Assembly (NCBI GenBank): GCA_027451445.1
Contig: DAIDJG010000071.1
Coordinates: 1 to 61,638, forward strand
Direction: 5' to 3'
Length of the DNA stretch: 61,638 bases
DNA from: Singulisphaera sp.
Lineage (GTDB): Bacteria > Planctomycetota > Planctomycetia > Isosphaerales > Isosphaeraceae
In this document: positions 1 through 61,638 of the stretch, piece by piece
How the letters are laid out: the number at the start of each line of letters is the position of its first letter
Position numbering within the stretch: position 1 is the first letter of the stretch
Notes under the pieces: model-generated
What the model saw: only the letters and a program-made list of their open reading frames with translations
Told to the model about the DNA's origin: nothing
Database searches by the model: none
Position numbers and translations under genes: made by a program

Positions 1-563
1 TCGTCGAATCCGGGCGGGGGCGGCGGCGCCACCTGCGGGGGGAAGCGCCAGGCATGCCAGGCCCTGTAGCAGCAGTTATGCACGACGAACCATTCCGTCT
101 GTTGTTCGTCGGCGGCAAGCCACTGGGCGTACCGACCCCACACCGCCGGGTGGGCTAACCAATCCACATGGAGCCCGCCCTTCGCAATCTTGAAGTATTC
201 TGTGTAGTTGACGAGCTTGCGCGTGGCCTCGCTCAATTCGAACTCGCGCACCAGCTTGATGGTCTTGTATAATGGGACATCGTAGCGCTTCTGGCCATAG
301 CAGGGCGGCGTGCGCGGCTTGTCCTCCCAGACACGTTTAGGATCCTCGGGCCAGCCCCCGGTAACGACGACCGGTTCAATGCCCGGTAGTTCATCAAGAC
401 ACTTCGCCAGCAACTTGATCCCCGCGTTGAACTCATGGTCGCCGGGTCCGTGGCTCGGCTTGCCGGCAACGAGGACGATTTTTGCATCGGCGGCGCGGGC
501 GTCGCTGGTCAACATTCCGGCCGCCAACACAGCCAGAGTGCACAAACCAATTGTTTTCTGCAT
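1..563 (-). CDS. Exported ThuA-like protein, C-terminus cut by window edge
   Basis: The frame is open from an ATG at 563 to the window edge, giving at least 187 codons with no stop. The first ~25 residues form a signal peptide (hydrophobic stretch LCTLAVLAAGM, cleavage near ARA-AD). Residues ~28-72 contain KIVLVAGKPSHGPGDHEF and a VTGGWP motif. These resemble the opening of planctomycete ThuA-like (trehalose-utilization family) proteins. After GWPEDP the usual ThuA run (a hydrophobic strand followed by a DGG-type motif) does not appear. The rest is a Trp/Tyr-rich sequence I do not recognise. The family call therefore rests on the N-terminus alone. The gene points the same way as the oxidoreductase upstream of it, but a terminator lies between them, so it is probably a separate transcript. 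Confidence 0.5.
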   Translation of the reverse strand, partial: MQKTIGLCTLAVLAAGMLTSDARAADAKIVLVAGKPSHGPGDHEFNAGIKLLAKCLDELPGIEPVVVTGGWPEDPKRVWEDKPRTPPCYGQKRYDVPLYKTIKLVREFELSEATRKLVNYTEYFKIAKGGLHVDWLAHPAVWGRYAQWLAADEQQTEWFVVHNCCYRAWHAWRFPPQVAPPPPPGFD

Positions 564-604
564 GAGTCGCTCCTGAATGGGATCCGAGCATCCTGTGTGT
601 AATG

Positions 605-639
605 CTAAAAGGGGAGGATGGAACGGATCCACCCTCCCC
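605..639 (-). terminator. Intrinsic terminator after the Gfo/Idh/MocA gene
   Basis: GGGGAGG at 611-617 pairs with CCTCCCC at 633-639. After one mismatch the stem continues with TGGA/TCCA. Read on the minus strand, the hairpin is followed at once by TTTTAG (610-605). It lies 33 nt past the stop codon at 673, the expected place for a Rho-independent terminator. Confidence 0.65.
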
Positions 640-672
640 AGCGTTTACCGATTTCTCGAGCCTCATACCCGC

Positions 673-1953
673 TCAGCCCATCTCGGACTGCCCCGGCACG
701 GCCACCGGCGGCAGCGGCAGCGACGCACCCAGCTCGAGCTTGGACGGCGCCCAGGTGTACTTCGAGTTCAGCGCGTCTTCCCATGTGACGGCCTTGCCCG
801 TGTAGGCCGACATGCGGCCCATGATCGCCGTGAGGGTGCTTTCAGCGACCGTTTGCAGCTCGTTGAGGGGCTTGCCATCGCGGATGCTGGCGACCAGGTC
901 GATGTGCTCCTGATCGTACGGGTTGGTCTCATTGCCGCGGAACCGCCAGGGGCTCTCGCCCTTGATGGCGCTCGTGATGCTGGACCATTCGCCCTTCGTG
1001 CCGACAACGGTCTCGGAGACGTTGTTCTCGCAGCCGTCGATCTGACGGCACATGCTCATAACATGGACACCCTTGGGGTACTCATAATCGACCGCGAAGT
1101 GGTCGAAGATGTGGCCATAGGCCGTGCTGGTGCGGACCTGGCGGCCGCCCATGGCGACGGCGCGGACGGGGTGGTTGCCCACGGCCCAGTTGGCGACGTC
1201 GAGGTTGTGAACGTGCTGCTCGCAGATGTGATCGCCCGAGAGCCAGGTGAAGTACAGCCAGTTGCGGAGCTGCCACTCCATGTCCGACCACGACGATTCG
1301 CGGGGCTTCATCCAGAGGCCGCCCTGATTCCAGAAGACCCGGGCAAACTGGATGTCGCCGATCGCCCCGTCGTGCAGGCGCTTCATCGCTTCGAGGTAGC
1401 GGGCCTGGTGCCGGCGCTGGGTGCCGGCGACAACGGCCAGGTTCTTTTCCTTGGCCAGCTTCGCTGATTCGAGGCATTGGCGGATGCCCGGGCCGTCGAC
1501 GGCCACCGGCTTCTCGGTGAAGACGTTCTTGCCCGCCTCGATCGCCGCAGCAATGTGGGTGGGACGGAAGCCCGGCGGGGTTGCCAGGATCACCAGGTCG
1601 ACATCCGTGGCGAGCAGTTTCTTGTACGCATCGAAGCCGGTGAAGGAACGGTCTGAGGTCACATCGAGCTTGTCGCCGAGCTTCTTGAGGTTGTTCTTGG
1701 CGTTGTCGAGATGGTCCGGGAACATGTCGGCCATCGCGTAGATCTTGACGTTCGACGCCGACCGCGCCGACTGTTCCGCCGCGCCCGTGCCTCGGCCGCC
1801 GCAGCCGATCAGGCCAACCTTGATCGTGTCACTGCCCGCCGCGTGAACGGTCGGCACAGCGCTCAGACTGGCCACCGCCGCGGCGGCTGTCGACGCTTTG
1901 AGGAAGTCCCTGCGGGACGCGGACACGGAATTCTTCGACGAGGGTTCGGTCAT
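673..1953 (-). CDS. Gfo/Idh/MocA family oxidoreductase with Tat-like leader
   Basis: 426 residues. Members of this family use NAD(P) to oxidise or epimerise sugars and related polyols. The leader has twin arginines in SRRDFLKAS (R14-R15), an Ala-rich hydrophobic stretch and a VHA-AG cleavage site near residue 38, so a folded exported enzyme is likely. The Rossmann motif GLIGCGGRGTG is at 47-57, and the family signature EKP (in FTEKPVAV) is at 147-149. The C-terminal half fits the GFO_IDH_MocA C-terminal fold. The ATG at 1953 was chosen because GGGAGAAA lies just upstream and the leader starts cleanly; the frame stays open further upstream but reads as non-coding. Substrate unknown. Planctomycetes carry many paralogues of this kind. 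Confidence 0.9.
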   Translation of the reverse strand: MTEPSSKNSVSASRRDFLKASTAAAAVASLSAVPTVHAAGSDTIKVGLIGCGGRGTGAAEQSARSASNVKIYAMADMFPDHLDNAKNNLKKLGDKLDVTSDRSFTGFDAYKKLLATDVDLVILATPPGFRPTHIAAAIEAGKNVFTEKPVAVDGPGIRQCLESAKLAKEKNLAVVAGTQRRHQARYLEAMKRLHDGAIGDIQFARVFWNQGGLWMKPRESSWSDMEWQLRNWLYFTWLSGDHICEQHVHNLDVANWAVGNHPVRAVAMGGRQVRTSTAYGHIFDHFAVDYEYPKGVHVMSMCRQIDGCENNVSETVVGTKGEWSSITSAIKGESPWRFRGNETNPYDQEHIDLVASIRDGKPLNELQTVAESTLTAIMGRMSAYTGKAVTWEDALNSKYTWAPSKLELGASLPLPPVAVPGQSEMG

Positions 1954-2048
1954 GGATCGTTTCTCCCTGGTGAGATGCTGCGCAACAATGGTGGGTTGTG
2001 AATGCTCAGAGACTTCGACTCTTCGCAGACGAGATAAGCACGCGGGCG

Positions 2049-3098
2049 TCAACGACTCCCCTTCCCCTTCACGACGGCCGACTTGAAGCCCTTCAGATCC
2101 TCTTGCTCCTCGAGCGGCCGGATCACGCGGAACCCGATGATCGTCGCGTCGGTGTGCCACCAAATGCTTTGGGGGCGCTGGGGATCGCGCATGCTGTACT
2201 CGGGGTTGGAGGCGGTCCGTGCCGCACTTCGGAGCCGGTCAGCGTCGTCGTCCCAGGTGCCTCCGCGCGAAACGTAGGAGTATTCCTTCGCCGTGGGAAT
2301 CACGACGGGGCCGACCACGGGTTGGGGAGAGCCAGCGAGCTTACTGTAAATGTCCGCAACGTAGTGGTCCAGGCACCACTCCCCGACATTTCCGTGCATA
2401 TCGTGGAGGCCCCAGGGGTTCGGCTTCTTCTTGCCGATGGGCATGGGCTTCTCGGCGTTTTCGACGTACCAGGCGTATTCCCCGAGCTGTTCGGGATCGT
2501 CGCCGAACGAATAGGCGGTCTTCGTCCCGGCACGGCAGGCGTATTCCCACTCGGCCTCGGTGGGCAGCCGGTAGAGCTTTCCGGTCTTGGCGGAGAGCCA
2601 GCGGGTGTACTCGAGCGCTGCGTGGTGGGTCATGCAGATGGCGGGCTGGTTTTTGTGGCCGAAGCCGAAGGTCATGTCCGCGTACGGCGGCGTGGGGCGG
2701 GTCACGGCGTCGGCGGCCATTTCCGTGGGTGACTGCTTCGTGAGGTCAACGCCCTCCCGGCTCTTCTTCTTGATGTCGAGCGAGAAGCAGTACTGGTCGT
2801 ACTCGTCCCAGGTCACTTCGCACTTGGCCATCCAGAAGGGGTTGATCCGGACGGCGTGTACGGGGCCTTCATCCTCCGAGCGCTTCGCCTCCTTGGCGGG
2901 GCTGCCCATCTCGAACGTGCCGCCGGGGATCGGGAGCATTTCGAAGGTGAGCTCGGTCCCGGCGATCTTCTCGACGTAGGGCTTCATGTCGGAGGCTTTG
3001 ACGGGAGCTTGCTGCGCGAGCGCGGGGACTGTGGACGCGAGCGCGGCGATAAACGTCGCTAATGCGAACGGCGATCGAAAATGCGAGGGCAGGCGCAC
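2049..3098 (-). CDS. Exported SUMF1/FGE-fold protein without catalytic cysteines
   Basis: 349 residues, starting at GTG 3098, which has a GGAGAAG site upstream and gives a signal peptide (FALATFIAALASTVPALA). The formylglycine-generating-enzyme fold is clear: IPGGTFEMGS (57-66), RLPTEAEWEYACRAGT, NPWGLHDMHGNVGEWCLD, YVSRGGTWDDD and a closing IIGFRVIRP. In true sulfatase-activating enzymes the RGGSY-type segment is followed by catalytic cysteines. Here SRGGTWDDDADRLRSAART has none, so formylglycine generation is unlikely. Such domains are common in planctomycetes as binding or scaffold folds. A 95-nt gap separates it from the oxidoreductase gene downstream on the same strand, so they may be cotranscribed. 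Confidence 0.85.
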   Translation of the reverse strand: MRLPSHFRSPFALATFIAALASTVPALAQQAPVKASDMKPYVEKIAGTELTFEMLPIPGGTFEMGSPAKEAKRSEDEGPVHAVRINPFWMAKCEVTWDEYDQYCFSLDIKKKSREGVDLTKQSPTEMAADAVTRPTPPYADMTFGFGHKNQPAICMTHHAALEYTRWLSAKTGKLYRLPTEAEWEYACRAGTKTAYSFGDDPEQLGEYAWYVENAEKPMPIGKKKPNPWGLHDMHGNVGEWCLDHYVADIYSKLAGSPQPVVGPVVIPTAKEYSYVSRGGTWDDDADRLRSAARTASNPEYSMRDPQRPQSIWWHTDATIIGFRVIRPLEEQEDLKGFKSAVVKGKGSR

Positions 3099-3176
3099 GT
3101 GACCACTTCTCCAGGAAAGACGCCTTTGGGATAGTCTACAAGTCACCTTGAATCGAGAACGCCGGGAGGCACGACC

Positions 3177-4217
3177 ATGAAGTTCAAAGGCGCGACGCAG
3201 CCGGCAACCTGGCTGCTCCTGGGGTTGGTGCTTTCCCTGGGTGCGGGGTCCGAAAAGGACCTCGATCGCTTCGAGTTTGCCGAAACCCACATGGGGAGCC
3301 AGTTCCGCCTAGTTTTATACTGCGCCGACGCCTCCACCGCCAGACGCGCGTCCCGTGCGGCCTTCGATCGCATCGCGGCGCTCGACGCCGCGCTCAGCGA
3401 TTACAACCCCGACAGCGAGTTGATGCGCCTCTGCGAGAAGGCCGGAGGGCCTCCCGTCAAGGTGAGCGACGATCTGTTCGACGTGCTTCAGCACTCGCTC
3501 GCGATGTACGAACGGTCGGACGGCGCTTTCGACGTAACCGTCGGGCCCATCGTCCGGCTCTGGCGCCGAGCAGGTCGCGACCGGAAGATGCCGGCGGCGG
3601 ACCGGCTCGCGGAGGCCCGGGCGCTCGTCGGCTCCGATAAAATCAAACTCGATGCGCAGAACAAGACGGTCCAGCTTCTCAAGCGAGGGATGAAGCTTGA
3701 TCTTGGGGGAATCGCCAAAGGGTACGCGTCGCAGGCCGCGATTGACGTTTTGAAACGGGAAGGGATCGACCGTGCCCTCTGCGCAGGGGCTGGCGATATT
3801 GTCGTGAGCAATCCGCCACCCGGCAAGGACGGCTGGACGATCGGCATCGCACCGCTCGAAGCGCCGGGCACGAAACCCAGCCGATTTCTCCTGCTCGCCA
3901 AAGCCGCCGTCTCGACGGCAGGTGACGCTGAACGGTTCGTCGAGATCGACGGCAAACGCTATTCGCACATCGTCGACCCCAAAACCGGTCTGGGAGTCGT
4001 TGATCGGGCGAGCGTGACCGTTGTCGCGGACGATGGCGCCACGGCGGATGCGCTGGATACGGCCGTCTATGGTCTGGGTCCCGAACGGGGTCTGAAGCTT
4101 GTCGAGGCAACCGACCACGCGGCGGCACTGATCGCCAGGCTCACCTCGGAGGGGACGAAGACCTACGAATCGGATCGCTTTCGGACCCTGCGAATGACGA
4201 AGCCCGAGAAGCCGTGA
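3177..4217 (+). CDS. apbE: ApbE-family FAD:protein FMN transferase, exported
   Basis: 346 residues. ApbE enzymes hydrolyse FAD and attach FMN to a Thr of extracytoplasmic redox proteins such as NqrB/C and RnfG, using Mg2+. An N-terminal hydrophobic segment (LLLGLVLSLGAGS) indicates export. Family motifs are DLGGIAKGYA (175-184), GAGDIVVSN (204-212), STAGDAERF (near 246), HIVDPKTG (264-271) and ADALDTAVYGLG (290-301), which carries the Mg2+-binding Asp/Thr. GGGAGG sits upstream of the ATG. It is divergent from the SUMF1-fold gene (78-nt gap) and convergent with the CAP gene. No NQR, RNF or flavinylated partner is visible nearby. Length is normal for the family. Confidence 0.9.
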   Translation: MKFKGATQPATWLLLGLVLSLGAGSEKDLDRFEFAETHMGSQFRLVLYCADASTARRASRAAFDRIAALDAALSDYNPDSELMRLCEKAGGPPVKVSDDLFDVLQHSLAMYERSDGAFDVTVGPIVRLWRRAGRDRKMPAADRLAEARALVGSDKIKLDAQNKTVQLLKRGMKLDLGGIAKGYASQAAIDVLKREGIDRALCAGAGDIVVSNPPPGKDGWTIGIAPLEAPGTKPSRFLLLAKAAVSTAGDAERFVEIDGKRYSHIVDPKTGLGVVDRASVTVVADDGATADALDTAVYGLGPERGLKLVEATDHAAALIARLTSEGTKTYESDRFRTLRMTKPEKP

Positions 4218-4244
4218 GCTGAAGCGCGAACGCAAACCGTCGGC

Positions 4245-5027
4245 TCAACCGTTCATAGGCTCGCCAAATTCCTGGGTGTAATACGGCAACCCGGCGCTGT
4301 CGTACGCGATCCCCACGCCGATCTCCGTGTAGTTCGGGTTGAGCAGGTTGGCCCTGTGTTCGGGCGAAGCCTCCCAGGCCGCGACGACCGAGTTCGCGTC
4401 GGGGAAGAAGTTGGCAATGTTCTCTCCAGCCATCTGGTAGCTGTAGTCGACGTAGGTCAGCCGATCGGTGAGTGCTGGCAACGCAGCGCCCGTGACCGAG
4501 TGGCTCAGTTGGTCGACCTGGGCCATCTGGCTCGATTGGATGTTCGCGGCCGCTACGAGCTTCTCGTTAACGGTGAGCGGAGCCAGCCCATTCTGCACGC
4601 GAAACGCGTTCGTGTCAGCGACGATCGCTTGTTCCAACGCGTTTTCTGTGTCCAAGCCCGAGGCCGCGCTGGCGGGCGGACTGGTCACGGGAGCGGGTGG
4701 AGGAGGCGTCGAGACAGGCGGTGGAGAGGCAGGCGCTGTGAACCACGCTGGCAGACTGGGAGCCGGTTTGTTGGTGATCCCAGACACCTTTACGTTCGTT
4801 TGGCTAGGGTGATGTGCGACCGGCTTGGGCTTGTGAACGACCGGTGTGTGGTGCGGTCTGGTTCGCTCAGCGGCCGGTGCGTGTTTAGTCGCCGAATGGG
4901 GGTGATGTGCAACATGAGCTTTAGCCACAACATGACCGGCACTGCCGGCAACGCCGCCGGACAGGAGCAGACGTTCATCCAAAGCATCGACGCCAGGATG
5001 AAACCGGTGTTTACGGTTTCCCTTCAT
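4245..5027 (-). CDS. CAP/SCP-domain exported protein with LExRxLLS-type N-terminus
   Basis: 260 residues. Residues 16-23 read LDERLLLS, a variant of the planctomycete N-terminal 'LEPRxLLS' motif found on exported and surface proteins. A His/Lys-rich segment (about 34-95) and a Pro/Ser/Thr-rich linker (about 95-130) follow, probably spanning the envelope or wall. The C-terminal ~125 residues form a bacterial CAP (SCP/PR-1) domain: QSSQMAQVDQLSHSV, MAGENIANFF, WEASPEHRANLLNPNYTEIGVGIAY and YYTQEFGEP. CAP domains act extracellularly, and the bacterial ones are mostly uncharacterised. The ATG at 5027 has a GAGA-type site and gives the motif its usual distance from the start. The last residues touch the downstream convergent apbE end (27-nt gap). 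Confidence 0.88.
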   Translation of the reverse strand: MKGNRKHRFHPGVDALDERLLLSGGVAGSAGHVVAKAHVAHHPHSATKHAPAAERTRPHHTPVVHKPKPVAHHPSQTNVKVSGITNKPAPSLPAWFTAPASPPPVSTPPPPAPVTSPPASAASGLDTENALEQAIVADTNAFRVQNGLAPLTVNEKLVAAANIQSSQMAQVDQLSHSVTGAALPALTDRLTYVDYSYQMAGENIANFFPDANSVVAAWEASPEHRANLLNPNYTEIGVGIAYDSAGLPYYTQEFGEPMNG

Positions 5028-5363
5028 CCCAATCTCTTTTCGTGATGGAAGCAGCGAGTAGGCAACTCAGCAAAAGGCGGGAGTGAGGCGGGTACCAGTG
5101 TATCCGCCCTGGTGAAACACTAGGCCATGCCCACAGCTTTGTGTGTTTTTTTGGAACACGCGAGGGCCGGTCGCGGGGACTATGCTCCAACGCTCACGTT
5201 TCGTCAAGACAACTGTGATTGCTCATGCGGAATGCTCACCTGCGTGAGCACCACATTGCCCGTGACGGGAAACACTCCCCCCTTGGCCTGCTGCCGGACA
5301 CCCGGCAGAATGAGTTCCTTCCCGGTCGAGAATGTCTCTTGCAGCAGCGTGAGGAGAGTGAGC
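5028..5363. other. Divergent intergenic region with two small hairpins
   Basis: 336 bp separate the CAP gene (-) from the unknown exported gene (+). Two perfect small inverted repeats lie in the probable leader of the plus-strand gene: GCTCAC-CTGC-GTGAGC at 5234-5249 and CTGCCGG-ACAC-CCGGCAG at 5291-5308. I see no convincing sigma-70 hexamer pair and no credible small ORF. Regulatory meaning is unknown. Confidence 0.35.
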
Positions 5364-6560
5364 ATGTTTCGCGCTTTCTGGGTGAGTTCGGCATTCCTGG
5401 GAACACTGGCAATTGGTGCAGTCTGGGGAGACGAGTTCGACCGGCTTGAGGGCGAAGCGCTCTTCGGTGTTCCTGAAAGCAAGGACGCGAAGTCGCCCAA
5501 AATGTTGTCGATGGGCGACCTCGACAGTCTCCCGACTGTGCTGCGCGACTCGCGATCGGCATTGCTGATTGTAAAGACCGATCAGGGCAATCTCTCTCGG
5601 TTACTCGTCACGCCGGGGTTGCGAAAACCTTTGATCGAGGGGGCCGCGATGGAGGCGATGAAGAAGGAGGGAAAGGAACCCAAGCTTCTCCCCGTCGTTG
5701 CCCTGGATCGCTTCGACACGTTCGACGCGAGCAACCGCGCCGCGCGCCTCGCGCGCGGTAAGGATCTCATGCTTTTTGACGGCTTTCAGTTCGATCTCGA
5801 CAGCGGCCAGGTCGTGCCCGAGGGCCAAGGTGGCGATCTTCAGTTCGTCGTCAAAGGGGAAGGCGGACCCCGCCTGGTTCCGGTCGGTAAGTCGGCGTTC
5901 TTTACGTTGACGAAGCTCCCTGCGCAAGTGGCCAAGGGGGCGCCTCGACCGTCGATTGGACGAGCGGTGTTCCCGGCCGACTTCAACGGTCGCTATCAGC
6001 TCGTGGCAAACGGCCAGTGGTCGGGCGTGCTCGACTTGAAGGTGGGAGACGACAAGAGTGTCAAAGGGCGTTTCCGCTCCGACTTGAACGGGGCGTCGTA
6101 CGCGGTCGAAGGAGAGGTCGGGGTCGATGTCCCTCAGAAAATCACCTTCCGCGTCGACTTTCCAAGGACGCACCAGGATTACGAAGGGTTGCTCTGGACG
6201 GAAGGAAAAGGGGCGATGGCCGGCACCGCGACGATGATGAACCGTTCCTTCGGGTTCTTCGCGATCCGACAGGACGGGCACTTCAACCCGGAAGGAGACG
6301 ATCTGGGAACGCTATCGAAGAATTCGAGCAAGCCCCACCGTAAGACGGTCGCCGTCCGGAAGGGGGAGTATGCCCTCGACGGGAAAACGCGGACCGACCT
6401 GGAACTGACCGAAGACCTCAAGCGCCTCGTGGCCGCCGAACCCGAGACCTGGGTCCTGCTTCAAGTCCCTGACGACGAGACGTTCGCGGGAATCGAACGA
6501 GCCTTTGAGGTCATTACTGCGGCGGGTGTCTCGACTATCCGGCTAGGCGGCGTCGACTAG
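5364..6560 (+). CDS. Unknown exported protein with ExbD/TolR-like C-terminal tail
   Basis: 398 residues. The ATG at 5364 has AGGAG upstream and opens a signal peptide (FWVSSAFLGTLAIGAVWG). The frame stays open upstream to 5127, but that part reads as non-coding. No domain is recognised over residues 25-340. The sequence is charged and soluble, with a lipocalin-like pattern of short strands around 200-310 (NGRYQLVANGQWSGVLDLKV, TATMMNRSFGFFAIRQDG). The last ~45 residues (AAEPETWVLLQVPDDETFAGIERAFEV, then AAGVSTIRLGG) resemble the periplasmic domain of ExbD/TolR, a weak similarity judged by eye. No ExbB or TolQ gene is next to it. It is followed by the MITE-like repeat and then an oppositely oriented gene, so it is probably monocistronic. 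Confidence 0.75.
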   Translation: MFRAFWVSSAFLGTLAIGAVWGDEFDRLEGEALFGVPESKDAKSPKMLSMGDLDSLPTVLRDSRSALLIVKTDQGNLSRLLVTPGLRKPLIEGAAMEAMKKEGKEPKLLPVVALDRFDTFDASNRAARLARGKDLMLFDGFQFDLDSGQVVPEGQGGDLQFVVKGEGGPRLVPVGKSAFFTLTKLPAQVAKGAPRPSIGRAVFPADFNGRYQLVANGQWSGVLDLKVGDDKSVKGRFRSDLNGASYAVEGEVGVDVPQKITFRVDFPRTHQDYEGLLWTEGKGAMAGTATMMNRSFGFFAIRQDGHFNPEGDDLGTLSKNSSKPHRKTVAVRKGEYALDGKTRTDLELTEDLKRLVAAEPETWVLLQVPDDETFAGIERAFEVITAAGVSTIRLGGVD

Positions 6561-6589
6561 AGCCCATCACAGTCGCGGTGTGCAGATTA

Positions 6590-6754
6590 GGGAGCGCGAG
6601 GCTCCGTCCGAGCCAGCCTTGTTCGGAGGACGAGTCTTCGAGTCCTCTGAACACCGCGCGTGATGACGTAGTCCCCTGGGCGGCACGCGATGATCCCTCG
6701 GCTCGAAGACTCGCCGACGGATCAAGGCTGGCTCGGACGGAGCCTCGCCCTCCC
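6590..6754. repeat. MITE-like inverted-repeat element
   Basis: 165-bp element without a plausible gene. The outer arms, 6590-6620 and 6724-6754, are 31-bp inverted repeats with one mismatch; the right arm on the minus strand begins GGGAGGGCGAGGCTCCGTCC. Nested inside is a perfect 12-bp inverted repeat, CGAGTCTTCGAG (6631-6642) against its complement at 6702-6713. The transcript could fold into one long imperfect hairpin. The arm motif GGCGAGGCTCC-GCCGAGCC is one I associate with dispersed repeats in planctomycete genomes; that recollection could not be checked here. No transposase gene or target-site duplication is evident. Confidence 0.75.
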
Positions 6755-6837
6755 AAAGACATGTCGATTCCAAACATGAAATGATCGTAGGAGGGCCGGC
6801 GTGCCCAATACGAGTGTGCACCACTCTCGCCAGCGCA

Positions 6838-8037
6838 CTATCGCCGTGCCTTCGATGAGTCCGGCACCTCTTTGGCAGTGGTTTGAACTGCGGGGATGTC
6901 GCGCCGACTCGTGGCTTCCTCTCTCAACGCGAGTCTGGATTCCTCAAAGTCTTCGACGGTGACTCGGCCGCGGTCCGGCTGAAACTGCGGTAAGGTGATC
7001 CAGCGTGATTGTGCACCGAGCCCGGCTTTCGGTTGCATCGCGGCGGCGACTGCCGCGCTGAGTGGTAACGCACCGTCACGGTCGAGATGGACCGTATCGA
7101 TGAACACGTCGTCGCCGTACCCGGAATGCCGAGCGTCGAGAATCGTGACGTGCGGGAATCGCACAAGGAAACTCGCGGCGAACCGCGCGAAACGCCCTTC
7201 GCCTCCGTACCAATCGCGCCAAGTTTGCACACCGGGACAGCGAGGGGTGAGGAGCCAGTACACGGGGATTCCACGCTGTTCCGCCAGCGTCAAAAAGCGC
7301 TCGACGAAGAGCACGTTCTGCGGGTTTGCGCTCCAGGTTCCCTCAACAAAGTGCGGCGGTGGAGGGGGCTCCGGTGGGACTTTGAACGTCCGTTTCATGC
7401 TGACCTGGGCCCCCTGGTTCACCATCCAATTACGGAGCGCAGCGCGAGAAGCTTCCTTGGTTCCAGGCCCCCTGCCCCGCAGGGCTTTCACGACGATGTT
7501 GCGAAGCTCGAAGCGATTTCTGAGCGTGGGGAGCAGTTGTCGCACCAGGATACCTGGGGCGAATTCAGGCTCGTTGAGCCTACTTCCCAGGTCCCACGCT
7601 TCGCGTGCGGTCAGCAACTCGGCCCAAGGCGCCAGGGCCTTATGACCGATCGGCTCTTCTTCCAGGAGCTTATCGTCAAAATCCACAATCACGGCGGTGG
7701 GCTTTGCGCCGGAGTCGAGGGCCCGTCGCAGCAAGTAGTAACTCGAAGGCGCCGGCCCCCCCGTAACCGCCAGATTAAATGTCGACATCCCCGTGGCGGC
7801 TTCGAAGACCCGGGGGACCAGCCCAAACTTGACACGGCTATCACCCAGACACAAAACCTCCGCACTCACGACACTGGTTTTGGTTTGCGCGTTGGCATAA
7901 GACCAACTCAGAGCGTTGTGATCCATGAATGTGATCGGATGAGTCGCGACGAGACTTTCGGTCCCGACGATGATCGCGATCATCCCCAGAAACCCCAGGG
8001 GTGCCCGCACCTTTTTCAACATCCTCACGAGGGGCAT
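6838..8037 (-). CDS. SGNH/GDSL-like hydrolase-fold membrane-anchored protein
   Basis: 399 residues. A single N-terminal hydrophobic segment (APLGFLGMIAIIVGTESLV) gives a membrane anchor or uncleaved signal. SGNH-type landmarks follow: VLCLGDSRVKFGLVP (block I, catalytic Ser in GDS), FNLAVTGGPAPSSYYLL (block II Gly), and DTVHLDRDGALPLS near the C-terminus (block V Asp and His). The arrangement resembles the membrane-linked SGNH proteins involved in O-acetylation of cell-surface glycans, but the substrate cannot be read from sequence. I chose ATG 8037 because GAGGA lies six bases upstream; a TTG at 8070 in the same frame lacks a site. Neighbours give no functional hint: the MITE-like repeat lies downstream and purK ends 175 bp upstream. 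Confidence 0.72.
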   Translation of the reverse strand: MPLVRMLKKVRAPLGFLGMIAIIVGTESLVATHPITFMDHNALSWSYANAQTKTSVVSAEVLCLGDSRVKFGLVPRVFEAATGMSTFNLAVTGGPAPSSYYLLRRALDSGAKPTAVIVDFDDKLLEEEPIGHKALAPWAELLTAREAWDLGSRLNEPEFAPGILVRQLLPTLRNRFELRNIVVKALRGRGPGTKEASRAALRNWMVNQGAQVSMKRTFKVPPEPPPPPHFVEGTWSANPQNVLFVERFLTLAEQRGIPVYWLLTPRCPGVQTWRDWYGGEGRFARFAASFLVRFPHVTILDARHSGYGDDVFIDTVHLDRDGALPLSAAVAAAMQPKAGLGAQSRWITLPQFQPDRGRVTVEDFEESRLALREEATSRRDIPAVQTTAKEVPDSSKARR

Positions 8038-8212
8038 GCCCGTTCCTCGCGAACCACTCCGTTCGGTCAAGCGGGGGGATCTTACGTCCTTTCTCGAAAG
8101 CGGGATACCTTTGTCTTGAGTAAAAGTGCGCCGGCGAGCGGGCCGACGGACTGTACGGAGGCAGCATCACTGCAACTTGCGTCTCAAGAGGCATTCGAGC
8201 AACAACTTGCGT

Positions 8213-9400
8213 TCAAACTTCTCTACCCCGGCGATGTCCCGAGGTCAGCGCCCTGCGCGCCGCGCGGGCTCGAGCCAGCGCGGTCTCGGCGTCCGGATCG
8301 AGCACGGTCATGTGCCCCATCTTCCGGCCGGCTGCTGGCGTTTGCTTGCCATACAGGTGAAGCTTGACGCCTGAGTCGGCCCTGAACGCAGCCTCCCAGT
8401 CGGGTTCGCCGTCAGCCCACAGATCGCCGAGAAGGTTGACCATCGCCGCGGGGCTGACGAGGTCGGTTCCGCCGAGCGGAAGTCCGCACAGGGCCCGCAC
8501 TTGTTGCTCGAACTGGCTTGTCAACGCGGCCTCGATCGTCAGGTGTCCCGAATTGTGGGGTCGGGGCGCGATCTCGTTGACGAGTAGCCTTCCGTCGACG
8601 GTCAAAAAGAACTCCACGGTAAGCACACCGACCGTCCCGAGCGCCTCGGCGACGCCCAGTGCAAGCTCCTGAGCCTCCAAAGCGACGATGGGTCCAACGG
8701 GCGCGGGCATCACGGTCGAGTCGAGAATGTGGCGCTCGTGGTGATTGAGCCCAGGGGGATAGGTCACGGCCATCCCATCGGCGCCTCGGGCGACGACCAC
8801 CGAAATCTCAGCGGCGAACTCGACCCAACCTTCGGCGACGCACGCGACCCGCCCCAGGCGCGACCAGGCACTCTCCACATCCTGCGCCCGCTCGACCCGG
8901 ATCTGCCCCTTGCCATCGTAGCCGGACGCTGCGGTCTTCAGGATCAACGGGTGGCCAAGCCCGTCGGACAATCCCCCGAGATCCGCCATCGTCCGCACGG
9001 ACCTCCAGGGTGCGTGGGGGATCTGATAGCGTTGAAGAAACTCCTTTTCCCTCAGACGGTTCTGGCTGATCCACAGCGTCTTCCACCCGGGCCGCACGAG
9101 CTTACCCTGGCGGGCCAGCCAGCGCAGTGCGGGGGCCGAGACATTCTCGAACTCGACCGTGATGGCCTGCGCCCGCGCGGCGAGCTGGCGGAGTGCGGCC
9201 AGGTCGTCCGGGGCCCCCATCACGGACCAGTGCGCGACCTGGCCGGCCGGCGAACTCTCCTTCGCGCTCAGGACGCCCGCCTCGTATCCCATCCGCTGCG
9301 CAGCCTGGAGGAACATGCGCCCGAGCTGACCTTCGCCGATCACTCCGAGCGCGGCGGGCGGCCGCAGGATCGGTTGCGAATGGGGTGAAACCTCGCTCAT
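8213..9400 (-). CDS. purK: 5-(carboxyamino)imidazole ribonucleotide synthase
   Basis: 395 residues, normal for PurK. It uses ATP and bicarbonate to convert aminoimidazole ribonucleotide to N5-CAIR in de novo purine synthesis. The ATP-grasp architecture is intact: an N-terminal pre-ATP-grasp domain with [16 protein letters not shown], then [16 protein letters not shown]-binding [15 protein letters not shown], and the catalytic/metal segment [20 protein letters not shown]. The C-terminal [18 protein letters not shown] is characteristic of PurK. Its ATG overlaps the purE stop by 4 bp (ATGA, 9397-9400), so the two are translationally coupled; PurE uses the N5-CAIR made by PurK. Coding is unbroken. 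Confidence 0.96.
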
Positions 9401-9894
9401 AGCGGCGACTCTCCAACCGCGTTGGTCTGAGCCAGGCGAAACGCCGCCAGAGCCTCGCGGATAGCGGGATCGTGGCGGGCAAGGATCGCCGCGGCCAGGA
9501 GCGCAGCGTTGGCGGCACCGGACGAGCCGATGGCCAGGGTGCCGACCGGGATCCCTTTCGGCATCTGGACGATCGAGAGCAGCGAATCGACCCCACGAAG
9601 AACCTTGCTCTCGACCGGCACGCCCAGAACCGGAAGGAGGGTGATCGCCGCGAGCATTCCGGGCAAGTGAGCCGCCCCTCCTGCCCCGGCGATCAAAACT
9701 TCCAGCCCCCGAGCCTCGGCGTCGGTCGCGTATCGGAATAAGCGCTCCGGCGTCCGATGGGCGGAGACCACCTTCGACTCGTGCGGGATGTTGAGCTGGA
9801 CGAGCAGTTCTGATGCGTGCCGCATGGTCTCCCAGTCGGAGCGGCTTCCCATGACCACGCCGACCAGCGGTTTCTCGTGAGTCTCGTTCACCAT
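9397..9894 (-). CDS. purE: N5-carboxyaminoimidazole ribonucleotide mutase
   Basis: 165 residues, typical of class I PurE, which isomerises N5-CAIR to 4-carboxy-AIR. Visible motifs are [14 protein letters not shown] (substrate-binding Ser/Asp), [12 protein letters not shown] (catalytic His), [13 protein letters not shown] and [18 protein letters not shown]. The ATG at 9894 gives the expected short N-terminus before the first strand; an upstream in-frame extension to 9981 lacks similarity to the family. It is first in the purE-purK pair and overlaps purK by 4 bp. No purine riboswitch or PurR-type site was recognised upstream. Confidence 0.96.
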
Positions 9895-10283
9895 GCAGCG
9901 CTTATCCGGAAAGGCACGGAGGAAATCAGACGTTCTCCGCGCATGTAAGTCAACGATCACCGAGTTGCCCGCGCGGATCAACCCGCCACCAAGGACCTGC
10001 GCGATGTTAACCTAGAAATACGCGCTTGAGCCAGGGGACACGCCGGCGCCATCACGTTGCCGGGCTCGTTCACGAAGTCAAATCAAACTTCTCCACGACC
10101 GCATAACCCAATATTGGTCAAAGGTTTAGCGCGCATGACGAGCGTAAAAAACGATCTCCGTCTTTTGACGTTTGGTGCGGAGAATGCAAGAGTTAGGAAC
10201 GAAATTAGGTGAGCAGCCGCGCAGGATCCGCGGAACAGCAATGGCTGGAGCCGTCCAGGGCGCCGGACCTGTGAGGAAAAGAC
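9895..10283. other. Divergent intergenic region, purE / sulfotransferase
   Basis: 389 bp between divergent genes. It contains a moderately AT-richer stretch (about 10080-10210), including TTTTGACG at 10163-10170, but no convincing paired -10 hexamer. I see no credible small ORF, RNA gene or strong hairpin. Confidence 0.3.
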
Positions 10284-11444
10284 GTGGCCACGATTGTCGC
10301 GAAAGAGACCGCCGCCGATACGACTCCCTGGTTCGAGCCGGCTCGCGTATGGCTGTTCAAGACGTTCTTCACCAGTCTCGTCGGAGTGACCTGGAATGAT
10401 TGGTGGCGCGTGCTGCGCGAGAACCGATTCGCGATCGACCCACCCTACTGGCCTCGCGCTTTCGTTTTGACGATGGGGAGCGCGCTCAATTCGTTGTACC
10501 GTCGCCGGGAAAATCGGAGTTACGGCGCCCTGGCCGAGAGTGTCCCGATTCCGCCGCCCCTCTTCATCCTCGGTCACTGGCGCAGCGGGACGACGCTGCT
10601 GCACAACCTCCTGGCCCGGGACGATCAGTTCACCTTCCCGAACCTGTACGAGGCCTTCTTTCCCCACACCTTTCTCTGCACCGAAGATTATCGAGCGAAC
10701 CAGGTGACGCCGCTGATCCCCTCGACGCGTGTCATGGATAACGTCGCGCAGGGCTTGGGGATGCCGAATGAAGATGAGTTCGCGACATGCACCGCTTCGC
10801 TCTTTTCACCGTACATGCTCTGGGCCTTTCCCAGGAACTCGCAACGGTATGAGCGTTACCTGACCTTTCGCGGAGTCCCGGACGCCGAGGTCGCGTGCTG
10901 GAAGGCCGAGTTCCTCCGCTTCGCGCGCAAGCTCACGCTCAGGCGAAATCGTCCCCTCCTCCTCAAGTCGCCTCCGCACACCGGACGGATCAAGCTTCTG
11001 CTCGAACTCTTTCCCGACGCCCGCTTCGTCCACATCCATCGCGATCCCTACACCGTCTTCCAATCGACGAAGCATCTCAACGAGACGCTGACTCGCTCGC
11101 TGCAGTTCCAGTACGCGCGGACCGCCGAGGTCGACGACGCCGTCTTGCGGCGCTATCGCATCATGCACGAGGCGTTTTTCGAGGAACGGTCTCTCATCCC
11201 CGAGGGGCACTTCCACGAACTCGCGTTTGAGGACCTGGAGGCGGACCCGATCGGGCAAGTTCGTCTGACCTACGAGCGGCTCGGTCTAGCGGGCTTTGAC
11301 CAGGTCTTGCCACACCTGGAGGACTACGTCCACGAAATCGCGGGGTACCGTAAAAACGACTACCCCGCACTGAGCCCGGAGCTTCGGGAACGGATCCGAG
11401 TGGCGTGGGCGCGGAACTTCGAGGAGTGGGGCTATCCGGCCTGA
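10284..11444 (+). CDS. Sulfotransferase family protein
   Basis: 386 residues, GTG start with GAGGA eight bases upstream. Sulfotransferases move the sulfonate of PAPS to a hydroxyl or amine. The 5'-phosphosulfate-binding loop is GHWRSGTTLLHNLL (97-110), and the 3'-phosphate-binding segment is HRDPYTVFQST (252-262); a further conserved patch is LLLKSPPHTGRIKLL (226-240). This spacing fits the Sulfotransfer_3-type family of bacterial and eukaryotic enzymes. The N-terminal 90 residues contain aromatic and mildly hydrophobic stretches but no clear signal peptide. Acceptor unknown; no sulfate activation or glycan cluster is adjacent. It is convergent with the small exported gene at 11479 (34-nt gap). 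Confidence 0.85.
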   Translation: MATIVAKETAADTTPWFEPARVWLFKTFFTSLVGVTWNDWWRVLRENRFAIDPPYWPRAFVLTMGSALNSLYRRRENRSYGALAESVPIPPPLFILGHWRSGTTLLHNLLARDDQFTFPNLYEAFFPHTFLCTEDYRANQVTPLIPSTRVMDNVAQGLGMPNEDEFATCTASLFSPYMLWAFPRNSQRYERYLTFRGVPDAEVACWKAEFLRFARKLTLRRNRPLLLKSPPHTGRIKLLLELFPDARFVHIHRDPYTVFQSTKHLNETLTRSLQFQYARTAEVDDAVLRRYRIMHEAFFEERSLIPEGHFHELAFEDLEADPIGQVRLTYERLGLAGFDQVLPHLEDYVHEIAGYRKNDYPALSPELRERIRVAWARNFEEWGYPA

Positions 11445-11478
11445 CGGATTTGCGCTCGCCACACGCGGCGCCCGGTTT

Positions 11479-11847
11479 TCAACGTCCGTAGATCATCGCC
11501 CTGCGGCCCGGCACACACAGTCTCGCGGGGCTGACGTAGTTTTGATTCGGTGCGTAACCCGCGTGAAAGCTCGGGTAATAGTTCCGCCTCACCGGGACTA
11601 CTGGGGCCGATTCTCGTCGTGGCGGGGGAATCTCGCTGGCTGCTCGACGATACTCGCCATTCGCGGAGTAGCCGGGGCTCGAACCTTGGTAGGGCGAAAA
11701 CGGATCGTCTGCTGCGGTCCCTCGCGCGGGTGCCGCAAATCGAGACTGGGTCGTCACTCGGTTGTAGTATCGTTGCTGCGCCTTGCACTCGGGGGCAAGG
11801 GCGAGGAGGGTTATCGCTAAGAGCCCCAGGAGAGCGTAGAACCGCAT
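11479..11847 (-). CDS. Small exported protein, unknown function
   Basis: 122 residues. The ATG at 11847 has a strong GGAGG site and starts a signal peptide (MRFYALLGLLAITLLALAPE, cleavage near CKA-QQ; the Cys could suggest a lipoprotein, but no clear lipobox is seen). The mature part is low-complexity, rich in Arg, Tyr, Pro, Ser and Ala (QQRYYNRV, RRNYYPSFHAGYAP), and basic. No domain recognised. A longer frame to 11955 exists but lacks a ribosome site. The strong ribosome site and signal peptide make it more likely real than a chance ORF. Confidence 0.65.
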   Translation of the reverse strand: MRFYALLGLLAITLLALAPECKAQQRYYNRVTTQSRFAAPARGTAADDPFSPYQGSSPGYSANGEYRRAASEIPPPRRESAPVVPVRRNYYPSFHAGYAPNQNYVSPARLCVPGRRAMIYGR

Positions 11848-12055
11848 GTCTGGGTACCTCCACGAGAATCGCTGAAGACAGGACGAAGCTCTGTTCAGCG
11901 TAACCCGGCTCGGACGGGCCGTCAATTGGGCGAAGAGCGCTCGCATTTGGGCCACGGTTCCGCCAGAATGTTACTGGGCCGCTCGATGCCAACGAGCACA
12001 TGGTGCGCGCTGGCTGCTGTTCCTAATTCACCCTGTGAAACCTGGAGTCGCAACG

Positions 12056-14260
12056 ATGCCGAGGCGAGGCCGATGTTATGCAGCATTGTGGGGTTTGAGC
12101 CTCCTGATCGGCCCCAGCGCGTTTGGCGACGAGCCCACGAAACCCACGGCAGCGGCCACTGAAGCAAACCCTGCGACACCCGCCGCCGGCCACTCGATCC
12201 ACGGCGAAGCGTTCGACGACGGTCCCCGGCAGAAGGCCTACATCATGCCCGGTATGGGCAAAGTGGCATTCGCCGTCTCGACCACCAGGCCAGAAGCGCA
12301 GACGTACGTGAGTCAAGGAGTCGCTCAACTTCACTCATTCTTCTACTTTGAAGCGGAGCGTTCCTTCCGCCAGGCCGCCATGCTCGATCCGGAATGCGCC
12401 ATGGCCTACTGGGGGATGGCGATGGCGAACGTCAACAACGCGAAGCGCGCCAAGGGTTTTCTCCAGGAAGCCAAAAAACGTGCAACCAAGACCAAAATCA
12501 CCCCGCGAGAACAACTCTATCTCGATGCGCTGAGCGCACTGTACCAGGACGGGATCGACAACAAAGTCCAGAAGCAGAATCATCTGCTTGGACTGGAAAC
12601 GATCGTTCAGGAATACCCTGAAGACATTGATGCGCGAGCCTGGCTCGCGATGGTGACCTGGCAGAATTCGACGGGGGGAGCCATAGGCAGCCGACAGGCG
12701 GTGGACAGCCTGCTCGACATGGTGCTTCAGGTCGAGCCGATGCATCCGGGAGCGCACCACTATCGAATCCACCTGTGGGACAGCGTCAAACCCGCTCGAG
12801 CGCTCAAGTCGGCCGCCCTTTATGGGAAGACGGCCTCCGGCATTGCCCATGCCTGGCACATGCCAGGACACACCTACACCGGCCTCAAGCGCTATGCCGA
12901 CGCCGCCTATCAACAAGAGGCCTCGGCCCGTACCGATCATGCCTATATGATCCGCGACCACGTGATGCCATTCGAAATCCACAACTACGCCCACAACAAC
13001 CAGTGGCTCGCGACTAGCTTGAGCCACGTCGGTCGCGTTCACGACGCGATCGCCGTGGCGCGGAACCTCGTCGAGCAACCGCGCGACCCGAACCGTAATG
13101 GGCCGAACGACGGCGGATCCGCCCAAAGAAGCGGCCGACTGCGGTGGTCGGAAGTCCTGACTCGTTACGAGATGTGGGACGAGCTGATCTCGGTCACTCA
13201 GAGCGGCGTCCTCGATTGGTCGAACATCCCAGCCGAGCGCAAGGAAAAGGCATATACCCTGGGCCTTGCCTATGCGGCGAAACACGATCAAACTAAGCTG
13301 GCGGAACAACTCACGACCCTGAAGGGGTTGCCCAACGCGGCCAAGGATTTCGCCCCCGCGATCGCTGAGTTGGAAGGTCATCTGTTGCTCGCCCGAGGCG
13401 ACGTGACCGGCGCCTTCGACCAGTTTGCCAAGGCGACGGCCATGCGCCCCGAAGCGCTCGCCCGTGCTCATCTGCAGGCGCGTAACTTCGGTTTTGCCGA
13501 GGGACTTGCCAAGACTGCCGTCACCAAGCAGCCCGAGCAAGTGTCGCCGCTGCTCGCTCAGGTCGAAATCCTCCAGGCGTGCGGCAAGACCCAGGCGGCT
13601 CAAGATGCGTATCGAAAGCTGGAACCACTGAGCCGGCAGGCCGACCGCGATCTGCCTGGGTTCCGACGACTCGCACCCATCGTCGCAGCCTGGAAGGCCG
13701 ACAAGAACTGGCCGTCCGAGGACACCGGTCACGAAAACGGATCCGACGACGCCACCCAGAACCGAGTGGACCTCAACACGCTTGGTCCCTTGGCGTGGTC
13801 GCCGTTTCCTGCCGAAGCGTTCAGCCTGCCGGACACGACGGGCAAGGACTGGTCGCTCGCCGAACACAAGGGACGGAACGTCGTCCTCCTGTTCTTCCTG
13901 GGGGGCAAGTGTGCTCACTGCATGCAGCAACTCCAGACGTTCGGTAAGGAGTTTGAGGCACTGGCCAAGCAGAATACCGATGTCATCGCTCTCAGTACCG
14001 ACGACCTGGGAGCAAGTAAGTCGCTCAAGGAGAATGCAGACGGCGTCAAATTCCCGATGCCGATCCTCCCGGATCCCAAACTCGAGGTCTTCAAACAATA
14101 TCGTGCGTTCGACGACTTCGAGAACGTTCCGCTGCACGCCACCGTCCTCGTCGATTCTCAAGGGCAGGTTCGCTATCAGCGGATTTCCGCAGAACCGTTC
14201 CTCGACGTGGAATTCATCAAGACCGAGGCCGCACGGGCAAGCCGGCTCTCAAAACCCTAA
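12056..14260 (+). CDS. Exported TPR protein fused to a thioredoxin-fold (AhpC/TSA-like) domain
   Basis: 734 residues. ATG 12056 has GGAG nine bases upstream and begins a signal peptide (CYAALWGLSLLIGPSAFGDE). Residues ~75-560 are helical TPR-like repeats, for example AERSFRQAAMLDPECAMAYWGMA and LLARGDVTGAFDQFAKATAM. A His-rich stretch (AHAWHMPGHTYTGLKRYADA) resembles TPR proteins annotated as metal-binding. The C-terminal ~150 residues have a redoxin fold with CAHC at 619-622 in FFLGGKCAHCMQQL, then IALSTDDLG and a PLHATVLVDSQGQVRY segment containing a Pro. The CxxC indicates an extracytoplasmic thiol oxidoreductase or peroxiredoxin-like activity. The partner is unknown. It is followed by queE after 31 nt on the same strand, probably coincidentally. 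Confidence 0.82.
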   Translation: MPRRGRCYAALWGLSLLIGPSAFGDEPTKPTAAATEANPATPAAGHSIHGEAFDDGPRQKAYIMPGMGKVAFAVSTTRPEAQTYVSQGVAQLHSFFYFEAERSFRQAAMLDPECAMAYWGMAMANVNNAKRAKGFLQEAKKRATKTKITPREQLYLDALSALYQDGIDNKVQKQNHLLGLETIVQEYPEDIDARAWLAMVTWQNSTGGAIGSRQAVDSLLDMVLQVEPMHPGAHHYRIHLWDSVKPARALKSAALYGKTASGIAHAWHMPGHTYTGLKRYADAAYQQEASARTDHAYMIRDHVMPFEIHNYAHNNQWLATSLSHVGRVHDAIAVARNLVEQPRDPNRNGPNDGGSAQRSGRLRWSEVLTRYEMWDELISVTQSGVLDWSNIPAERKEKAYTLGLAYAAKHDQTKLAEQLTTLKGLPNAAKDFAPAIAELEGHLLLARGDVTGAFDQFAKATAMRPEALARAHLQARNFGFAEGLAKTAVTKQPEQVSPLLAQVEILQACGKTQAAQDAYRKLEPLSRQADRDLPGFRRLAPIVAAWKADKNWPSEDTGHENGSDDATQNRVDLNTLGPLAWSPFPAEAFSLPDTTGKDWSLAEHKGRNVVLLFFLGGKCAHCMQQLQTFGKEFEALAKQNTDVIALSTDDLGASKSLKENADGVKFPMPILPDPKLEVFKQYRAFDDFENVPLHATVLVDSQGQVRYQRISAEPFLDVEFIKTEAARASRLSKP

Positions 14261-14291
14261 TGGTCTCTCGCTCACTCTGCGTGGATTACTG

Positions 14292-15038
14292 ATGCCTCAG
14301 ACGCTTATCGAACGTACCCCGATCCTTCCCCAGCCGGCGCACGATGTTTCCGACGCCCCCCAACAGCGCCTGAAGGCGCTCGAGGGGAAGCCGCCGGGAT
14401 CACTGGTGATCCATGAGATTTACCGGAGCATTCAGGGCGAAAGCACATTCGCGGGGCTCCCGTGCGTGTTCGTCCGGCTCACGGCGTGCCAGTTGCGCTG
14501 TGGTTACTGCGACACGAAGCACGCGTTCAAGCAAGGCGAGACCCTCGCGCTCGACGAGGTCCTCGCGCGTGCGTTGGCTTTGGGAGGCAACCTCGTTGAG
14601 CTAACGGGAGGCGAACCGTTGCTCCAACCGGAAGTTTTCCCGCTCATGACCCGTCTCGCGGACGCGGGGCGAACCGTCCTGCTGGAAACCAGCGGAGCGC
14701 TCGACATTGGCCCCGTGGATGCTCGGGTCCACATCATTCTCGACTTGAAGACGCCAGGCTCGGGTGAAGTGGATGCCAATCTCTGGAGCAACCTGGCTCG
14801 TCTCAAAGCGCGCGACGAGGTGAAGTTTGTACTGTGCGACCGCCGGGACTTTGAATGGGCGGTGGAACAGGTCCGCCGCTACGAGCTAACCGACCGGTGT
14901 CCCGTTCTTTTTAGCACCGCGTTCGGCCAGCTCTCGCCCACGGAGTTAGCGGCGTGGGTACTGGAATCCGGGCTGCCCGTGCGGCTTCAGTTGCAGATGC
15001 ACAAGATCCTCTGGGATCCCTCGGCGCGTGGCGTGTAG
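14292..15038 (+). CDS. queE: 7-carboxy-7-deazaguanine synthase (radical SAM)
   Basis: 248 residues. QueE rearranges 6-carboxy-tetrahydropterin to 7-carboxy-7-deazaguanine, the first deazapurine of queuosine synthesis. The radical-SAM cluster motif CX3CX2C is at C66, C70 and C73 in LTACQLRCGYCDTKHAF. SAM-binding ELTGGEPLLQPEV follows, then LLETSGALDI and HIILDLKTPGSGE. An N-terminal IHEIYRSIQGES is diagnostic for QueE. The ATG at 14292 is the one consistent with family length; the frame continues upstream within the previous gene. The ribosome site is weak, so coupling to the upstream gene is possible. Tgt, a later enzyme of the same pathway, is also in this window (50112) but distant. Confidence 0.93.
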   Translation: MPQTLIERTPILPQPAHDVSDAPQQRLKALEGKPPGSLVIHEIYRSIQGESTFAGLPCVFVRLTACQLRCGYCDTKHAFKQGETLALDEVLARALALGGNLVELTGGEPLLQPEVFPLMTRLADAGRTVLLETSGALDIGPVDARVHIILDLKTPGSGEVDANLWSNLARLKARDEVKFVLCDRRDFEWAVEQVRRYELTDRCPVLFSTAFGQLSPTELAAWVLESGLPVRLQLQMHKILWDPSARGV

Positions 15039-15044
15039 AAGGGC

Positions 15045-15275
15045 TTACCAACCGCCAATCGGGACGCCGATCAGTCGCTGGAGCGCAAACATCCCCGCTC
15101 CGAAACCGGCGAGTCGTAAGAGCACGAGTGAGAGGTTGGCCGCGAAGCGCCGGCGGTCTTGCTCGCGGTTGAGATCGGCCACCCCGCTTCTCAAAGCAAG
15201 GAACAAACCCAGCGCCAACAGTCCCACAACCGAGGCGATCACGAACAGTCCGCTCAGAAAACTCAACGCCGACAT
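15045..15275 (-). CDS. Small two-helix membrane protein, unknown function
   Basis: 76 residues. ATG 15275 has GGGAGG nine bases upstream. Two hydrophobic helices (about 5-28, LSGLFVIASVVGLLALGLFLAL, and about 50-70, LVLLRLAGFGAGMFALQRLI) flank a charged loop (NREQDRRRFAAN). No family recognised. It is convergent with queE, with only 6 nt between the stops. The good ribosome site and hydrophobic pattern support a real gene. Confidence 0.65.
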   Translation of the reverse strand: MSALSFLSGLFVIASVVGLLALGLFLALRSGVADLNREQDRRRFAANLSLVLLRLAGFGAGMFALQRLIGVPIGGW

Positions 15276-15615
15276 TGGTCCTGGCCTCCCGACCAGCCGT
15301 AAACCAGAGGAAATCGTGTTCAGTGACTTAGATTAGCAAATGCAGCGCCAACAACCGGTCGATTCGCGAGAACGTAAGTCATTCGTCACACGCGGTTTGT
15401 ACTTGAGAAGCGCGTGAGATCTTGCCCACGACGCAAGATCCGTCCTTGGTCCGCTCCCAATTATACGTCGCGTCCAGTAAGTTTTCGGATATAAGCGATC
15501 GGATTGTAGGAATTGCAACGGCGTTGACGAGGACGGGACTGGAGTCTCGAGAAACGAGAGCGTGTTCGATTGAGCGCGTGGAACCCGTTCATTCCCAGGC
15601 GTGGGGCGGGATCCA
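15276..15615. other. Intergenic region between tatD and the small membrane protein gene
   Basis: 340 bp with both flanking genes on the minus strand. It contains a perfect 8-bp inverted repeat with a 7-nt loop, GATCTTGC (15418-15425) against GCAAGATC (15433-15440). This could be a transcript end after tatD, but it lacks a T-tract and lies 175 nt past the stop. I saw no clear promoter pair and no credible ORF. Confidence 0.35.
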
Positions 15616-16419
15616 CTAAAGAATATGGTCCTGGGGAAGGTTGAAGAGTTGGCGAGCATTGGCGGTCGTTTGCTGCACGAGTTCATCGAGGGTGACACCG
15701 CGAACGCCGGCGAGTCGCGCCGCGGTGAGGGCGACGTAGCCTGGTTCGTTCGTCTTTCCTCGGTGCGGATGGGGACTTAGATAAGGGCAGTCGGTTTCGA
15801 CGAGGAGACGATCGGCCGGCACACGCGCCGCCACCTCTCTGAGTGCATCGAGCGACTTATTCGTGAAGGTCACCATCCCTGCGAAGGAAATGTGCAGCCC
15901 AAGGTCGAGAAACGCTTGCGCATCGTCCCAGGAACCCGTAAACGAGTGCAGAACCCCCCGAACGGGTCGCCGTAGGGACCGCATCTGATCGATCAGGTCT
16001 TGTTCGCTTTGCCGGCAATGGATTACGACGGGCAGCCCCCGCTCCTGCCCGAGCGACAGGTGACGACCAAACCACTCTTGCTGAAGCGCGAACGGCGTTC
16101 GGTCCCGATAGCGATCCAGTCCGGTCTCGCCGAGCGCAACCACTTTTGGACTATCGAGTAGCCGCTCGACACGCTCCCAGTCGTCCGACTGTGCCTGTGC
16201 TGCGTCGTTGGGATGAATGCCGACGGCGGCGAAGAGCCCGGAATGGCCAGCCACCAAACGGGTTACCGCACCACTGTCTTCCGCCGTCGTCGCCACGACG
16301 ACAATCTGAGCGACCCCGGCGGCGCGGGCGCGCTCGAGCAACGCCGGCAACTCGGCGGTCAGTTGCGGATCGCCCAGGTGGGCATGCGTATCGACCAAAC
16401 CGAGGGCCGGCCGCGTCAT
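15616..16419 (-). CDS. tatD: TatD family metal-dependent hydrolase (DNase)
   Basis: 267 residues, normal length. TatD enzymes are TIM-barrel metallohydrolases with 3'-5' exonuclease activity on DNA. Metal and active-site motifs in order: LVDTHAHLGD (HxH), AVGIHPNDA, ALGETGLDRY (Glu), LPVVIHCRQSEQDL (His), GVLHSFTGSW (His) and LLVETDCPYLSPHPHRGKTNEP (Asp). The ATG overlaps the stop of the upstream Fur-family gene by 4 bp (16416-16419), so the pair is translationally coupled. That coupling suggests tatD is expressed under whatever signal controls the regulator, for example oxidative or metal stress; this is an inference. Confidence 0.94.
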   Translation of the reverse strand: MTRPALGLVDTHAHLGDPQLTAELPALLERARAAGVAQIVVVATTAEDSGAVTRLVAGHSGLFAAVGIHPNDAAQAQSDDWERVERLLDSPKVVALGETGLDRYRDRTPFALQQEWFGRHLSLGQERGLPVVIHCRQSEQDLIDQMRSLRRPVRGVLHSFTGSWDDAQAFLDLGLHISFAGMVTFTNKSLDALREVAARVPADRLLVETDCPYLSPHPHRGKTNEPGYVALTAARLAGVRGVTLDELVQQTTANARQLFNLPQDHIL

Positions 16420-16889
16420 GATCGGCTCGCGCCAGCGCCTTCGTAGAAACCGACCAGCTCCAAGCGGTAACCGGTCACGCGAAAGCCTTTCTGCTCCAGT
16501 TGTTGCAGCAAGGCTGGGTCGATCTTGGCAACGAGGTCGGGATCATAGGGCGTCGGCAGATCCTCAACCGCCCCGGAGCGGAGACAGCGCAGATGATAAT
16601 GGTGATCGCGTCTCGCATCATACCGCGCTGAGCCGTCGGTGGTCGTCAGTTTCGCCGCCACCCCACTCGCCACGAGCGCTTCCAAGGCTTTGTAAACGGT
16701 CGCCAAACTGATCCTGGGAATCGCCGCTTTTACGCCTTGATAAACCTCTTCAGCCGTGGGATGATGCTCCGCCTCCGCGAGATGCTCGTAGACCGCAAGA
16801 CGTTGGGGCGTGCAACGCCACCCCGCGGTCTCAAGGGCTTCGCGCAGTTCTTTGGGAGGGAGTGCGGACGAAATCATGGCTTCAATCAT
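16416..16889 (-). CDS. Fur-family metalloregulator lacking structural-zinc cysteines
   Basis: 157 residues from ATG 16889 (another ATG at 16877 is possible; neither has a strong ribosome site). The winged-helix DNA-binding half is clear: GWRCTPQRLAVYEHL, HHPTAEEVYQGVKAAIPRISLATVYKALEAL. The dimerisation half begins ARRDHHYHLRCLRSGAVEDLP, which supplies the usual His regulatory-metal ligands. In most Fur/PerR/Zur proteins the segment reads CxxC; here it is C102-x-x-S105, and no C-terminal CxxC pair exists, so the structural zinc site is absent. It could be a PerR- or Irr-like sensor; the metal is undetermined. A palindrome that could be its operator lies 70 bp upstream. It overlaps tatD by 4 bp. 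Confidence 0.88.
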   Translation of the reverse strand: MIEAMISSALPPKELREALETAGWRCTPQRLAVYEHLAEAEHHPTAEEVYQGVKAAIPRISLATVYKALEALVASGVAAKLTTTDGSARYDARRDHHYHLRCLRSGAVEDLPTPYDPDLVAKIDPALLQQLEQKGFRVTGYRLELVGFYEGAGASRS

Positions 16890-16958
16890 GAGTCTCGGGT
16901 GACAACGTTCAACCCGTCTTGGGGCTGTGTCCCGGCTTGCTTCATATTGTTCGGACAC

Positions 16959-16987
16959 TTGACAGTTGTGTCAACTCGCTGTTAAAT
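16959..16987 (+). promoter_or_regulatory. Sigma-70-type promoter with embedded palindrome, fur / nusA intergenic region
   Basis: TTGACA (16959-16964), a 17-nt spacer and TTAAAT (16982-16987) form a near-consensus promoter reading towards nusA. The -35 box is half of a perfect palindrome, TTGACA-GTTG-TGTCAA (16959-16974), whose other half gives a TTGACA reading towards the Fur-family gene. A protein bound here could affect both genes. The rest of the 347-bp region (16890-17236) is a ~240-nt nusA leader with no gene I recognise; no rimP is present. Confidence 0.55.
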
Positions 16988-17236
16988 TCTAGGCTCATGA
17001 CCGGGTACGGACTTCGCAACTTCCGCCTGGTTTTGGGGTAGGCTCGCATCCGAAACCACCGATTGCTCGGCGGCCGTCGGTGTTGAGTGGTCCTGGGAGG
17101 CGTTGCGGAGGTCGGCGCGCTAGCGGCACGAAACCTGAAACACGCCTCTCGGGATGAGGTGGGTTTCATGTGTTTCCTACTTGAGCGCATCGCACCTTTG
17201 TGTTTGTTGGGTTCCGACACGCCTCGGAGAAGTCGA

Positions 17237-18844
17237 ATGAGCGTCGATCTGGTTCGTATCGTCGATAGCATTCACCGCGATAAGAATATCGCCAAGGATA
17301 TTCTGTTCGAGGGGATCGAGTCGGCGCTGCAGACGGCCGCCAGGAAGCATTATCCCGAAGCGGGCGACAACATCCTCGTCAAAATCGATCATGAGACGGG
17401 GCAGATCGAGGCGTCGAAGGACGGCGTGAAGATGGACCCGGCCGAGCTCGGCCGCATCGCCGCCCAGACCGCCAAGCAAGTGATCATTCAAAAGATCCGA
17501 GAGGCCGAGCGCGACAGTCTGTTCGACGAGTTCGAGGACCAGCGCGGCGACCTCGTCACGGGCACCGTTCAGCGCTTCGAGGGCGGAGCGGTCCTGGTCA
17601 ACCTTGGGAAGACCGACGCCCTGCTGCCCCGCAGCGAGCAGATTCCCGGGGAAAGCTACCATCCGAACGAGCGCATCCGTGCGGTGATTCTCGATGTTCG
17701 TAAGGTTGGGCAGCGGGTCAAAATCATCCTCAGTCGGACCCATCCTGACTTCGTCCGCCGGCTCTTCGAGCTCGAGATTCCGGAAATTCAGGATCAGACG
17801 ATTTCCATCCGCGCCCTGGCACGTGAGGCGGGCTACCGTTCCAAGGTGGCCGTGACCTCGATCGACGCCAAGGTCGACGCCGTGGGTGCGTGCGTCGGGG
17901 TACGTGGTACGCGCATCAAAAACATCGTTGACGAGTTGGGTGGCGAACGCATCGACATCGTACGCTGGAATGAGTCGCTTCAGGTGCTCATCCCCAATGC
18001 GCTCCAGCCCGCTGAGATTGATGAGGTGATGCTCTGCCAGCTCCTCGGCCGAGCGATCGTCCTGGTGCGTGAAGACCAGCTTTCCCTCGCGATCGGCCGC
18101 CGCGGGCAAAACGTTCGGCTCGCGTCGAAACTGGTCGGCTGGGATATCGAGATCATGACGTCGGAGGAGCTCGACGAGTTGATTGAAAAGGCCGTTGCGA
18201 ACTTCCTCAAGATCGAGGGAGTCGACACCGACCTTGCGGAGAAACTGGTCGAACAAGGGATCCTGAGCTTCGACGACCTCTCTGTGATGGAAATCGCTGA
18301 CCTGGTGAACACTATTGAGGGATTGAGCGAAGAAACAGCGGTGGAGATTGTCAGCGCGGCTGAGGTGATGGCGGAGGAGCAAGCCGAGGAGATGCCCCGC
18401 CGCAAGTCCGGCGGGAAAGCGCAGGCGCAAACCCAGGGCGAATCCACGAGCGAAAGCGGGACTGCGGAAGCAAGCTTCAAAGGTGAGCGGTCACCCGAAC
18501 CCACGCTTGACGACTACTTTGAAGGTGAAGCGCCTCCAGAGGGGTCGGTCGCGGACGAAGAGGCGGAGAACGTCCCTGAGGATGAAGAATCGCGCGATGT
18601 GGCATTGGCCCAGGAAGGTGCGGGTGTTAGGGTTGAGGATCATGAGGTGACGTCGCGCCCCAGTGATGCCGATCAATTGGAAACCGAACGTATCGTGACG
18701 GAAGCCGTGGAGGAGGGTTCCTCCTCTCTGCCAACCGTTGTTCGAGCAGCCGGCGCGGGGTTGAATGTGCCCCCGTTGCCCACCACACAACTTTTCTCGA
18801 CCGAACCGGTCGAAGACAGAGAATCGGAAATGCAGAAGCCATGA
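17237..18844 (+). CDS. nusA: Transcription termination/antitermination protein NusA
   Basis: 535 residues; ATG 17237 has GGAGAAG upstream. NusA binds RNA polymerase and modulates pausing, termination and antitermination. Order: N-terminal RNAP-binding domain (1-~125), S1 domain ([28 protein letters not shown]), and tandem KH domains ([21 protein letters not shown] and RREDQ-like [21 protein letters not shown]). A helix-hairpin-helix segment follows ([21 protein letters not shown]). The last ~140 residues are an acidic, low-complexity tail. The KH domains carry the RNA-binding GxxG loops. It heads nusA-infB-DUF503-rbfA, the conserved translation/transcription operon, but the usual upstream rimP and the ylxR/ylxQ genes are missing. 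Confidence 0.96.
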
Positions 18845-19067
18845 GCCCTTCGATGGGCCAGAAAACGCGGTCCGACCCTGTCGGCCACGCTGCTCCTCCC
18901 TCCTAGGTTTCCTCCCTGTCGCGCTGACGCCGGGCGCAGGAAGGGCCCATAGGTGCTCCGGTGGACAGCCTCGAGGCTCGACACGGTCGGTGGATCGAAA
19001 CACCTGACCGATTGGTACGAGCCGGGCCGGCCTGAAGCGCCGGCACCTCACCGAGGAGGAGTAGCCT

Positions 19068-22000
19068 TTGTCCACGCGTGTCCACGAGTTGGCGAAAGAA
19101 CTGGGCCTGAAGAGCCAGGAACTTCTTGACCGCATCCAGGAGTGGGATCTCCCGGTCAAGAAGAGTACGTTGGCGAGTCTCGATCCCGGTATGGTGGAGC
19201 GAATCAAGCAGTTAATCTCAGCGCCCGTCGCGCCTTCGGCGCCGGTGCATACCCGACCCACTCCCGTGGAGAAACCCGCCATCAGCGCGACATCGACCGC
19301 TCCGGCTCCGGCCCCAGCTCCAGTGCCGACTCCCGCGCCGCCCCGCCCCACACCCTCCGCCCCGACCGTTGTGCCGACGCCACCTCGTGAGCAGCCTGCC
19401 CCCAGTATTCTCGCTCCGACGCCTCGGGCGTTGTCGACGCCACCGCAGCCGGCGCCAACGGCTGGACCAGCGCGGCCGCCGTCCCCGCTGGCGGGGCGTA
19501 CTCCAGGATCGCCCCAAGTGGGAGCGAACCGGCAGGGAGGCGGATTGTCATCGCCTCCGCGCGCTGGTGGTGGACCGTTGTCGGGCCATACGCCGCACCG
19601 AGGATCGCATGGTGGCGCGCCGCGTCCCCAGGGACCGAGCGCGCCGGCGGGCGAGGGACGACCCGAACCCCGCCCAAACCCCACGACGCCTCCACCGTTG
19701 AAGCGAGACGACTACATGTCGTCGGCAGGGATCCGGCACGCTGGCGGACGGGTTCCGACCCTTGGACCCCCACCGCAAGCGCCGCGCCGCCCGCTCGAAG
19801 AGTCGTCCGGCCCGGGCGCTGGAACTGCCGAGCAGGCGCGTCGGGAGCCCCCTCTCGGTCCGCGCAGGCCTTTACCGACGGTCGCTGCGCCCACGACGCC
19901 GGTGCCACCGCCGCGACGCCCGCAAGCGCCGAGCGGCGCGCCGCCCGTCAAGACGCAGCGGCCTGAAAAGCGCTACACACCCGATGAACTCCTGGCCATG
20001 ATGCGTTCGGGCCAACTCGGTGGCGGCGGGCAAGGTCCCGCGGGCCCCGGCGGTCCGCCCCATCGCGGAGGAGGTCCCGGGGGACCCCCGCGGCCGGGCA
20101 TGGGTCCGCGGCCGGTTGGTCCGCCAGGGACACAGCAGCAAGGACAGGGGCGAGGACCAGGCGCGCCGCCACCTGGTGCACGACGGCCCGGCGCGGGTCC
20201 CACGGCTCCGCCTCCCACGCCGCCTCCGGTCCAGGAAGAAGACGACGATCGTCGCGGCAAGCACACGGGACCGCGTTTGGGTACGGCCGCGGAGCGTGCC
20301 GGGCGCAGAGCCAAGCGGAACGAACGTGCCAACGAGCGGCGAGTGGTGACGTCGCCCTTGCCCGCTTCAGCCCTGCTCAACGAATCCGACGATGAGGGCC
20401 GGAACCGCCGTTCGGGTGGCCGGAAGCACAAGGCGGGACATCGTGTCGCGGTCTCGCCTAGCCGCAAGTCGCACGCCGAAATCGAGCCCCCCGTCACGAT
20501 CCGAAGCCTCTCCGAGGCAATTGGAGTGAAAGGGAACGAACTGCTGCGCAAGCTGATGAACCAGGGCGTCGCGGCGACGATCAATTCGACCCTCGACGAC
20601 GAAGCGGCGCAGATGCTCGCGCTCGACTTCGGCGTCGAGCTCGACATCGTCTACGAAGAGACGGCTGAAGATCACATGCTCGCCTCGTTCGAATCCGACG
20701 AGGAGGGGGAGAACCGCATCCCGAGGCCGCCGGTCATTACGATTCTCGGTCACGTCGATCACGGCAAGACGTCGCTTCTCGACCGCATCCGCAAGGCGAA
20801 CGTGGTGGCGTCCGAAAGTGGCGGCATCACCCAGCACATCGGCGCCTACCAGGTTGAGCACGACGGAAAGCCGATCACGTTCGTCGATACCCCGGGCCAC
20901 GAGGCGTTCACGGCCATGCGTGCGCGAGGGGCGAATGTGACCGATATCGTGGTGCTGGTCGTCGCGGCGGACGACGGCGTGATGCCGCAAACCCGCGAGG
21001 CGATCGCGCACGCCAAGGCGGCCGAAGTACCGATCGTCGTGGCCCTGAACAAGATCGACCTGCCGAACGTCAACATCAACAAGATCTTCGGCGAACTGTC
21101 GCAAGAAGAGTTGGTGCCTGAAGAGTATGGCGGCGATACTCCGGTCATCAAGACGTCGGCGACAACCGGTCAGGGTATCCCGGAGCTGCTTGAAATGCTC
21201 GGGATCGTCGCGGAACTGCGCTGCGATTTGCGAGCCAATCCGGAAAGGCCCGCGACGGGAACCTGTCTCGAGGCGTCGATCTCCGAAGGACGCGGCGTGG
21301 TCGCCACGGTCCTGGTGCAGGACGGCACGCTCAAGGTTGGCGACGTGATCGTCTGCGGCGACGGCTTCGGCCGCGTCCGGGCGCTGTTCGACGACAAGGG
21401 CCACCTGGTCGAGACGGCCGGGCCGTCCACGCCCGTGGAAGTCTCCGGTCTCGACGCGGTCCCCACAGCCGGCGAAAAGTTCGCTGTGCTCGACGACGTC
21501 TCGCAGGCTCGGGAAATCGCCCAGACGCGTCGTCTGCGTACCCGAGGCGCAGCCCTTGGCGAGCGTCAGTCCGTGACACTCGAGAATCTGTTCGACCGCA
21601 TGGCCGAACAGAAGGTCAAGAGCCTCAACTTGATCCTCAAGGCCGACGTGCAAGGATCGCTCGAGGCCCTCAGCAAGGAGCTCGAAAAGCTCGAAAATGC
21701 CGAGGTACCCGTACGCGTCTTGCTGAAGGCCGTCGGCGGCATTTCCGAAAGCGACGTGCTCCTGGCCGACGCGTCGCAGGCGATCATCGTCGGCTTCCGG
21801 GTCGCTCCGGAAGACCGTGCAATCACCGCGGCGGAAGAGAAAAACATCGACATCCGCCGGTACGACATCATCTACCAGGTGACCGACGAGATCAAGAAGG
21901 CCATCGAGGGGATGCTCGTTCCCGAGACGAAGGAGGTCCACCTGGGCCGTGCCGTCGTACGTCAGGTCTTCCGCATCAGCCGCATCGGCACCGTTGCCGG

Positions 22001-22229
22001 CTGCTTCGTGACGCAGGGGACCATCGAGCGCGGCGCCAAGGCGCGACTGATTCGCGAAGGACGGGAGATTTACAAGGGTTCGATCGATGCACTCAAACGG
22101 TTCAAGGACGACGTCAAGGAAGTCGCCCAGAACTTCGAGTGCGGTATCAAGATTTCCAATTTCGATGATGTAAAAACCGACGATGTGATCGAGGCTTATC
22201 GCATCGACATCATCAGGCGCACGCTCTAA
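19068..22229 (+). CDS. infB: Translation initiation factor IF-2, TTG start, very long N-terminal linker
   Basis: 1053 residues, longer than most IF-2s. IF-2 is the GTPase that brings fMet-tRNA to the 30S subunit. The TTG at 19068 is supported by AGGAGGAG upstream and by the IF2_N domain that follows directly ([20 protein letters not shown]). Residues ~60-470 are a Pro/Gly/Ala/Arg-rich disordered linker. A second IF2_N domain ([20 protein letters not shown], from ~476) precedes the G domain: [13 protein letters not shown] (G1), [12 protein letters not shown] (G2), DTPGHEAF (G3), NKID (G4) and SATTGQG (G5). Domains II, III and C2 are complete. It lies 223 bp downstream of nusA. Coding bias through the linker is strong, which creates long spurious ORFs in other frames. 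Confidence 0.97.
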
Positions 22230-22324
22230 GCGGGACCTCGCCGAGCCGTCGGCGCCTCGGGGTCGTTCCGAGGTGCTGACGGCATCGTTGATTGGTGTCT
22301 CGCCTCTCAAGGATGGGTACGGCG

Positions 22325-22603
22325 ATGACCGTGGCAACACTGCGTCTGGAACTACTCGTCACCGATTGCACGACCCAGCGAGAAAAGCGACGGCGCATGC
22401 GAGCGATTCTCGATAAACTGCACCGGCATTTCAACGTCTCCGTCGCCGAGCTCGACGAAGCCGACCCACGGCACGCCCGCCTTGCCGTCGCCGCGATCGG
22501 CCGGTCGCGACGGGAGGTCCACGAGACGCTTCAGCGCGTCTCCGAGGCGATCGCCGCTCACCCGCGTGCTGCGCTCCTGAGTCAAATCATCACTGAGGTC
22601 TGA
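22325..22603 (+). CDS. DUF503 (YlxP-like) protein
   Basis: 92 residues. The family pattern is clear: LRLELLVTDCTTQREKRRRMRAILDKLHRHFNVSVAEL (read in parts) and the closing Ala/Leu-rich helix. DUF503/YlxP proteins are almost always found between infB and rbfA, as here, and are small ferredoxin-like-fold proteins of uncertain function, presumably linked to ribosome assembly. ATG 22325 was chosen to match family length; the site upstream (AAGGA) is rather far, and an ATG at 22313 is a possible alternative. The rbfA start lies 6 nt past its stop. Confidence 0.88.
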   Translation: MTVATLRLELLVTDCTTQREKRRRMRAILDKLHRHFNVSVAELDEADPRHARLAVAAIGRSRREVHETLQRVSEAIAAHPRAALLSQIITEV

Positions 22604-22609
22604 CGCTCC

Positions 22610-23041
22610 ATGCCTTCTCATCGTAGCCTCCGCATCGCCGAGGCGATCCGCGAGGTCGTTTCCTCCGCAATCCTGTTCGAGCTGTCCGACCCTCGGATCC
22701 GCGCCGTGACGGTACTCCGCGCGGAGGTCTCAGGCGATCTCCGGCACGCGACCGTTTACGTGACGATCATGGGCTCGGAACAGGACCAGGAACGTGCGAT
22801 GAAGGGCCTCCAGCACGCGGCCGGCTTCCTTCAGGCCCGCGTTGCCGCAAGGCTTCAGACCCGGTTTACACCGGTGCTGAGCTTCAAGAAGGACGATAGC
22901 GTCAAAAAGTCGATCGCCATTTCTCGACTGATCGACGACGCCCTCGCTGCAGACCACCCCGCAACGGGCGATGCACCCGACCTGGGCGACAAGTCCGACG
23001 ACGACCTCGCCGAGGAAGCCGAAGACGAGGACGAGCGCTGA
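22610..23041 (+). CDS. rbfA: 30S ribosome-binding factor RbfA
   Basis: 143 residues. RbfA binds free 30S subunits and assists 16S rRNA 5' maturation and cold adaptation. Family motifs: SLRIAEAIREVVSSAILFEL, DPRIRAVTVLRAEVSGDLRHATVYVTIMG and LQARVAARLQTRFTPVLSFKKDDS. The KH-like fold is complete and followed by an Asp/Glu-rich C-terminal tail (about 118-143), similar in character to the acidic tail of NusA in this operon. It starts 6 nt after the DUF503 stop, so coupling is expected. Confidence 0.94.
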   Translation: MPSHRSLRIAEAIREVVSSAILFELSDPRIRAVTVLRAEVSGDLRHATVYVTIMGSEQDQERAMKGLQHAAGFLQARVAARLQTRFTPVLSFKKDDSVKKSIAISRLIDDALAADHPATGDAPDLGDKSDDDLAEEAEDEDER

Positions 23042-23136
23042 TCGAGACCATTCACATCGCGTCTCGTCGGACGGCCCGCGTGGGTCATTCTGCGAGTCGC
23101 ATGACCCTATTCTCGCTGGTGACTGCGACAAGAACC

Positions 23137-23997
23137 ATGGCCACACAGAGCAAAGCGCAGTTCCTTAACGATGTCCACACGCTCTTGAAGAAGCGCTATA
23201 AAGTGAAGCCAGAGAGCGACGCGACGCGCCTCTCGGTCTTGGAGGCCGTCATCTACGGCATTTGCCACCAGGGGACAACGCGTGAGCAGGCCAATCAGGC
23301 GCTTTCACGCTTCAAAGACGAATTCTTCGATTGGAACGAAGTGCGCGTCAGCACCGTCGAAGAAATCCAAAGCGCTCTGGCCGGCTTTCCCAACCCCGAA
23401 GAACGCGCCCAGCAGATCCGACGCTTCCTCCGACAACTCTTCGAGCGCACGTATGGCTTCACGCTCGACGCACTCGTTAAGAAACCGCTTAAGGAATCGC
23501 TCAAGGTTCTTTCGGAGTACGAGGCGTTCCAATCCGATTACGTAACGGCTACCGTCATTCAACTCGCGCTGGGGGGGCACGCGATCCCCGTCGATGAGTT
23601 GACGCAGCGCGCGTTGCAACGGCTTGGAGTCGCGGACGCCGACGGGGATGTTGCCGCACTGCGCGGCGTTCTGGAACGCGCTGTCCCGAAGAACCGAGGA
23701 CTCGAATTCTGCGACCTGCTTGAAGAGTTGACCCACGACACGTGTGTCGCGGGGGAACCGATCTGCCCGCGCTGCGAGTTGAAGAAGGTGTGCCCCACCG
23801 CACGAAACCGGAAGGACGAGACCTCAAACACCAAGGCGCCCAAGGTCGAGGCGAAGGTTGAGACCATGGCCCCCAAGGGAACCCAGGTCAAAGCAAAACC
23901 GACCCAGGCAGAACCCCAGAAGCCAACCAAAGCGGCCAAGACGCCCGCGCCTCCGGCCAACCCCGCCAAGAAGGGCAAGCCCAAAGGGCCCAAATAA
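23137..23997 (+). CDS. Endonuclease III-like Fe-S protein with degenerate active site and basic tail
   Basis: 286 residues. Residues ~1-220 follow the HhH-GPD DNA glycosylase layout. Near the C-terminus is the exact endonuclease III [4Fe-4S] pattern C-x6-C-x2-C-x5-C (C203, C210, C213, C219; CVAGEPICPRCELKKVC). Where Nth has the helix-hairpin-helix LPGVGRKTA with catalytic Lys, this protein has YEAFQSDYVTATVIQLALGG; both the GxG hairpin and the Lys are lost. The Asp that normally follows survives as IPVDELTQR. Glycosylase/lyase activity is therefore doubtful, but DNA binding could remain. Residues ~226-286 are a Lys/Pro/Ala-rich basic tail resembling histone H1-type tails. It follows rbfA by 95 nt on the same strand. 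Start choice (ATG 23137; alternatives 23080, 23101) is uncertain. Confidence 0.8.
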   Translation: MATQSKAQFLNDVHTLLKKRYKVKPESDATRLSVLEAVIYGICHQGTTREQANQALSRFKDEFFDWNEVRVSTVEEIQSALAGFPNPEERAQQIRRFLRQLFERTYGFTLDALVKKPLKESLKVLSEYEAFQSDYVTATVIQLALGGHAIPVDELTQRALQRLGVADADGDVAALRGVLERAVPKNRGLEFCDLLEELTHDTCVAGEPICPRCELKKVCPTARNRKDETSNTKAPKVEAKVETMAPKGTQVKAKPTQAEPQKPTKAAKTPAPPANPAKKGKPKGPK

Positions 23998-24023
23998 TCG
24001 CCGGGGCGCTTGGACGCAACGTC

Positions 24024-24701
24024 TCACGGCTCAGCGTCAGCATGGACGATCACCTTCGCGGCCGCGTCGTGCCCCAGCGCTACGACGCGGTCGTGCTCGC
24101 TGAGACGAAACACGAGTGCCCCAGCTTCAGGTCGATTTTCGATCAACTGGCCCTTCGCGTGGAGATCAAGCCCGCACTCGCTCAGATAGCGTAGGAAGGC
24201 GGGGTTCTGGTCCACGACCCGCACAACCTTGAACCGCCGATCCCTGGGCAGTTGATTCAAGGGAGTGCCCCCCGTATCAGCCAGAGACCCATCCGCCCGA
24301 GGGATTGGATCGCCATGCGGGTCGACTGACGGATGATCGAGAAAAGCGTCGATCCGGTCCACCAGACGCTCGGAGACCGCGTGCTCGAGGTGCTCAGCCT
24401 CCTCGTGGACCTCATCCCAGGGCATGTCCAAAGTCCGTACGAGAAAAAGCTCGAGCAGCCGGTGCCGGCGAATCACCTTCATCGCAAGTCGCTGCCCCGC
24501 CTCGGTCAACCGGGCTCCTTCGTACGGCGTGTAGGTCGCAAGGTTCGCCTCCGAGAGCGTCTTCAGCATCCCCGTCACGGTCCCAGGCGATACGTTCAAC
24601 GCCTGCGCTAATTCGCCCGTCGCCACCGCGTGCCCATCCCTCCCCCGCGCCGCGATGAGCGCAATCGTCTTCACATAGTTCTCGACGGTCAAACTCGCCA
24701 A
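24024..24701 (-). CDS. DtxR/MntR-family metal-dependent regulator
   Basis: 225 residues, TTG start with GAGGGG close upstream. The family represses metal uptake or stress genes when bound to Fe2+ or Mn2+. An N-terminal winged helix (VENYVKTIALIA, VATGELAQALNVSPGTVTGMLKTL) is followed by metal-site and dimerisation motifs HRLLELFLVRTL, WDEVHEEAEHLEHAVSERLVDRI and HPSVDPHGDPIP. The C-terminal ~75 residues fit the FeoA/SH3-like domain seen in DtxR. It is convergent with the endonuclease III-like gene (26-nt gap). No metal transporter lies next to it, so the targets are elsewhere. Confidence 0.92.
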   Translation of the reverse strand: MASLTVENYVKTIALIAARGRDGHAVATGELAQALNVSPGTVTGMLKTLSEANLATYTPYEGARLTEAGQRLAMKVIRRHRLLELFLVRTLDMPWDEVHEEAEHLEHAVSERLVDRIDAFLDHPSVDPHGDPIPRADGSLADTGGTPLNQLPRDRRFKVVRVVDQNPAFLRYLSECGLDLHAKGQLIENRPEAGALVFRLSEHDRVVALGHDAAAKVIVHADAEP

Positions 24702-24861
24702 GAGGCCCCTCGTAGCTCAGGGTCATGAACGCCGAAGAACGCAACGTGTCTCAACGTCCAACCATCCTACGCCGACCCAGGGAAGACGGAAAGGGGACCT
24801 CGCTCGGGAGCCCTTCCCCATTGATGGCGCAAGACGACAATGACTGTCACGTTCTCGAGCT

Positions 24862-27800
24862 TTACCCATTGCGCCTTTCGCCGCTGCCAACCTTTCTCGA
24901 ATTGGCCTGTGGGACCTGAGAAACTCGACGGGTGGTTAGCGGAAGGGCGGACTCCATGGCCAGCCTGTGGTGCCGAGTCCACATGTGCGCAAGGACGGAG
25001 CGTCCTCTCGAATGCGACACGAGAGGCGGAGTGAGGCCAAAGGCTGTTTCACCGCCTAGAGCGACCTTTATCGTCACGTAATCTCGGGTTTGCGCGCGAT
25101 CAAAAGCCTGCAGTATGACCGGTTCTGGCGGCCCAGTCCGCGTCGCGTTTCGCGTGGGACTCGAGTCGGCAATGGATGCACCTAGAGGCGGGTGGGGCGT
25201 ACGTCCTCCCTCCTCGACCGGCATCAACTGCACCGGAACCACAGCTTTGGGGGTCGTTTTCTCCGGCGCGGACGACAAGATCCCCCCAACCGCACCGGCG
25301 GTCGCGATCTGCAGCATCGCGCCCCCATTGGCGAGGACCGAAGGCTCGGGAATGATCACACTCCCAAGCGGGACGAATGGCTCGGTCGAGCTGAGGCGAT
25401 ACACATACGACACAGCCGATACCGTAGATGCTGTGGACGATGTAACGATCGTCGGCGCCGAAGTATCGTCGACAAACGCGATTGCGGCGACCGGTCCGCG
25501 ATCTCCGCTGGAGTCGTAGCCTCGAACAAAGACCAAGTTGAAGCCCTGCAAAAGTCCGGCGGGTTGAAACGCGTTGCCCGACGTAACCGGTTCGTAGCTC
25601 CCTCCGGCGCCGGTCAGGCTGTATTCATAGCCAGCCATCGAAGGATCTGCTACGAACCGAAGCCGGGTGTCACTCGTGATCCCGTCAGACGCACTCAATC
25701 CATTGTCGTCAACGAGTTGGAGACCTACCGGCGCCGTAAGTTGGACTGCGGGCAGCGCGAGACCCGCGTTAGTCAACGACTGACCGTTGACCGTTCCCGC
25801 GTCGACCTCGAGCGGTGTTCCCTGGGCCACGCCGGCCGGGATCTCGACCAGGTTACCCTGTTCTGACAACACGAGTTCGCTGGGATCCAGTCCGTTCGAA
25901 TCGCCCACCGTGATCCCAGAGGGCAATACCGTCGTTCCCTTGGCTGCAAGCGCACTCACAAACGCTGCGCTATAGCTAATGATATTACTGTTGAGCGCCG
26001 CCGAGAAATACGTTCGCCCTACGCTCGACTTCACGGAAGGACCGGAAGAGACGTCAAGAACTCCCCCACCCGCGGTGTCTTGGATCGTGTTGCCGGAAAT
26101 GACCGCGCCCAGAAACGGGGCATGGCTCCAGCCCCAGATGTCGGGCAGTTCCGTGGCGTAGGCCATGAAAGCAAAAGCAAGACCGCCGCCGAGAATCGTG
26201 TTGTCGGTCACCTTGGTTCCAAAGTGGTTGCCCGCCAACATCAGGTCATTGGACGTGGAACTCCCGCGCTCGTCGATGGAGTTCCCGGTGATCGTCGTGT
26301 TAACGAAGCCCCCTTGAGTGATGGAGATCGCGTAATTTCCTGGATTCAGAGGAGCGTCCAGCAGGTAAGTCGTTGGCCCGAGCGCCTGGGCAATCACGCG
26401 GTATTGCCCAGCCTGAGGCCCCGTGAGAATCGCCACGACGTCACCCGTCCGTGCAGAACCATTCTGCGTCGAGGAGACCTGAACGACCCAGCCGTCCGGC
26501 GAAATGGACGTCACCATCCCCTCGAAATGGAGACGGTAGGATTCCGTGAGAATCACTTCCGGCGCGTTAGGATTGGGTATCGTATCGCTGTCCATGGGTC
26601 CGACGCCAACCACAGTATTGTCCTTGACGACGTCGTTGACACCGCTCTGAGTCAAAACCAGGAAGCGCCACGTTTTGCCGGCGCCCGCCGCCGGCTCCAC
26701 ATGATTGTCGGCGACGGTCACGTCGTGCGTGTACTGACCCGCGATCACGCCGTACGTGTAGGTGTTTGGAACCGTCCCCACGTAGTTGTTGCCGACGAAT
26801 GACCAGGGACCTCCGGAGAACAAAATGGTCCCTCCGTCGAGCGTATTGTCGTCAACAATTCCGCTTTGCGCATTGATCAATCGAATCAGATTCGCGGCCT
26901 CTTCCCAGGACGAAGCCGCAGGGGGCGATTGGAGGTCGAGGTGCGTTAAGATGATATCTTCATGCGCTCCCCCAGCGCCAACGTCGTAATTGTCGTTCAT
27001 TCCGATCACGGCCGGACCGAACGAGATGTTCGGGGTCCACTGGATCGGTCCCGCAAACCGCACGGCGAAGCCGTCGAGCGTGATGTGCCCGGCGTCGAGC
27101 TTGATTGCCGCGGTCCAGGTCGCGGAGTTCGGCGCTTGCTCAAAAAGGAGAGTCGCGCCCGGGTCGGCCGTGATCGTCACCGGATGTTGCAGGACGAGCG
27201 TCTGGGTCATTACGTACGTGCCGGCCGTCAGATGGACGCTGCCGTAGGTGTTTGCCAGTGCGTTCAGATCGTCTCCCGGCGCCGCGATGATCGAGGTTGC
27301 ACTCGCCGCAGCGCTCAACAGGGCCGGATCGCTTGTTCCCCCCGCGAACCGAGTGGCGACGACTGCGCCGTCGCTGAATGCGAGCGTCAGCGTCAACGTT
27401 GCGCCTGACTCATCGCGGTCCGGAGGAAAGAAAAGGTCACCCGTTGTCGGGTTGAAGACCATACTGGGAGCGCCCCCATCCAGCGGATCCGACGCGCCGG
27501 TGGGGTTGTAATACCATTCGGCACCCGCCTCGTCGCTGAGCGTCGCGGATTCGATCGTTTTGTCGGCCGGTAACCCGTTGAGGTGCACATCGACATCACC
27601 AGGCGTCGCGGGGCTCAGCCCATTCTGCCCCTCCCACGTCGCACCGAAGCTGTTCCACGTCAACGAAACCAGCGGCTGCGTAGCCAGCTTCAACGTTGGA
27701 TCGGTGGCACCCGCCGTGACGTTTTCGGTGTCGGACTTCCCGTCAGAGTAGTTGACGGTGATCGTCAAGGTCCAGCCCGCCATGTTCGAATCGGGATTGA

Positions 27801-28485
27801 GGTAGAGATCTCCCTGCGTGGCGTCGCCTGGACTCAGGACGAGCTCGGCGTTGTTGTCAAGCTGATGGTTCACGCCATACTGCCAGGTCTCCCCTGCCGA
27901 GGAGGTCACCGTGACCGACTGCACGGTCAAGTTCGCCTTCAGATTCCTGATGCCAATATCCACATCCTGAATACCGTCCGGTCCAACGTCGGGCCCTGGC
28001 CCCGTCAGGTCATACCCGTCCTGGCCGACCCAAGTGGGTTGGAACGTGTCACCCGGCATCCAGAGGTTGGGGTTCGCAGCGCCCCCAGCGATGTAGAAGT
28101 CGTCGCGCGTACCGTCACCAAACGTAATGATGATCTCAAAAGCGCGTCCGGTTTCGACCTGATAGGGGTCGACGTACAGGTCCGCCGTGGCGCTCCCCGG
28201 CGTTCGCATCAACGCCGCGGCCCAGTTGCCCGCGGTGCCGTTATAGTCCCATTCACCTCCGCCGTAGGGCTTTACCTGGATCTCCTGGATCGCCACATTC
28301 GTGGGCAGGTTCGAAAGCGCGATGTGGATATCCTGGATGCCGTCGCCCCCGAGCGTCGCCGATTGCGCGGTGTAGTCGTGCCCGTCCTGACCGAGCCAGA
28401 CCGCCGACGGCCCCTGCCCGGACAGCAAGCAACGAGATTCCAACTCAATCACTTCCAGCACAAGACGTCTGGAGTGTCGCTTCAT
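24862..28485 (-). CDS. Large exported beta-helix protein with triplicated WxGQDG module (paralogue A)
   Basis: 1207 residues. ATG 28485 gives a short basic N-terminus and LESRCLLS at 15-22, a planctomycete LExRxLLS-type export motif; GTG 28512 is in frame but its ribosome site is too close. Three ~115-residue beta-rich modules follow (about 29-140, 150-262, 283-388), each starting WxGQ[DN]G and carrying a DGIQDxxI-type strand and a DLYxxP-E/D-xxGxxxxI strand. Residues ~395-870 look like a right-handed parallel beta-helix with carbohydrate-lyase-type repeats (ITGNSIDERG, VISGNTIQDTAGGG, VKDNTVVG). The last ~330 residues are Ser/Thr/Pro-rich with an Ig-like patch. The protein at 35996 aligns along nearly the whole shared length. 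Function unknown; a surface adhesin or glycan-active protein is plausible. Confidence 0.85.
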   Translation of the reverse strand: MKRHSRRLVLEVIELESRCLLSGQGPSAVWLGQDGHDYTAQSATLGGDGIQDIHIALSNLPTNVAIQEIQVKPYGGGEWDYNGTAGNWAAALMRTPGSATADLYVDPYQVETGRAFEIIITFGDGTRDDFYIAGGAANPNLWMPGDTFQPTWVGQDGYDLTGPGPDVGPDGIQDVDIGIRNLKANLTVQSVTVTSSAGETWQYGVNHQLDNNAELVLSPGDATQGDLYLNPDSNMAGWTLTITVNYSDGKSDTENVTAGATDPTLKLATQPLVSLTWNSFGATWEGQNGLSPATPGDVDVHLNGLPADKTIESATLSDEAGAEWYYNPTGASDPLDGGAPSMVFNPTTGDLFFPPDRDESGATLTLTLAFSDGAVVATRFAGGTSDPALLSAAASATSIIAAPGDDLNALANTYGSVHLTAGTYVMTQTLVLQHPVTITADPGATLLFEQAPNSATWTAAIKLDAGHITLDGFAVRFAGPIQWTPNISFGPAVIGMNDNYDVGAGGAHEDIILTHLDLQSPPAASSWEEAANLIRLINAQSGIVDDNTLDGGTILFSGGPWSFVGNNYVGTVPNTYTYGVIAGQYTHDVTVADNHVEPAAGAGKTWRFLVLTQSGVNDVVKDNTVVGVGPMDSDTIPNPNAPEVILTESYRLHFEGMVTSISPDGWVVQVSSTQNGSARTGDVVAILTGPQAGQYRVIAQALGPTTYLLDAPLNPGNYAISITQGGFVNTTITGNSIDERGSSTSNDLMLAGNHFGTKVTDNTILGGGLAFAFMAYATELPDIWGWSHAPFLGAVISGNTIQDTAGGGVLDVSSGPSVKSSVGRTYFSAALNSNIISYSAAFVSALAAKGTTVLPSGITVGDSNGLDPSELVLSEQGNLVEIPAGVAQGTPLEVDAGTVNGQSLTNAGLALPAVQLTAPVGLQLVDDNGLSASDGITSDTRLRFVADPSMAGYEYSLTGAGGSYEPVTSGNAFQPAGLLQGFNLVFVRGYDSSGDRGPVAAIAFVDDTSAPTIVTSSTASTVSAVSYVYRLSSTEPFVPLGSVIIPEPSVLANGGAMLQIATAGAVGGILSSAPEKTTPKAVVPVQLMPVEEGGRTPHPPLGASIADSSPTRNATRTGPPEPVILQAFDRAQTRDYVTIKVALGGETAFGLTPPLVSHSRGRSVLAHMWTRHHRLAMESALPLTTRRVSQVPQANSRKVGSGERRNG

Positions 28486-28824
28486 GGTGTCGCTCAGGGT
28501 TGGTGACCACACCCTCCCTGGGCGATCGCGGTGCGAACTCAGCGTGTGAACTCAATGGATGCGTGGGTCGCCAACTCGCTCACCGCCGAATCGCGCGCTT
28601 GCGAAGCGCGCACAGAGACCATGACGCCAAGACTGCGGCGCCTCGCGAAGGATTCGAGCTCGGTCGGCGGGCGTATTATTGGTCCCGCAAGTCCGACTTG
28701 TCTGGACAAAGCATAAGCTTATCGAGCGACCACCTACGGGTCGACGAATGGCTCAGGAGAATCGTTTTTTTTTCGGCCGATCGTCGGCATAACCGCTAAA
28801 ATCCGAACAGGCCACCCACGCCGG
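28486..28824. other. Intergenic region upstream of beta-helix gene A
   Basis: 339 bp between two minus-strand genes. It holds a perfect hairpin GCGCGCTT-GCG-AAGCGCGC at 28593-28611 (8-bp stem, 3-nt loop) and a run of nine or more T at about 28767. The promoter of gene A should lie here, but I could not pick a convincing hexamer pair. No credible ORF. Confidence 0.3.
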
Positions 28825-29124
28825 TTACGGACCCGAGGGCTCCGACGGACGCGCCGCGAGCGGTTCCTTCCGATTGGTGATCGGCGGACAGACCGCGGAC
28901 ATTTCGCGGTTCAGTGCGATAAACTCCTGCCACACATCCGGTACCTCATCTTCCTGAAAAATCGCGTCAACGGGGCACTCCGGTTTGCATGCATCACAGT
29001 CGATACACTCGTCCGGCGCGATGAACAGCATCTGTTCACTTTCGCGGAAACAATCCATGGGACAGACGACAACGCAATCTGTGTACTTGCACCCGAAGCA
29101 CGGTTCGGTCACGACGTAGGCCAT
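28825..29124 (-). CDS. fdxA: 7Fe ferredoxin (FdxA type)
   Basis: 99 residues. The N-terminus (YVVTEPCFGCKYTDC, then VVVCPMDCF) and centre (PDECIDCDACKPECPVDAI) match the Azotobacter FdxI/FdxA type with one [3Fe-4S] and one [4Fe-4S] cluster. The C-terminal extension (EDEVPDVWQEFIALNREMS) is also characteristic of that type. ATG 29124 is the only start giving the family N-terminus; upstream frame to 29310 reads as non-coding. It is an electron carrier; its partner is not evident here, since the ECF sigma gene diverges from it (154-nt gap). Confidence 0.94.
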   Translation of the reverse strand: MAYVVTEPCFGCKYTDCVVVCPMDCFRESEQMLFIAPDECIDCDACKPECPVDAIFQEDEVPDVWQEFIALNREMSAVCPPITNRKEPLAARPSEPSGP

Positions 29125-29194
29125 GGTTCGCCCCTGAACGGAAACGGGAAGTTTTGTGTCCGCCTTGGTAATGCCCTCCACGGCCGCGGACCGG

Positions 29195-29222
29195 CCAACC
29201 GGTGAGCGCATCGTGCTAAAAT
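29195..29222 (+). promoter_or_regulatory. Possible promoter of the ECF sigma-kinase pair
   Basis: CCAACC (29195-29200), a 16-nt spacer and TAAAAT (29217-29222) lie 57 nt before the sigma-factor ATG. ECF promoters often have an AAC core at -35, so this could be an autoregulated promoter, but the match is weak and rests on one site. Confidence 0.3.
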
Positions 29223-29278
29223 GTCCGCGGCCGAACCTGGAGAATCCGCACTGAGGGACGAGTCGAGAGTCGACCGCC

Positions 29279-29878
29279 ATGGATTCAGAACACACGCCAA
29301 CGGGATACACGTCGCTGATCCTGCTCGAGCGTTTCCGAAACGGCGACGACGTTGCGGCGAACGAACTCTTCGAGCGCTATTTCGAGCGCCTTACCGCCCT
29401 GGCTCGAAGTCGACTCTCGCCGCGACTGGCCCGCCGTACCGACCCCGAGGACATCGTGCTCTCGGTCTATCGCAGCTTCTTCATCGCGGCGCGAAACGGT
29501 CGATATTCGTTCGCCCGTGGGGGTGATCTTTGGCGCCTTTTGGCCGCCATCACCAAGCACAAGCTGCTTCGCCAGATTCGATTTCAAACCGCCGACCGTC
29601 GGCTCGTCGATCGCGAGACGACTATCGATCAGATCGACGAAGGGACAATTCCGTCGGCTCATTCGGAGCCGACGCCCGAAGATTCCGCCGCGCTCGCAGA
29701 CGAACTCGAACTGGTGCTCTCACGCCTCGATCGGTTCGGCCGTCGCGTGCTGGAGCTCCGACTGCAAGGGTTGAAGATCTCGGACATCACGGAGGACACC
29801 GGTCGTTCGGAGCGGACCGTACGGCGCACGCTCACTCAAATCCGTGACGAGATCGCGAAGCGCTTCGACCATGATTGA
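29279..29878 (+). CDS. ECF-type RNA polymerase sigma factor
   Basis: 199 residues. Region 2 reads LLERFRNGDDVAANELFERYFERLTALARSRL with DPEDIVLSVYRSFF (the DAEDxxQ-type motif); region 4 contains LELRLQGLKISDITEDTGRSERTVRRTL, a helix-turn-helix. It ends DEIAKRFDHD. Planctomycetes carry large ECF families paired with Ser/Thr kinases. No anti-sigma or membrane domain is present. Its last 8 nt overlap the kinase start (29871-29878), implying coupled translation and a shared signalling pathway in which the kinase may control the sigma factor. That link is inferred from context. Confidence 0.92.
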   Translation: MDSEHTPTGYTSLILLERFRNGDDVAANELFERYFERLTALARSRLSPRLARRTDPEDIVLSVYRSFFIAARNGRYSFARGGDLWRLLAAITKHKLLRQIRFQTADRRLVDRETTIDQIDEGTIPSAHSEPTPEDSAALADELELVLSRLDRFGRRVLELRLQGLKISDITEDTGRSERTVRRTLTQIRDEIAKRFDHD

Positions 29879-31163
29879 CGAAATCTTCGAGTCACGCATT
29901 CTCCGCTTCGAGCAGAGCTGGCTACGCCAAGGGCGAGCCGAAATCGAAGACGTTCTCGACGACCTACCCGCGCATGAGCGACATCGGCTGCTCATTGAGC
30001 TCATCTGCGTCGATCTCGAATTCCGCTGGCGCAGCTCGGATCCTCGCAGGCCTGTGCTGGAGGAATACGTCGCGCGATTTCCCGAGCTTGGCGCTCTCGA
30101 TCAGTTGCCCATCGAACTGATCGGGGAAGAATACCGGGTCCGCCGGCGATGGGGTGATCGACCAGCGCACGACGCGTTCGCGGCGCGTTTCCAGGCACGC
30201 AGGGATAGTATCCGTGCGGAACTCATACGGGTCGACCGAGAGCTCGAAGTCGAGTCGGCCGTATTCCGCGAACACTGGCAACCAACCCCTGGACTCGATC
30301 GCTCCGCCAACGGGCTGAGCCCAGTCCCCGCTATGCCAATGCTTTCGCATCGGGAGTTTCTGCTCAAACGTTTGCTCGGCGCTGGCGGCATGGGGAAGGT
30401 TTACCTGGCAACGCAAAGGGATAACGAGCAAGAGGTCGCGGTGAAGTTTCCACGGAAAGCGTTCTTGCGACATCCCGACAGCGTCGAGCGCTTTGTTCGC
30501 GAGGCAGGTACGATCGCCAAGCTCAACCACCCGAACATCGTCGCTACCCAGGGGTTGGGCCGGACACCGGCTGGAGCCTATTTCATCGTGATGGACCTCG
30601 TTAAGGGCTCGAATCTTGCGGTTCTGACCAATCGGAAAGCGGTCGAGGTAACTAAGGCGGTGCGCTGGATGATCGCGGCGTGCGACGCCCTGGAACATGC
30701 GCATGCGCGAGGGGTCGTTCACTGCGACCTCAAGCCGGCGAATTTTCTCCTTGATGAAGCCGGGACGATCCGGCTCGCCGATTTTGGATTCGCCCGCTCG
30801 CTCGCGGGCGGTACGCGTTGGACGGCGCAAATCGAGGGCACCGCACCGTTCATGGCGCCAGAGCAGGCATCCGACGGCTGGGGACCTGTCGACGAGCGGA
30901 CGGATATTTACGGGCTCGGCGCCGTGCTCTTCGCGCTTCTGGCGGGTCGTCCCCCGCATTCGGGCCGCACGGTTCCGGACGTCCTCGCACAAGTTGCGAG
31001 CGGTAAGCCCATTGAGGCACTGGCTCGACTGCGACCCGATCTCCCGGCATCCGTCTGCCACATCTGCCAGACATGCCTGGCGAAGCCGCCGCACGCTCGG
31101 TTCGCGTCGATGGCCGCACTGCGCGCAGCCCTAACCAATATCGATGTCGATGGTGTTTCGTGA
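29871..31163 (+). CDS. Soluble Ser/Thr protein kinase, HCD catalytic loop
   Basis: 430 residues. An N-terminal helical region (1-~155) typical of planctomycete ECF-linked kinases precedes a kinase domain (~160-425): GAGGMGKVYLA (170-180), VAVKFP with Lys192, catalytic loop HCDLKPANFLL (284-294), DFG (304-306), APFMAPEQ and DIYGLGAVLFALLAGRPP. Catalytic Asp, Asn and the DFG Asp are present. The loop has Cys instead of the usual Arg before the Asp, so it is a non-RD kinase with likely different activation. No transmembrane segment or sensor domain follows, unlike PASTA or membrane kinases. It overlaps the sigma gene by 8 bp and converges on the double-FHA gene. Confidence 0.92.
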   Translation: MIDEIFESRILRFEQSWLRQGRAEIEDVLDDLPAHERHRLLIELICVDLEFRWRSSDPRRPVLEEYVARFPELGALDQLPIELIGEEYRVRRRWGDRPAHDAFAARFQARRDSIRAELIRVDRELEVESAVFREHWQPTPGLDRSANGLSPVPAMPMLSHREFLLKRLLGAGGMGKVYLATQRDNEQEVAVKFPRKAFLRHPDSVERFVREAGTIAKLNHPNIVATQGLGRTPAGAYFIVMDLVKGSNLAVLTNRKAVEVTKAVRWMIAACDALEHAHARGVVHCDLKPANFLLDEAGTIRLADFGFARSLAGGTRWTAQIEGTAPFMAPEQASDGWGPVDERTDIYGLGAVLFALLAGRPPHSGRTVPDVLAQVASGKPIEALARLRPDLPASVCHICQTCLAKPPHARFASMAALRAALTNIDVDGVS

Positions 31164-31185
31164 AGTTCCTGAGCGGAATGCTCGG

Positions 31186-32766
31186 TTACAACTCAAGCAC
31201 CCGCAGCGTCATCTTGCCCACTTGAAGCACATCGCCGGCCCGGATCGGCGTCGCGCCGGCCAGCCGAACGAACGTCCCGCTCCGAGTCTTGAGGTCTTCC
31301 AGGTAGAACGCACCGTCGCGAGGACGAATCTGAGCATGCGACGTGCTCACGGCGTGGTCTCCGGCCAGCGCGATGCATGCGGTCGGGCCTTCGCGTCCAA
31401 TGACCGTCGCGTCGCGTTTCGTGATCGGGAAGCGAAGTCCGGGCTGGCCGTTCGGGCGAACCAGGTCGACGAACGCGAGGGGCTCGAGGTCACGGCTGCA
31501 GAGTGTTCCGCGTTCTGAAGACGTCAGTGGGGCCGAAGAGACGAACGGTTCGGGTAATCGAAACTCGAGCACATGGCCGCCGATGCGAAAGCGTTGTCCT
31601 TCACCTAAAGCTGTGGGCTCGCAAATGCGCCGGTAGACGCCGTCATAAGATCCGAGATCGTCAGCAACCAGCGCTGCATCGTCGTATCGGAAGAAGACAT
31701 GAGCCGAGGCCAGGGTCCCAAAGCCTGGCATTTCCGCTCCGCCCGCTGCACGCCCAACGAGTCGTCCTTCGCCGGGTATCGGGCCCCAGTCGATCCACTC
31801 GCCGTGCGCATCAACCACCTGGAGCCGCATCGGTACTTCGGGAGGCGGGACTTCCATCGGACTGGGGGACGCGGGATCGACCGAGGGCTGAATCTCGATC
31901 ACGTCGCCGCCCAAGAATTGATAGACGCCTATCGTTGGATCGTCCTCATCCGGGTCTGGAAAGGTTCCCGGAGGCAATTCGGACCAGTATTCGCTGTCCG
32001 GTAGGGGCGAGACGAGCATCGCGGGCAATTCCGGAGCCGGTAAGTGCTTGGCCGAACCGGGCTTGGGTTGCACCAAAGGTGTGGGACGCTTTGCGACGGG
32101 TGCGGGCTCGGGGAGATGGTCGGGCGCATTGCTCAACATCCGGTTCATCCAGCCACGGAGTTCGCCCTCCTCGGCCAGAGGAATCGGCACGGGAATCTCG
32201 GCGTGGACGTCCCCATCGTCCTCGTCGATGGCATCTAGCACCGACACCATGACTGGCCCCCCCGAGCTACGTCGAGGGGGCGACGCATCAATCGAATGGG
32301 AATGCTGAGTGCTGACCGCCATTCTTAACAGGGACGGGTCAGGCGCATCGATGTGGCGATGGACCTCGATTTCAGCAGCCCCATCATCGTTTGAAACCTC
32401 GGAAACATCTCTCTCCGCCATGCCGGGAAGCGCGACTGGTGAAGAAAGCAGGCGCTTTCGCACCGATGGAGGCCGTTCGTGGGTCTCGGGACGCGGGGGC
32501 GGGAGGACGGCAGGTTTCCCCGGCCCACCTCTCGGCCTGGGCGCCAGCTCGCTCCTGGTAGGGTGTATCGATTGGGTCGCGGGAGCGAGATCGGCTTGGG
32601 GGTTATCCTCAAAAACCGGGGCGTTCGCGACCTGAGGCGCCGTCTCAACTCGGCTCGGAGGACGGTGTTGTGACGTGGAAGGCGCTTCAAGGACTGAGCC
32701 GCACTCCAGGCACCGGGCACTTCGCGAATGGACGAATGCTTGACATCGTGGACATACCTGCGCCAT
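31186..32766 (-). CDS. Zinc-ribbon / double-FHA-domain protein
   Basis: 526 residues; ATG 32766 has GGGAGGAA upstream. The N-terminus is a CxxC zinc ribbon (MAQVCPRCQAFVHSRSARCL, then ECG). Residues ~30-340 are Pro/Glu/Asp-rich and disordered. Two FHA-type domains close the protein: a first, weaker one (GRLVGRAAGGAEMPGFG, then SAHVFFRYDD and DDLGSYDGVYRRI), and a clear C-terminal one (ATVIGREGPTACIAL, STSHAQIRPRDGAFYLEDL, KTRSGTFVRL) with the GRE/SxxH/SGT signature. FHA domains bind phosphothreonine peptides, and the gene is convergent with the kinase (22-nt gap between stops), so kinase-FHA signalling is plausible. Confidence 0.86.
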   Translation of the reverse strand: MAQVCPRCQAFVHSRSARCLECGSVLEAPSTSQHRPPSRVETAPQVANAPVFEDNPQADLAPATQSIHPTRSELAPRPRGGPGKPAVLPPPRPETHERPPSVRKRLLSSPVALPGMAERDVSEVSNDDGAAEIEVHRHIDAPDPSLLRMAVSTQHSHSIDASPPRRSSGGPVMVSVLDAIDEDDGDVHAEIPVPIPLAEEGELRGWMNRMLSNAPDHLPEPAPVAKRPTPLVQPKPGSAKHLPAPELPAMLVSPLPDSEYWSELPPGTFPDPDEDDPTIGVYQFLGGDVIEIQPSVDPASPSPMEVPPPEVPMRLQVVDAHGEWIDWGPIPGEGRLVGRAAGGAEMPGFGTLASAHVFFRYDDAALVADDLGSYDGVYRRICEPTALGEGQRFRIGGHVLEFRLPEPFVSSAPLTSSERGTLCSRDLEPLAFVDLVRPNGQPGLRFPITKRDATVIGREGPTACIALAGDHAVSTSHAQIRPRDGAFYLEDLKTRSGTFVRLAGATPIRAGDVLQVGKMTLRVLEL

Positions 32767-32903
32767 GGCTTCCTCCCTGAATGCTCTGCAGGCCGTCTTT
32801 GCCTGGCGCCCACTATAGCGCGAACGCGTCTTGCGGTCAAAGTCACGTGGACGGACAAATCGGAGACCCTCCGAACCGCGTGCTCCGCCCGTACTTCGAG
32901 GCC

Positions 32904-34070
32904 TCATCCCGAGAACGCAAGTCCGTACACGAGCGCGCTGCCGTTTGGCGACCCCAGACCCGTCAGTGAGGCGGCGGCGGGCTGAACAGACGAAGGCTTC
33001 GCCCGGGCGAAGAAAGAAAAACCACTTGCGAACCGAGAGCTCCCGTTCGATCCGGTTATCGCGTGAAAGTCGCTCGAAGGAAGTTTGTAGAGGGTTGGCA
33101 ACGTCTGTGTCGGCCCGTCAAGGGTTCCTAAACCCGCGAGTGCACGACCCTGGTCGGCGATTGCGATGATGGCCGCCCATGCCGGCGACCCCAGGCTGGT
33201 CCCGCCGATCACCTGCCAGGTGGACTGATGATGCGAGGGTGTTGTCGCGAAGACATCGACGCCGGTGTTCGGATTGGCATCAAAGGAGACGTCCGGCGTG
33301 GACCGCTTACCCGACGATTGAGTCGCTGCTTGAAACGCCGGTTCGGCTTCGAAGATACTATTGCCGCTGCTGCTGCTGACCCAAGGTGTTTCGTAGCTGT
33401 AGTTTCCCGCGCCGTCGAGGTTCAGCGTCGTACCGCCAACCGACAGTATATTCGGCGACACGGCCGGCCATTCGGCCCCTGCGCGGGCACCCGAGTCGCC
33501 ACTGGAAGCGACGAACGTGACTCCGATATGTCCCGGCAGCGTGGTGAACGTCCGATCGAAAGTGCTCTCGTTGTGGAGCTCGCTTCCACCCCAGCTCATC
33601 GAAACCACCGAAACCGCGGGCAGGCGTCGTGCGACGTTCACCGCCGCAATCAGGTTCGCCGTGCTATCGGAGCGTGCCTCGACCACCACGATGGCGGCTG
33701 CAGGCGCGATCGCGTGGGCCCATTCGACGTCCAGCGACTCTTCGCTGGCCCATCCGTCATTGGTCTTCTTCCGCGCGAGGTTGACCTGGTTCAAAACGGG
33801 GTCGGGCAGACCGAAAGCCTGGTCGAATTTGTGCAGGTCGGAAGCCAGCAACGGATCGTGGAACGGGTCCACGATGGCAATCGTTTGCCCCGCGCCATTG
33901 CCCGGAATCGTCTGGCCATTGGCGTGGAACGCCACCGAATCCAACCCGTAGGCGTGACCCAACTGAGCCGGCGTCAAACCGGAGGGGTCCGGAGCTAGAG
34001 TGGCAAGGAGACACCGCTCGTCGAGACAATCCAGAGACGGACGGAGAACCCGTCGAGGCCTGCGGAACAT
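32904..34070 (-). CDS. Compact sedolisin-type (S53) serine protease with LExRxLLS-type N-terminus
   Basis: 388 residues. ATG 34070 has GGAG upstream. Residues 16-23 read LDERCLLA, the planctomycete motif with Ala for the last Ser. The S53 catalytic set is visible: Glu110 and Asp114 in SEESLDVEWAHAIAP, an Asp in FVASSGDSGARAGAEWPAVSP (oxyanion), and Ser in IGGTSLGSPAWAA. The usual ~180-residue pro-kumamolisin domain is absent: only ~40 residues separate the export motif from the catalytic core. It may therefore not be made as an inhibited zymogen. Acidic-pH protease activity would be expected from the family. It lies between the FHA gene and a divergent DUF1501 gene. Confidence 0.86.
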   Translation of the reverse strand: MFRRPRRVLRPSLDCLDERCLLATLAPDPSGLTPAQLGHAYGLDSVAFHANGQTIPGNGAGQTIAIVDPFHDPLLASDLHKFDQAFGLPDPVLNQVNLARKKTNDGWASEESLDVEWAHAIAPAAAIVVVEARSDSTANLIAAVNVARRLPAVSVVSMSWGGSELHNESTFDRTFTTLPGHIGVTFVASSGDSGARAGAEWPAVSPNILSVGGTTLNLDGAGNYSYETPWVSSSSGNSIFEAEPAFQAATQSSGKRSTPDVSFDANPNTGVDVFATTPSHHQSTWQVIGGTSLGSPAWAAIIAIADQGRALAGLGTLDGPTQTLPTLYKLPSSDFHAITGSNGSSRFASGFSFFARAKPSSVQPAAASLTGLGSPNGSALVYGLAFSG

Positions 34071-34245
34071 GAAGTCAACTCCGGGTGCCAAATCAGCCGC
34101 GAGGCGGTGCGGTCGGGGAGAGAATGCTCTATTCTAAACTCCAATCAAGGGAATGGAGTGCGATTTTTGAGAATTACGTAAGATACGCGGAGTTGGATCG
34201 TGTCTTTTGTGAATTCCCAATCGACATTCAGTCGTCGGACTGATG

Positions 34246-34274
34246 TTGCGAGACGGCAGTCACGATTCTATCCT
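34246..34274 (+). promoter_or_regulatory. Candidate sigma-70-type promoter for the DUF1501 gene
   Basis: TTGCGA (34246-34251), 17-nt spacer, TATCCT (34269-34274), 57 nt before the DUF1501 start, in a locally AT-rich divergent region (34071-34331). No second signal was convincing. Confidence 0.35.
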
Positions 34275-34331
34275 GATTGTTGTTAAACATTCGTTCCGCG
34301 CGCTCGAACCGACGGTCGAAGGGCGATCCCG

Positions 34332-35774
34332 ATGATCACCATGCTGGGGAGTCGGCGGCGGTGTTGCGATGGGCTGACGCGTCGCGAGACACTCAAGGCA
34401 GGAGCGCTGGCTCTAGCGGGCGGATTGCACCTGCCCGGAGTACTGCGCGCTGAGGAGGCAATGCGAGTCCGGGGCTCGGTTCCGGGCAAGGCGAAGAGCG
34501 TCATCGTCCTCTACCTGCTGGGCGGTGCCGGCACCCAGGACATGGTCGACATGAAGCCGGACGCCCCCAGCGAGGTGCGCGGCGAGTTTCGCCCGATCGA
34601 CTCGAACGTGCCCGGGATCCAGGTCTGTGAGCACTTGCCCGGCCTCGCGCGCTGGATGCACCGTTCGGCCCTCGTCCGATCGGTGAACCACAAGGCGGGC
34701 TGCCACAACCCCTTGCCGAGTTACACAGGCTTCGAGCAGCCACTCCCCGACATCGTCTCCACGCGCGATTTCTATCCGCCGAGCATGGGATCGGTCTGCG
34801 AATACCTCAAGGATGAGCGCAAATCGTTGCCCGCATACATGTACTTGCCCTGCTACCTAGGCTGGGGCCAGGTCATCCGCCGCCCCGGCCCCTACGCCGG
34901 CTTCCTGGGCAAGAAATACGACCCGCTTGCGACCGAGTGCACCCCCTCGATCGACAAGGACGCCCCTCGGGAGTCTCCGGGCCATCCCCAGCCGTGTCGA
35001 GGCGTTCCCCGGCTCCCGGAAGGAATCACCAGCGACGGCATCACGCTCGATCGCTTCCACTCCCGGCGCAGCCTGCTTCAGCAATTCGACGAGCAGCTCC
35101 GACAGGCCGAGTCCTCGTCCAACGTCGCCGCTTTCGACCGCCATCGCAAACGTGCGTACGAGCTGCTGACCTCAGCCAAGGTCAAAGCCGCGTTCAACCT
35201 GGAAACCGAAGATCCCAGGCTCGTCGATCGCTACGGCCGAACCCTCTTTGGAAACAGCGCTCTGATCGCTCGACGGCTCGTGGAAGCCGGCGTGCGGTTC
35301 GTCAACGTGACCTGGGATATCTTCTGGGACCGCTTCCAGATCCAGTATGATGGATGGGATACTCATACGCGCAATTTTGCCATCATGAAAGACTACAACC
35401 TGCCCTACTTCGACCTCGCCTTCTCCGCGCTCATGGGCGACCTGGAGAGTCGGGGCCTGCTTGACGAGACTCTGGTCGTCGTCCTCAGCGAAATGGGCCG
35501 CACGCCGAAGATCAACGCCAATGCCGGTCGCGATCACTGGACTTACTGCTATTCACACATCTTCGCCGGCGCGGGCATCCGCGGCGGAACCGTATTTGGG
35601 GCGTCCGACGCACAGGCCGCGTTTGTCAAGGACAACCCCGTGAGCACCGGCGACATCTGCGCAACGATCTATCAATGCCTCGGCATCGATCCCGCGTTGA
35701 TGCTTCCCGATCGCACGAATCGCCCAATGCCCATCGCGAACGGCGGCCAGCCGATCGGTGCGATCCTCGCCTGA
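34332..35774 (+). CDS. DUF1501 protein with Tat-like leader
   Basis: 480 residues. The leader has twin arginines in LTRRETLKAGALALAGG, consistent with Tat export. The DUF1501 core (alkaline-phosphatase-like superfamily) shows VIVLYLLGGAGTQDMVDMKPDAP, LVRSVNHKAGCHNPLPSYTG, GWDTHTRNF and VVLSEMGRTPKIN, then GRDHWTYCYSHIFAGAGIRGG. In planctomycetes such genes usually sit beside DUF1549/DUF1553 partners; none are here. Biochemical role unknown, presumably an extracytoplasmic hydrolase fold. ATG 34332 and 34341 are both possible starts. Confidence 0.9.
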   Translation: MITMLGSRRRCCDGLTRRETLKAGALALAGGLHLPGVLRAEEAMRVRGSVPGKAKSVIVLYLLGGAGTQDMVDMKPDAPSEVRGEFRPIDSNVPGIQVCEHLPGLARWMHRSALVRSVNHKAGCHNPLPSYTGFEQPLPDIVSTRDFYPPSMGSVCEYLKDERKSLPAYMYLPCYLGWGQVIRRPGPYAGFLGKKYDPLATECTPSIDKDAPRESPGHPQPCRGVPRLPEGITSDGITLDRFHSRRSLLQQFDEQLRQAESSSNVAAFDRHRKRAYELLTSAKVKAAFNLETEDPRLVDRYGRTLFGNSALIARRLVEAGVRFVNVTWDIFWDRFQIQYDGWDTHTRNFAIMKDYNLPYFDLAFSALMGDLESRGLLDETLVVVLSEMGRTPKINANAGRDHWTYCYSHIFAGAGIRGGTVFGASDAQAAFVKDNPVSTGDICATIYQCLGIDPALMLPDRTNRPMPIANGGQPIGAILA

Positions 35775-35995
35775 TCCTGTAAACGCTTGTACCGGCGCCG
35801 GAATACCGATTGGAAATAGGATCACATAAGATTGCGACTCGGTTCGCTCGGGGCTTCCCACTTTACCGCGTTCCTGGATCGATGCGCGATGATCCGGAAG
35901 CCGCTCGGTAGGCCTTGCAGAGTATCGAGGAATGCGTTACTGCTGATACGGCGGCTGGGAAGGCACCGTTCGTGTCACTTTCAGAGGAAGAGGCC

Positions 35996-38755
35996 ATGCC
36001 CTTCACATCAGGGAAGATGATTCTCGCGTTGGCACTTCTGTCGGCGCCTCCTGGAGGAAAATGGCTGGGACAGGATGGACACGATCTTGTCGGCGGTCCG
36101 TCGGAAGTGACTCCCAGCGACGTCCAGGACATTCATATTGTCCTCGGCAATCTCCCGCCTCAAAACGAGATCGTGTCGATTCAGGTCCTCGGTTACGGTG
36201 GAGACGAGTGGCGACATCCCTGGCGAGGCCCTTATGCTGCCCTGCTCCAGCGCAAGCCAGGCTCAAGTGTCGCCGACCTCTTCTTCGAACCACTCAGGGT
36301 CGAGACCGGACGGTCATTCGAGATCAAGCTCGAATTCAAGGATGGGACAAAGACCTCGCTTTACGTCAATGGCAAGCGTGCCAACCCCAATCTCCGCATG
36401 CCGGCCGCGGCGCTTCAGATCAAATGGGTCGGCCAGGATCGCGAGGATTGGGTTGGCCCAGGAGTCAGCGTCGGGCCCGACGGTCTCCAGGACGTCCGGC
36501 TCGCGCTCTCGAAACTCTCGCCGAAGATTAAGGTCCAAAGCATCGACCTCGAGGATGCTTCCCGCCAGCGCTGGCAATTCGGGACCAACCCCAAGGGGTA
36601 TCACAACGCCGAATTTGCACCGAACGAAAAGGATCCGACCCAGGGTGATTTTTTCTTCCAGCCAGAGCGTGACCTGAACGGTCAAACCTTGAAGCTGACG
36701 GTCGCCTACGAGAACGGGAAGTCGGACTCCGCGACGTTGACAGCGGCACGCGTTGACACATCGCTCAAGATGCCTCCGCTGAAACTGCCGGCGGTTCGCT
36801 TTGAAACTGTGCAGTCCAACTGGCGAGGCCAGGAGGGAAGCCAGATCGTCGGGCCGGGCGAGGTTCACGTCGCACTGTCGGGATTGCCTGCGGAAACTGT
36901 CACCGCGGCGATGCTGAGCGATTCCGTGCGCGGGAACTGGACCTTCGGCGCGCGCGATCAAGGACCGATCGCCAACGAAAGTGAGAGCAAGCCTTTCGAG
37001 TTCCGAAGAGGCCCCGCAACCGGTCAGGCCGATCTCTACTTCGAACCAAACCGCGACGAGACCGGGGCGACAATGACGCTCCGCATGGTCTTGCAAAGCG
37101 GAGGAATGGTGGTCGTCTCGTTTCCCGGCGGTGCGTGCGACCCATCTCGACGCGGTCCCGCGGTCGCCGCTACGGCCACGCAGGCGAAGCCTGGCGACGA
37201 CCTGCAGGACCTCGTGAACCGTTTCGGGACGGTTCGACTCTCCAGGGGTACATATCCATTAAGTAAGCCGCTGGTTCTGAATCAACCGATCACCGTCATC
37301 GGCGAGCGCGGCGCCGTGCTGAACTTTTCTCAAGCCGCGAGCGATCCTCCCTGGACGACCGCGGTTAAGGTCCATCGCGGCGGCACGAGGTTGGAAGGGT
37401 TCGCGATTCGATTCACCGGCCCGGTGCGCTGGAACACGGAAGTTAGCTGGGGTCCGGCCATCATCGGTCAAACCGACAATCTCGACGCGAACGCTCCTCC
37501 GGGAACGCGCGATGACGTGATATTTCGCGGACTCGACATCGAAATTCCACCGGCCGCGAATCCCAAGGGGGCCGAGTTTGCCGTGCAGACCATGCGTCTG
37601 ATCGTAGGGCGGCGCGGCGTGATCACGGGCAACACCATACGAGGCGGCGGGATCGAGGTCTTCGACGGCCCGTGGCACATTGAGGGGAACGACTTCCAGG
37701 GCGTGCCCCCCGGCTACTTTGCCTACACGATGATCACCGCGCACAACCCCCACGATCTGACTGTGCGAGGCAACCGCACGCGCGCTTTGGGCCCCAGCGG
37801 CAAGACATGGCGTTTCCTCGTATTGACGGGTCAAGGCGTGTTTGACCGCATCGAGAACAACGTTATCAACGACGTTGGACCTCGAGACGACGATACGATC
37901 AAAGGCGCCAACGCCCCAGAGATCATCCTGACCGAGTCCTATCGACTCGGGTTCGAGGGCAAGCCCGCCGCCGTTTCGACCAATGGGCGCGTGATCCGGA
38001 TTCGCAAGCCGCTTGGCAACCCGATCAAGACCGGCGACATCGTGGCCGTCCTTTCCGGCAAAGCCGCTGGCCAGTGGCGGCGGATCGCGCAAACGATCAA
38101 CGCAACCACTTACCTCCTCGACGGCGCTCTGCCGGACGGCGTCAACGCGATCGCGATTACGGCGGGATTTGCCAACGAGACGATCCAGAAAAACCAGATC
38201 ATTGGACGAGGTGCAACAACTGCTGGCGGCTTTGTCTTGGCGGGAAACCATTTCGGGACGCGACTTCTCGACAACCAGGTGATTGGTGTCGGCGCCCCTG
38301 CGCTCCTATCGGCCTTCCCAACCGAGTCGCCGATGATCTGGGGCTGGTCCCACGTTCCGTTTCTGGACAGTACGATCGCCGGCAATCTGTTCGAAGATTC
38401 CGACGGCGGCGCAACTCTGGGCGTCTTGCACAATAACGCCACAAAGACTAACCAGGGACGCGTCTACATGACGATCGCGTGCCGCGACAACACCGTGCGG
38501 TGGACGGCGCCCTTCCTGGCCCGCCGAAGGGCCAACGGGAAGCCCGAACTTCCCCCAGGGATCACCCTCGGCTATCCCGACGGGCTCGACCCCTCAGAGC
38601 TTCGCGTTGACGCTCGTGGAAACCGACTTGAAGCGCCCCTGGGAACGGACGGATCGAAAGCGCTCGTCATCAAGAGCGCCGTGTACAACGGTCAGACCGT
38701 CGTCAGTAAGTCGTTTTCACTCGCCGACACCCCGTCGACCGCACGGAAAGAATGA
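35996..38755 (+). CDS. Exported beta-helix protein with triplicated WxGQDG module (paralogue B)
   Basis: 919 residues. ATG 35996 has AGGAAGAGG upstream and opens a short hydrophobic leader (MILALALLSAPPGG), unlike the LESRCLLS leader of paralogue A. Three modules follow (about 23-133, 144-256, 276-383) with the same strand order as A: KWLGQDGHD, then GNLPPQNEIVSIQV, then DLFFEP.RVETGRSFEI, then ANPNLRMP. From ~400 a beta-helix runs to ~870, with repeated ...GNTIRGGG and ENNVINDVG-type rungs. Unlike A it ends soon after the helix. The shared landmarks DIWGWSHAPF / MIWGWSHVPF and LDPSEL..GN.lE.P show end-to-end homology. Function unknown. Confidence 0.86.
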   Translation: MPFTSGKMILALALLSAPPGGKWLGQDGHDLVGGPSEVTPSDVQDIHIVLGNLPPQNEIVSIQVLGYGGDEWRHPWRGPYAALLQRKPGSSVADLFFEPLRVETGRSFEIKLEFKDGTKTSLYVNGKRANPNLRMPAAALQIKWVGQDREDWVGPGVSVGPDGLQDVRLALSKLSPKIKVQSIDLEDASRQRWQFGTNPKGYHNAEFAPNEKDPTQGDFFFQPERDLNGQTLKLTVAYENGKSDSATLTAARVDTSLKMPPLKLPAVRFETVQSNWRGQEGSQIVGPGEVHVALSGLPAETVTAAMLSDSVRGNWTFGARDQGPIANESESKPFEFRRGPATGQADLYFEPNRDETGATMTLRMVLQSGGMVVVSFPGGACDPSRRGPAVAATATQAKPGDDLQDLVNRFGTVRLSRGTYPLSKPLVLNQPITVIGERGAVLNFSQAASDPPWTTAVKVHRGGTRLEGFAIRFTGPVRWNTEVSWGPAIIGQTDNLDANAPPGTRDDVIFRGLDIEIPPAANPKGAEFAVQTMRLIVGRRGVITGNTIRGGGIEVFDGPWHIEGNDFQGVPPGYFAYTMITAHNPHDLTVRGNRTRALGPSGKTWRFLVLTGQGVFDRIENNVINDVGPRDDDTIKGANAPEIILTESYRLGFEGKPAAVSTNGRVIRIRKPLGNPIKTGDIVAVLSGKAAGQWRRIAQTINATTYLLDGALPDGVNAIAITAGFANETIQKNQIIGRGATTAGGFVLAGNHFGTRLLDNQVIGVGAPALLSAFPTESPMIWGWSHVPFLDSTIAGNLFEDSDGGATLGVLHNNATKTNQGRVYMTIACRDNTVRWTAPFLARRRANGKPELPPGITLGYPDGLDPSELRVDARGNRLEAPLGTDGSKALVIKSAVYNGQTVVSKSFSLADTPSTARKE

Positions 38756-38915
38756 CGCGCCGAACGACGCCCGCTCTCGGATCCGGACGTGAGCAGCCGG
38801 CGGCGTCACTGGTGACTTCCCTCGACACGTCCGATCTGTTATTCCAACACGGTCCACCTCTCCCCCCTTCACTCGAGCTCATTGCGCGCTTTGCGCCTTC
38901 AGGAGTCGCCCAGCG

Positions 38916-40586
38916 GTGGACGCGATCGAAAATGCCCCAGTGCTTCAGTCTCGTTATCGCTGGGCCCAACGTGGTGATATCAACGCCTTTTTCGGTCTGA
39001 TGCTCGACAATGTCGGCAACATGATCCTGATGGCGAGCCTCCTGGTCGGACTGTTCGGGTTCCCGACCGAGTTCGTACTGACGAAGATGATCCCTGGGAC
39101 GGCGGTCGGTGTTCTTGTCGGCGACCTCATTTTCACCGCGATGGCATTCCGGCTCGCGAAACGCTCGGGACGATCCGACGTCACCGCGATGCCTTTGGGA
39201 CTCGATACGCCGAGCACCTTCGGAGCCGTGTCGCTGATCATCGGGCCCGCTTACCGCCATGCCTTGACGGACCTGCACCTGGAACCACTCGCCGCAGCGC
39301 GGCACGCCTGGTTCATCGGCGTCGCGATGATCCTGGCCTCGGGTGTGCTCAAGCTTGTTTGCTCGCTCTTTTCCGGCTTCGTGCGCCGCTCGGTCCCCCG
39401 TGCGGGGCTGCTCGGTTCGCTGGCGGCGATCGCGCTCGTGATCATCAGTTTCTTGCCCCTGATCGACATCGCCGCTCAGCCGATCGCGGGCATGGTCGCA
39501 CTCGCCGTGATCCTGGCCACGTTGACTGCGCGTTGGGAGTTACCGGGGCGCATTCCGGGCGCGTTGGCCGCGCTGATCCTCGGATGTCTCATTTACTACG
39601 GATTGCATCTCGCCGGGCTTGGCCCCGGATTGGGCGCCGAGTCGCAACGTCCCACCGGAGCGCTCCGTGCTGTTCTGCCCATCCCGGCAAGCGATTGGCT
39701 GGGCTGGTTCCAGAGCTCCTGGCAGGAAGCACTTGGCTACCTTCCGGTGGCATTACCGCTGGCGCTGGCGACGGTGGTCGGAGGCATTGACTGTACGGAG
39801 AGCGCATCGGCGGCCGGTGACGAATACCCGACGGGTCAGATCATTGCGGCGGAAGGGTTCGCGACGGTGGTGGGCGGACTGTTTGGCGGGGTGATTCAGT
39901 CGACCCCTTACATTGGGCATCCGGCGTACAAGGCGATGGGTGCGAGGACCGCTTATGTGCTCGCGACGGCGCTCTTCGTCGGTGCGGCGGGGATATTCGG
40001 CTTTTTTGGCTGGTTCTTCTTTCTGATCCCCAAAGCGGTCGTGTTCCCCATTCTGATTTTCGTCGGGCTCGAGATCACTTCGCAGTCGTTCCAGGCAACC
40101 GAGCGCCGGCATTTCCCCGCCGTGGCGCTGGCGTGCGTCCCCGCCCTTGCGTACCTGGCATTGCTCACGCTGGGGCAAGTCTTGCCGGAGGCCAAGCCGT
40201 TTACGGAATTGAGCCCTTCGCTTCAGGGGTGGATCCAGACCGTAACCATGCTCTCCGGCGGGTTCATCGTGACGAGTCTGCTCTGGGCCACGATGCTCAC
40301 GCACATGATTGACGGGAAGCTTCGTGCCGCGGCTTGCGTGCTGGTGCTGGCCGGAGTGTTCTCGTGGTTTGGCATCATTCACTCACCGTTGCCGGCCGGA
40401 CCGATCGTTCCGCCGACCGCGGCGATGGAACATCTCCGTAAAGAAGGTCGCTACAAGGCCTCAGCCTTCCAAACCCCGTACCACTGGGCGTTTGGCTATG
40501 GCGCCATGGCGGGCATTCTTCTTTTGATCGGCCGTTTCGGCAGACCCGCGCCGCCCGAGCTTGCAGCAGAGAACAAGGCGATCTGA
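38916..40586 (+). CDS. NCS2/AzgA-type purine or xanthine permease
   Basis: 556 residues, GTG start with AGGAG ten bases upstream. About 12-14 hydrophobic helices. Family cues: DINAFFGLMLDNVGNMILMAS, TAMPLGLDTPSTFGAVSLII, and a hydrophilic substrate region GGIDCTESASAAGDEYPTGQ followed by TVVGGLFGGVIQSTPYIGHPAYKAMGAR. The PYIGHP-type segment and the SAAGD motif are typical of NCS2/AzgA-like permeases. Substrate is likely a nucleobase, not proven. No purine catabolism genes are adjacent. It is followed by a 320-bp gap and the ABC cassette. Confidence 0.86.
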   Translation: MDAIENAPVLQSRYRWAQRGDINAFFGLMLDNVGNMILMASLLVGLFGFPTEFVLTKMIPGTAVGVLVGDLIFTAMAFRLAKRSGRSDVTAMPLGLDTPSTFGAVSLIIGPAYRHALTDLHLEPLAAARHAWFIGVAMILASGVLKLVCSLFSGFVRRSVPRAGLLGSLAAIALVIISFLPLIDIAAQPIAGMVALAVILATLTARWELPGRIPGALAALILGCLIYYGLHLAGLGPGLGAESQRPTGALRAVLPIPASDWLGWFQSSWQEALGYLPVALPLALATVVGGIDCTESASAAGDEYPTGQIIAAEGFATVVGGLFGGVIQSTPYIGHPAYKAMGARTAYVLATALFVGAAGIFGFFGWFFFLIPKAVVFPILIFVGLEITSQSFQATERRHFPAVALACVPALAYLALLTLGQVLPEAKPFTELSPSLQGWIQTVTMLSGGFIVTSLLWATMLTHMIDGKLRAAACVLVLAGVFSWFGIIHSPLPAGPIVPPTAAMEHLRKEGRYKASAFQTPYHWAFGYGAMAGILLLIGRFGRPAPPELAAENKAI

Positions 40587-40728
40587 GCGATCGAACGCGG
40601 CACATCGGGGTAGAAGACGGCCCGGTCGTTCAGCGCCACGTGAACCTTCTCGATTCCGATGACGTAACGACGATTGCCGGCTCCGCGCGCAGTGCTTCCA
40701 TCTTGCCCGACCGAACTTTTCGGCAAGG

Positions 40729-40757
40729 TTGCGTTGCACGTGCCGTGCCGGCATAAT
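40729..40757 (+). promoter_or_regulatory. Candidate promoter of the GldA-type ABC cassette
   Basis: TTGCGT (40729-40734), 17-nt spacer, CATAAT (40752-40757), 150 nt before the ATPase start. The rest of the 320-bp gap (40587-40906) holds no credible gene; a long minus-strand frame across it is antisense to the permease and ATPase genes. Confidence 0.45.
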
Positions 40758-40906
40758 GAGGCGATTCGGACTTCCCCCGCCGCGCATGCTGGCGAGGGTG
40801 GCAACTGTTGGATCGGATGCCCTTCGTGAGCACTTGGCCCGATGGGCAGCTTGCGAAGGGCCGGTCGTCGTTTGTTTCTGCTATTCATTCCGAGGATTGC
40901 GACGGT

Positions 40907-41635
40907 ATGTCCACGCCCGTCATGATTGAAGCCCAGGGACTGACCAAACAGTATGGTTCGTTCCTGGCCGTCCGCGACGTGACCTTCTCGATCCCACAAG
41001 GACAGGTGGTGGCGTTTCTCGGCCCCAACGGCGCGGGTAAGACGACCACCATGCGGTTGCTCACCGGCTTCGTGGCGCCGACGAAGGGGTCGGCGAAGAT
41101 TGCCGGCATCGACGTGCAAACCAACCGTATCGAGGCATCCGAGCACCTGGGCTATTTGCCCGAAAACGGCCCGCTCTACCTCGACATGACCCCCGACGCC
41201 CTGCTCCGCTTCTTTGGAGAGGCGCGCGGCCTGTCCGGCGGTTTGCTGCGCAATCGGGTCGACCACGTCATCGAACAATGCTCGCTGAGTTCCGTAGCGC
41301 ACAAACCGATCGGCAAGCTCTCGAAGGGATACAAGCAGCGCGTCTCCATGGCGCAGGCGCTGCTGCACGATCCGCAAGTGCTGATCATGGACGAACCGAC
41401 GAGCGGTCTCGACCCAAACCAGATTCGCGGCGTCCGGTCGCTCATCAAGGAGCTGGGGAAGTCGAAGACCATCCTGGTCTCGACGCACATCCTCCAGGAG
41501 GTGAGCCCGATCGCCGACCGCGTCCTGTTCATTCACGATGGCAAGCTCGTCTTCGACGGCACCCCGCATCAGATGCAGGCCGAGGGCCGTTCGCTCGAAG
41601 ACCAGTTCCACCGCTTGACCGCACAGGCTGTCTGA
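40907..41635 (+). CDS. ABC transporter ATPase (GldA-type)
   Basis: 242 residues; ATG 40907 has GAGGA upstream. Walker A GPNGAGKTTTMRLL, Q-loop region LGYLPENGPLYLDMTPDALL, signature LSKGYKQRVSMAQALL (the family's variant of LSGGQ), Walker B VLIMDEPTSGLDPNQ and switch STHILQE. It resembles ATPases of Gld-type gliding exporters and of ABC-2 exporters generally. The next gene encodes the permease, so it is the ATPase of a three-gene export/envelope cassette. Planctomycetes are often non-gliding, so the substrate may be a polysaccharide, lipid or protein; unknown. Confidence 0.94.
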   Translation: MSTPVMIEAQGLTKQYGSFLAVRDVTFSIPQGQVVAFLGPNGAGKTTTMRLLTGFVAPTKGSAKIAGIDVQTNRIEASEHLGYLPENGPLYLDMTPDALLRFFGEARGLSGGLLRNRVDHVIEQCSLSSVAHKPIGKLSKGYKQRVSMAQALLHDPQVLIMDEPTSGLDPNQIRGVRSLIKELGKSKTILVSTHILQEVSPIADRVLFIHDGKLVFDGTPHQMQAEGRSLEDQFHRLTAQAV

Positions 41636-41760
41636 GGCTGTTGCGAGCCCCCGCAAAAACGGCATCACGGATCATCGTCGCCAAGGCGGACCGGCCGAGC
41701 GCTCAAGGCTGTGTCCCCTTCCACGAACTCTCCTGCACGACTTGTTGAGGACCTACCGAG

Positions 41761-44607
41761 GTGACTACGCTTCAAGAAAAACCGACGAGCATGGGCGGGG
41801 CCGCACCGACCCCCGCCGCGCGCCCTGTTGCGCCCATCAATCTCCACGTCATTCTCGCCGTCTTCAAGCGCAATTTCACAAGCTACTTCAGCAACCCGGC
41901 CGGGTATGTGTTCATCACCCTGTTCGTGTTCGTCAGCGCCTGTGCCGCCTTCTGGCAGCCGATTTTCTTTGCGCGCAATCTGGCGAACCTCGACACACTG
42001 AATACCTACATGCCGGCGCTGCTCCTCTTTTTCGTTCCGGCGATTACGATGAGCATCTGGGCCGACGAGCGTCGCCAGGGGACTGACGAACTCCTGTTTA
42101 CGCTCCCCGCCCACGATGTCGACATCGTGCTCGGAAAATACCTCGCCGCCGTGGGCATCTATTCGGTGGCGTTGCTGTTTTCGACCAGCCACATCTTCGT
42201 TCTGATGTCGCTCGGCCGACCCGACCCCGGGGTCATGTTCGCCACGTACCTCGGCTACTGGCTCATGGGTGCGATGCTGATTGCTGTGGGGATGGTCGCG
42301 TCGTTGCTCACCACCAATGCCACAGTCGCGTTTATCCTCGGGGCGGTCTTTTGTGCGATTCCGATCGCGCTGAACCTGGTCGCACCCGCTGGCCGGATGA
42401 TCTCAGCACTCACGGAAAGCGGAGGTACGCCGGGAAGTGGGGGAATTGCGACGTGGCTCCTCGGACCGTTAACCGAAGACCGCATGCAGCGCATGATTGA
42501 GTCGCTGTCTGTTCCCTCCCAATTTCACGATTTCGGCGCGGGCGTCATTCCCGTCTCCGGTCTGTTCTATTTCCTCTCACTCGCCGTTGCGATGTTGTTT
42601 GTGAATATGGTGCTCCTGGGGCGCCGGCATTGGGCTGGCGGCCAGAAGAGCACCGGCCGCTCGTTGCACGCGCTCGTCCGCATCGCCTCCGTTTTGCTGG
42701 CGCTCGCAAGCCTGAACGTCCTCATCGGCCGGACCGGCTTCCGGGTGGATGCAAGTGAGGAGCACCTGAATTCCCTCTCGTCCGAGTCGATTGAGCTGAT
42801 CAAGCAGATCCCCAAGGATCAACCCGTCTACGTCCAGGTTTATTACAGCCCCGAGGTCCCTCGTGATTATGTCGAGACGAAGTCGGACCTGTTGAACCTG
42901 CTCAAGGAATACGCGGCCTGGGGCGGCGACAAGATCCGGCTCAATTTGGTCGAAACGGAACTCTACTCTCCCGAAGCTCACGAGGCCGAGAAGCGTTTCG
43001 GCATCGAACCGCGGCAGGTCCGGACTGTCGAGGAGGCAAAACAAAGTTCCGCGGAATTCTACCTCGGCGTCGCTTTCACCTCGGGGCTCGAAGAGGTCGT
43101 CATCCCCTTCTTCGATCGGGGCCTTCCCGTTGAGTATGAGCTTACCCGTTCGATCCGGGTCGTCTCGCGGACGGGTCGCAAGAAGGTTGGCATTCTGAAC
43201 ACCGACGCGAAGCTGATGGGCGGTTTCGACATGCGGTCATTCGGCCAGAATCCCGAGTGGTCCATCGTGACCGAGCTCAAGAAACAGTACGAGGTGAGCT
43301 CCGTCGCCCCCGACTCGCCGATTCCGTCCGACCTTGACGTTTTGCTCGTCGCGCAACCGTCGTCACTGGCCCAGCGACAAATTGACAACCTGACCGACTA
43401 CGTCAAGCGAGGCGGTCCGACGCTGCTCTTCCTCGACCCATTCACGGTATCGAACCCTTCGCTTTCGCCGGAAGTGCCGAAGCAGCCGGCGGGCGGTCCA
43501 TTCGGCGGCGGCCCGCCTCCCGAGCCCAAGGGCGACCTGCGCGCGTTGCTCGATCTGATCGGGCTCGAATGGCCGACGACGCAAATCGTTTGGAACGACT
43601 ACAACCCGCACCCGCAACTCGCGGATCTGCCTCCCGAAGTCGTCTTCGTGGGCAAGGGAAGCGGGGAACCGGACGCGTTCAACAAGAAGCAGGTTGCGTC
43701 CTCCGGTTTGCAGGAAATCGTGATGATGTTCCCCGGTCTCTTTCGGGCCAAGTCAAATGGGAGCATCGAATACACACCGCTCCTGCGCTCGAACGATTCG
43801 GGCGGCACGGTCCCCTGGAGCGAGTTGGCCCAGCAAGGCTTCATGGGCGTGACCGGCATCAATCGGAACGCTCGGCACGTTCGCACGGGCACGTCTTACA
43901 CCCTGGCGGCGCGGCTTCAGGGCACGCCGGCAGCCGACGCGGACAAGGACAAGGCAAAGGGAGACGACAAGGAGAAAAAGGCCGACACGCCCAAGCCGGC
44001 CGAGATCAAGGTCGTGGCGATCGCCGATCTCGACATGATTTCCGACCAGTTCTTCGACCTCCGGCGCAACAAGGTCGAAAACCTCGACTTCGACAACGTG
44101 ACGTTCGTGCTCAACTCGGTCGACGTGCTCGCGGGAGACGAGTCATTCGTCTCTTTGCGGAAGCGCCGGCTCCAGCATCGCACGCTCAAAACGCTCGAGG
44201 ATCAGGTCAAGGAATTCGACAAGCGCCGTCAGGAAGAGACCAAAGCCGCAGAAGACGCGGCGGAAGATCAACTGAAACTTGCGCAGCAACGTCTCGATAA
44301 GCAGGTCAAGGAAGTCCAGGAGCGCAAGGACCTGGACGAGCGTACGAAGGAGATCATGCTCGCCAACCTCCAGGACGTTGCGAACCGGCGCCTCGACGTT
44401 GAGAAGACCAAGATCGAGGACGAGAAGCGGAAGAAAGTCCAGGAAAGCAAGGGAGAAATGGAACGGCGGGTGCGCGGGATTCAGTTGGGGATCAAGTCTT
44501 TCGCGATCCTCTTCCCACCCTTGCCGGCGTTGATCCTTGGACTGATCGTCGCCATCGTTCGGAGCAGCCGCGAGAACCGCGGAGCCACGCCGACGCGACT
44601 GGCGTGA
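41761..44607 (+). CDS. GldF-GldG fusion: ABC-2 permease joined to a GldG-like domain
   Basis: 948 residues, GTG start with GAGGA nine bases upstream. Residues ~20-330 are an ABC-2 permease with about six to seven helices (NPAGYVFITLFVFVSACAAF, ADERRQGTDELLFTLPAHDVDIVLGKYLAA). The rest is a large extracytoplasmic GldG/IFT52-like domain (SLSSESIELIKQIPKDQPVYVQVYYS, FFDRGLPVEYELTRSI, VLLVAQPSSLAQRQIDNLTDYVKRGGPTLLFLDPF), a ~110-residue charged coiled coil (~800-905), and a final helix (FAILFPPLPALILGLIVAIV). In Bacteroidota GldF and GldG are separate; here they are one polypeptide. It works with the preceding ATPase and the following DUF4340 protein. Confidence 0.9.
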   Translation: MTTLQEKPTSMGGAAPTPAARPVAPINLHVILAVFKRNFTSYFSNPAGYVFITLFVFVSACAAFWQPIFFARNLANLDTLNTYMPALLLFFVPAITMSIWADERRQGTDELLFTLPAHDVDIVLGKYLAAVGIYSVALLFSTSHIFVLMSLGRPDPGVMFATYLGYWLMGAMLIAVGMVASLLTTNATVAFILGAVFCAIPIALNLVAPAGRMISALTESGGTPGSGGIATWLLGPLTEDRMQRMIESLSVPSQFHDFGAGVIPVSGLFYFLSLAVAMLFVNMVLLGRRHWAGGQKSTGRSLHALVRIASVLLALASLNVLIGRTGFRVDASEEHLNSLSSESIELIKQIPKDQPVYVQVYYSPEVPRDYVETKSDLLNLLKEYAAWGGDKIRLNLVETELYSPEAHEAEKRFGIEPRQVRTVEEAKQSSAEFYLGVAFTSGLEEVVIPFFDRGLPVEYELTRSIRVVSRTGRKKVGILNTDAKLMGGFDMRSFGQNPEWSIVTELKKQYEVSSVAPDSPIPSDLDVLLVAQPSSLAQRQIDNLTDYVKRGGPTLLFLDPFTVSNPSLSPEVPKQPAGGPFGGGPPPEPKGDLRALLDLIGLEWPTTQIVWNDYNPHPQLADLPPEVVFVGKGSGEPDAFNKKQVASSGLQEIVMMFPGLFRAKSNGSIEYTPLLRSNDSGGTVPWSELAQQGFMGVTGINRNARHVRTGTSYTLAARLQGTPAADADKDKAKGDDKEKKADTPKPAEIKVVAIADLDMISDQFFDLRRNKVENLDFDNVTFVLNSVDVLAGDESFVSLRKRRLQHRTLKTLEDQVKEFDKRRQEETKAAEDAAEDQLKLAQQRLDKQVKEVQERKDLDERTKEIMLANLQDVANRRLDVEKTKIEDEKRKKVQESKGEMERRVRGIQLGIKSFAILFPPLPALILGLIVAIVRSSRENRGATPTRLA

Positions 44608-44727
44608 GGCTTTCGGAACGGCGGCCGATCACGAGTGATCGCGCATGCGAACTTCGTCACCGGCCGCCCGTCGACGTCTTTTCCGGACTCCAGACCCATC
44701 GCTTGAACGCTGAATCCAGGAACGATC

Positions 44728-46284
44728 ATGAGAGAGAACATCAAGACCGCGATCTTCGTCGCTGTCGCCCTGCTGCTGACGGGCGCGGCGTTCATCCGCA
44801 TTCCGGATCGATCGGGTAAGGACATTGCCTTCAACGACCAGGGGCAGCCGTTCTTCCCCGACTTCAAGGATCCGTTCGCCTGCACCGACCTCGAAGTCGT
44901 CGAGTTCGACTCGTCGACGGCGACCGCCGCCCGCTTCCAGGTCAAGTTTCAGAACGGAAAGTGGGTCATTCCCTCGCACTACAACTATCCTGCCGACGCC
45001 AAGGACCGCCTCGCAAAGACTGCGGCAAGCGTGATGGACCTGACGAAAGATACGGTCCGGTCGGATCGCGTCGAAGATCAGGAAGAAATGGGTGTGATCG
45101 ACCCGCTTGACCCCAAGGCCACAAGCCTCAAAGGACGCGGGAAGCGGGTGACCCTGCGCGACAAGACCGAGAAAGTCCTGGCCGATTTTGTGATCGGGAA
45201 GGATATCAAGGATCGCACCGGTCAGCGCTACGTCCGCGTGCCGGGGCAGAAACGTGTGTATGGGGTCAACGTCAAAGCCGACCTTTCCACCAAGTTCGCC
45301 GATTGGATCGAAACGAACCTGCTCAAGGTCGAAGGGAGCAAGATCCGCCGGGTCAAATTCAATAACACCAAGGTCGATCCTGAAGCCGGTAAGCTCATTC
45401 GAGGCGACGTCTTTACGATCGAGCGTAAAGATTCGAGCGGTCCCTGGAAAATCGAGGGACAAACGCTTGCTGCCGATCAAGAGATGAACACCGAAAAGCT
45501 TTCGTCGTTGACGTCCGCGCTGGCGGACCTCAAGATCGTGGGCGTCCGCCAAAAGCCCGAGGGGCTGAAACGTGATCTCAAGATCGAGCAGGGAAAGGAC
45601 CTGAAGAACATCTCCAATCAGGCAGCGGCGTCGCTCATGAGCAAGGGCTTCTACCCGACCCGAGACGGTGCGCTGTACTCGAATCAGGGAGAGGCGATTG
45701 TCTCGACCGATGAAGGCGTTGTGTACACACTGCGCTTTGGGGAGGTTGTCGTCGCCAGCGGTCTCGACCTCACGGCCGGGTCCGAGGAGTCAGCCTCAAA
45801 GGATAAAGACGGCTCCAAGAAAAAGGACGAGGCCAAAAAGAAGGACGAAAGTGCCACCGAGAACCGGTATCTGATGGTGACCGTATCCTTCGATCCGTCC
45901 TTGCTACCACCCGAGCATCCCCCGGAGGCAGAAACGCCGCCTTCCACCCTTCCGGAAGATGTATTTCAGAAGAAACCCGACGATCCCAAACGGATCGCCG
46001 AGGAAAAGGCGGCCAAGGAGAAGCTCGACCGCGAGACCGCCGCGCATCAGAAGCGCGTGGAGGACGGCGAGAAGCGGGTGAAGGAACTGACCGACCGTTT
46101 CGCCGACTGGTACTATGTCACACCAGGGACGAGCTTCCACTCGATTGCTTTGAGCCAGAGCGATTTGACGAAGAAGAAGGATGAGAACAAGCCGGCGGGA
46201 GATGCTGGCGGGCTACCAGGGTTCAATCCTGGCGGTGGGATCCCGGGCCTTCCGCAGGGCTTGAAGCCTCCGGGACATCCTTGA
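44728..46284 (+). CDS. DUF4340 protein of the Gld-type ABC cassette
   Basis: 518 residues. An N-terminal hydrophobic segment (AIFVAVALLLTGAAFI) anchors it. The body contains repeated DUF4340 beta units, e.g. VTLRDKTEKVLADFVIGKDI, GQRYVRVPGQKRVYGVN, FADWIETNLLKVEGSKI and GVVYTLRFGEVVVASGLDL. Lys/Asp/Glu-rich linkers (about 345-375 and 400-450) follow, then RFADWYYVTPGTSFHSI. DUF4340 genes habitually follow GldG-like genes. It probably forms the extracytoplasmic accessory subunit. Start: AGGAAC is present upstream of ATG. A good hairpin follows the stop. Confidence 0.9.
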   Translation: MRENIKTAIFVAVALLLTGAAFIRIPDRSGKDIAFNDQGQPFFPDFKDPFACTDLEVVEFDSSTATAARFQVKFQNGKWVIPSHYNYPADAKDRLAKTAASVMDLTKDTVRSDRVEDQEEMGVIDPLDPKATSLKGRGKRVTLRDKTEKVLADFVIGKDIKDRTGQRYVRVPGQKRVYGVNVKADLSTKFADWIETNLLKVEGSKIRRVKFNNTKVDPEAGKLIRGDVFTIERKDSSGPWKIEGQTLAADQEMNTEKLSSLTSALADLKIVGVRQKPEGLKRDLKIEQGKDLKNISNQAAASLMSKGFYPTRDGALYSNQGEAIVSTDEGVVYTLRFGEVVVASGLDLTAGSEESASKDKDGSKKKDEAKKKDESATENRYLMVTVSFDPSLLPPEHPPEAETPPSTLPEDVFQKKPDDPKRIAEEKAAKEKLDRETAAHQKRVEDGEKRVKELTDRFADWYYVTPGTSFHSIALSQSDLTKKKDENKPAGDAGGLPGFNPGGGIPGLPQGLKPPGHP

Positions 46285-46296
46285 GACGCGTCATTC

Positions 46297-46322
46297 GGAG
46301 GGGAGACGTCGCTCTCCCCTCC
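46297..46322. terminator. Bidirectional hairpin between convergent genes
   Basis: Perfect 10-bp inverted repeat GGAGGGGAGA (46297-46306) / TCTCCCCTCC (46313-46322) with a 6-nt loop, between the convergent ends of the DUF4340 and UbiA genes. No T-tract, so termination would be weak or Rho-assisted. Confidence 0.45.
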
Positions 46323-46370
46323 GCCCTCGCTCCGTTCGAGACGTTTGCGACCACGCGCGAGGACTGCCCC

Positions 46371-47276
46371 TCACGTGGAATAGATCCAACGCCCGAGAAG
46401 AAACGCGGGCAACCAGAGCGCAGCGATCGCAAGCGCCGGTAGTGGGCCGCGAACAGCCGCAGCAACGCCGAAATCCAGCCAAACGAGCGCAAGCACTCCC
46501 GTCTTGACCGCGTTCTGAAAGTGAGCGGGAATGGGCTCGCGAATCGCTCTCCCGATGGCGGAGTTCACGATCCAGGCAACAAGTAACAACGCGAGCAGCC
46601 CTTCCGGGGCGACGATCGGGCGATCGGTGGAAGGGGACGGAAACGCTCGCGGTTGAAGTGACGCGGCGACAAGACCCAGGATCGCCAGGTTCTCGAGCAC
46701 CATTCCCGCGAACAGGCCGCGAGTCCGACCCGTCTCGGTTTCGCCCCGGCTGATCCACGTCACGCCCGTCACGAATACCGCCATAGAGCCCGCCACGAGC
46801 CAACCCGCAGGTCCGCCGAGCGCCGGCGCCTGGCTCATACCGAGCAACAGATTGAAACCCCGGCACGCTCCCATCACCTGAGGACCGAGGACGGTTCGTT
46901 TCGCCCCAGCGTCGTAAGCCAGAACGCATAAGGCGAGCGCCAAAGCGACCGCCGCGCTTGTTCCGGAACCACTGAGCGCCGCGAGCAGAACTCCCAGCAC
47001 CAGGCCGCCGACACCCACGGCAAGCGCAAACCGTTGCGAGACCCGTCCCGAGGGCAAGGGCCGATTCGGACGCTCCTTGCGGTCGATCTCCAGGTCGAAC
47101 AGATCGTTCAGCGCGATCCCCGCCGAATAGATCGACATGGACGCCGCCGCCAGCGGCACCCAGTGAGCGCCATCGCGAAGTGCACCGCCAACGAGCAACC
47201 ACCCGGCCAGGCTGTCCGCCGCAGCCGTGAAAACGTTCGGCAAGCGGACCAGTTGCAGATAGGGTTTGATCGCCAT
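46371..47276 (-). CDS. UbiA-superfamily prenyltransferase-like protein
   Basis: 301 residues, about eight to nine hydrophobic helices. The first Asp-rich motif is NDLFDLEIDRKERPNRPLPSG (NDxxDxxxD). The second motif is reduced to YDAGAKR rather than DxxxD, so catalytic competence is uncertain. The N-terminus KPYLQLVRLPNVFTAAADSLAG is typical of the family. It resembles the EboC-like subgroup linked to metabolite export in ebo clusters. ATG 47276 chosen; GTG 47291 is an alternative. The next upstream gene on the same strand encodes a TIM-barrel epimerase (70-nt gap), which may be functionally paired. Confidence 0.85.
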   Translation of the reverse strand: MAIKPYLQLVRLPNVFTAAADSLAGWLLVGGALRDGAHWVPLAAASMSIYSAGIALNDLFDLEIDRKERPNRPLPSGRVSQRFALAVGVGGLVLGVLLAALSGSGTSAAVALALALCVLAYDAGAKRTVLGPQVMGACRGFNLLLGMSQAPALGGPAGWLVAGSMAVFVTGVTWISRGETETGRTRGLFAGMVLENLAILGLVAASLQPRAFPSPSTDRPIVAPEGLLALLLVAWIVNSAIGRAIREPIPAHFQNAVKTGVLALVWLDFGVAAAVRGPLPALAIAALWLPAFLLGRWIYST

Positions 47277-47346
47277 ACGAAATTCGCCCACCCATGTCGA
47301 GAAGATCGCGCAGCGCTGCTCGACCAGCCGCCATCATGTGAAGACT

Positions 47347-48195
47347 TTACGCGTGCTTCGACACCAGGGGCTCGAGCACGTCGTACGCCCCCTTCGCGGC
47401 GCCGTCGGGATCGTCCACATTCGGATAGAGCTCGACGGTGAGCCACCCGTCATAGCCTGTCGCACGGATCGCGCGCACGACCTCGGAAAAATCGATCGCA
47501 CCCGTCCCGGGCACCAGGTGATGATGAACCCGAGTGGCCGCGATGTCTTCGAAGTGATAGTGCCGAATATGAGGCGCGAGCTTCGCGATCGCTCTCGGCA
47601 AATCCTCGCTGACGCAGAATGCATGGCCCACGTCAAAATTCAAGCCGATCGCAGGCGCATTGACCCGTTCGGCCACTTCGAGATACTGATCCGTCGTTTC
47701 CAGCAACAACCCCGGCTCAGGCTCGATCAGCAGCAATACCCCTTCATTGTGAGCATGCTCGGCCAGGGGTTTGAGAACCTCCACGAAGAGGTCGATCGCC
47801 AACTGCCGCGACAGCCCAGGCGCAAGCGGACCGCCCGGCTCGGTCGTGATGTGAGGCGCTCCCAGTTCCGCACAGAGGCTCAGCGCACGCTTGGTGTGGT
47901 CGATTCGAACCCTTCGGTAGTACGGGTCGGGCTCGATGAACGACGGATACCAGTAGGGTTGCCGGTAGTCGTTGATCGCGTTCATCATAAACGCGTTCAC
48001 ATTGGAGAAAGCGAGCCCGCTTTTGGCCATCGCGGCCTTGATGGCCTGTTTGGTCTCCGGCAGTAATCCCGCGGGCCAGGCGTGGGGAACGTCGGCCATG
48101 AGCTCGAGGCCCTGGTAACCGATCGCCGCGATTCGGGCCGCTGCCTCGTGGAAGGGAAAACGAAGGTAAGCGTTGGTGCTGAAGGCGAGTTTCAT
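47347..48195 (-). CDS. Sugar phosphate isomerase/epimerase (AP-endonuclease-2/xylose-isomerase fold)
   Basis: 282 residues with the TIM-barrel signature of the AP_endonuc_2 family: FHEAAARIAAIGYQGLEL, THITTEPGGPLAPGL-type strand, VLLLIEPEPGLLLETTDQYL, IGLNFDVGHAFC, HIRHYHFEDI, and a closing GYDGWLTVELYPN. Metal ligands (Glu in IEPEP, Asp/His in DVGHA, Glu in VELYP) are visible. The substrate is unknown; planctomycetes contain many. It is divergent from the TPR-alpha-CTD gene (305-bp gap). Confidence 0.88.
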   Translation of the reverse strand: MKLAFSTNAYLRFPFHEAAARIAAIGYQGLELMADVPHAWPAGLLPETKQAIKAAMAKSGLAFSNVNAFMMNAINDYRQPYWYPSFIEPDPYYRRVRIDHTKRALSLCAELGAPHITTEPGGPLAPGLSRQLAIDLFVEVLKPLAEHAHNEGVLLLIEPEPGLLLETTDQYLEVAERVNAPAIGLNFDVGHAFCVSEDLPRAIAKLAPHIRHYHFEDIAATRVHHHLVPGTGAIDFSEVVRAIRATGYDGWLTVELYPNVDDPDGAAKGAYDVLEPLVSKHA

Positions 48196-48328
48196 GAGGC
48201 TCTCGAAGGGCGTGACAGCACGACAGGGCGCAGAGGAACGATTATGTTCGCCTTCGACAGTAGGTTCAACCCTCCGCTACTCAGCGTCTTTCTGAGAGGG
48301 GCGCTGTTTGAGACGGATTCAGCCGCGC

Positions 48329-48356
48329 TTGCAAACTTCGCGCCTTTCGTTAAAAT
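48329..48356 (+). promoter_or_regulatory. Candidate promoter of the TPR-alpha-CTD gene
   Basis: TTGCAA (48329-48334), 16-nt spacer, TAAAAT (48351-48356), 144 nt before the ATG at 48501. It lies in a 305-bp divergent region (48196-48500) with no other clear feature. The sequence -35/-10 pair is the best in the region. Confidence 0.4.
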
Positions 48357-48500
48357 CGGTTCTTTGCCCCGTGCCATTCGATGGCGATTGGGAACGCATT
48401 GTGCTGTGCACCATGGGCCTGCGGTGAAATCGTCGCCGGCCGCCCTGACGCACAAGGCGCTCGAGTTGCTGCTTGCCCCGCATTGAGGAGTGACTGACGG

Positions 48501-49838
48501 ATGGCCGAGATTGCGATGACCACCGATGTCCGCGCGTTGCTGGATCGGACTCCCTTCGACGCGTCGGCAGTCGCCGACTTGCGCGAGGTGCTGGGACGCG
48601 ACCCGTCGCGTTACCGCACGCTTCGAGACGCCGTGGCGGCGATGCGCGACCGCGAGCGAGCCAACATGAAGCCCGAGACCTACCTGCGTCTCGGCGTGGG
48701 TGATGTGCTCCTGGGCCGTTACGCCGCGGCGCTGGACGAACTGGCCAAAGCGGGTGACAACGGTCTTGCTCACTTCCACCGCGGCCTGGCGCTTCAGAAC
48801 CTCCAGCGCTGGAACGATGCCGCCGAGGCCTTCGCGGCCGCCGGCAAGGCAGGCCATGATTCGAAGGCGTCCGAATTGCACCGCGCGGGGGTGTTGAGGC
48901 GAGCAGGAAAGATCGAAGACGCGCAGGCCATCCTGAAGAATCTGGAGAAACTCGGCAGCAGCTCGGCCGAGTTCCATTACCAACGCGGCAGCCTCCTCGC
49001 GGTTGACGGCGAACTCGCCGCCGCGGCCGTCGAATTCGAGAAGGCCCTGAACATCGACCGCGACCACACCGGTGCGTTGTTCGAGCTCGCGTACATCAAC
49101 GATCTCCACGGCAACGACGAAACGGCCGTCGAATACTACAAGCGCTGTACTCAGCGACCCCCGGTTCCCCTCGCCGCGCTGATCAACCTCGGCGTACTCT
49201 ACGAAGATGAGATGCGGTTCCGGGAAGCCGAGCAGTGCTACCGCCAGGTGCTCACGTTCGACCCGAACCATCCCCGCGCGCGGCTCTTCTTCCGCGACTG
49301 CCGGGCCAGCAAGGACATGTACTACGATGAAGAAGAAATTCATCGTTACAGCGTCTTGCGCCAGCTCCTCGAGATCCCGGTCACCGACTTCGAGCTCTCC
49401 GTCCGCAGCCGCAACTGCCTGCGCAAGATGAATATCCGGACGCTCGGCGACCTGACGCGCACGACCGAGGCTGCGCTGCTGGCGAGCAAGAACTTCGGCG
49501 AAACCTCGCTCTCCGAAATCAAGGAGATGATGACTTCCAAGGGCGTGCGCCTCGGCATGGCCCTCGAAGGAGGCGAACGGGCCGCTGCCGAGCTCCGGCA
49601 CGAACCCGTCGAGGAACTGAGCCAGGAAGAAAAAGCGCTCCTCGCCAAGCCGATTGCCGACCTGAACCTGTCTGTCCGGGCGCGCAAGTGCATGAACAAG
49701 CTTGGAATTCAAACGGTCGGCGAGCTGATCGTGCACACGGGCGATGAGCTGATGGAATGCAAGAACTTCGGCGTGACCTCGCTCAACGAGGTGCGCGAGA
49801 AGCTCGTGGAGCTTGGGCTCAAGCTGAAAAACGAGTGA
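48501..49838 (+). CDS. TPR protein fused to two RNA polymerase alpha-CTD-like domains
   Basis: 445 residues; GAGGAG lies nine bases before the ATG. Residues ~60-270 are TPR-like helical pairs (LRLGVGDVLLGRYAAALDEL, LAYINDLHGNDETAVEYYKR, GVLYEDEMRFREAEQCYRQV). Two RNAP alpha-CTD-like domains follow, at 292-355 and 383-443. In the first, E298, R302, N305, C306, G333 and S336 align with E. coli alpha E261, R265, N268, C269, G296 and S299; Lys298 is replaced by Thr335. In the second, R393, C397, G424 and S427 keep the key set, with Lys396 for N268. These residues in alpha contact the UP element and activators. There is no alpha-NTD, so it cannot be an RNAP subunit. A DNA-binding scaffold or transcription modulator is plausible. 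Confidence 0.86.
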   Translation: MAEIAMTTDVRALLDRTPFDASAVADLREVLGRDPSRYRTLRDAVAAMRDRERANMKPETYLRLGVGDVLLGRYAAALDELAKAGDNGLAHFHRGLALQNLQRWNDAAEAFAAAGKAGHDSKASELHRAGVLRRAGKIEDAQAILKNLEKLGSSSAEFHYQRGSLLAVDGELAAAAVEFEKALNIDRDHTGALFELAYINDLHGNDETAVEYYKRCTQRPPVPLAALINLGVLYEDEMRFREAEQCYRQVLTFDPNHPRARLFFRDCRASKDMYYDEEEIHRYSVLRQLLEIPVTDFELSVRSRNCLRKMNIRTLGDLTRTTEAALLASKNFGETSLSEIKEMMTSKGVRLGMALEGGERAAAELRHEPVEELSQEEKALLAKPIADLNLSVRARKCMNKLGIQTVGELIVHTGDELMECKNFGVTSLNEVREKLVELGLKLKNE

Positions 49839-50111
49839 TTCGGCATCAGGAAAGCGTTGCACGGCGCGGGGTGGGGGAGATTTTTTCCGCCCTGCGTTTT
49901 TGCGATTGCAGGAGCAGTTCGGATAGTGGCTCCCTCAATACGCTGTGGCGACAATGCAGCCGTGCTTGCGCTGAAACTGGCAGTCGCGCAATGCGACCGG
50001 CGTTGGTATTACTTCAACCAGATCGATGGCGTCTTCGGAGTATTCTGCGCCATCTCCGCGGAAACCGCCGCAGTCGCCTGACCCCACAGTCCGAGGAACC
50101 AGGACTGCCCT

Positions 50112-51227
50112 TTGTCGCGCCCCGTCCGATTTGAGCTCCTGGCCCGCGACACCGGCTCCGGCGCACGTGTGGGCCGGTTGGCCACGCCACACGGCACACT
50201 GGAAACGCCCGCGTTCATGCCGGTCGGCACACAGGCAACGGTCAAGGGGCTGACCCCCGACCTGTTGCGCGCGACCGGCTCGCGCATGATCCTCGCTAAC
50301 ACGTATCATCTCGCGCTGAGGCCGGGCGAAGAGGTTGTGGCTGCGCTGGGAGGGCTCCACACGTTCATGGGGTGGGACGGCCCGATCCTCACCGACTCGG
50401 GCGGGTTCCAGGTCTTCAGCCTCGCGGCACGCTCGAAGATTCGCGACAGCGGCGTCACGTTTCGGTCGCATCTCGACGGCAGCCTCCTCGAGCTGACCCC
50501 GGAGCGCGCCGTCGCGATCCAGTCGGCGCTCGGGGCCGACGTCGCGATGTGTCTCGACCACTGTCCCGCGCTCCCGGCAACGCGAGACGAGGTCGCCGAC
50601 GCCGTGCGCCGCACGATCGCCTGGGCCGAGCGCTGCAAGGCCGCGCACGAGCGACCGGACCAATCCCTGTTCGGCATCGTCCAGGGAGGCGCGCACGCCG
50701 ACCTCCGTGCTGAGTGCACCGAGGCGCTCCTCGGTCTCGACTTCGACGGGTACGCCGTGGGTGGCGTCAGCGTAGGGGAGAGCCGCGAACAGGTCCGCCT
50801 CGCGCTTGAAGTGACGACACACCTGCTGCCCGAGGACCGCCCGCGCTACCTGATGGGCGTCGGGCGGCCGCAGGACATCATCGACGCCGTCGCCACCGGG
50901 ATCGACCTCTTCGACTGCGTCTTGCCCACGCGCAATGGCCGGAACGCGACCTGCCTGACCGACCAGGGGCCCGTCAAGCTCCGCAACGCCGCCCATCGGT
51001 ATGATTCCAGGCCCGTGGAGGAGGATTGCAACTGCCTCGCCTGCCGCAAATTCAGCCGCGCCTACCTGCGGCACCTGTTCCTGGCGAAGGAAATGCTGGG
51101 CCCCATTCTCGCCTCGATCCACAATCTGACGTACCTTCAGCGGCTCACTTTGCGAATCCGGGAAGCGATAATCGCCGGGCGATTCGTCCCCTTTCGGACG
51201 GAAGTGCTTGAAGCGTTGGGACCCTAG
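50112..51227 (+). CDS. tgt: tRNA-guanine transglycosylase
   Basis: 371 residues, normal. Tgt exchanges guanine-34 for preQ1 in tRNAs with GUN anticodons. The TTG at 50112 is supported by AGGA seven bases upstream and by the N-terminus [20 protein letters not shown]. Motifs: [13 protein letters not shown] (catalytic Asp), [48 protein letters not shown] (second Asp) and zinc ligands in [18 protein letters not shown]. It is followed by yajC and secDF in the classic order. The upstream 273 bp hold no gene I can support. Confidence 0.96.
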
Positions 51228-51351
51228 TGGTTACATTGCAGTTTCCAGGAAAGCGAACGCGCCCGATCAAGGTGCCGTTCTGGGTTCTCCGGGTCGTTGT
51301 GTCGGGTCGCAGCCCGCGCTTTCCTCACCGTATCGGGAGATGAACGCAGAC

Positions 51352-51735
51352 ATGCAAGCATTGTTCGCCGCGATTCCACTCTTGTTCGCTCAAGCTGCCG
51401 CGAAAGGGGGTGGTGGAGGCGAGCCTTCATCCCTTTACACGTGGGCGCCGTTGCTGCCGCTCCCGATCATCTTCTACTTCTTGATGATCCGTCCCCAGCA
51501 ACAAATGGAACGCAAACGTAAGGACATGCTTGATGCGCTCAAGAAGAACGATCGTGTCCTGACGACGGCCGGGATTTACGGCACGGTTCATTCGATTGAC
51601 AACGAGCAGGACAAGGTTGTGTTGCGAGTGGATGACGACAAGGGAGTGCGACTCGCCTTCAGTCGCGCGAGCATCGTGCGCGTTGTGGAAGTCTCTTCGG
51701 AAAAGGACAAGAGCAAGACGGCGGAGACCGTCTAA
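51352..51735 (+). CDS. yajC: Preprotein translocase subunit YajC
   Basis: 127 residues. YajC is a small single-pass membrane protein associated with SecDF at the Sec translocon. The N-terminal segment is hydrophobic, then a Gly-rich linker, then the diagnostic LLPLPIIFYFLMIRPQQQMERKRKDMLDALKKND and VLTTAGIYGTVHSI (read in parts). ATG 51352 gives usual length; its GGGAG site is 12 nt upstream, and ATG 51340 is too close to that site. The frame continues upstream into tgt. A hairpin with T-run follows, possibly reducing readthrough into secDF. Confidence 0.92.
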   Translation: MQALFAAIPLLFAQAAAKGGGGGEPSSLYTWAPLLPLPIIFYFLMIRPQQQMERKRKDMLDALKKNDRVLTTAGIYGTVHSIDNEQDKVVLRVDDDKGVRLAFSRASIVRVVEVSSEKDKSKTAETV

Positions 51736-51787
51736 ACGCATCGATCGGCAAGTCCGTGGCCAGCCACGGTTGATGAATATCCCAGGT

Positions 51788-51828
51788 CCCCGAAGCGGGA
51801 TGGCGCTTCGGGGTTCGGTTGATTTTTG
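51788..51828 (+). terminator. Intrinsic terminator or attenuator between yajC and secDF
   Basis: CCCCGAAGCG (51788-51797) pairs with CGCTTCGGGG (51804-51813), a perfect 10-bp stem with a 6-nt loop. A T-rich run follows (TTCGGTTGATTTTTG, 51814-51828). It lies 53 nt after yajC and about 100 nt before secDF, so secDF may have its own promoter or depend on readthrough. Confidence 0.6.
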
Positions 51829-51926
51829 ACGCGAGCCTTGGGTTGAGGCTCGGTTCTCGAGTTCTTTCGGGTAGGCAGCCCGTTCGCGGTTCGCCGGCGC
51901 AGCGCGGCGGGAGGCAAGGGACGATC

Positions 51927-54900
51927 ATGAAGAATCTCCGCGGAAAGTTCGTGCTGATCGGAATCGCCACAGTGCTCGGCATTCTGGCGCTCTATCCGCC
52001 GGCCGACAAACTGAAGCTGGGCATCGACCTTTCGGGCGGAACGATCCTTGTCTACGAGGTGGTGAAAGACAACCTCGGCAAGAAGATCGACATGGACGAC
52101 TTGATCGTCGCCCTCAAGCACCGGGCCGACCCCGAAGGTGTGAAGGAAATGCCGATCCGCAAGGTCGGCGGCAACCGGATTGAGATCATCCTCCCCCACT
52201 ACACCAATGAGGAGGTGGAGGACCTCAAGAAGATGCTGACCGACGTCGGTCTGCTCAAGTTCCGCATCCTTGCCACGCACAAACACACCGATCAGGCGAC
52301 GATCGACCGAGCCCTAGGGCCGAGCGGGCTGAGCAAGCCGCCCTCGCGCTACCTTTGGGCCAAGCTCGGTGAGGTCTCGACGGGGACGAATGCGAAAGTC
52401 ACTGCGACCACACTCACCGACCTTAGTCAGTCCTGGAAGAAGGATCTCTACGCGAGCACAACCGTCGACTTGACGGGTAAGGACGCATCGGGCAAAGAGC
52501 AGACGATCAGCGTTCCGGTCAAAACGAATTCCGCCAACACGCTGACATTCGAGAAGCCCCAGGAGCTGCGGAACGTCACGTCCTATCGCATTGAATACAA
52601 CCCAAGCAACATTCACGGGGGCAACCCGACCGCGCCACGGCCCGGCGACCCGATCATCCGAGAGGAAAAAGTCGCGCCGGGTCGCACCGAGTTCTGGATC
52701 CTCTGCGTCCACGACAAGCAGGATGTTACGGGCAATTACCTCGCGCGGGCCTTCGCGACCCAGGACGAACGCCTTCAACCCGCGGTCGGGTTCGTATTCA
52801 ACCGCCGAGGAGCAAGGCTCTTTGGCAAGCTGACTCACGAACACTTGCCCGAAGAGCAAGGGGCGTTCAAGTACCAGCTTGCGATTTTGCTCGACGACCT
52901 GGTGATGTCCGCACCGTCGATCAACTCTGAAATTCGCGAGAGCGGGATCATCGAGGGTGGCGGGCAGGGCTTCAAGCCCAAGGAAGTGGATTACCTCATC
53001 CGCATTCTCCAGGCCGGCAGCCTCCCCGCAAGCTTGAATCCCATCCCGGTCCAGGAAGAAAAAGTGGGTCCGACGCTGGGTGACGACACGATCCAAAAGG
53101 GGCTGCGGGCCATCTGGGTCTCGATGCTCGTCGTGCCCTTGTTCATGATCGCTTATTACCGTTTCGCGGGGGTCGTCGCGGTCATTGCGCTCGTTCTCAA
53201 CATGATCGAGCTGGTCGGCTCGATGGCGTTCATCAAAGCCACGTTCTCGTTACCTGGGCTCGCCGGGCTTTCGCTCACGATCGGTATGGCGGTCGACGCC
53301 AACGTGCTCGTCTTCGAGCGTATGCGTGAAGAAAAAGAACGAGGCGCCAGCATCGCCCAGCAAATCCGCAACGGCTTCAACCGTGCGTGGGTCACGATTT
53401 TCGACTCGCACGTCACGCTGTTGCTCTCGGCGCTGGTGCTTTGGTTCGTCGGTACGGAGGAAGTGAAGGGTTTCGCCCTGACGATGATCATCGGCATGCT
53501 CTTCAACCTGTTCACCGCGGTTTACGTTTCACGCGCGATCTTCGAGCTCTGGTACCAACAGGGCTGGTTGAAGAAGCTCACGATGATGAAGTTGTTCGAC
53601 AAGACGAACATCGACTTTATCGGGCCTCGGCACGTCTGCATGGCGGTGTCGATGGTCTTGATCGTGATCGGCCTGATTGCTTGCGGCGTGCGCCGGCACA
53701 ATATCTTCAACATCGACTTCACCGGCGGCACGCTGGTGACGATTCGCCTCGACGAGAATGCGCCCGAGGTCAAGAATTTGAGCGAATCGCAACGGGCCAG
53801 CTTTGTTCGTACCAAGGCGACCACGCTCCCCGACGTCACCGTGGAGAGCCTGAAGGCTGGCGAGGATAAGACGCTCGCGCGGTTCAACATCCGCACGACC
53901 GACCAGGATACCAACCACGTGAAGGCGTCGATCGTCGACGCGTTTGGCAAGAACCTCAAGCGCGTGACGCTGACGTACGACAAAGGAAAGCCGATCGAGG
54001 CGTCGGCCACCGATACCAAGGATGAAGTCAAGAAGGACGCGGTTCCCACGCGATTTGCGGGGGGTACCGAATATCACCTTACGCTGAACACCACCGAGCT
54101 GAACAGCACTCAGAAGCCGTTCCAGGTGGTCGCCGCGGAGTTCACGCGTGTCCTCGAGAGCGACAAGATTGTCAACCCGACGACGCGTTTCGAGATGAGT
54201 CAGGCGGCACCTTCCGCGGATGCCGCACAGGGTGACAACGAGAAGGAGTTGATCCTTCGAACGGACCTCGATCCCAAGACGGCCGACACCGCACTCAAAG
54301 GGCTCGTCACCGCGCTGGAGAATAATCGCGACCTGCTCTTCGAGAGGATCGAGAACTTCGGCGGGACGGTGGCAGGCGAGACGCGAAACCTTGCGTTGAT
54401 CGCCACGGTGGCAAGCTGGTTGATCATCATCGGCTACCTCTGGTTCCGGTTCAAGTCGCTCACCTACGGCCTTGCGGCGGTGCTTGCGGTCATCCACGAC
54501 GTGCTCATCACGCTCGGAGCGCTCGCGGTCAGTTACTGGCTGGCGAAGATCCCGGGCTTCAATGAGATTCTGCAAATCGACCAGTTCAAGATCGACCTGC
54601 CGATCGTCGCGGCCTTCTTGACCCTGATTGGTTTCTCGGTGAACGACACCATCGTAATCTTCGACCGAATTCGTGAGATCAAAGGGAAGACGCCGTTGAC
54701 CGAGCAAATCGTCAACGAGGCCGTCAACCAGACGTTAAGCCGGACGATCTTGACCTCGTTGACCGCCTGGCTCGTCGTCGTGATCCTCTACTTCTTCGGC
54801 GGCGAAGGGTTGCACGGTTTCGCATTCGCGCTGGTGGTGGGGTTCCTGAGCGGAACCTACAGCACCGTCTACATTGCCACGCCGATCCTGGTGGACTGGA

Positions 54901-54959
54901 TCGGCACCAGCAAGACGCCCCCCACGAAGAGCGACAAGGAGTTCGCGGCGGCGCGGTAA
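51927..54959 (+). CDS. secDF: Fused protein translocase subunit SecDF
   Basis: 1010 residues: SecD (to about residue 570) and SecF (after about 575) in one chain, as in Bacillus and several planctomycetes. SecDF uses the proton-motive force to complete translocation through SecYEG. ATG 51927 has GGGAGGCAAGG upstream and gives the signal-like first helix (FVLIGIATVLGILAL). SecD motifs: LKLGIDLSGGT (D-D-F-type), LLSLTIG-like GLAGLSLTIGMAVDANVLVFERMREEK. SecF motifs: NIDFTGGTLVT, LTLIGFSVNDTIVIFDRIREIKG and GLHGFAFALVVGFLSGTYST. Six helices per half with large periplasmic loops. No frameshift at the junction; the protein is naturally fused. Confidence 0.95.
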   Translation: MKNLRGKFVLIGIATVLGILALYPPADKLKLGIDLSGGTILVYEVVKDNLGKKIDMDDLIVALKHRADPEGVKEMPIRKVGGNRIEIILPHYTNEEVEDLKKMLTDVGLLKFRILATHKHTDQATIDRALGPSGLSKPPSRYLWAKLGEVSTGTNAKVTATTLTDLSQSWKKDLYASTTVDLTGKDASGKEQTISVPVKTNSANTLTFEKPQELRNVTSYRIEYNPSNIHGGNPTAPRPGDPIIREEKVAPGRTEFWILCVHDKQDVTGNYLARAFATQDERLQPAVGFVFNRRGARLFGKLTHEHLPEEQGAFKYQLAILLDDLVMSAPSINSEIRESGIIEGGGQGFKPKEVDYLIRILQAGSLPASLNPIPVQEEKVGPTLGDDTIQKGLRAIWVSMLVVPLFMIAYYRFAGVVAVIALVLNMIELVGSMAFIKATFSLPGLAGLSLTIGMAVDANVLVFERMREEKERGASIAQQIRNGFNRAWVTIFDSHVTLLLSALVLWFVGTEEVKGFALTMIIGMLFNLFTAVYVSRAIFELWYQQGWLKKLTMMKLFDKTNIDFIGPRHVCMAVSMVLIVIGLIACGVRRHNIFNIDFTGGTLVTIRLDENAPEVKNLSESQRASFVRTKATTLPDVTVESLKAGEDKTLARFNIRTTDQDTNHVKASIVDAFGKNLKRVTLTYDKGKPIEASATDTKDEVKKDAVPTRFAGGTEYHLTLNTTELNSTQKPFQVVAAEFTRVLESDKIVNPTTRFEMSQAAPSADAAQGDNEKELILRTDLDPKTADTALKGLVTALENNRDLLFERIENFGGTVAGETRNLALIATVASWLIIIGYLWFRFKSLTYGLAAVLAVIHDVLITLGALAVSYWLAKIPGFNEILQIDQFKIDLPIVAAFLTLIGFSVNDTIVIFDRIREIKGKTPLTEQIVNEAVNQTLSRTILTSLTAWLVVVILYFFGGEGLHGFAFALVVGFLSGTYSTVYIATPILVDWIGTSKTPPTKSDKEFAAAR

Positions 54960-54981
54960 GGCGAGCAGTACCGATCGTAAA

Positions 54982-55000
54982 CCTCACGCTCCGCGTGAGG
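54982..55000. terminator. Short hairpin between convergent secDF and birA
   Basis: Perfect 8-bp inverted repeat CCTCACGC-TCC-GCGTGAGG with a 3-nt loop, 22 nt past the secDF stop and 29 nt from the birA stop. It could end both transcripts. The same hairpin shape (8-bp stem, 3-nt loop, no T-tract) occurs at 28593-28611, so it may be a small dispersed repeat. Confidence 0.4.
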
Positions 55001-55028
55001 TCTACGGTGGGTACACGTGCTTCCGTCG

Positions 55029-55802
55029 TCAACGGTCCTTGTGCCGTAGGACCTGCCCGCCGAAGAGCCGCAGGGGCTCTCCCTGGCCTTGGGCCAGAAC
55101 GAGCGCACCGTCCACATCGATGCCCTGAGCGATGCCTGAAACGATTCGGTCGCCGAGCAGGACCTGGATCGACTGTCCCAGCAGCGTGTCGAGCCGCGCC
55201 CACCGATCGGACAGTGTGGGATCGTCCGTCGCAAGTCGCTTCAAGGCCGACCCGAAGTGCTTGAGTACGGACTTCAGGACAAACGCCCGGTCTCGCAGAC
55301 CTCCGTAAGAGGGTGCGAGAGCGCTCAGCGCGATGCCCAGTCGCTGCACGTCGCGAGGAGCATCCGCGAGCTGCGAGGCCACATTCAGCCCGATTCCAAT
55401 GACGATCCGCGGCCCGTCGACGCTGTCGATACGCTCAGGGAGTATCCCTCCCAACTTACGACCTGACGTCTCAAGGTCGTTCGGCCAGCGGATCCCCAGA
55501 TTGGTCACGCCGCAGATGGCTTCAACGGCGTCGACGATCGCGACCGCAGCTGCGAGAGCGAGTCTGGGCTCGTGCTCAACGCGGAGGCCATGTGCACGCG
55601 GATCGAGCAGCACCGAAAATGTCAGGCTGCCCGAATCCGACCACCACGTGTGGCTCCCTCGGCCCCGGCCCTGCGTCTGGCGGTCGGCCCATACAGCCAG
55701 CGGGAGCGGAACCGTGCGATCGGCTGCAAGTTGTTTCGCCAGGTCGTTCGTCGATGTGACAACCTGATGATGGATCAATTGGCGAACGAATGGCCAACTC
55801 AT
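55029..55802 (-). CDS. birA: Biotin-[acetyl-CoA-carboxylase] ligase, catalytic domain only
   Basis: 257 residues. It adenylates biotin and attaches it to biotin carboxyl carrier protein. Motifs: VVTSTNDLAKQLA, ADRQTQGRGRGSHTWWS (biotinyl-adenylate loop GRGR), LGIRWPNDLETSGRKLGGIL (Lys/Asn) and VIGIGLNVA. A small C-terminal SH3-like domain follows. No N-terminal helix-turn-helix is present, so it is a monofunctional ligase without biotin-operator repression. It starts 27 nt after lysC on the same strand, probably in the same transcript. Confidence 0.93.
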   Translation of the reverse strand: MSWPFVRQLIHHQVVTSTNDLAKQLAADRTVPLPLAVWADRQTQGRGRGSHTWWSDSGSLTFSVLLDPRAHGLRVEHEPRLALAAAVAIVDAVEAICGVTNLGIRWPNDLETSGRKLGGILPERIDSVDGPRIVIGIGLNVASQLADAPRDVQRLGIALSALAPSYGGLRDRAFVLKSVLKHFGSALKRLATDDPTLSDRWARLDTLLGQSIQVLLGDRIVSGIAQGIDVDGALVLAQGQGEPLRLFGGQVLRHKDR

Positions 55803-55829
55803 AGCGTTCGAACAAACGGGGAGTCCGGA

Positions 55830-57632
55830 TCAAGCACCCTTAGACTCCTCCGATACGGCAAAGGCCCGGCGCAGGCAGGCTTCTCCCTGCCGGCCCTGTT
55901 CCACGTTCGTGGCCACATTGATGCGGACTTCGCTCGTGTTGATCAGGGCGATGTTGATTGATTCCGCCGCGAGCGCGCCGAACATCCGGGTCGCGACTCC
56001 CGTATGAGTCCGCATACCAACGCCGAGCACCGAAAGCTTGGCCAAGGTCGGTTCGATGAAAACGTCCCCCTGCCCCACGTTCGAAACCGCCTCGCGGGCG
56101 CGTTCGGCGGACTCGCGGGGCACGGTGAACGAGAGGTGGGTGTTCCCAGCCGTGCTGACGTTCTGAACGATCATGTCCACGAAGACGCCTGCATCGGCAA
56201 TCTGGCGAAAAACGCGGGCCGCGTAACCGGGGCGGTCGGGCACGTTGAAAAGGGTAATCCGCGCCTGCGACTCGTCGAGCTCCACCCCGGAGATGACAAG
56301 ATCCTCCATCCCGGGAGCCTGCGGCATCGAGCCGTTGTCGTCAGCTTGAGGTGCCCGGTGCGCGATTTTGGTCTGCGCCCGCGCGGGGGAAAACGGTAAA
56401 GACGACGCGTTGTCCCACTCGTGGAGCGCAAACGCCTTGTGCACCACGCGCAGCGCCTGCGCCGCGGCGGCCCTCGCGACGAGCACGCTGATCTTGATCT
56501 CGCTGGTGGTGATCATTTCGATGTTGACCCCCGCGTGGGCCAGCGCATCGAACATGATGGTGGCCACGCCCGTATGGGTCCGCATCCCCAGGCCGACCAC
56601 CGAGACCTTGGCCACGCCCGCATCGTGCGTGACCCCCTTGGCACCAATGGCTTTCGCGGCCGCTTCCGCCGCGATCAGCGTTTCGGCCAGGTCGCTCGCC
56701 GCGACCGTGAACGAGACCTCCGTCTGGCCGTCGGTGCCGACGTTCTGCACGATCATGTCGACCACGATGTTGGCCGCGGCGATCTTGTGAAAGACCGCGT
56801 GCACAACGCCCGGCCGATCGGGGACGCCGAGCAGAGTGATTCGCGCTTCATCCTTTGCGAGCGCCGCACCGGTGACGGTCACTCCCAGCCGCTTCGCATC
56901 GGCCTCACTGACGATCCAGGTCCCTTCAGCGTCGGAAAAGGAACTCCGAACGTGGATTGGAACGCCATACTTTTTGGCGAACTCGATCGAGCGCGAATGC
57001 ATCACCCCCGCGCCCAGACTCGCGAGTTCGAGCATCTCGTCGTAGCTGATCCGATCGATCTTGCGGGCTTCCGGAACGACACGGGGGTCGGTCGTATAGA
57101 CCCCATCGACATCCGTATAGATTTCGCAAGCATCCGCGCCCAGCACGGCCGCGAGGGCGACGGCTGTGGTGTCAGACCCGCCTCGCCCGAGGGTCGTGAT
57201 GTTGTATTTCTCGTCGACGCCCTGGAATCCGGCGACGATCACAATCTTACCTTCATTGAGCGCCTGGGCCATGCGCTCTGTGGAAATGTTGCGGATGCGC
57301 GCTTTGGTATGAAAGCTGTCGGTGACCAGCCCGATTTGCGCCCCGGTAAAGCTGATCGCGGGTACGCCCAGCGACTGAATGGCCATCGCCATGAGCGCGA
57401 CGCTGACCTGCTCCCCCGTGGAGAGGAGCATGTCCATTTCGCGCGCGGGCGGTTTCTCGGTGATCTCCTTGGCCAGCTCGATCAGCTCATCGGTGGTGTG
57501 CCCCCTCGCCGAAACCACAACCAGAACCTGATTCCCGTTCTGGTGCGCCCGGATGGCGCGACGGGCTGCGGCGAGGATCTTGTTCGAATCGGCGACACTT
57601 GTTCCACCGAACTTCTGAACCAGGAGAGGCAC
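55830..57632 (-). CDS. lysC: Aspartate kinase with four ACT domains
   Basis: 600 residues against ~400-450 for common aspartokinases. GTG 57632 has GGAG eight bases upstream. It phosphorylates aspartate, the first step to lysine, threonine and methionine. Catalytic motifs: QKFGGTSVADSNKI (1-~15), LLSTGEQVSVALMA, TTLGRGGSDTTAVALAA and VDGVYTTDPRVVPEA. Four ACT domains in two similar pairs occupy about 265-415 and 445-595; both pairs carry VPDRPG and GMRTHTGVA, showing duplication. A comparable four-ACT enzyme is known in cyanobacteria. Allosteric control by lysine and/or threonine is expected. It lies 27 nt upstream of birA. Confidence 0.96.
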   Translation of the reverse strand: MPLLVQKFGGTSVADSNKILAAARRAIRAHQNGNQVLVVVSARGHTTDELIELAKEITEKPPAREMDMLLSTGEQVSVALMAMAIQSLGVPAISFTGAQIGLVTDSFHTKARIRNISTERMAQALNEGKIVIVAGFQGVDEKYNITTLGRGGSDTTAVALAAVLGADACEIYTDVDGVYTTDPRVVPEARKIDRISYDEMLELASLGAGVMHSRSIEFAKKYGVPIHVRSSFSDAEGTWIVSEADAKRLGVTVTGAALAKDEARITLLGVPDRPGVVHAVFHKIAAANIVVDMIVQNVGTDGQTEVSFTVAASDLAETLIAAEAAAKAIGAKGVTHDAGVAKVSVVGLGMRTHTGVATIMFDALAHAGVNIEMITTSEIKISVLVARAAAAQALRVVHKAFALHEWDNASSLPFSPARAQTKIAHRAPQADDNGSMPQAPGMEDLVISGVELDESQARITLFNVPDRPGYAARVFRQIADAGVFVDMIVQNVSTAGNTHLSFTVPRESAERAREAVSNVGQGDVFIEPTLAKLSVLGVGMRTHTGVATRMFGALAAESINIALINTSEVRINVATNVEQGRQGEACLRRAFAVSEESKGA

Positions 57633-57725
57633 TTGCGAAGCTCCGCTCAGCTAAGGAACAGGCTGGGAATCACTTCCCGGTTTCCAACACAATCACGTCG
57701 CAGAAGCTCGTGACCCGAGTTTGTC

Positions 57726-57955
57726 TTTGTCCCGTAGGGACATTTGAGAATAGCCCAGCGTTTTAACGCTGGGTTTGCGGCCGACTCACGACCTCTTCGT
57801 CAGTCCCGGAGGGACGGTTGGCGTGTGCTGTGCATCGTCCGACGCGTTACTTTGAGTAGCCCCTACGGGGCAAGAAAAATGAGTTGTGCCGCGGGATGGT
57901 CCGACCCAGCGTTAAAACGCTGGGCTATTCTCAGATGCCCCATACGGGGCAAAGA
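57726..57955. repeat. Inverted-repeat element built of REP-like hairpins
   Basis: About 230 bp in the 518-bp gap between lysC and bTHX. The arms 57726-57775 and 57904-57955 are imperfect ~50-bp inverted repeats whose inner 29 bp (57747-57775 and 57904-57932) are identical complements, including the palindrome CCCAGCGTT-TT-AACGCTGGG-type core. Between and around them are four small hairpins of the type GTCCC-GTA-GGGAC or GCCCC-TA-GGGGC. Both arms read as 'RIAQRFNAG' when translated, on opposite strands; I recall such peptides from planctomycete REP-like repeats, unchecked. No gene is apparent. The remaining bases between it and bTHX (57956-58150) show nothing I can name. Confidence 0.75.
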
Positions 57956-58150
57956 GGAAAACACAATCTCACCGAATCGTACATTTGATGCAAAGTGAGA
58001 GCACTTCCCACCTCGTCGCCAGGGATGAGCTCCGCCCACCTCGACGTACTCGGACGACCGCTCAACGAAAATGCGCGGGGCCGCACGGACCCTGCACGCC
58101 AAATGCGCGCTCGGTCCGTCACTGCTCCAGCGCACGGAGCCTTGTGCTCG

Positions 58151-58279
58151 TCACGAAGACGGAGGTGCGGGCTTTTCTTTCGCCACTTTCCCACTCTTGT
58201 TGCTGGCCTTCGGACGTGTTTTGCCGAAGGAACCCTTGAAGATCTTTCCCCGTTTGGTGCGCGGATCGCCCTTACCCAT
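58151..58279 (-). CDS. thx: 30S ribosomal protein THX (bTHX)
   Basis: 42 residues, reading MGKGDPRTKRGKIFKGSFGK then TRPKASNKSGKVAKEKPAPP and two serines. The first 25 residues match the small basic bTHX family, in which MGKGDxxTxxGKIxxGxxGxxRP is diagnostic. bTHX sits in a cavity at the head of the 30S subunit and stabilises it. GAGGAG lies ten bases upstream of the ATG. The usual protein is ~26 residues, so this one has a longer Lys/Ala/Pro-rich tail. It is too short for ordinary ORF cut-offs. Intergenic gaps of 143 bp (to apgM) and ~520 bp (to lysC) suggest its own transcript. Confidence 0.88.
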   Translation of the reverse strand: MGKGDPRTKRGKIFKGSFGKTRPKASNKSGKVAKEKPAPPSS

Positions 58280-58421
58280 CGGAAACGTGCTCCTCGTCAT
58301 CGAAACGAAAAAATGTGTCAAACCGCTTTTGTGGAATCCGATTCCCCGGCCGCAATTCGGTATCCGGCCGAGGAATACCGATCCTACGCGAGACGAAACG
58401 AACCCAGTTACCGTAACAACG

Positions 58422-59630
58422 CTACACTTTCAAAAACAAGTCCATCAGGCGGAACCCTTCTTCAAGCGTGGGTCCGCCCGCGGCCTGGGCCGAGATCTCA
58501 TCGTACGGCAGACCCGAACCGGAAAGCCCGGTTCCGCCCATGGCCCAGCACACCCAACCACGGTCGTGCGCCCGAGTGCGCAACAGCGTCGCGTGATCGG
58601 GAGAGATCAGGAGGCGGCCCGCGTCATAGTTCGCCAGTGCCGCCCGTAGCGGACCGACGATGTCGCGATCCATCCGCTCCAGCGCCTCGACCTTGGCATC
58701 GGCGCGTCCCTCGTGACTCGCCTCGTCGGGAGCTTCGACGTGGACGCAAACGATGTCGTGATCCTTGAGTGCCTCGACACCCGCACGCCCCTTCGCCGCG
58801 TAGTCAGTATCCAGGTAACCCGTAGCCCCCGGCACGTCGATCCGATCCCAGCCCGCCAGGACTCCAACGCCCCGCACCAGGTCCACGGCTGAAATGATCG
58901 CCCCTTTCAGGCCCCGCAGCTCCCCGAACTTCGGTAACCGCGGAGCCTTCCCCTGGCCCCAGAGCCATACGGCGTTCGCGGGCGACTTCCCTCGCGCCAC
59001 GCGAGCCTGGTTCACGGGATGATTCTCGACGACCGCCGAACCCGCCTCCATCAATTCGCGCAGCAGCGAGCTCCCCGTCCCCTTCGGCAGAAAGTCCTGA
59101 GCAGGCTTGTCAGGCTGGTCGTGCGGTGGCGTCGTGAGCGTGTCGTCCGCAAACGGAGTTTCGCCCGGCCGGCCTCGATAAATCATGAGGTTCCGATAAC
59201 TCACGCCCGGGTAAAACTCGACATTCGGACGGCCGACCTTCGCCTGGAGTGCCTCCATCAGCGGACGGCCCTCCTCGCTTGTGATGTGCCCCGCGGTAAA
59301 ATCGGTCAAACGACCGTCACGGATCGTCATCAGATTGCAGCGGATGGCCCAGTCGTCCGGTCCGAGCGGCACACCCATCGCCGCGGCTTCCAGGGGCGCG
59401 CGGCCGGTGTAGTAAAGGACCGGGTCATAGCCGAAGAGACTGAGCGTCGCCACGTCGCTGGCAGGCAAGAACCGGTCCGGCACATTGTGGGACCGCCCCA
59501 ACAACCCCCCGCGCGCGACAGCATCCATCTCCGGGATCCGTGCCGCCTGGAGCGGGGTCTTTCCCCCGAGCGAATCCTGCGGTTCGTCGGCGGCACCGTC
59601 GGGTATCACGATCACAAACTTCGTGGCCAT
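58422..59630 (-). CDS. apgM-family phosphoglycerate mutase-like protein, probable homoserine kinase
   Basis: 402 residues of the 2,3-BPG-independent (apgM) branch of the alkaline phosphatase superfamily. Metal and nucleophile motifs: VIPDGAADEP, PASDVATLSLFGYDP (Ser nucleophile), YTGRAPLEAAAMGV, VHVEAPDEASHEGRADAKV and LLISPDHATLLRTRAHD. A subgroup of this family located beside hom has been proposed as a homoserine kinase replacing ThrB. Here the gene starts 48 nt after the hom stop on the same strand, so I favour that role; cofactor-independent phosphoglycerate mutase is the alternative. No ThrB-type (GHMP) kinase or thrC is in the window. Confidence 0.9.
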   Translation of the reverse strand: MATKFVIVIPDGAADEPQDSLGGKTPLQAARIPEMDAVARGGLLGRSHNVPDRFLPASDVATLSLFGYDPVLYYTGRAPLEAAAMGVPLGPDDWAIRCNLMTIRDGRLTDFTAGHITSEEGRPLMEALQAKVGRPNVEFYPGVSYRNLMIYRGRPGETPFADDTLTTPPHDQPDKPAQDFLPKGTGSSLLRELMEAGSAVVENHPVNQARVARGKSPANAVWLWGQGKAPRLPKFGELRGLKGAIISAVDLVRGVGVLAGWDRIDVPGATGYLDTDYAAKGRAGVEALKDHDIVCVHVEAPDEASHEGRADAKVEALERMDRDIVGPLRAALANYDAGRLLISPDHATLLRTRAHDRGWVCWAMGGTGLSGSGLPYDEISAQAAGGPTLEEGFRLMDLFLKV

Positions 59631-59678
59631 GGAGCAGTTCTCGGTCTCAAAGGGTTCCGCGCGGGCGGGTCTTCCGTC

Positions 59679-60983
59679 TCACTCCTCGACACCGAGGCAA
59701 ACGCTCGGCGCGTGCACGACGCCCAGTCCGTCAATCTCATCGAGCGCAGCCCGAATTCCGGCTTCAGCCGCCATGTGGGTCATGATCACAAGCGGTACCG
59801 GACTGCCCGCAGGTTCGTCGTCACCCGGGTCGTGCTGGATCACGCTCGCGATGCTGATCCCCTTCGTGCCCAGAACGGTTGCGAGCGAAGCCAGTACGCC
59901 TGGCCGATCCGCGATCATGAACCGCAAATAGTATCGGCTATGAACCGCGCTCGGCGGCGTCAGTTTGGGCACCGGCTTGGATTCGGACCACAGATTGAGC
60001 GTCCGGAATGTCACCGCCGTTCGCCCCGAAACCACGTCCACGAGGTCGCCCACGACCGCCGATGCTGTGGGCATCATCCCCGCCCCTCGGCCGTAAAAGA
60101 GCGTATCCCCCACGGCGTCCCCAACCACCCGAATCGCGTTGTAGGGACCGCTCACATCCGCGAGCGGCGTTCCTTTCTTCACCAGCGTGGGTGCGACACG
60201 CAGCTCAAGCCCAAACTCTGATAACTTGGCCAAAGCAAGCAATTTGACCACATATCCCAGCTCACCCGCGTAGCGGATGTCCGCCGTTTGCAGGCGATCG
60301 ATGCCTTGGCGGGGGATTTGAGCCGTCTTGATATTGGCCTCGAAGGCAAGCTGGGCCAGTACCGCGAGCTTGTGGGCCGTGTCGGTGCCGTCGACGTCCA
60401 TCGTCGGGTCGGCTTCCGCGTAGCCCAGCTCCTGCGCTTTGCGCAAGGCCGACTCGTACGGCGTTCCCTCGCGAGTCATCGCCGTGAGGATGAAATTGCA
60501 CGTTCCGTTCACAATCGCTGCCAGCGATTGCACCTGGTTGGCGGCGAGGGAAACGCCAAGCGCCTGGACGATCGGGATGCCGCCTCCGACACTTGCTTCA
60601 AACGCGACCGCCCGGCCATATTTCCGAGCCTGTCCGAAGACGGTCGTTCCGTGTTCGGCCAGAAGCGCCTTGTTGGCGGTGACCACATCCTTCTTCGCGG
60701 CGAGAGCTTCGAGAACCGTCTCGAGCGTGGGATGGATGCCCCCCATCGTCTCGATGACCACCTCGACCTCCGGATCGTCGAGCACGCGGCGCACGTCCGT
60801 GACGATGCGCGCGTTGGGGAGTTCCACGCCTCGCTTTTTGTGCGGGTCACGAACGACGACCCATTTGAGGTCGATCGCCCGCCCACTGCGCCGGGCGATG
60901 CGGTCGGCTTCCTCAACGAGCAGGCGCGCCACACCCGTCCCGACGGTTCCGAGACCGAGCAGTCCTACTGAGACGCGTTCCAT
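59679..60983 (-). CDS. hom: Homoserine dehydrogenase
   Basis: 434 residues. It reduces aspartate semialdehyde to homoserine. ATG 60983 has AGAGGA just upstream; in-frame ATGs further up lack a site. N-terminal Rossmann fold GLLGLGTVGTGVARLL (8-23), catalytic domain with ALLAEHGTTVFGQA, ASVGGGIPIVQAL, VNGTCNFILTAM and DVDGTDTAHKLAVLAQLAF, and a C-terminal ACT domain (YYLRFMIADRPGVLASLATVLG). The ACT domain implies threonine feedback. It lies 48 nt upstream of the apgM-family gene; with lysC nearby the three cover the aspartate-to-phosphohomoserine branch. A promoter lies 83 nt upstream. Confidence 0.95.
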   Translation of the reverse strand: MERVSVGLLGLGTVGTGVARLLVEEADRIARRSGRAIDLKWVVVRDPHKKRGVELPNARIVTDVRRVLDDPEVEVVIETMGGIHPTLETVLEALAAKKDVVTANKALLAEHGTTVFGQARKYGRAVAFEASVGGGIPIVQALGVSLAANQVQSLAAIVNGTCNFILTAMTREGTPYESALRKAQELGYAEADPTMDVDGTDTAHKLAVLAQLAFEANIKTAQIPRQGIDRLQTADIRYAGELGYVVKLLALAKLSEFGLELRVAPTLVKKGTPLADVSGPYNAIRVVGDAVGDTLFYGRGAGMMPTASAVVGDLVDVVSGRTAVTFRTLNLWSESKPVPKLTPPSAVHSRYYLRFMIADRPGVLASLATVLGTKGISIASVIQHDPGDDEPAGSPVPLVIMTHMAAEAGIRAALDEIDGLGVVHAPSVCLGVEE

Positions 60984-61065
60984 CCCATCCTCTGACATGG
61001 CCCGGTATTCGTCCCGAGACCCCGGCAATCCCCGCCAGGGTCTTCCCAGAATGAAACAAGGTCAC

Positions 61066-61094
61066 AGTTTAGAGATCCCCCGCAGTCCCCGCAA
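61066..61094 (-). promoter_or_regulatory. Sigma-70-type promoter of hom
   Basis: On the minus strand, TTGCGG (61094-61089), a 17-nt spacer and TAAACT (61071-61066) lie 82 nt before the hom ATG, the best hexamer pair in that region. Confidence 0.5.
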
Positions 61095-61638
61095 GGCGAG
61101 CCGACGCGGCCTTGACAGGGTTTGAAGGCGGTCCATAATCGGCCGCGCGAATACCGACGGGAGGAGAGGCTGTGTGAGGGCGGTTCATGTTGGAATCATG
61201 CACGTTATACCAGTGCGTCACTGCCCCTTCGTGCCTTTGCGAAAGGAGAACATATAACTCCCCCCCTTGGGAACCAAAAGCGAGTAGAAAGTGGAAAGTT
61301 GACCGCAGTCGAGCGGAGGCCCGGCCTTTGGTCTACTCACTACTTTCTCCGCTCTCCTGCTCTGGCCCCGAAGGGGGCGGGGGGGTGGGGAGTCAGCGTA
61401 CGTCGGCGGCGGGGCCCATTGCGCCTCAACGGTTAAACGAAGGAGAGCGGTTCGCCGCAGAATCGCCCACATCGGACGGCCTATGCCCACCCCCCCAACC
61501 CCCCCTTCCCAAGGCTGGCCACCCGACACTTTTTACCCGGTGGCCAAAAAGCACACCGCGAATGGCTGAGCTTGCTGGGGAACGAACAAGGCTATGGTGG
61601 CTGAAAAACAGCCATTTTGGAGCGATCATCGCCTGTCG
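61095..61638. other. Right-edge non-coding region
   Basis: 544 bp without a gene I can support. Several G/C homopolymer runs (about 61258-61266, 61376-61390, 61492-61510) and a direct/inverted mixture around 61280-61360 look like degenerate repeat or remnant DNA. A small hairpin TGGCTG-AAAAA-CAGCCA followed by TTTT (61598-61618) reads as a weak plus-strand terminator for nothing visible in this window. A 67-codon minus-strand frame at 61426-61629 lacks family similarity. Confidence 0.35.

Follow-up and report, generated by a model that had tools for sequence, protein, structure and literature searches.

A phylum-wide protein of Planctomycetota combining TPR repeats with tandem RNA polymerase alpha-CTD domains is a probable transcription factor

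The window analyzed in this study, a stretch of 61,638 nucleotides from a Singulisphaera sp. genome, encodes on its forward strand at positions 48501..49838 a protein of 445 aa that is probably, judging from its sequence, an undescribed transcription factor of the Planctomycetota. A scaffold of TPR repeats is followed in this protein by a conserved linker and by two tandem domains, CTD1 and CTD2, which have the predicted fold of the RNA polymerase alpha-CTD and retain R265-type residues, and the gene is conserved as a single copy across the phylum. UP elements and activators as a rule dock on bacterial RNA polymerase (RNAP) at its alpha-CTD, and a role in transcription appears to be the most economical interpretation of the protein.

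The open reading frame starts with ATG, stays open for 445 aa and has a ribosome-binding site, read in the sequence as GAGGAG (48485..48490, +), 10 nt 5' of the start codon. Against six relatives its dN/dS is 0.07-0.18, and third codon positions vary most. A chance or spurious frame is ruled out by this purifying selection and by the orthologs across the phylum. An antisense open frame of 556 aa (48192-49862, -) spans the whole gene. It was rejected as a coding frame, since the selection pattern fits the plus-strand frame; the purifying selection on 48501-49838 therefore makes the overlapping frame very unlikely to be a gene, and it is probably a by-product of sense-strand codon use. In the host genome of 10.9 Mb, PF03118 matches three times, namely twice in the gene described here and once in an ordinary rpoA that lies separately on contig C68. 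A mis-called rpoA is ruled out by this separate gene together with the lack of an alpha-NTD in the 445-aa protein.

The TPR region comprises residues 21-271 (48561..49313, +) with about seven helical hairpins and a capping helix. TPR-like repeats N-terminal to the CTDs had been proposed in the first-pass annotation, and both the Pfam families TPR_1, TPR_2 and TPR_8 (E 1e-15 to 4e-13; TPR_1 with 57 bits vs a cut-off of 27.8) and the AlphaFold2 model agree with tandem TPR hairpins. In the model, the helical hairpins occupy residues 21-253; the capping helix at 258-271 and a linker helix at 277-290 lead on to two compact domains. The linker at residues 265-278 (RDCRASKDMYYDEE; 49293..49334, +) is conserved over the 41 loci from many families for which residues were counted, with D266 found in 41, M273 in 36 and D276 in 37 of them. 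The whole-protein model has a pLDDT of 84.5 and a pTM of 0.56, a low value that leaves the arrangement of the domains relative to each other uncertain, and the stretch 357-373 between the two C-terminal domains is of low confidence. The proposed absence of an alpha-NTD was borne out as well: no Pfam family of the alpha-NTD matched the 445-aa protein, and the NCBIfam rpoA models covered only the CTDs with scores below their cut-offs (e.g. 128.6 vs 227.8). Therefore, the protein cannot assemble into RNAP in the way alpha does. Its Pfam matches include neither a RuvA family nor an OmpR-type DNA-binding or BTA domain of the SARP/AfsR type.

CTD1 (residues 293-355; 49377..49565, +) and CTD2 (residues 384-445; 49650..49835, +) are both recognized by the Pfam family RNA_pol_A_CTD, which matches the protein in two stretches with 142.6 bits vs a cut-off of 23.8 (E 3e-42); in the genome search PF03118 scored 75.0 bits for CTD1 and 78.7 bits for CTD2. 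With phmmer against the PDB, residues 290-359 align with the E. coli alpha-CTD (1lb2, 1coo, 3k4g) at E about 2e-14 and residues 376-444 with mycobacterial and Bacillus alpha-CTDs. Only TPR-type structures were among the Foldseek matches listed for the whole protein and, because the TPR part fills this list, the C-terminal part was modelled by itself (pLDDT 76, pTM 0.40) and used for a second search. Among the matches then listed were RNAP alpha subunits or complexes containing these. The predicted CTD1 superposes on 9zum_B, a Caulobacter alpha-CTD on AT-rich DNA, with a VIA-align Z of 13.2 (rmsd 1.5, 73 residues), and the predicted CTD2 on 8hvr_K with a Z of 13.1 (rmsd 1.3, 73 residues). As both models match solved alpha-CTDs, no other fold was seen for the C-terminus. 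Thus, the earlier assignment of the two C-terminal segments is confirmed at the level of sequence family and predicted fold. The residues said to be kept in both were also found in the alignment, R302 and R393 being the equivalents of E. coli R265, C306 and C397 of C269, G333 and G424 of G296, and S336 and S427 of S299.

In the E. coli alpha-CTD the R265-type residues contact DNA, and the face with D259 and E261 meets sigma region 4. CTD1, the most conserved part of the protein, keeps the contact set almost completely over the 41 loci (R265, N294, G296 and E302 in 41, N268 in 40, S299 in 39 and C269 in 38), and the sigma-facing residues D259 and E261 are each present in 39. It departs from the E. 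coli domain in that K297 is replaced by E or D and E273 always by Met; the rpoA of the host also has E at the K297 position. In CTD2, R265 and E302 are present at all 41 loci and G296 and S299 each at 38, while N268 is replaced by K or R at 39 (by K in the protein of the window) and the sigma-facing determinant is kept loosely. Mean identity across nine genomes is 74.9% for CTD1, 56.9% for CTD2 and 62.1% for the CTD of rpoA, and the mean charge makes CTD1 slightly more basic than the rpoA CTD (+1.1 vs -0.1). In one genus (genomes G066, G125 and G145; loci L140, L141 and L142) the profile match ends after CTD1, and a short basic tail rich in Lys and Arg replaces CTD2. Therefore TPR repeats, linker and CTD1 appear as the constant core of the protein, and the two CTDs are, to judge by their residues, not equivalent. 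The first-pass annotation had spoken of two UP-element-binding heads; this description is too strong: CTD1 has the full contact set, but in CTD2 N268 is altered, the sigma face is loose and one genus lacks the domain altogether. When the short domains are placed in a tree, the CTD1 sequences form a single clade (41/41, support 0.955) and the CTD2 sequences a clade of 41 plus one from B. subtilis (support 0.889). Such separate clades fit a tandem that arose before the sampled members of the phylum diverged, although trees of 60 residues are weak evidence.

The distribution was determined with a profile (A1) of the C-terminal half of the protein, for which rows with E < 1e-40 were counted as presence. 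By this measure the gene is present in 192 of 195 Planctomycetota genomes, covering 60 families and 143 genera. The remaining three (G023, G083 and G149), drafts of 190-460 contigs, gave weaker matches only. At the strict threshold each of the 59 genomes that are at least 95% complete has exactly one copy. Of the 59 nearest relatives, 55 carry the gene, and three of the other four are less than 90% complete. PF03118 matches at least three times in nearly all of the 195 genomes. A scan of contigs with exact peptide patterns returned 26 loci, all in Planctomycetota, and was insensitive, missing most known members; absence from other phyla therefore cannot be claimed, and the protein is, as far as these searches reach, phylum-wide, while "phylum-specific" would go beyond the scan. 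Plasmids, phages and viral contigs contained no full-length relative and, where annotated, only alpha-CTDs of rpoA, which rules out a mobile or phage origin. Because the gene is single-copy and core across the whole phylum, it is more likely to have a housekeeping or global role than to be a local, specialized regulator. The earlier proposal of an undescribed regulator is thus supported in part, in that transcription is the most economical reading of its role, and has to be amended as to its range.

We propose, with a probability of roughly 45%, that the protein is a phylum-wide transcription factor made from RNAP parts that acts at promoters. With its R265-type minor-groove contacts, CTD1 would sit on A/T-rich DNA that lies upstream of the -35 element and, like an alpha-CTD tethered to RNAP, would show its sigma-facing determinant. 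RNAP itself, or else an activator, would be held by the TPR solenoid as a partner, and CTD2 would provide a second, altered contact with DNA or protein. The protein would then be a mobile extra alpha-CTD that works in trans and recruits or stabilizes RNAP at promoters. We infer that it binds DNA, is located at promoters, touches RNAP or sigma, and activates rather than represses. In favor of this proposal, CTD1 retains both its DNA and its sigma face, is more conserved than the CTD of rpoA and is slightly more basic; the gene is single-copy and nearly universal in the phylum; and alpha-CTDs are also found fused to sigma region 4 in Planctomycetota. Against it stand the exchange of K297 in CTD1, though the host rpoA shares the E, the loss of N268 in CTD2, and the neighboring ruv, tgt, yajC and secDF, which are not transcription genes. 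It is rather unlikely that the planctomycetal RNAP requires the protein as an accessory subunit or as a general factor that offers it additional alpha-CTDs in trans at the majority of promoters; if it did, the protein would be an addition to the basal transcription machinery throughout the phylum.

The retained alpha-CTD faces on a protein without alpha-NTD would also suit a decoy or antagonist, whose CTDs would compete with the alpha-CTD of RNAP for the activators docking on it or for UP-element DNA and would so dampen transcription, with the TPR part controlling availability. Competition with RNAP alpha is one possibility, which we do not favor: a nearly universal single-copy gene and a CTD1 that evolves more slowly than the real alpha-CTD suit a positive core role equally well or better, and we regard a decoy as unlikely.

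At 33 of the 41 loci, genes on the same strand 3' of the gene belong to a recurring cluster, and judging by gene order the TPR-alpha-CTD gene heads remnants of ruvC-ruvA-ruvB-queH-spoIID-tgt-yajC-secDF there. The names of the neighbors were assigned by reading protein sequences and not by family search. Downstream, ruvA and a spoIID-like gene were counted at 15 loci each, tgt at 13, secDF at 11, yajC at 10 and ruvB at 4. The fullest order, at locus L134, is the TPR-alpha-CTD gene, ruvC, ruvA, ruvB, a queH-like gene, a spoIID-like gene, tgt, yajC and secDF. Our window retains tgt (queuine tRNA-ribosyltransferase) as the next cluster gene (50112..51227, +), yajC (51208..51735, +) and secDF (51819..54959, +), all identified from their open frames and the conserved clustering. 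In many bacteria the YebC gene precedes ruvC. The TPR-alpha-CTD gene did not replace YebC, which 57 of 59 genomes still encode at another location. In the class of the window RuvA has diverged strongly, with RuvA_N matches at E 1e-4 to 1e-7 (e.g. G000:C463:49264-49437(-) in the host genome), and RuvA_C had no match in the host genome.

Since the functions within the cluster are mixed, the neighborhood is weak evidence for function. It raises the question of a role in recombination or chromosome maintenance, in which CTDs of the helix-hairpin-helix type, to which the alpha-CTD fold belongs, would bind DNA, branched or ordinary, and the TPR part would reach RuvABC or other repair proteins; ruvA lies directly 3' of the gene at 15 of the 41 loci, ruvB follows at four, and ruvC stands between at L134. 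However, the conserved features are specific to the alpha-CTD and include the sigma-facing D259 and E261, and in the class of the window, where RuvA is divergent and encoded elsewhere, the TPR-alpha-CTD gene shows no change, which speaks against a close link to RuvA. We regard such a role as unlikely, slightly more so than that of a decoy. Least probable is a function in elongation or coupling, where the CTDs would take the place of the alpha-CTD when NusA-like factors or transcription-translation complexes are contacted and the TPR part would bridge to another machine: the Foldseek matches listed include alpha from NusA elongation and coupling complexes (8y5l, 6flq), so that the alpha-CTD does occur in these, and tgt, yajC and secDF are close to the gene, but the Foldseek rows reflect only a common fold, and conservation is strongest on the DNA and sigma faces, for which elongation contacts have no obvious need.

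Further alpha-CTDs outside RpoA were seen in the phylum. Small proteins of 101-135 aa, consisting of about one alpha-CTD with R265, N268 and C269, occur in two families of the class of the window (L175:2102-2404, L176:2036-2434 and L177:2047-2451, all on the - strand); in the family of the window itself, the TPR-alpha-CTD gene and frames of rpoA size were the only matches to the query. Two or three alpha-CTDs are combined with Sigma70_r4 and HARE-HTH in further proteins (L179:2583-4640(+), 686 aa, and L182:1674-4001(+), at least 776 aa), which are, by domain content, a second off-polymerase use of alpha-CTDs in Planctomycetota. A PurS-PurL (FGAM synthase) fusion (L181:1038-3926(-)) has an RNA_pol_A_CTD match (E 1e-10) between its two parts, and a protein of 1418 aa with NERD, protein kinase and alpha-CTD (L180:2485-6738(-)) resembles BREX PglW.

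For the TPR and tandem alpha-CTD architecture, its phylum-wide single copy and the conservation of its CTD1, no description was found in the open-access literature searched; public annotation pipelines presumably label the protein by its domains. A core, single-copy, off-polymerase pair of alpha-CTDs, the first of which is more conserved than that of RNAP itself, suggests an undescribed layer of transcription control in the phylum. The cell biology of Planctomycetota is known to be unusual and many of their essential genes have no known function, and for Planctopirus limnophila a genome-wide transposon data set exists (PMC10632474), which makes the question directly testable.

Compared with RpoA, the protein shares the sequence family and predicted fold of the alpha-CTD and the R265-type residues in both CTDs; it differs by the lack of an alpha-NTD, the TPR scaffold and the tandem arrangement of two CTDs, and rpoA is a separate gene in the genome. 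The SARP activator AfsR is similar in being a TPR protein tied to the promoter site of sigma region 4 and alpha-CTD (PMC10936776). AfsR binds the alpha-CTD via an OmpR-type DNA-binding and BTA domain plus NOD (PMC10936776), whereas the TPR-alpha-CTD protein contains alpha-CTDs itself and has none of these domains. That alpha-CTDs occur outside RpoA is already known from PglW and PRK07758. These two and the proteins with alpha-CTD, Sigma70_r4 and HARE-HTH likewise have an alpha-CTD without alpha-NTD; in contrast to the TPR-alpha-CTD protein, they carry other partner domains and no TPR, and are scattered in the genomes examined.
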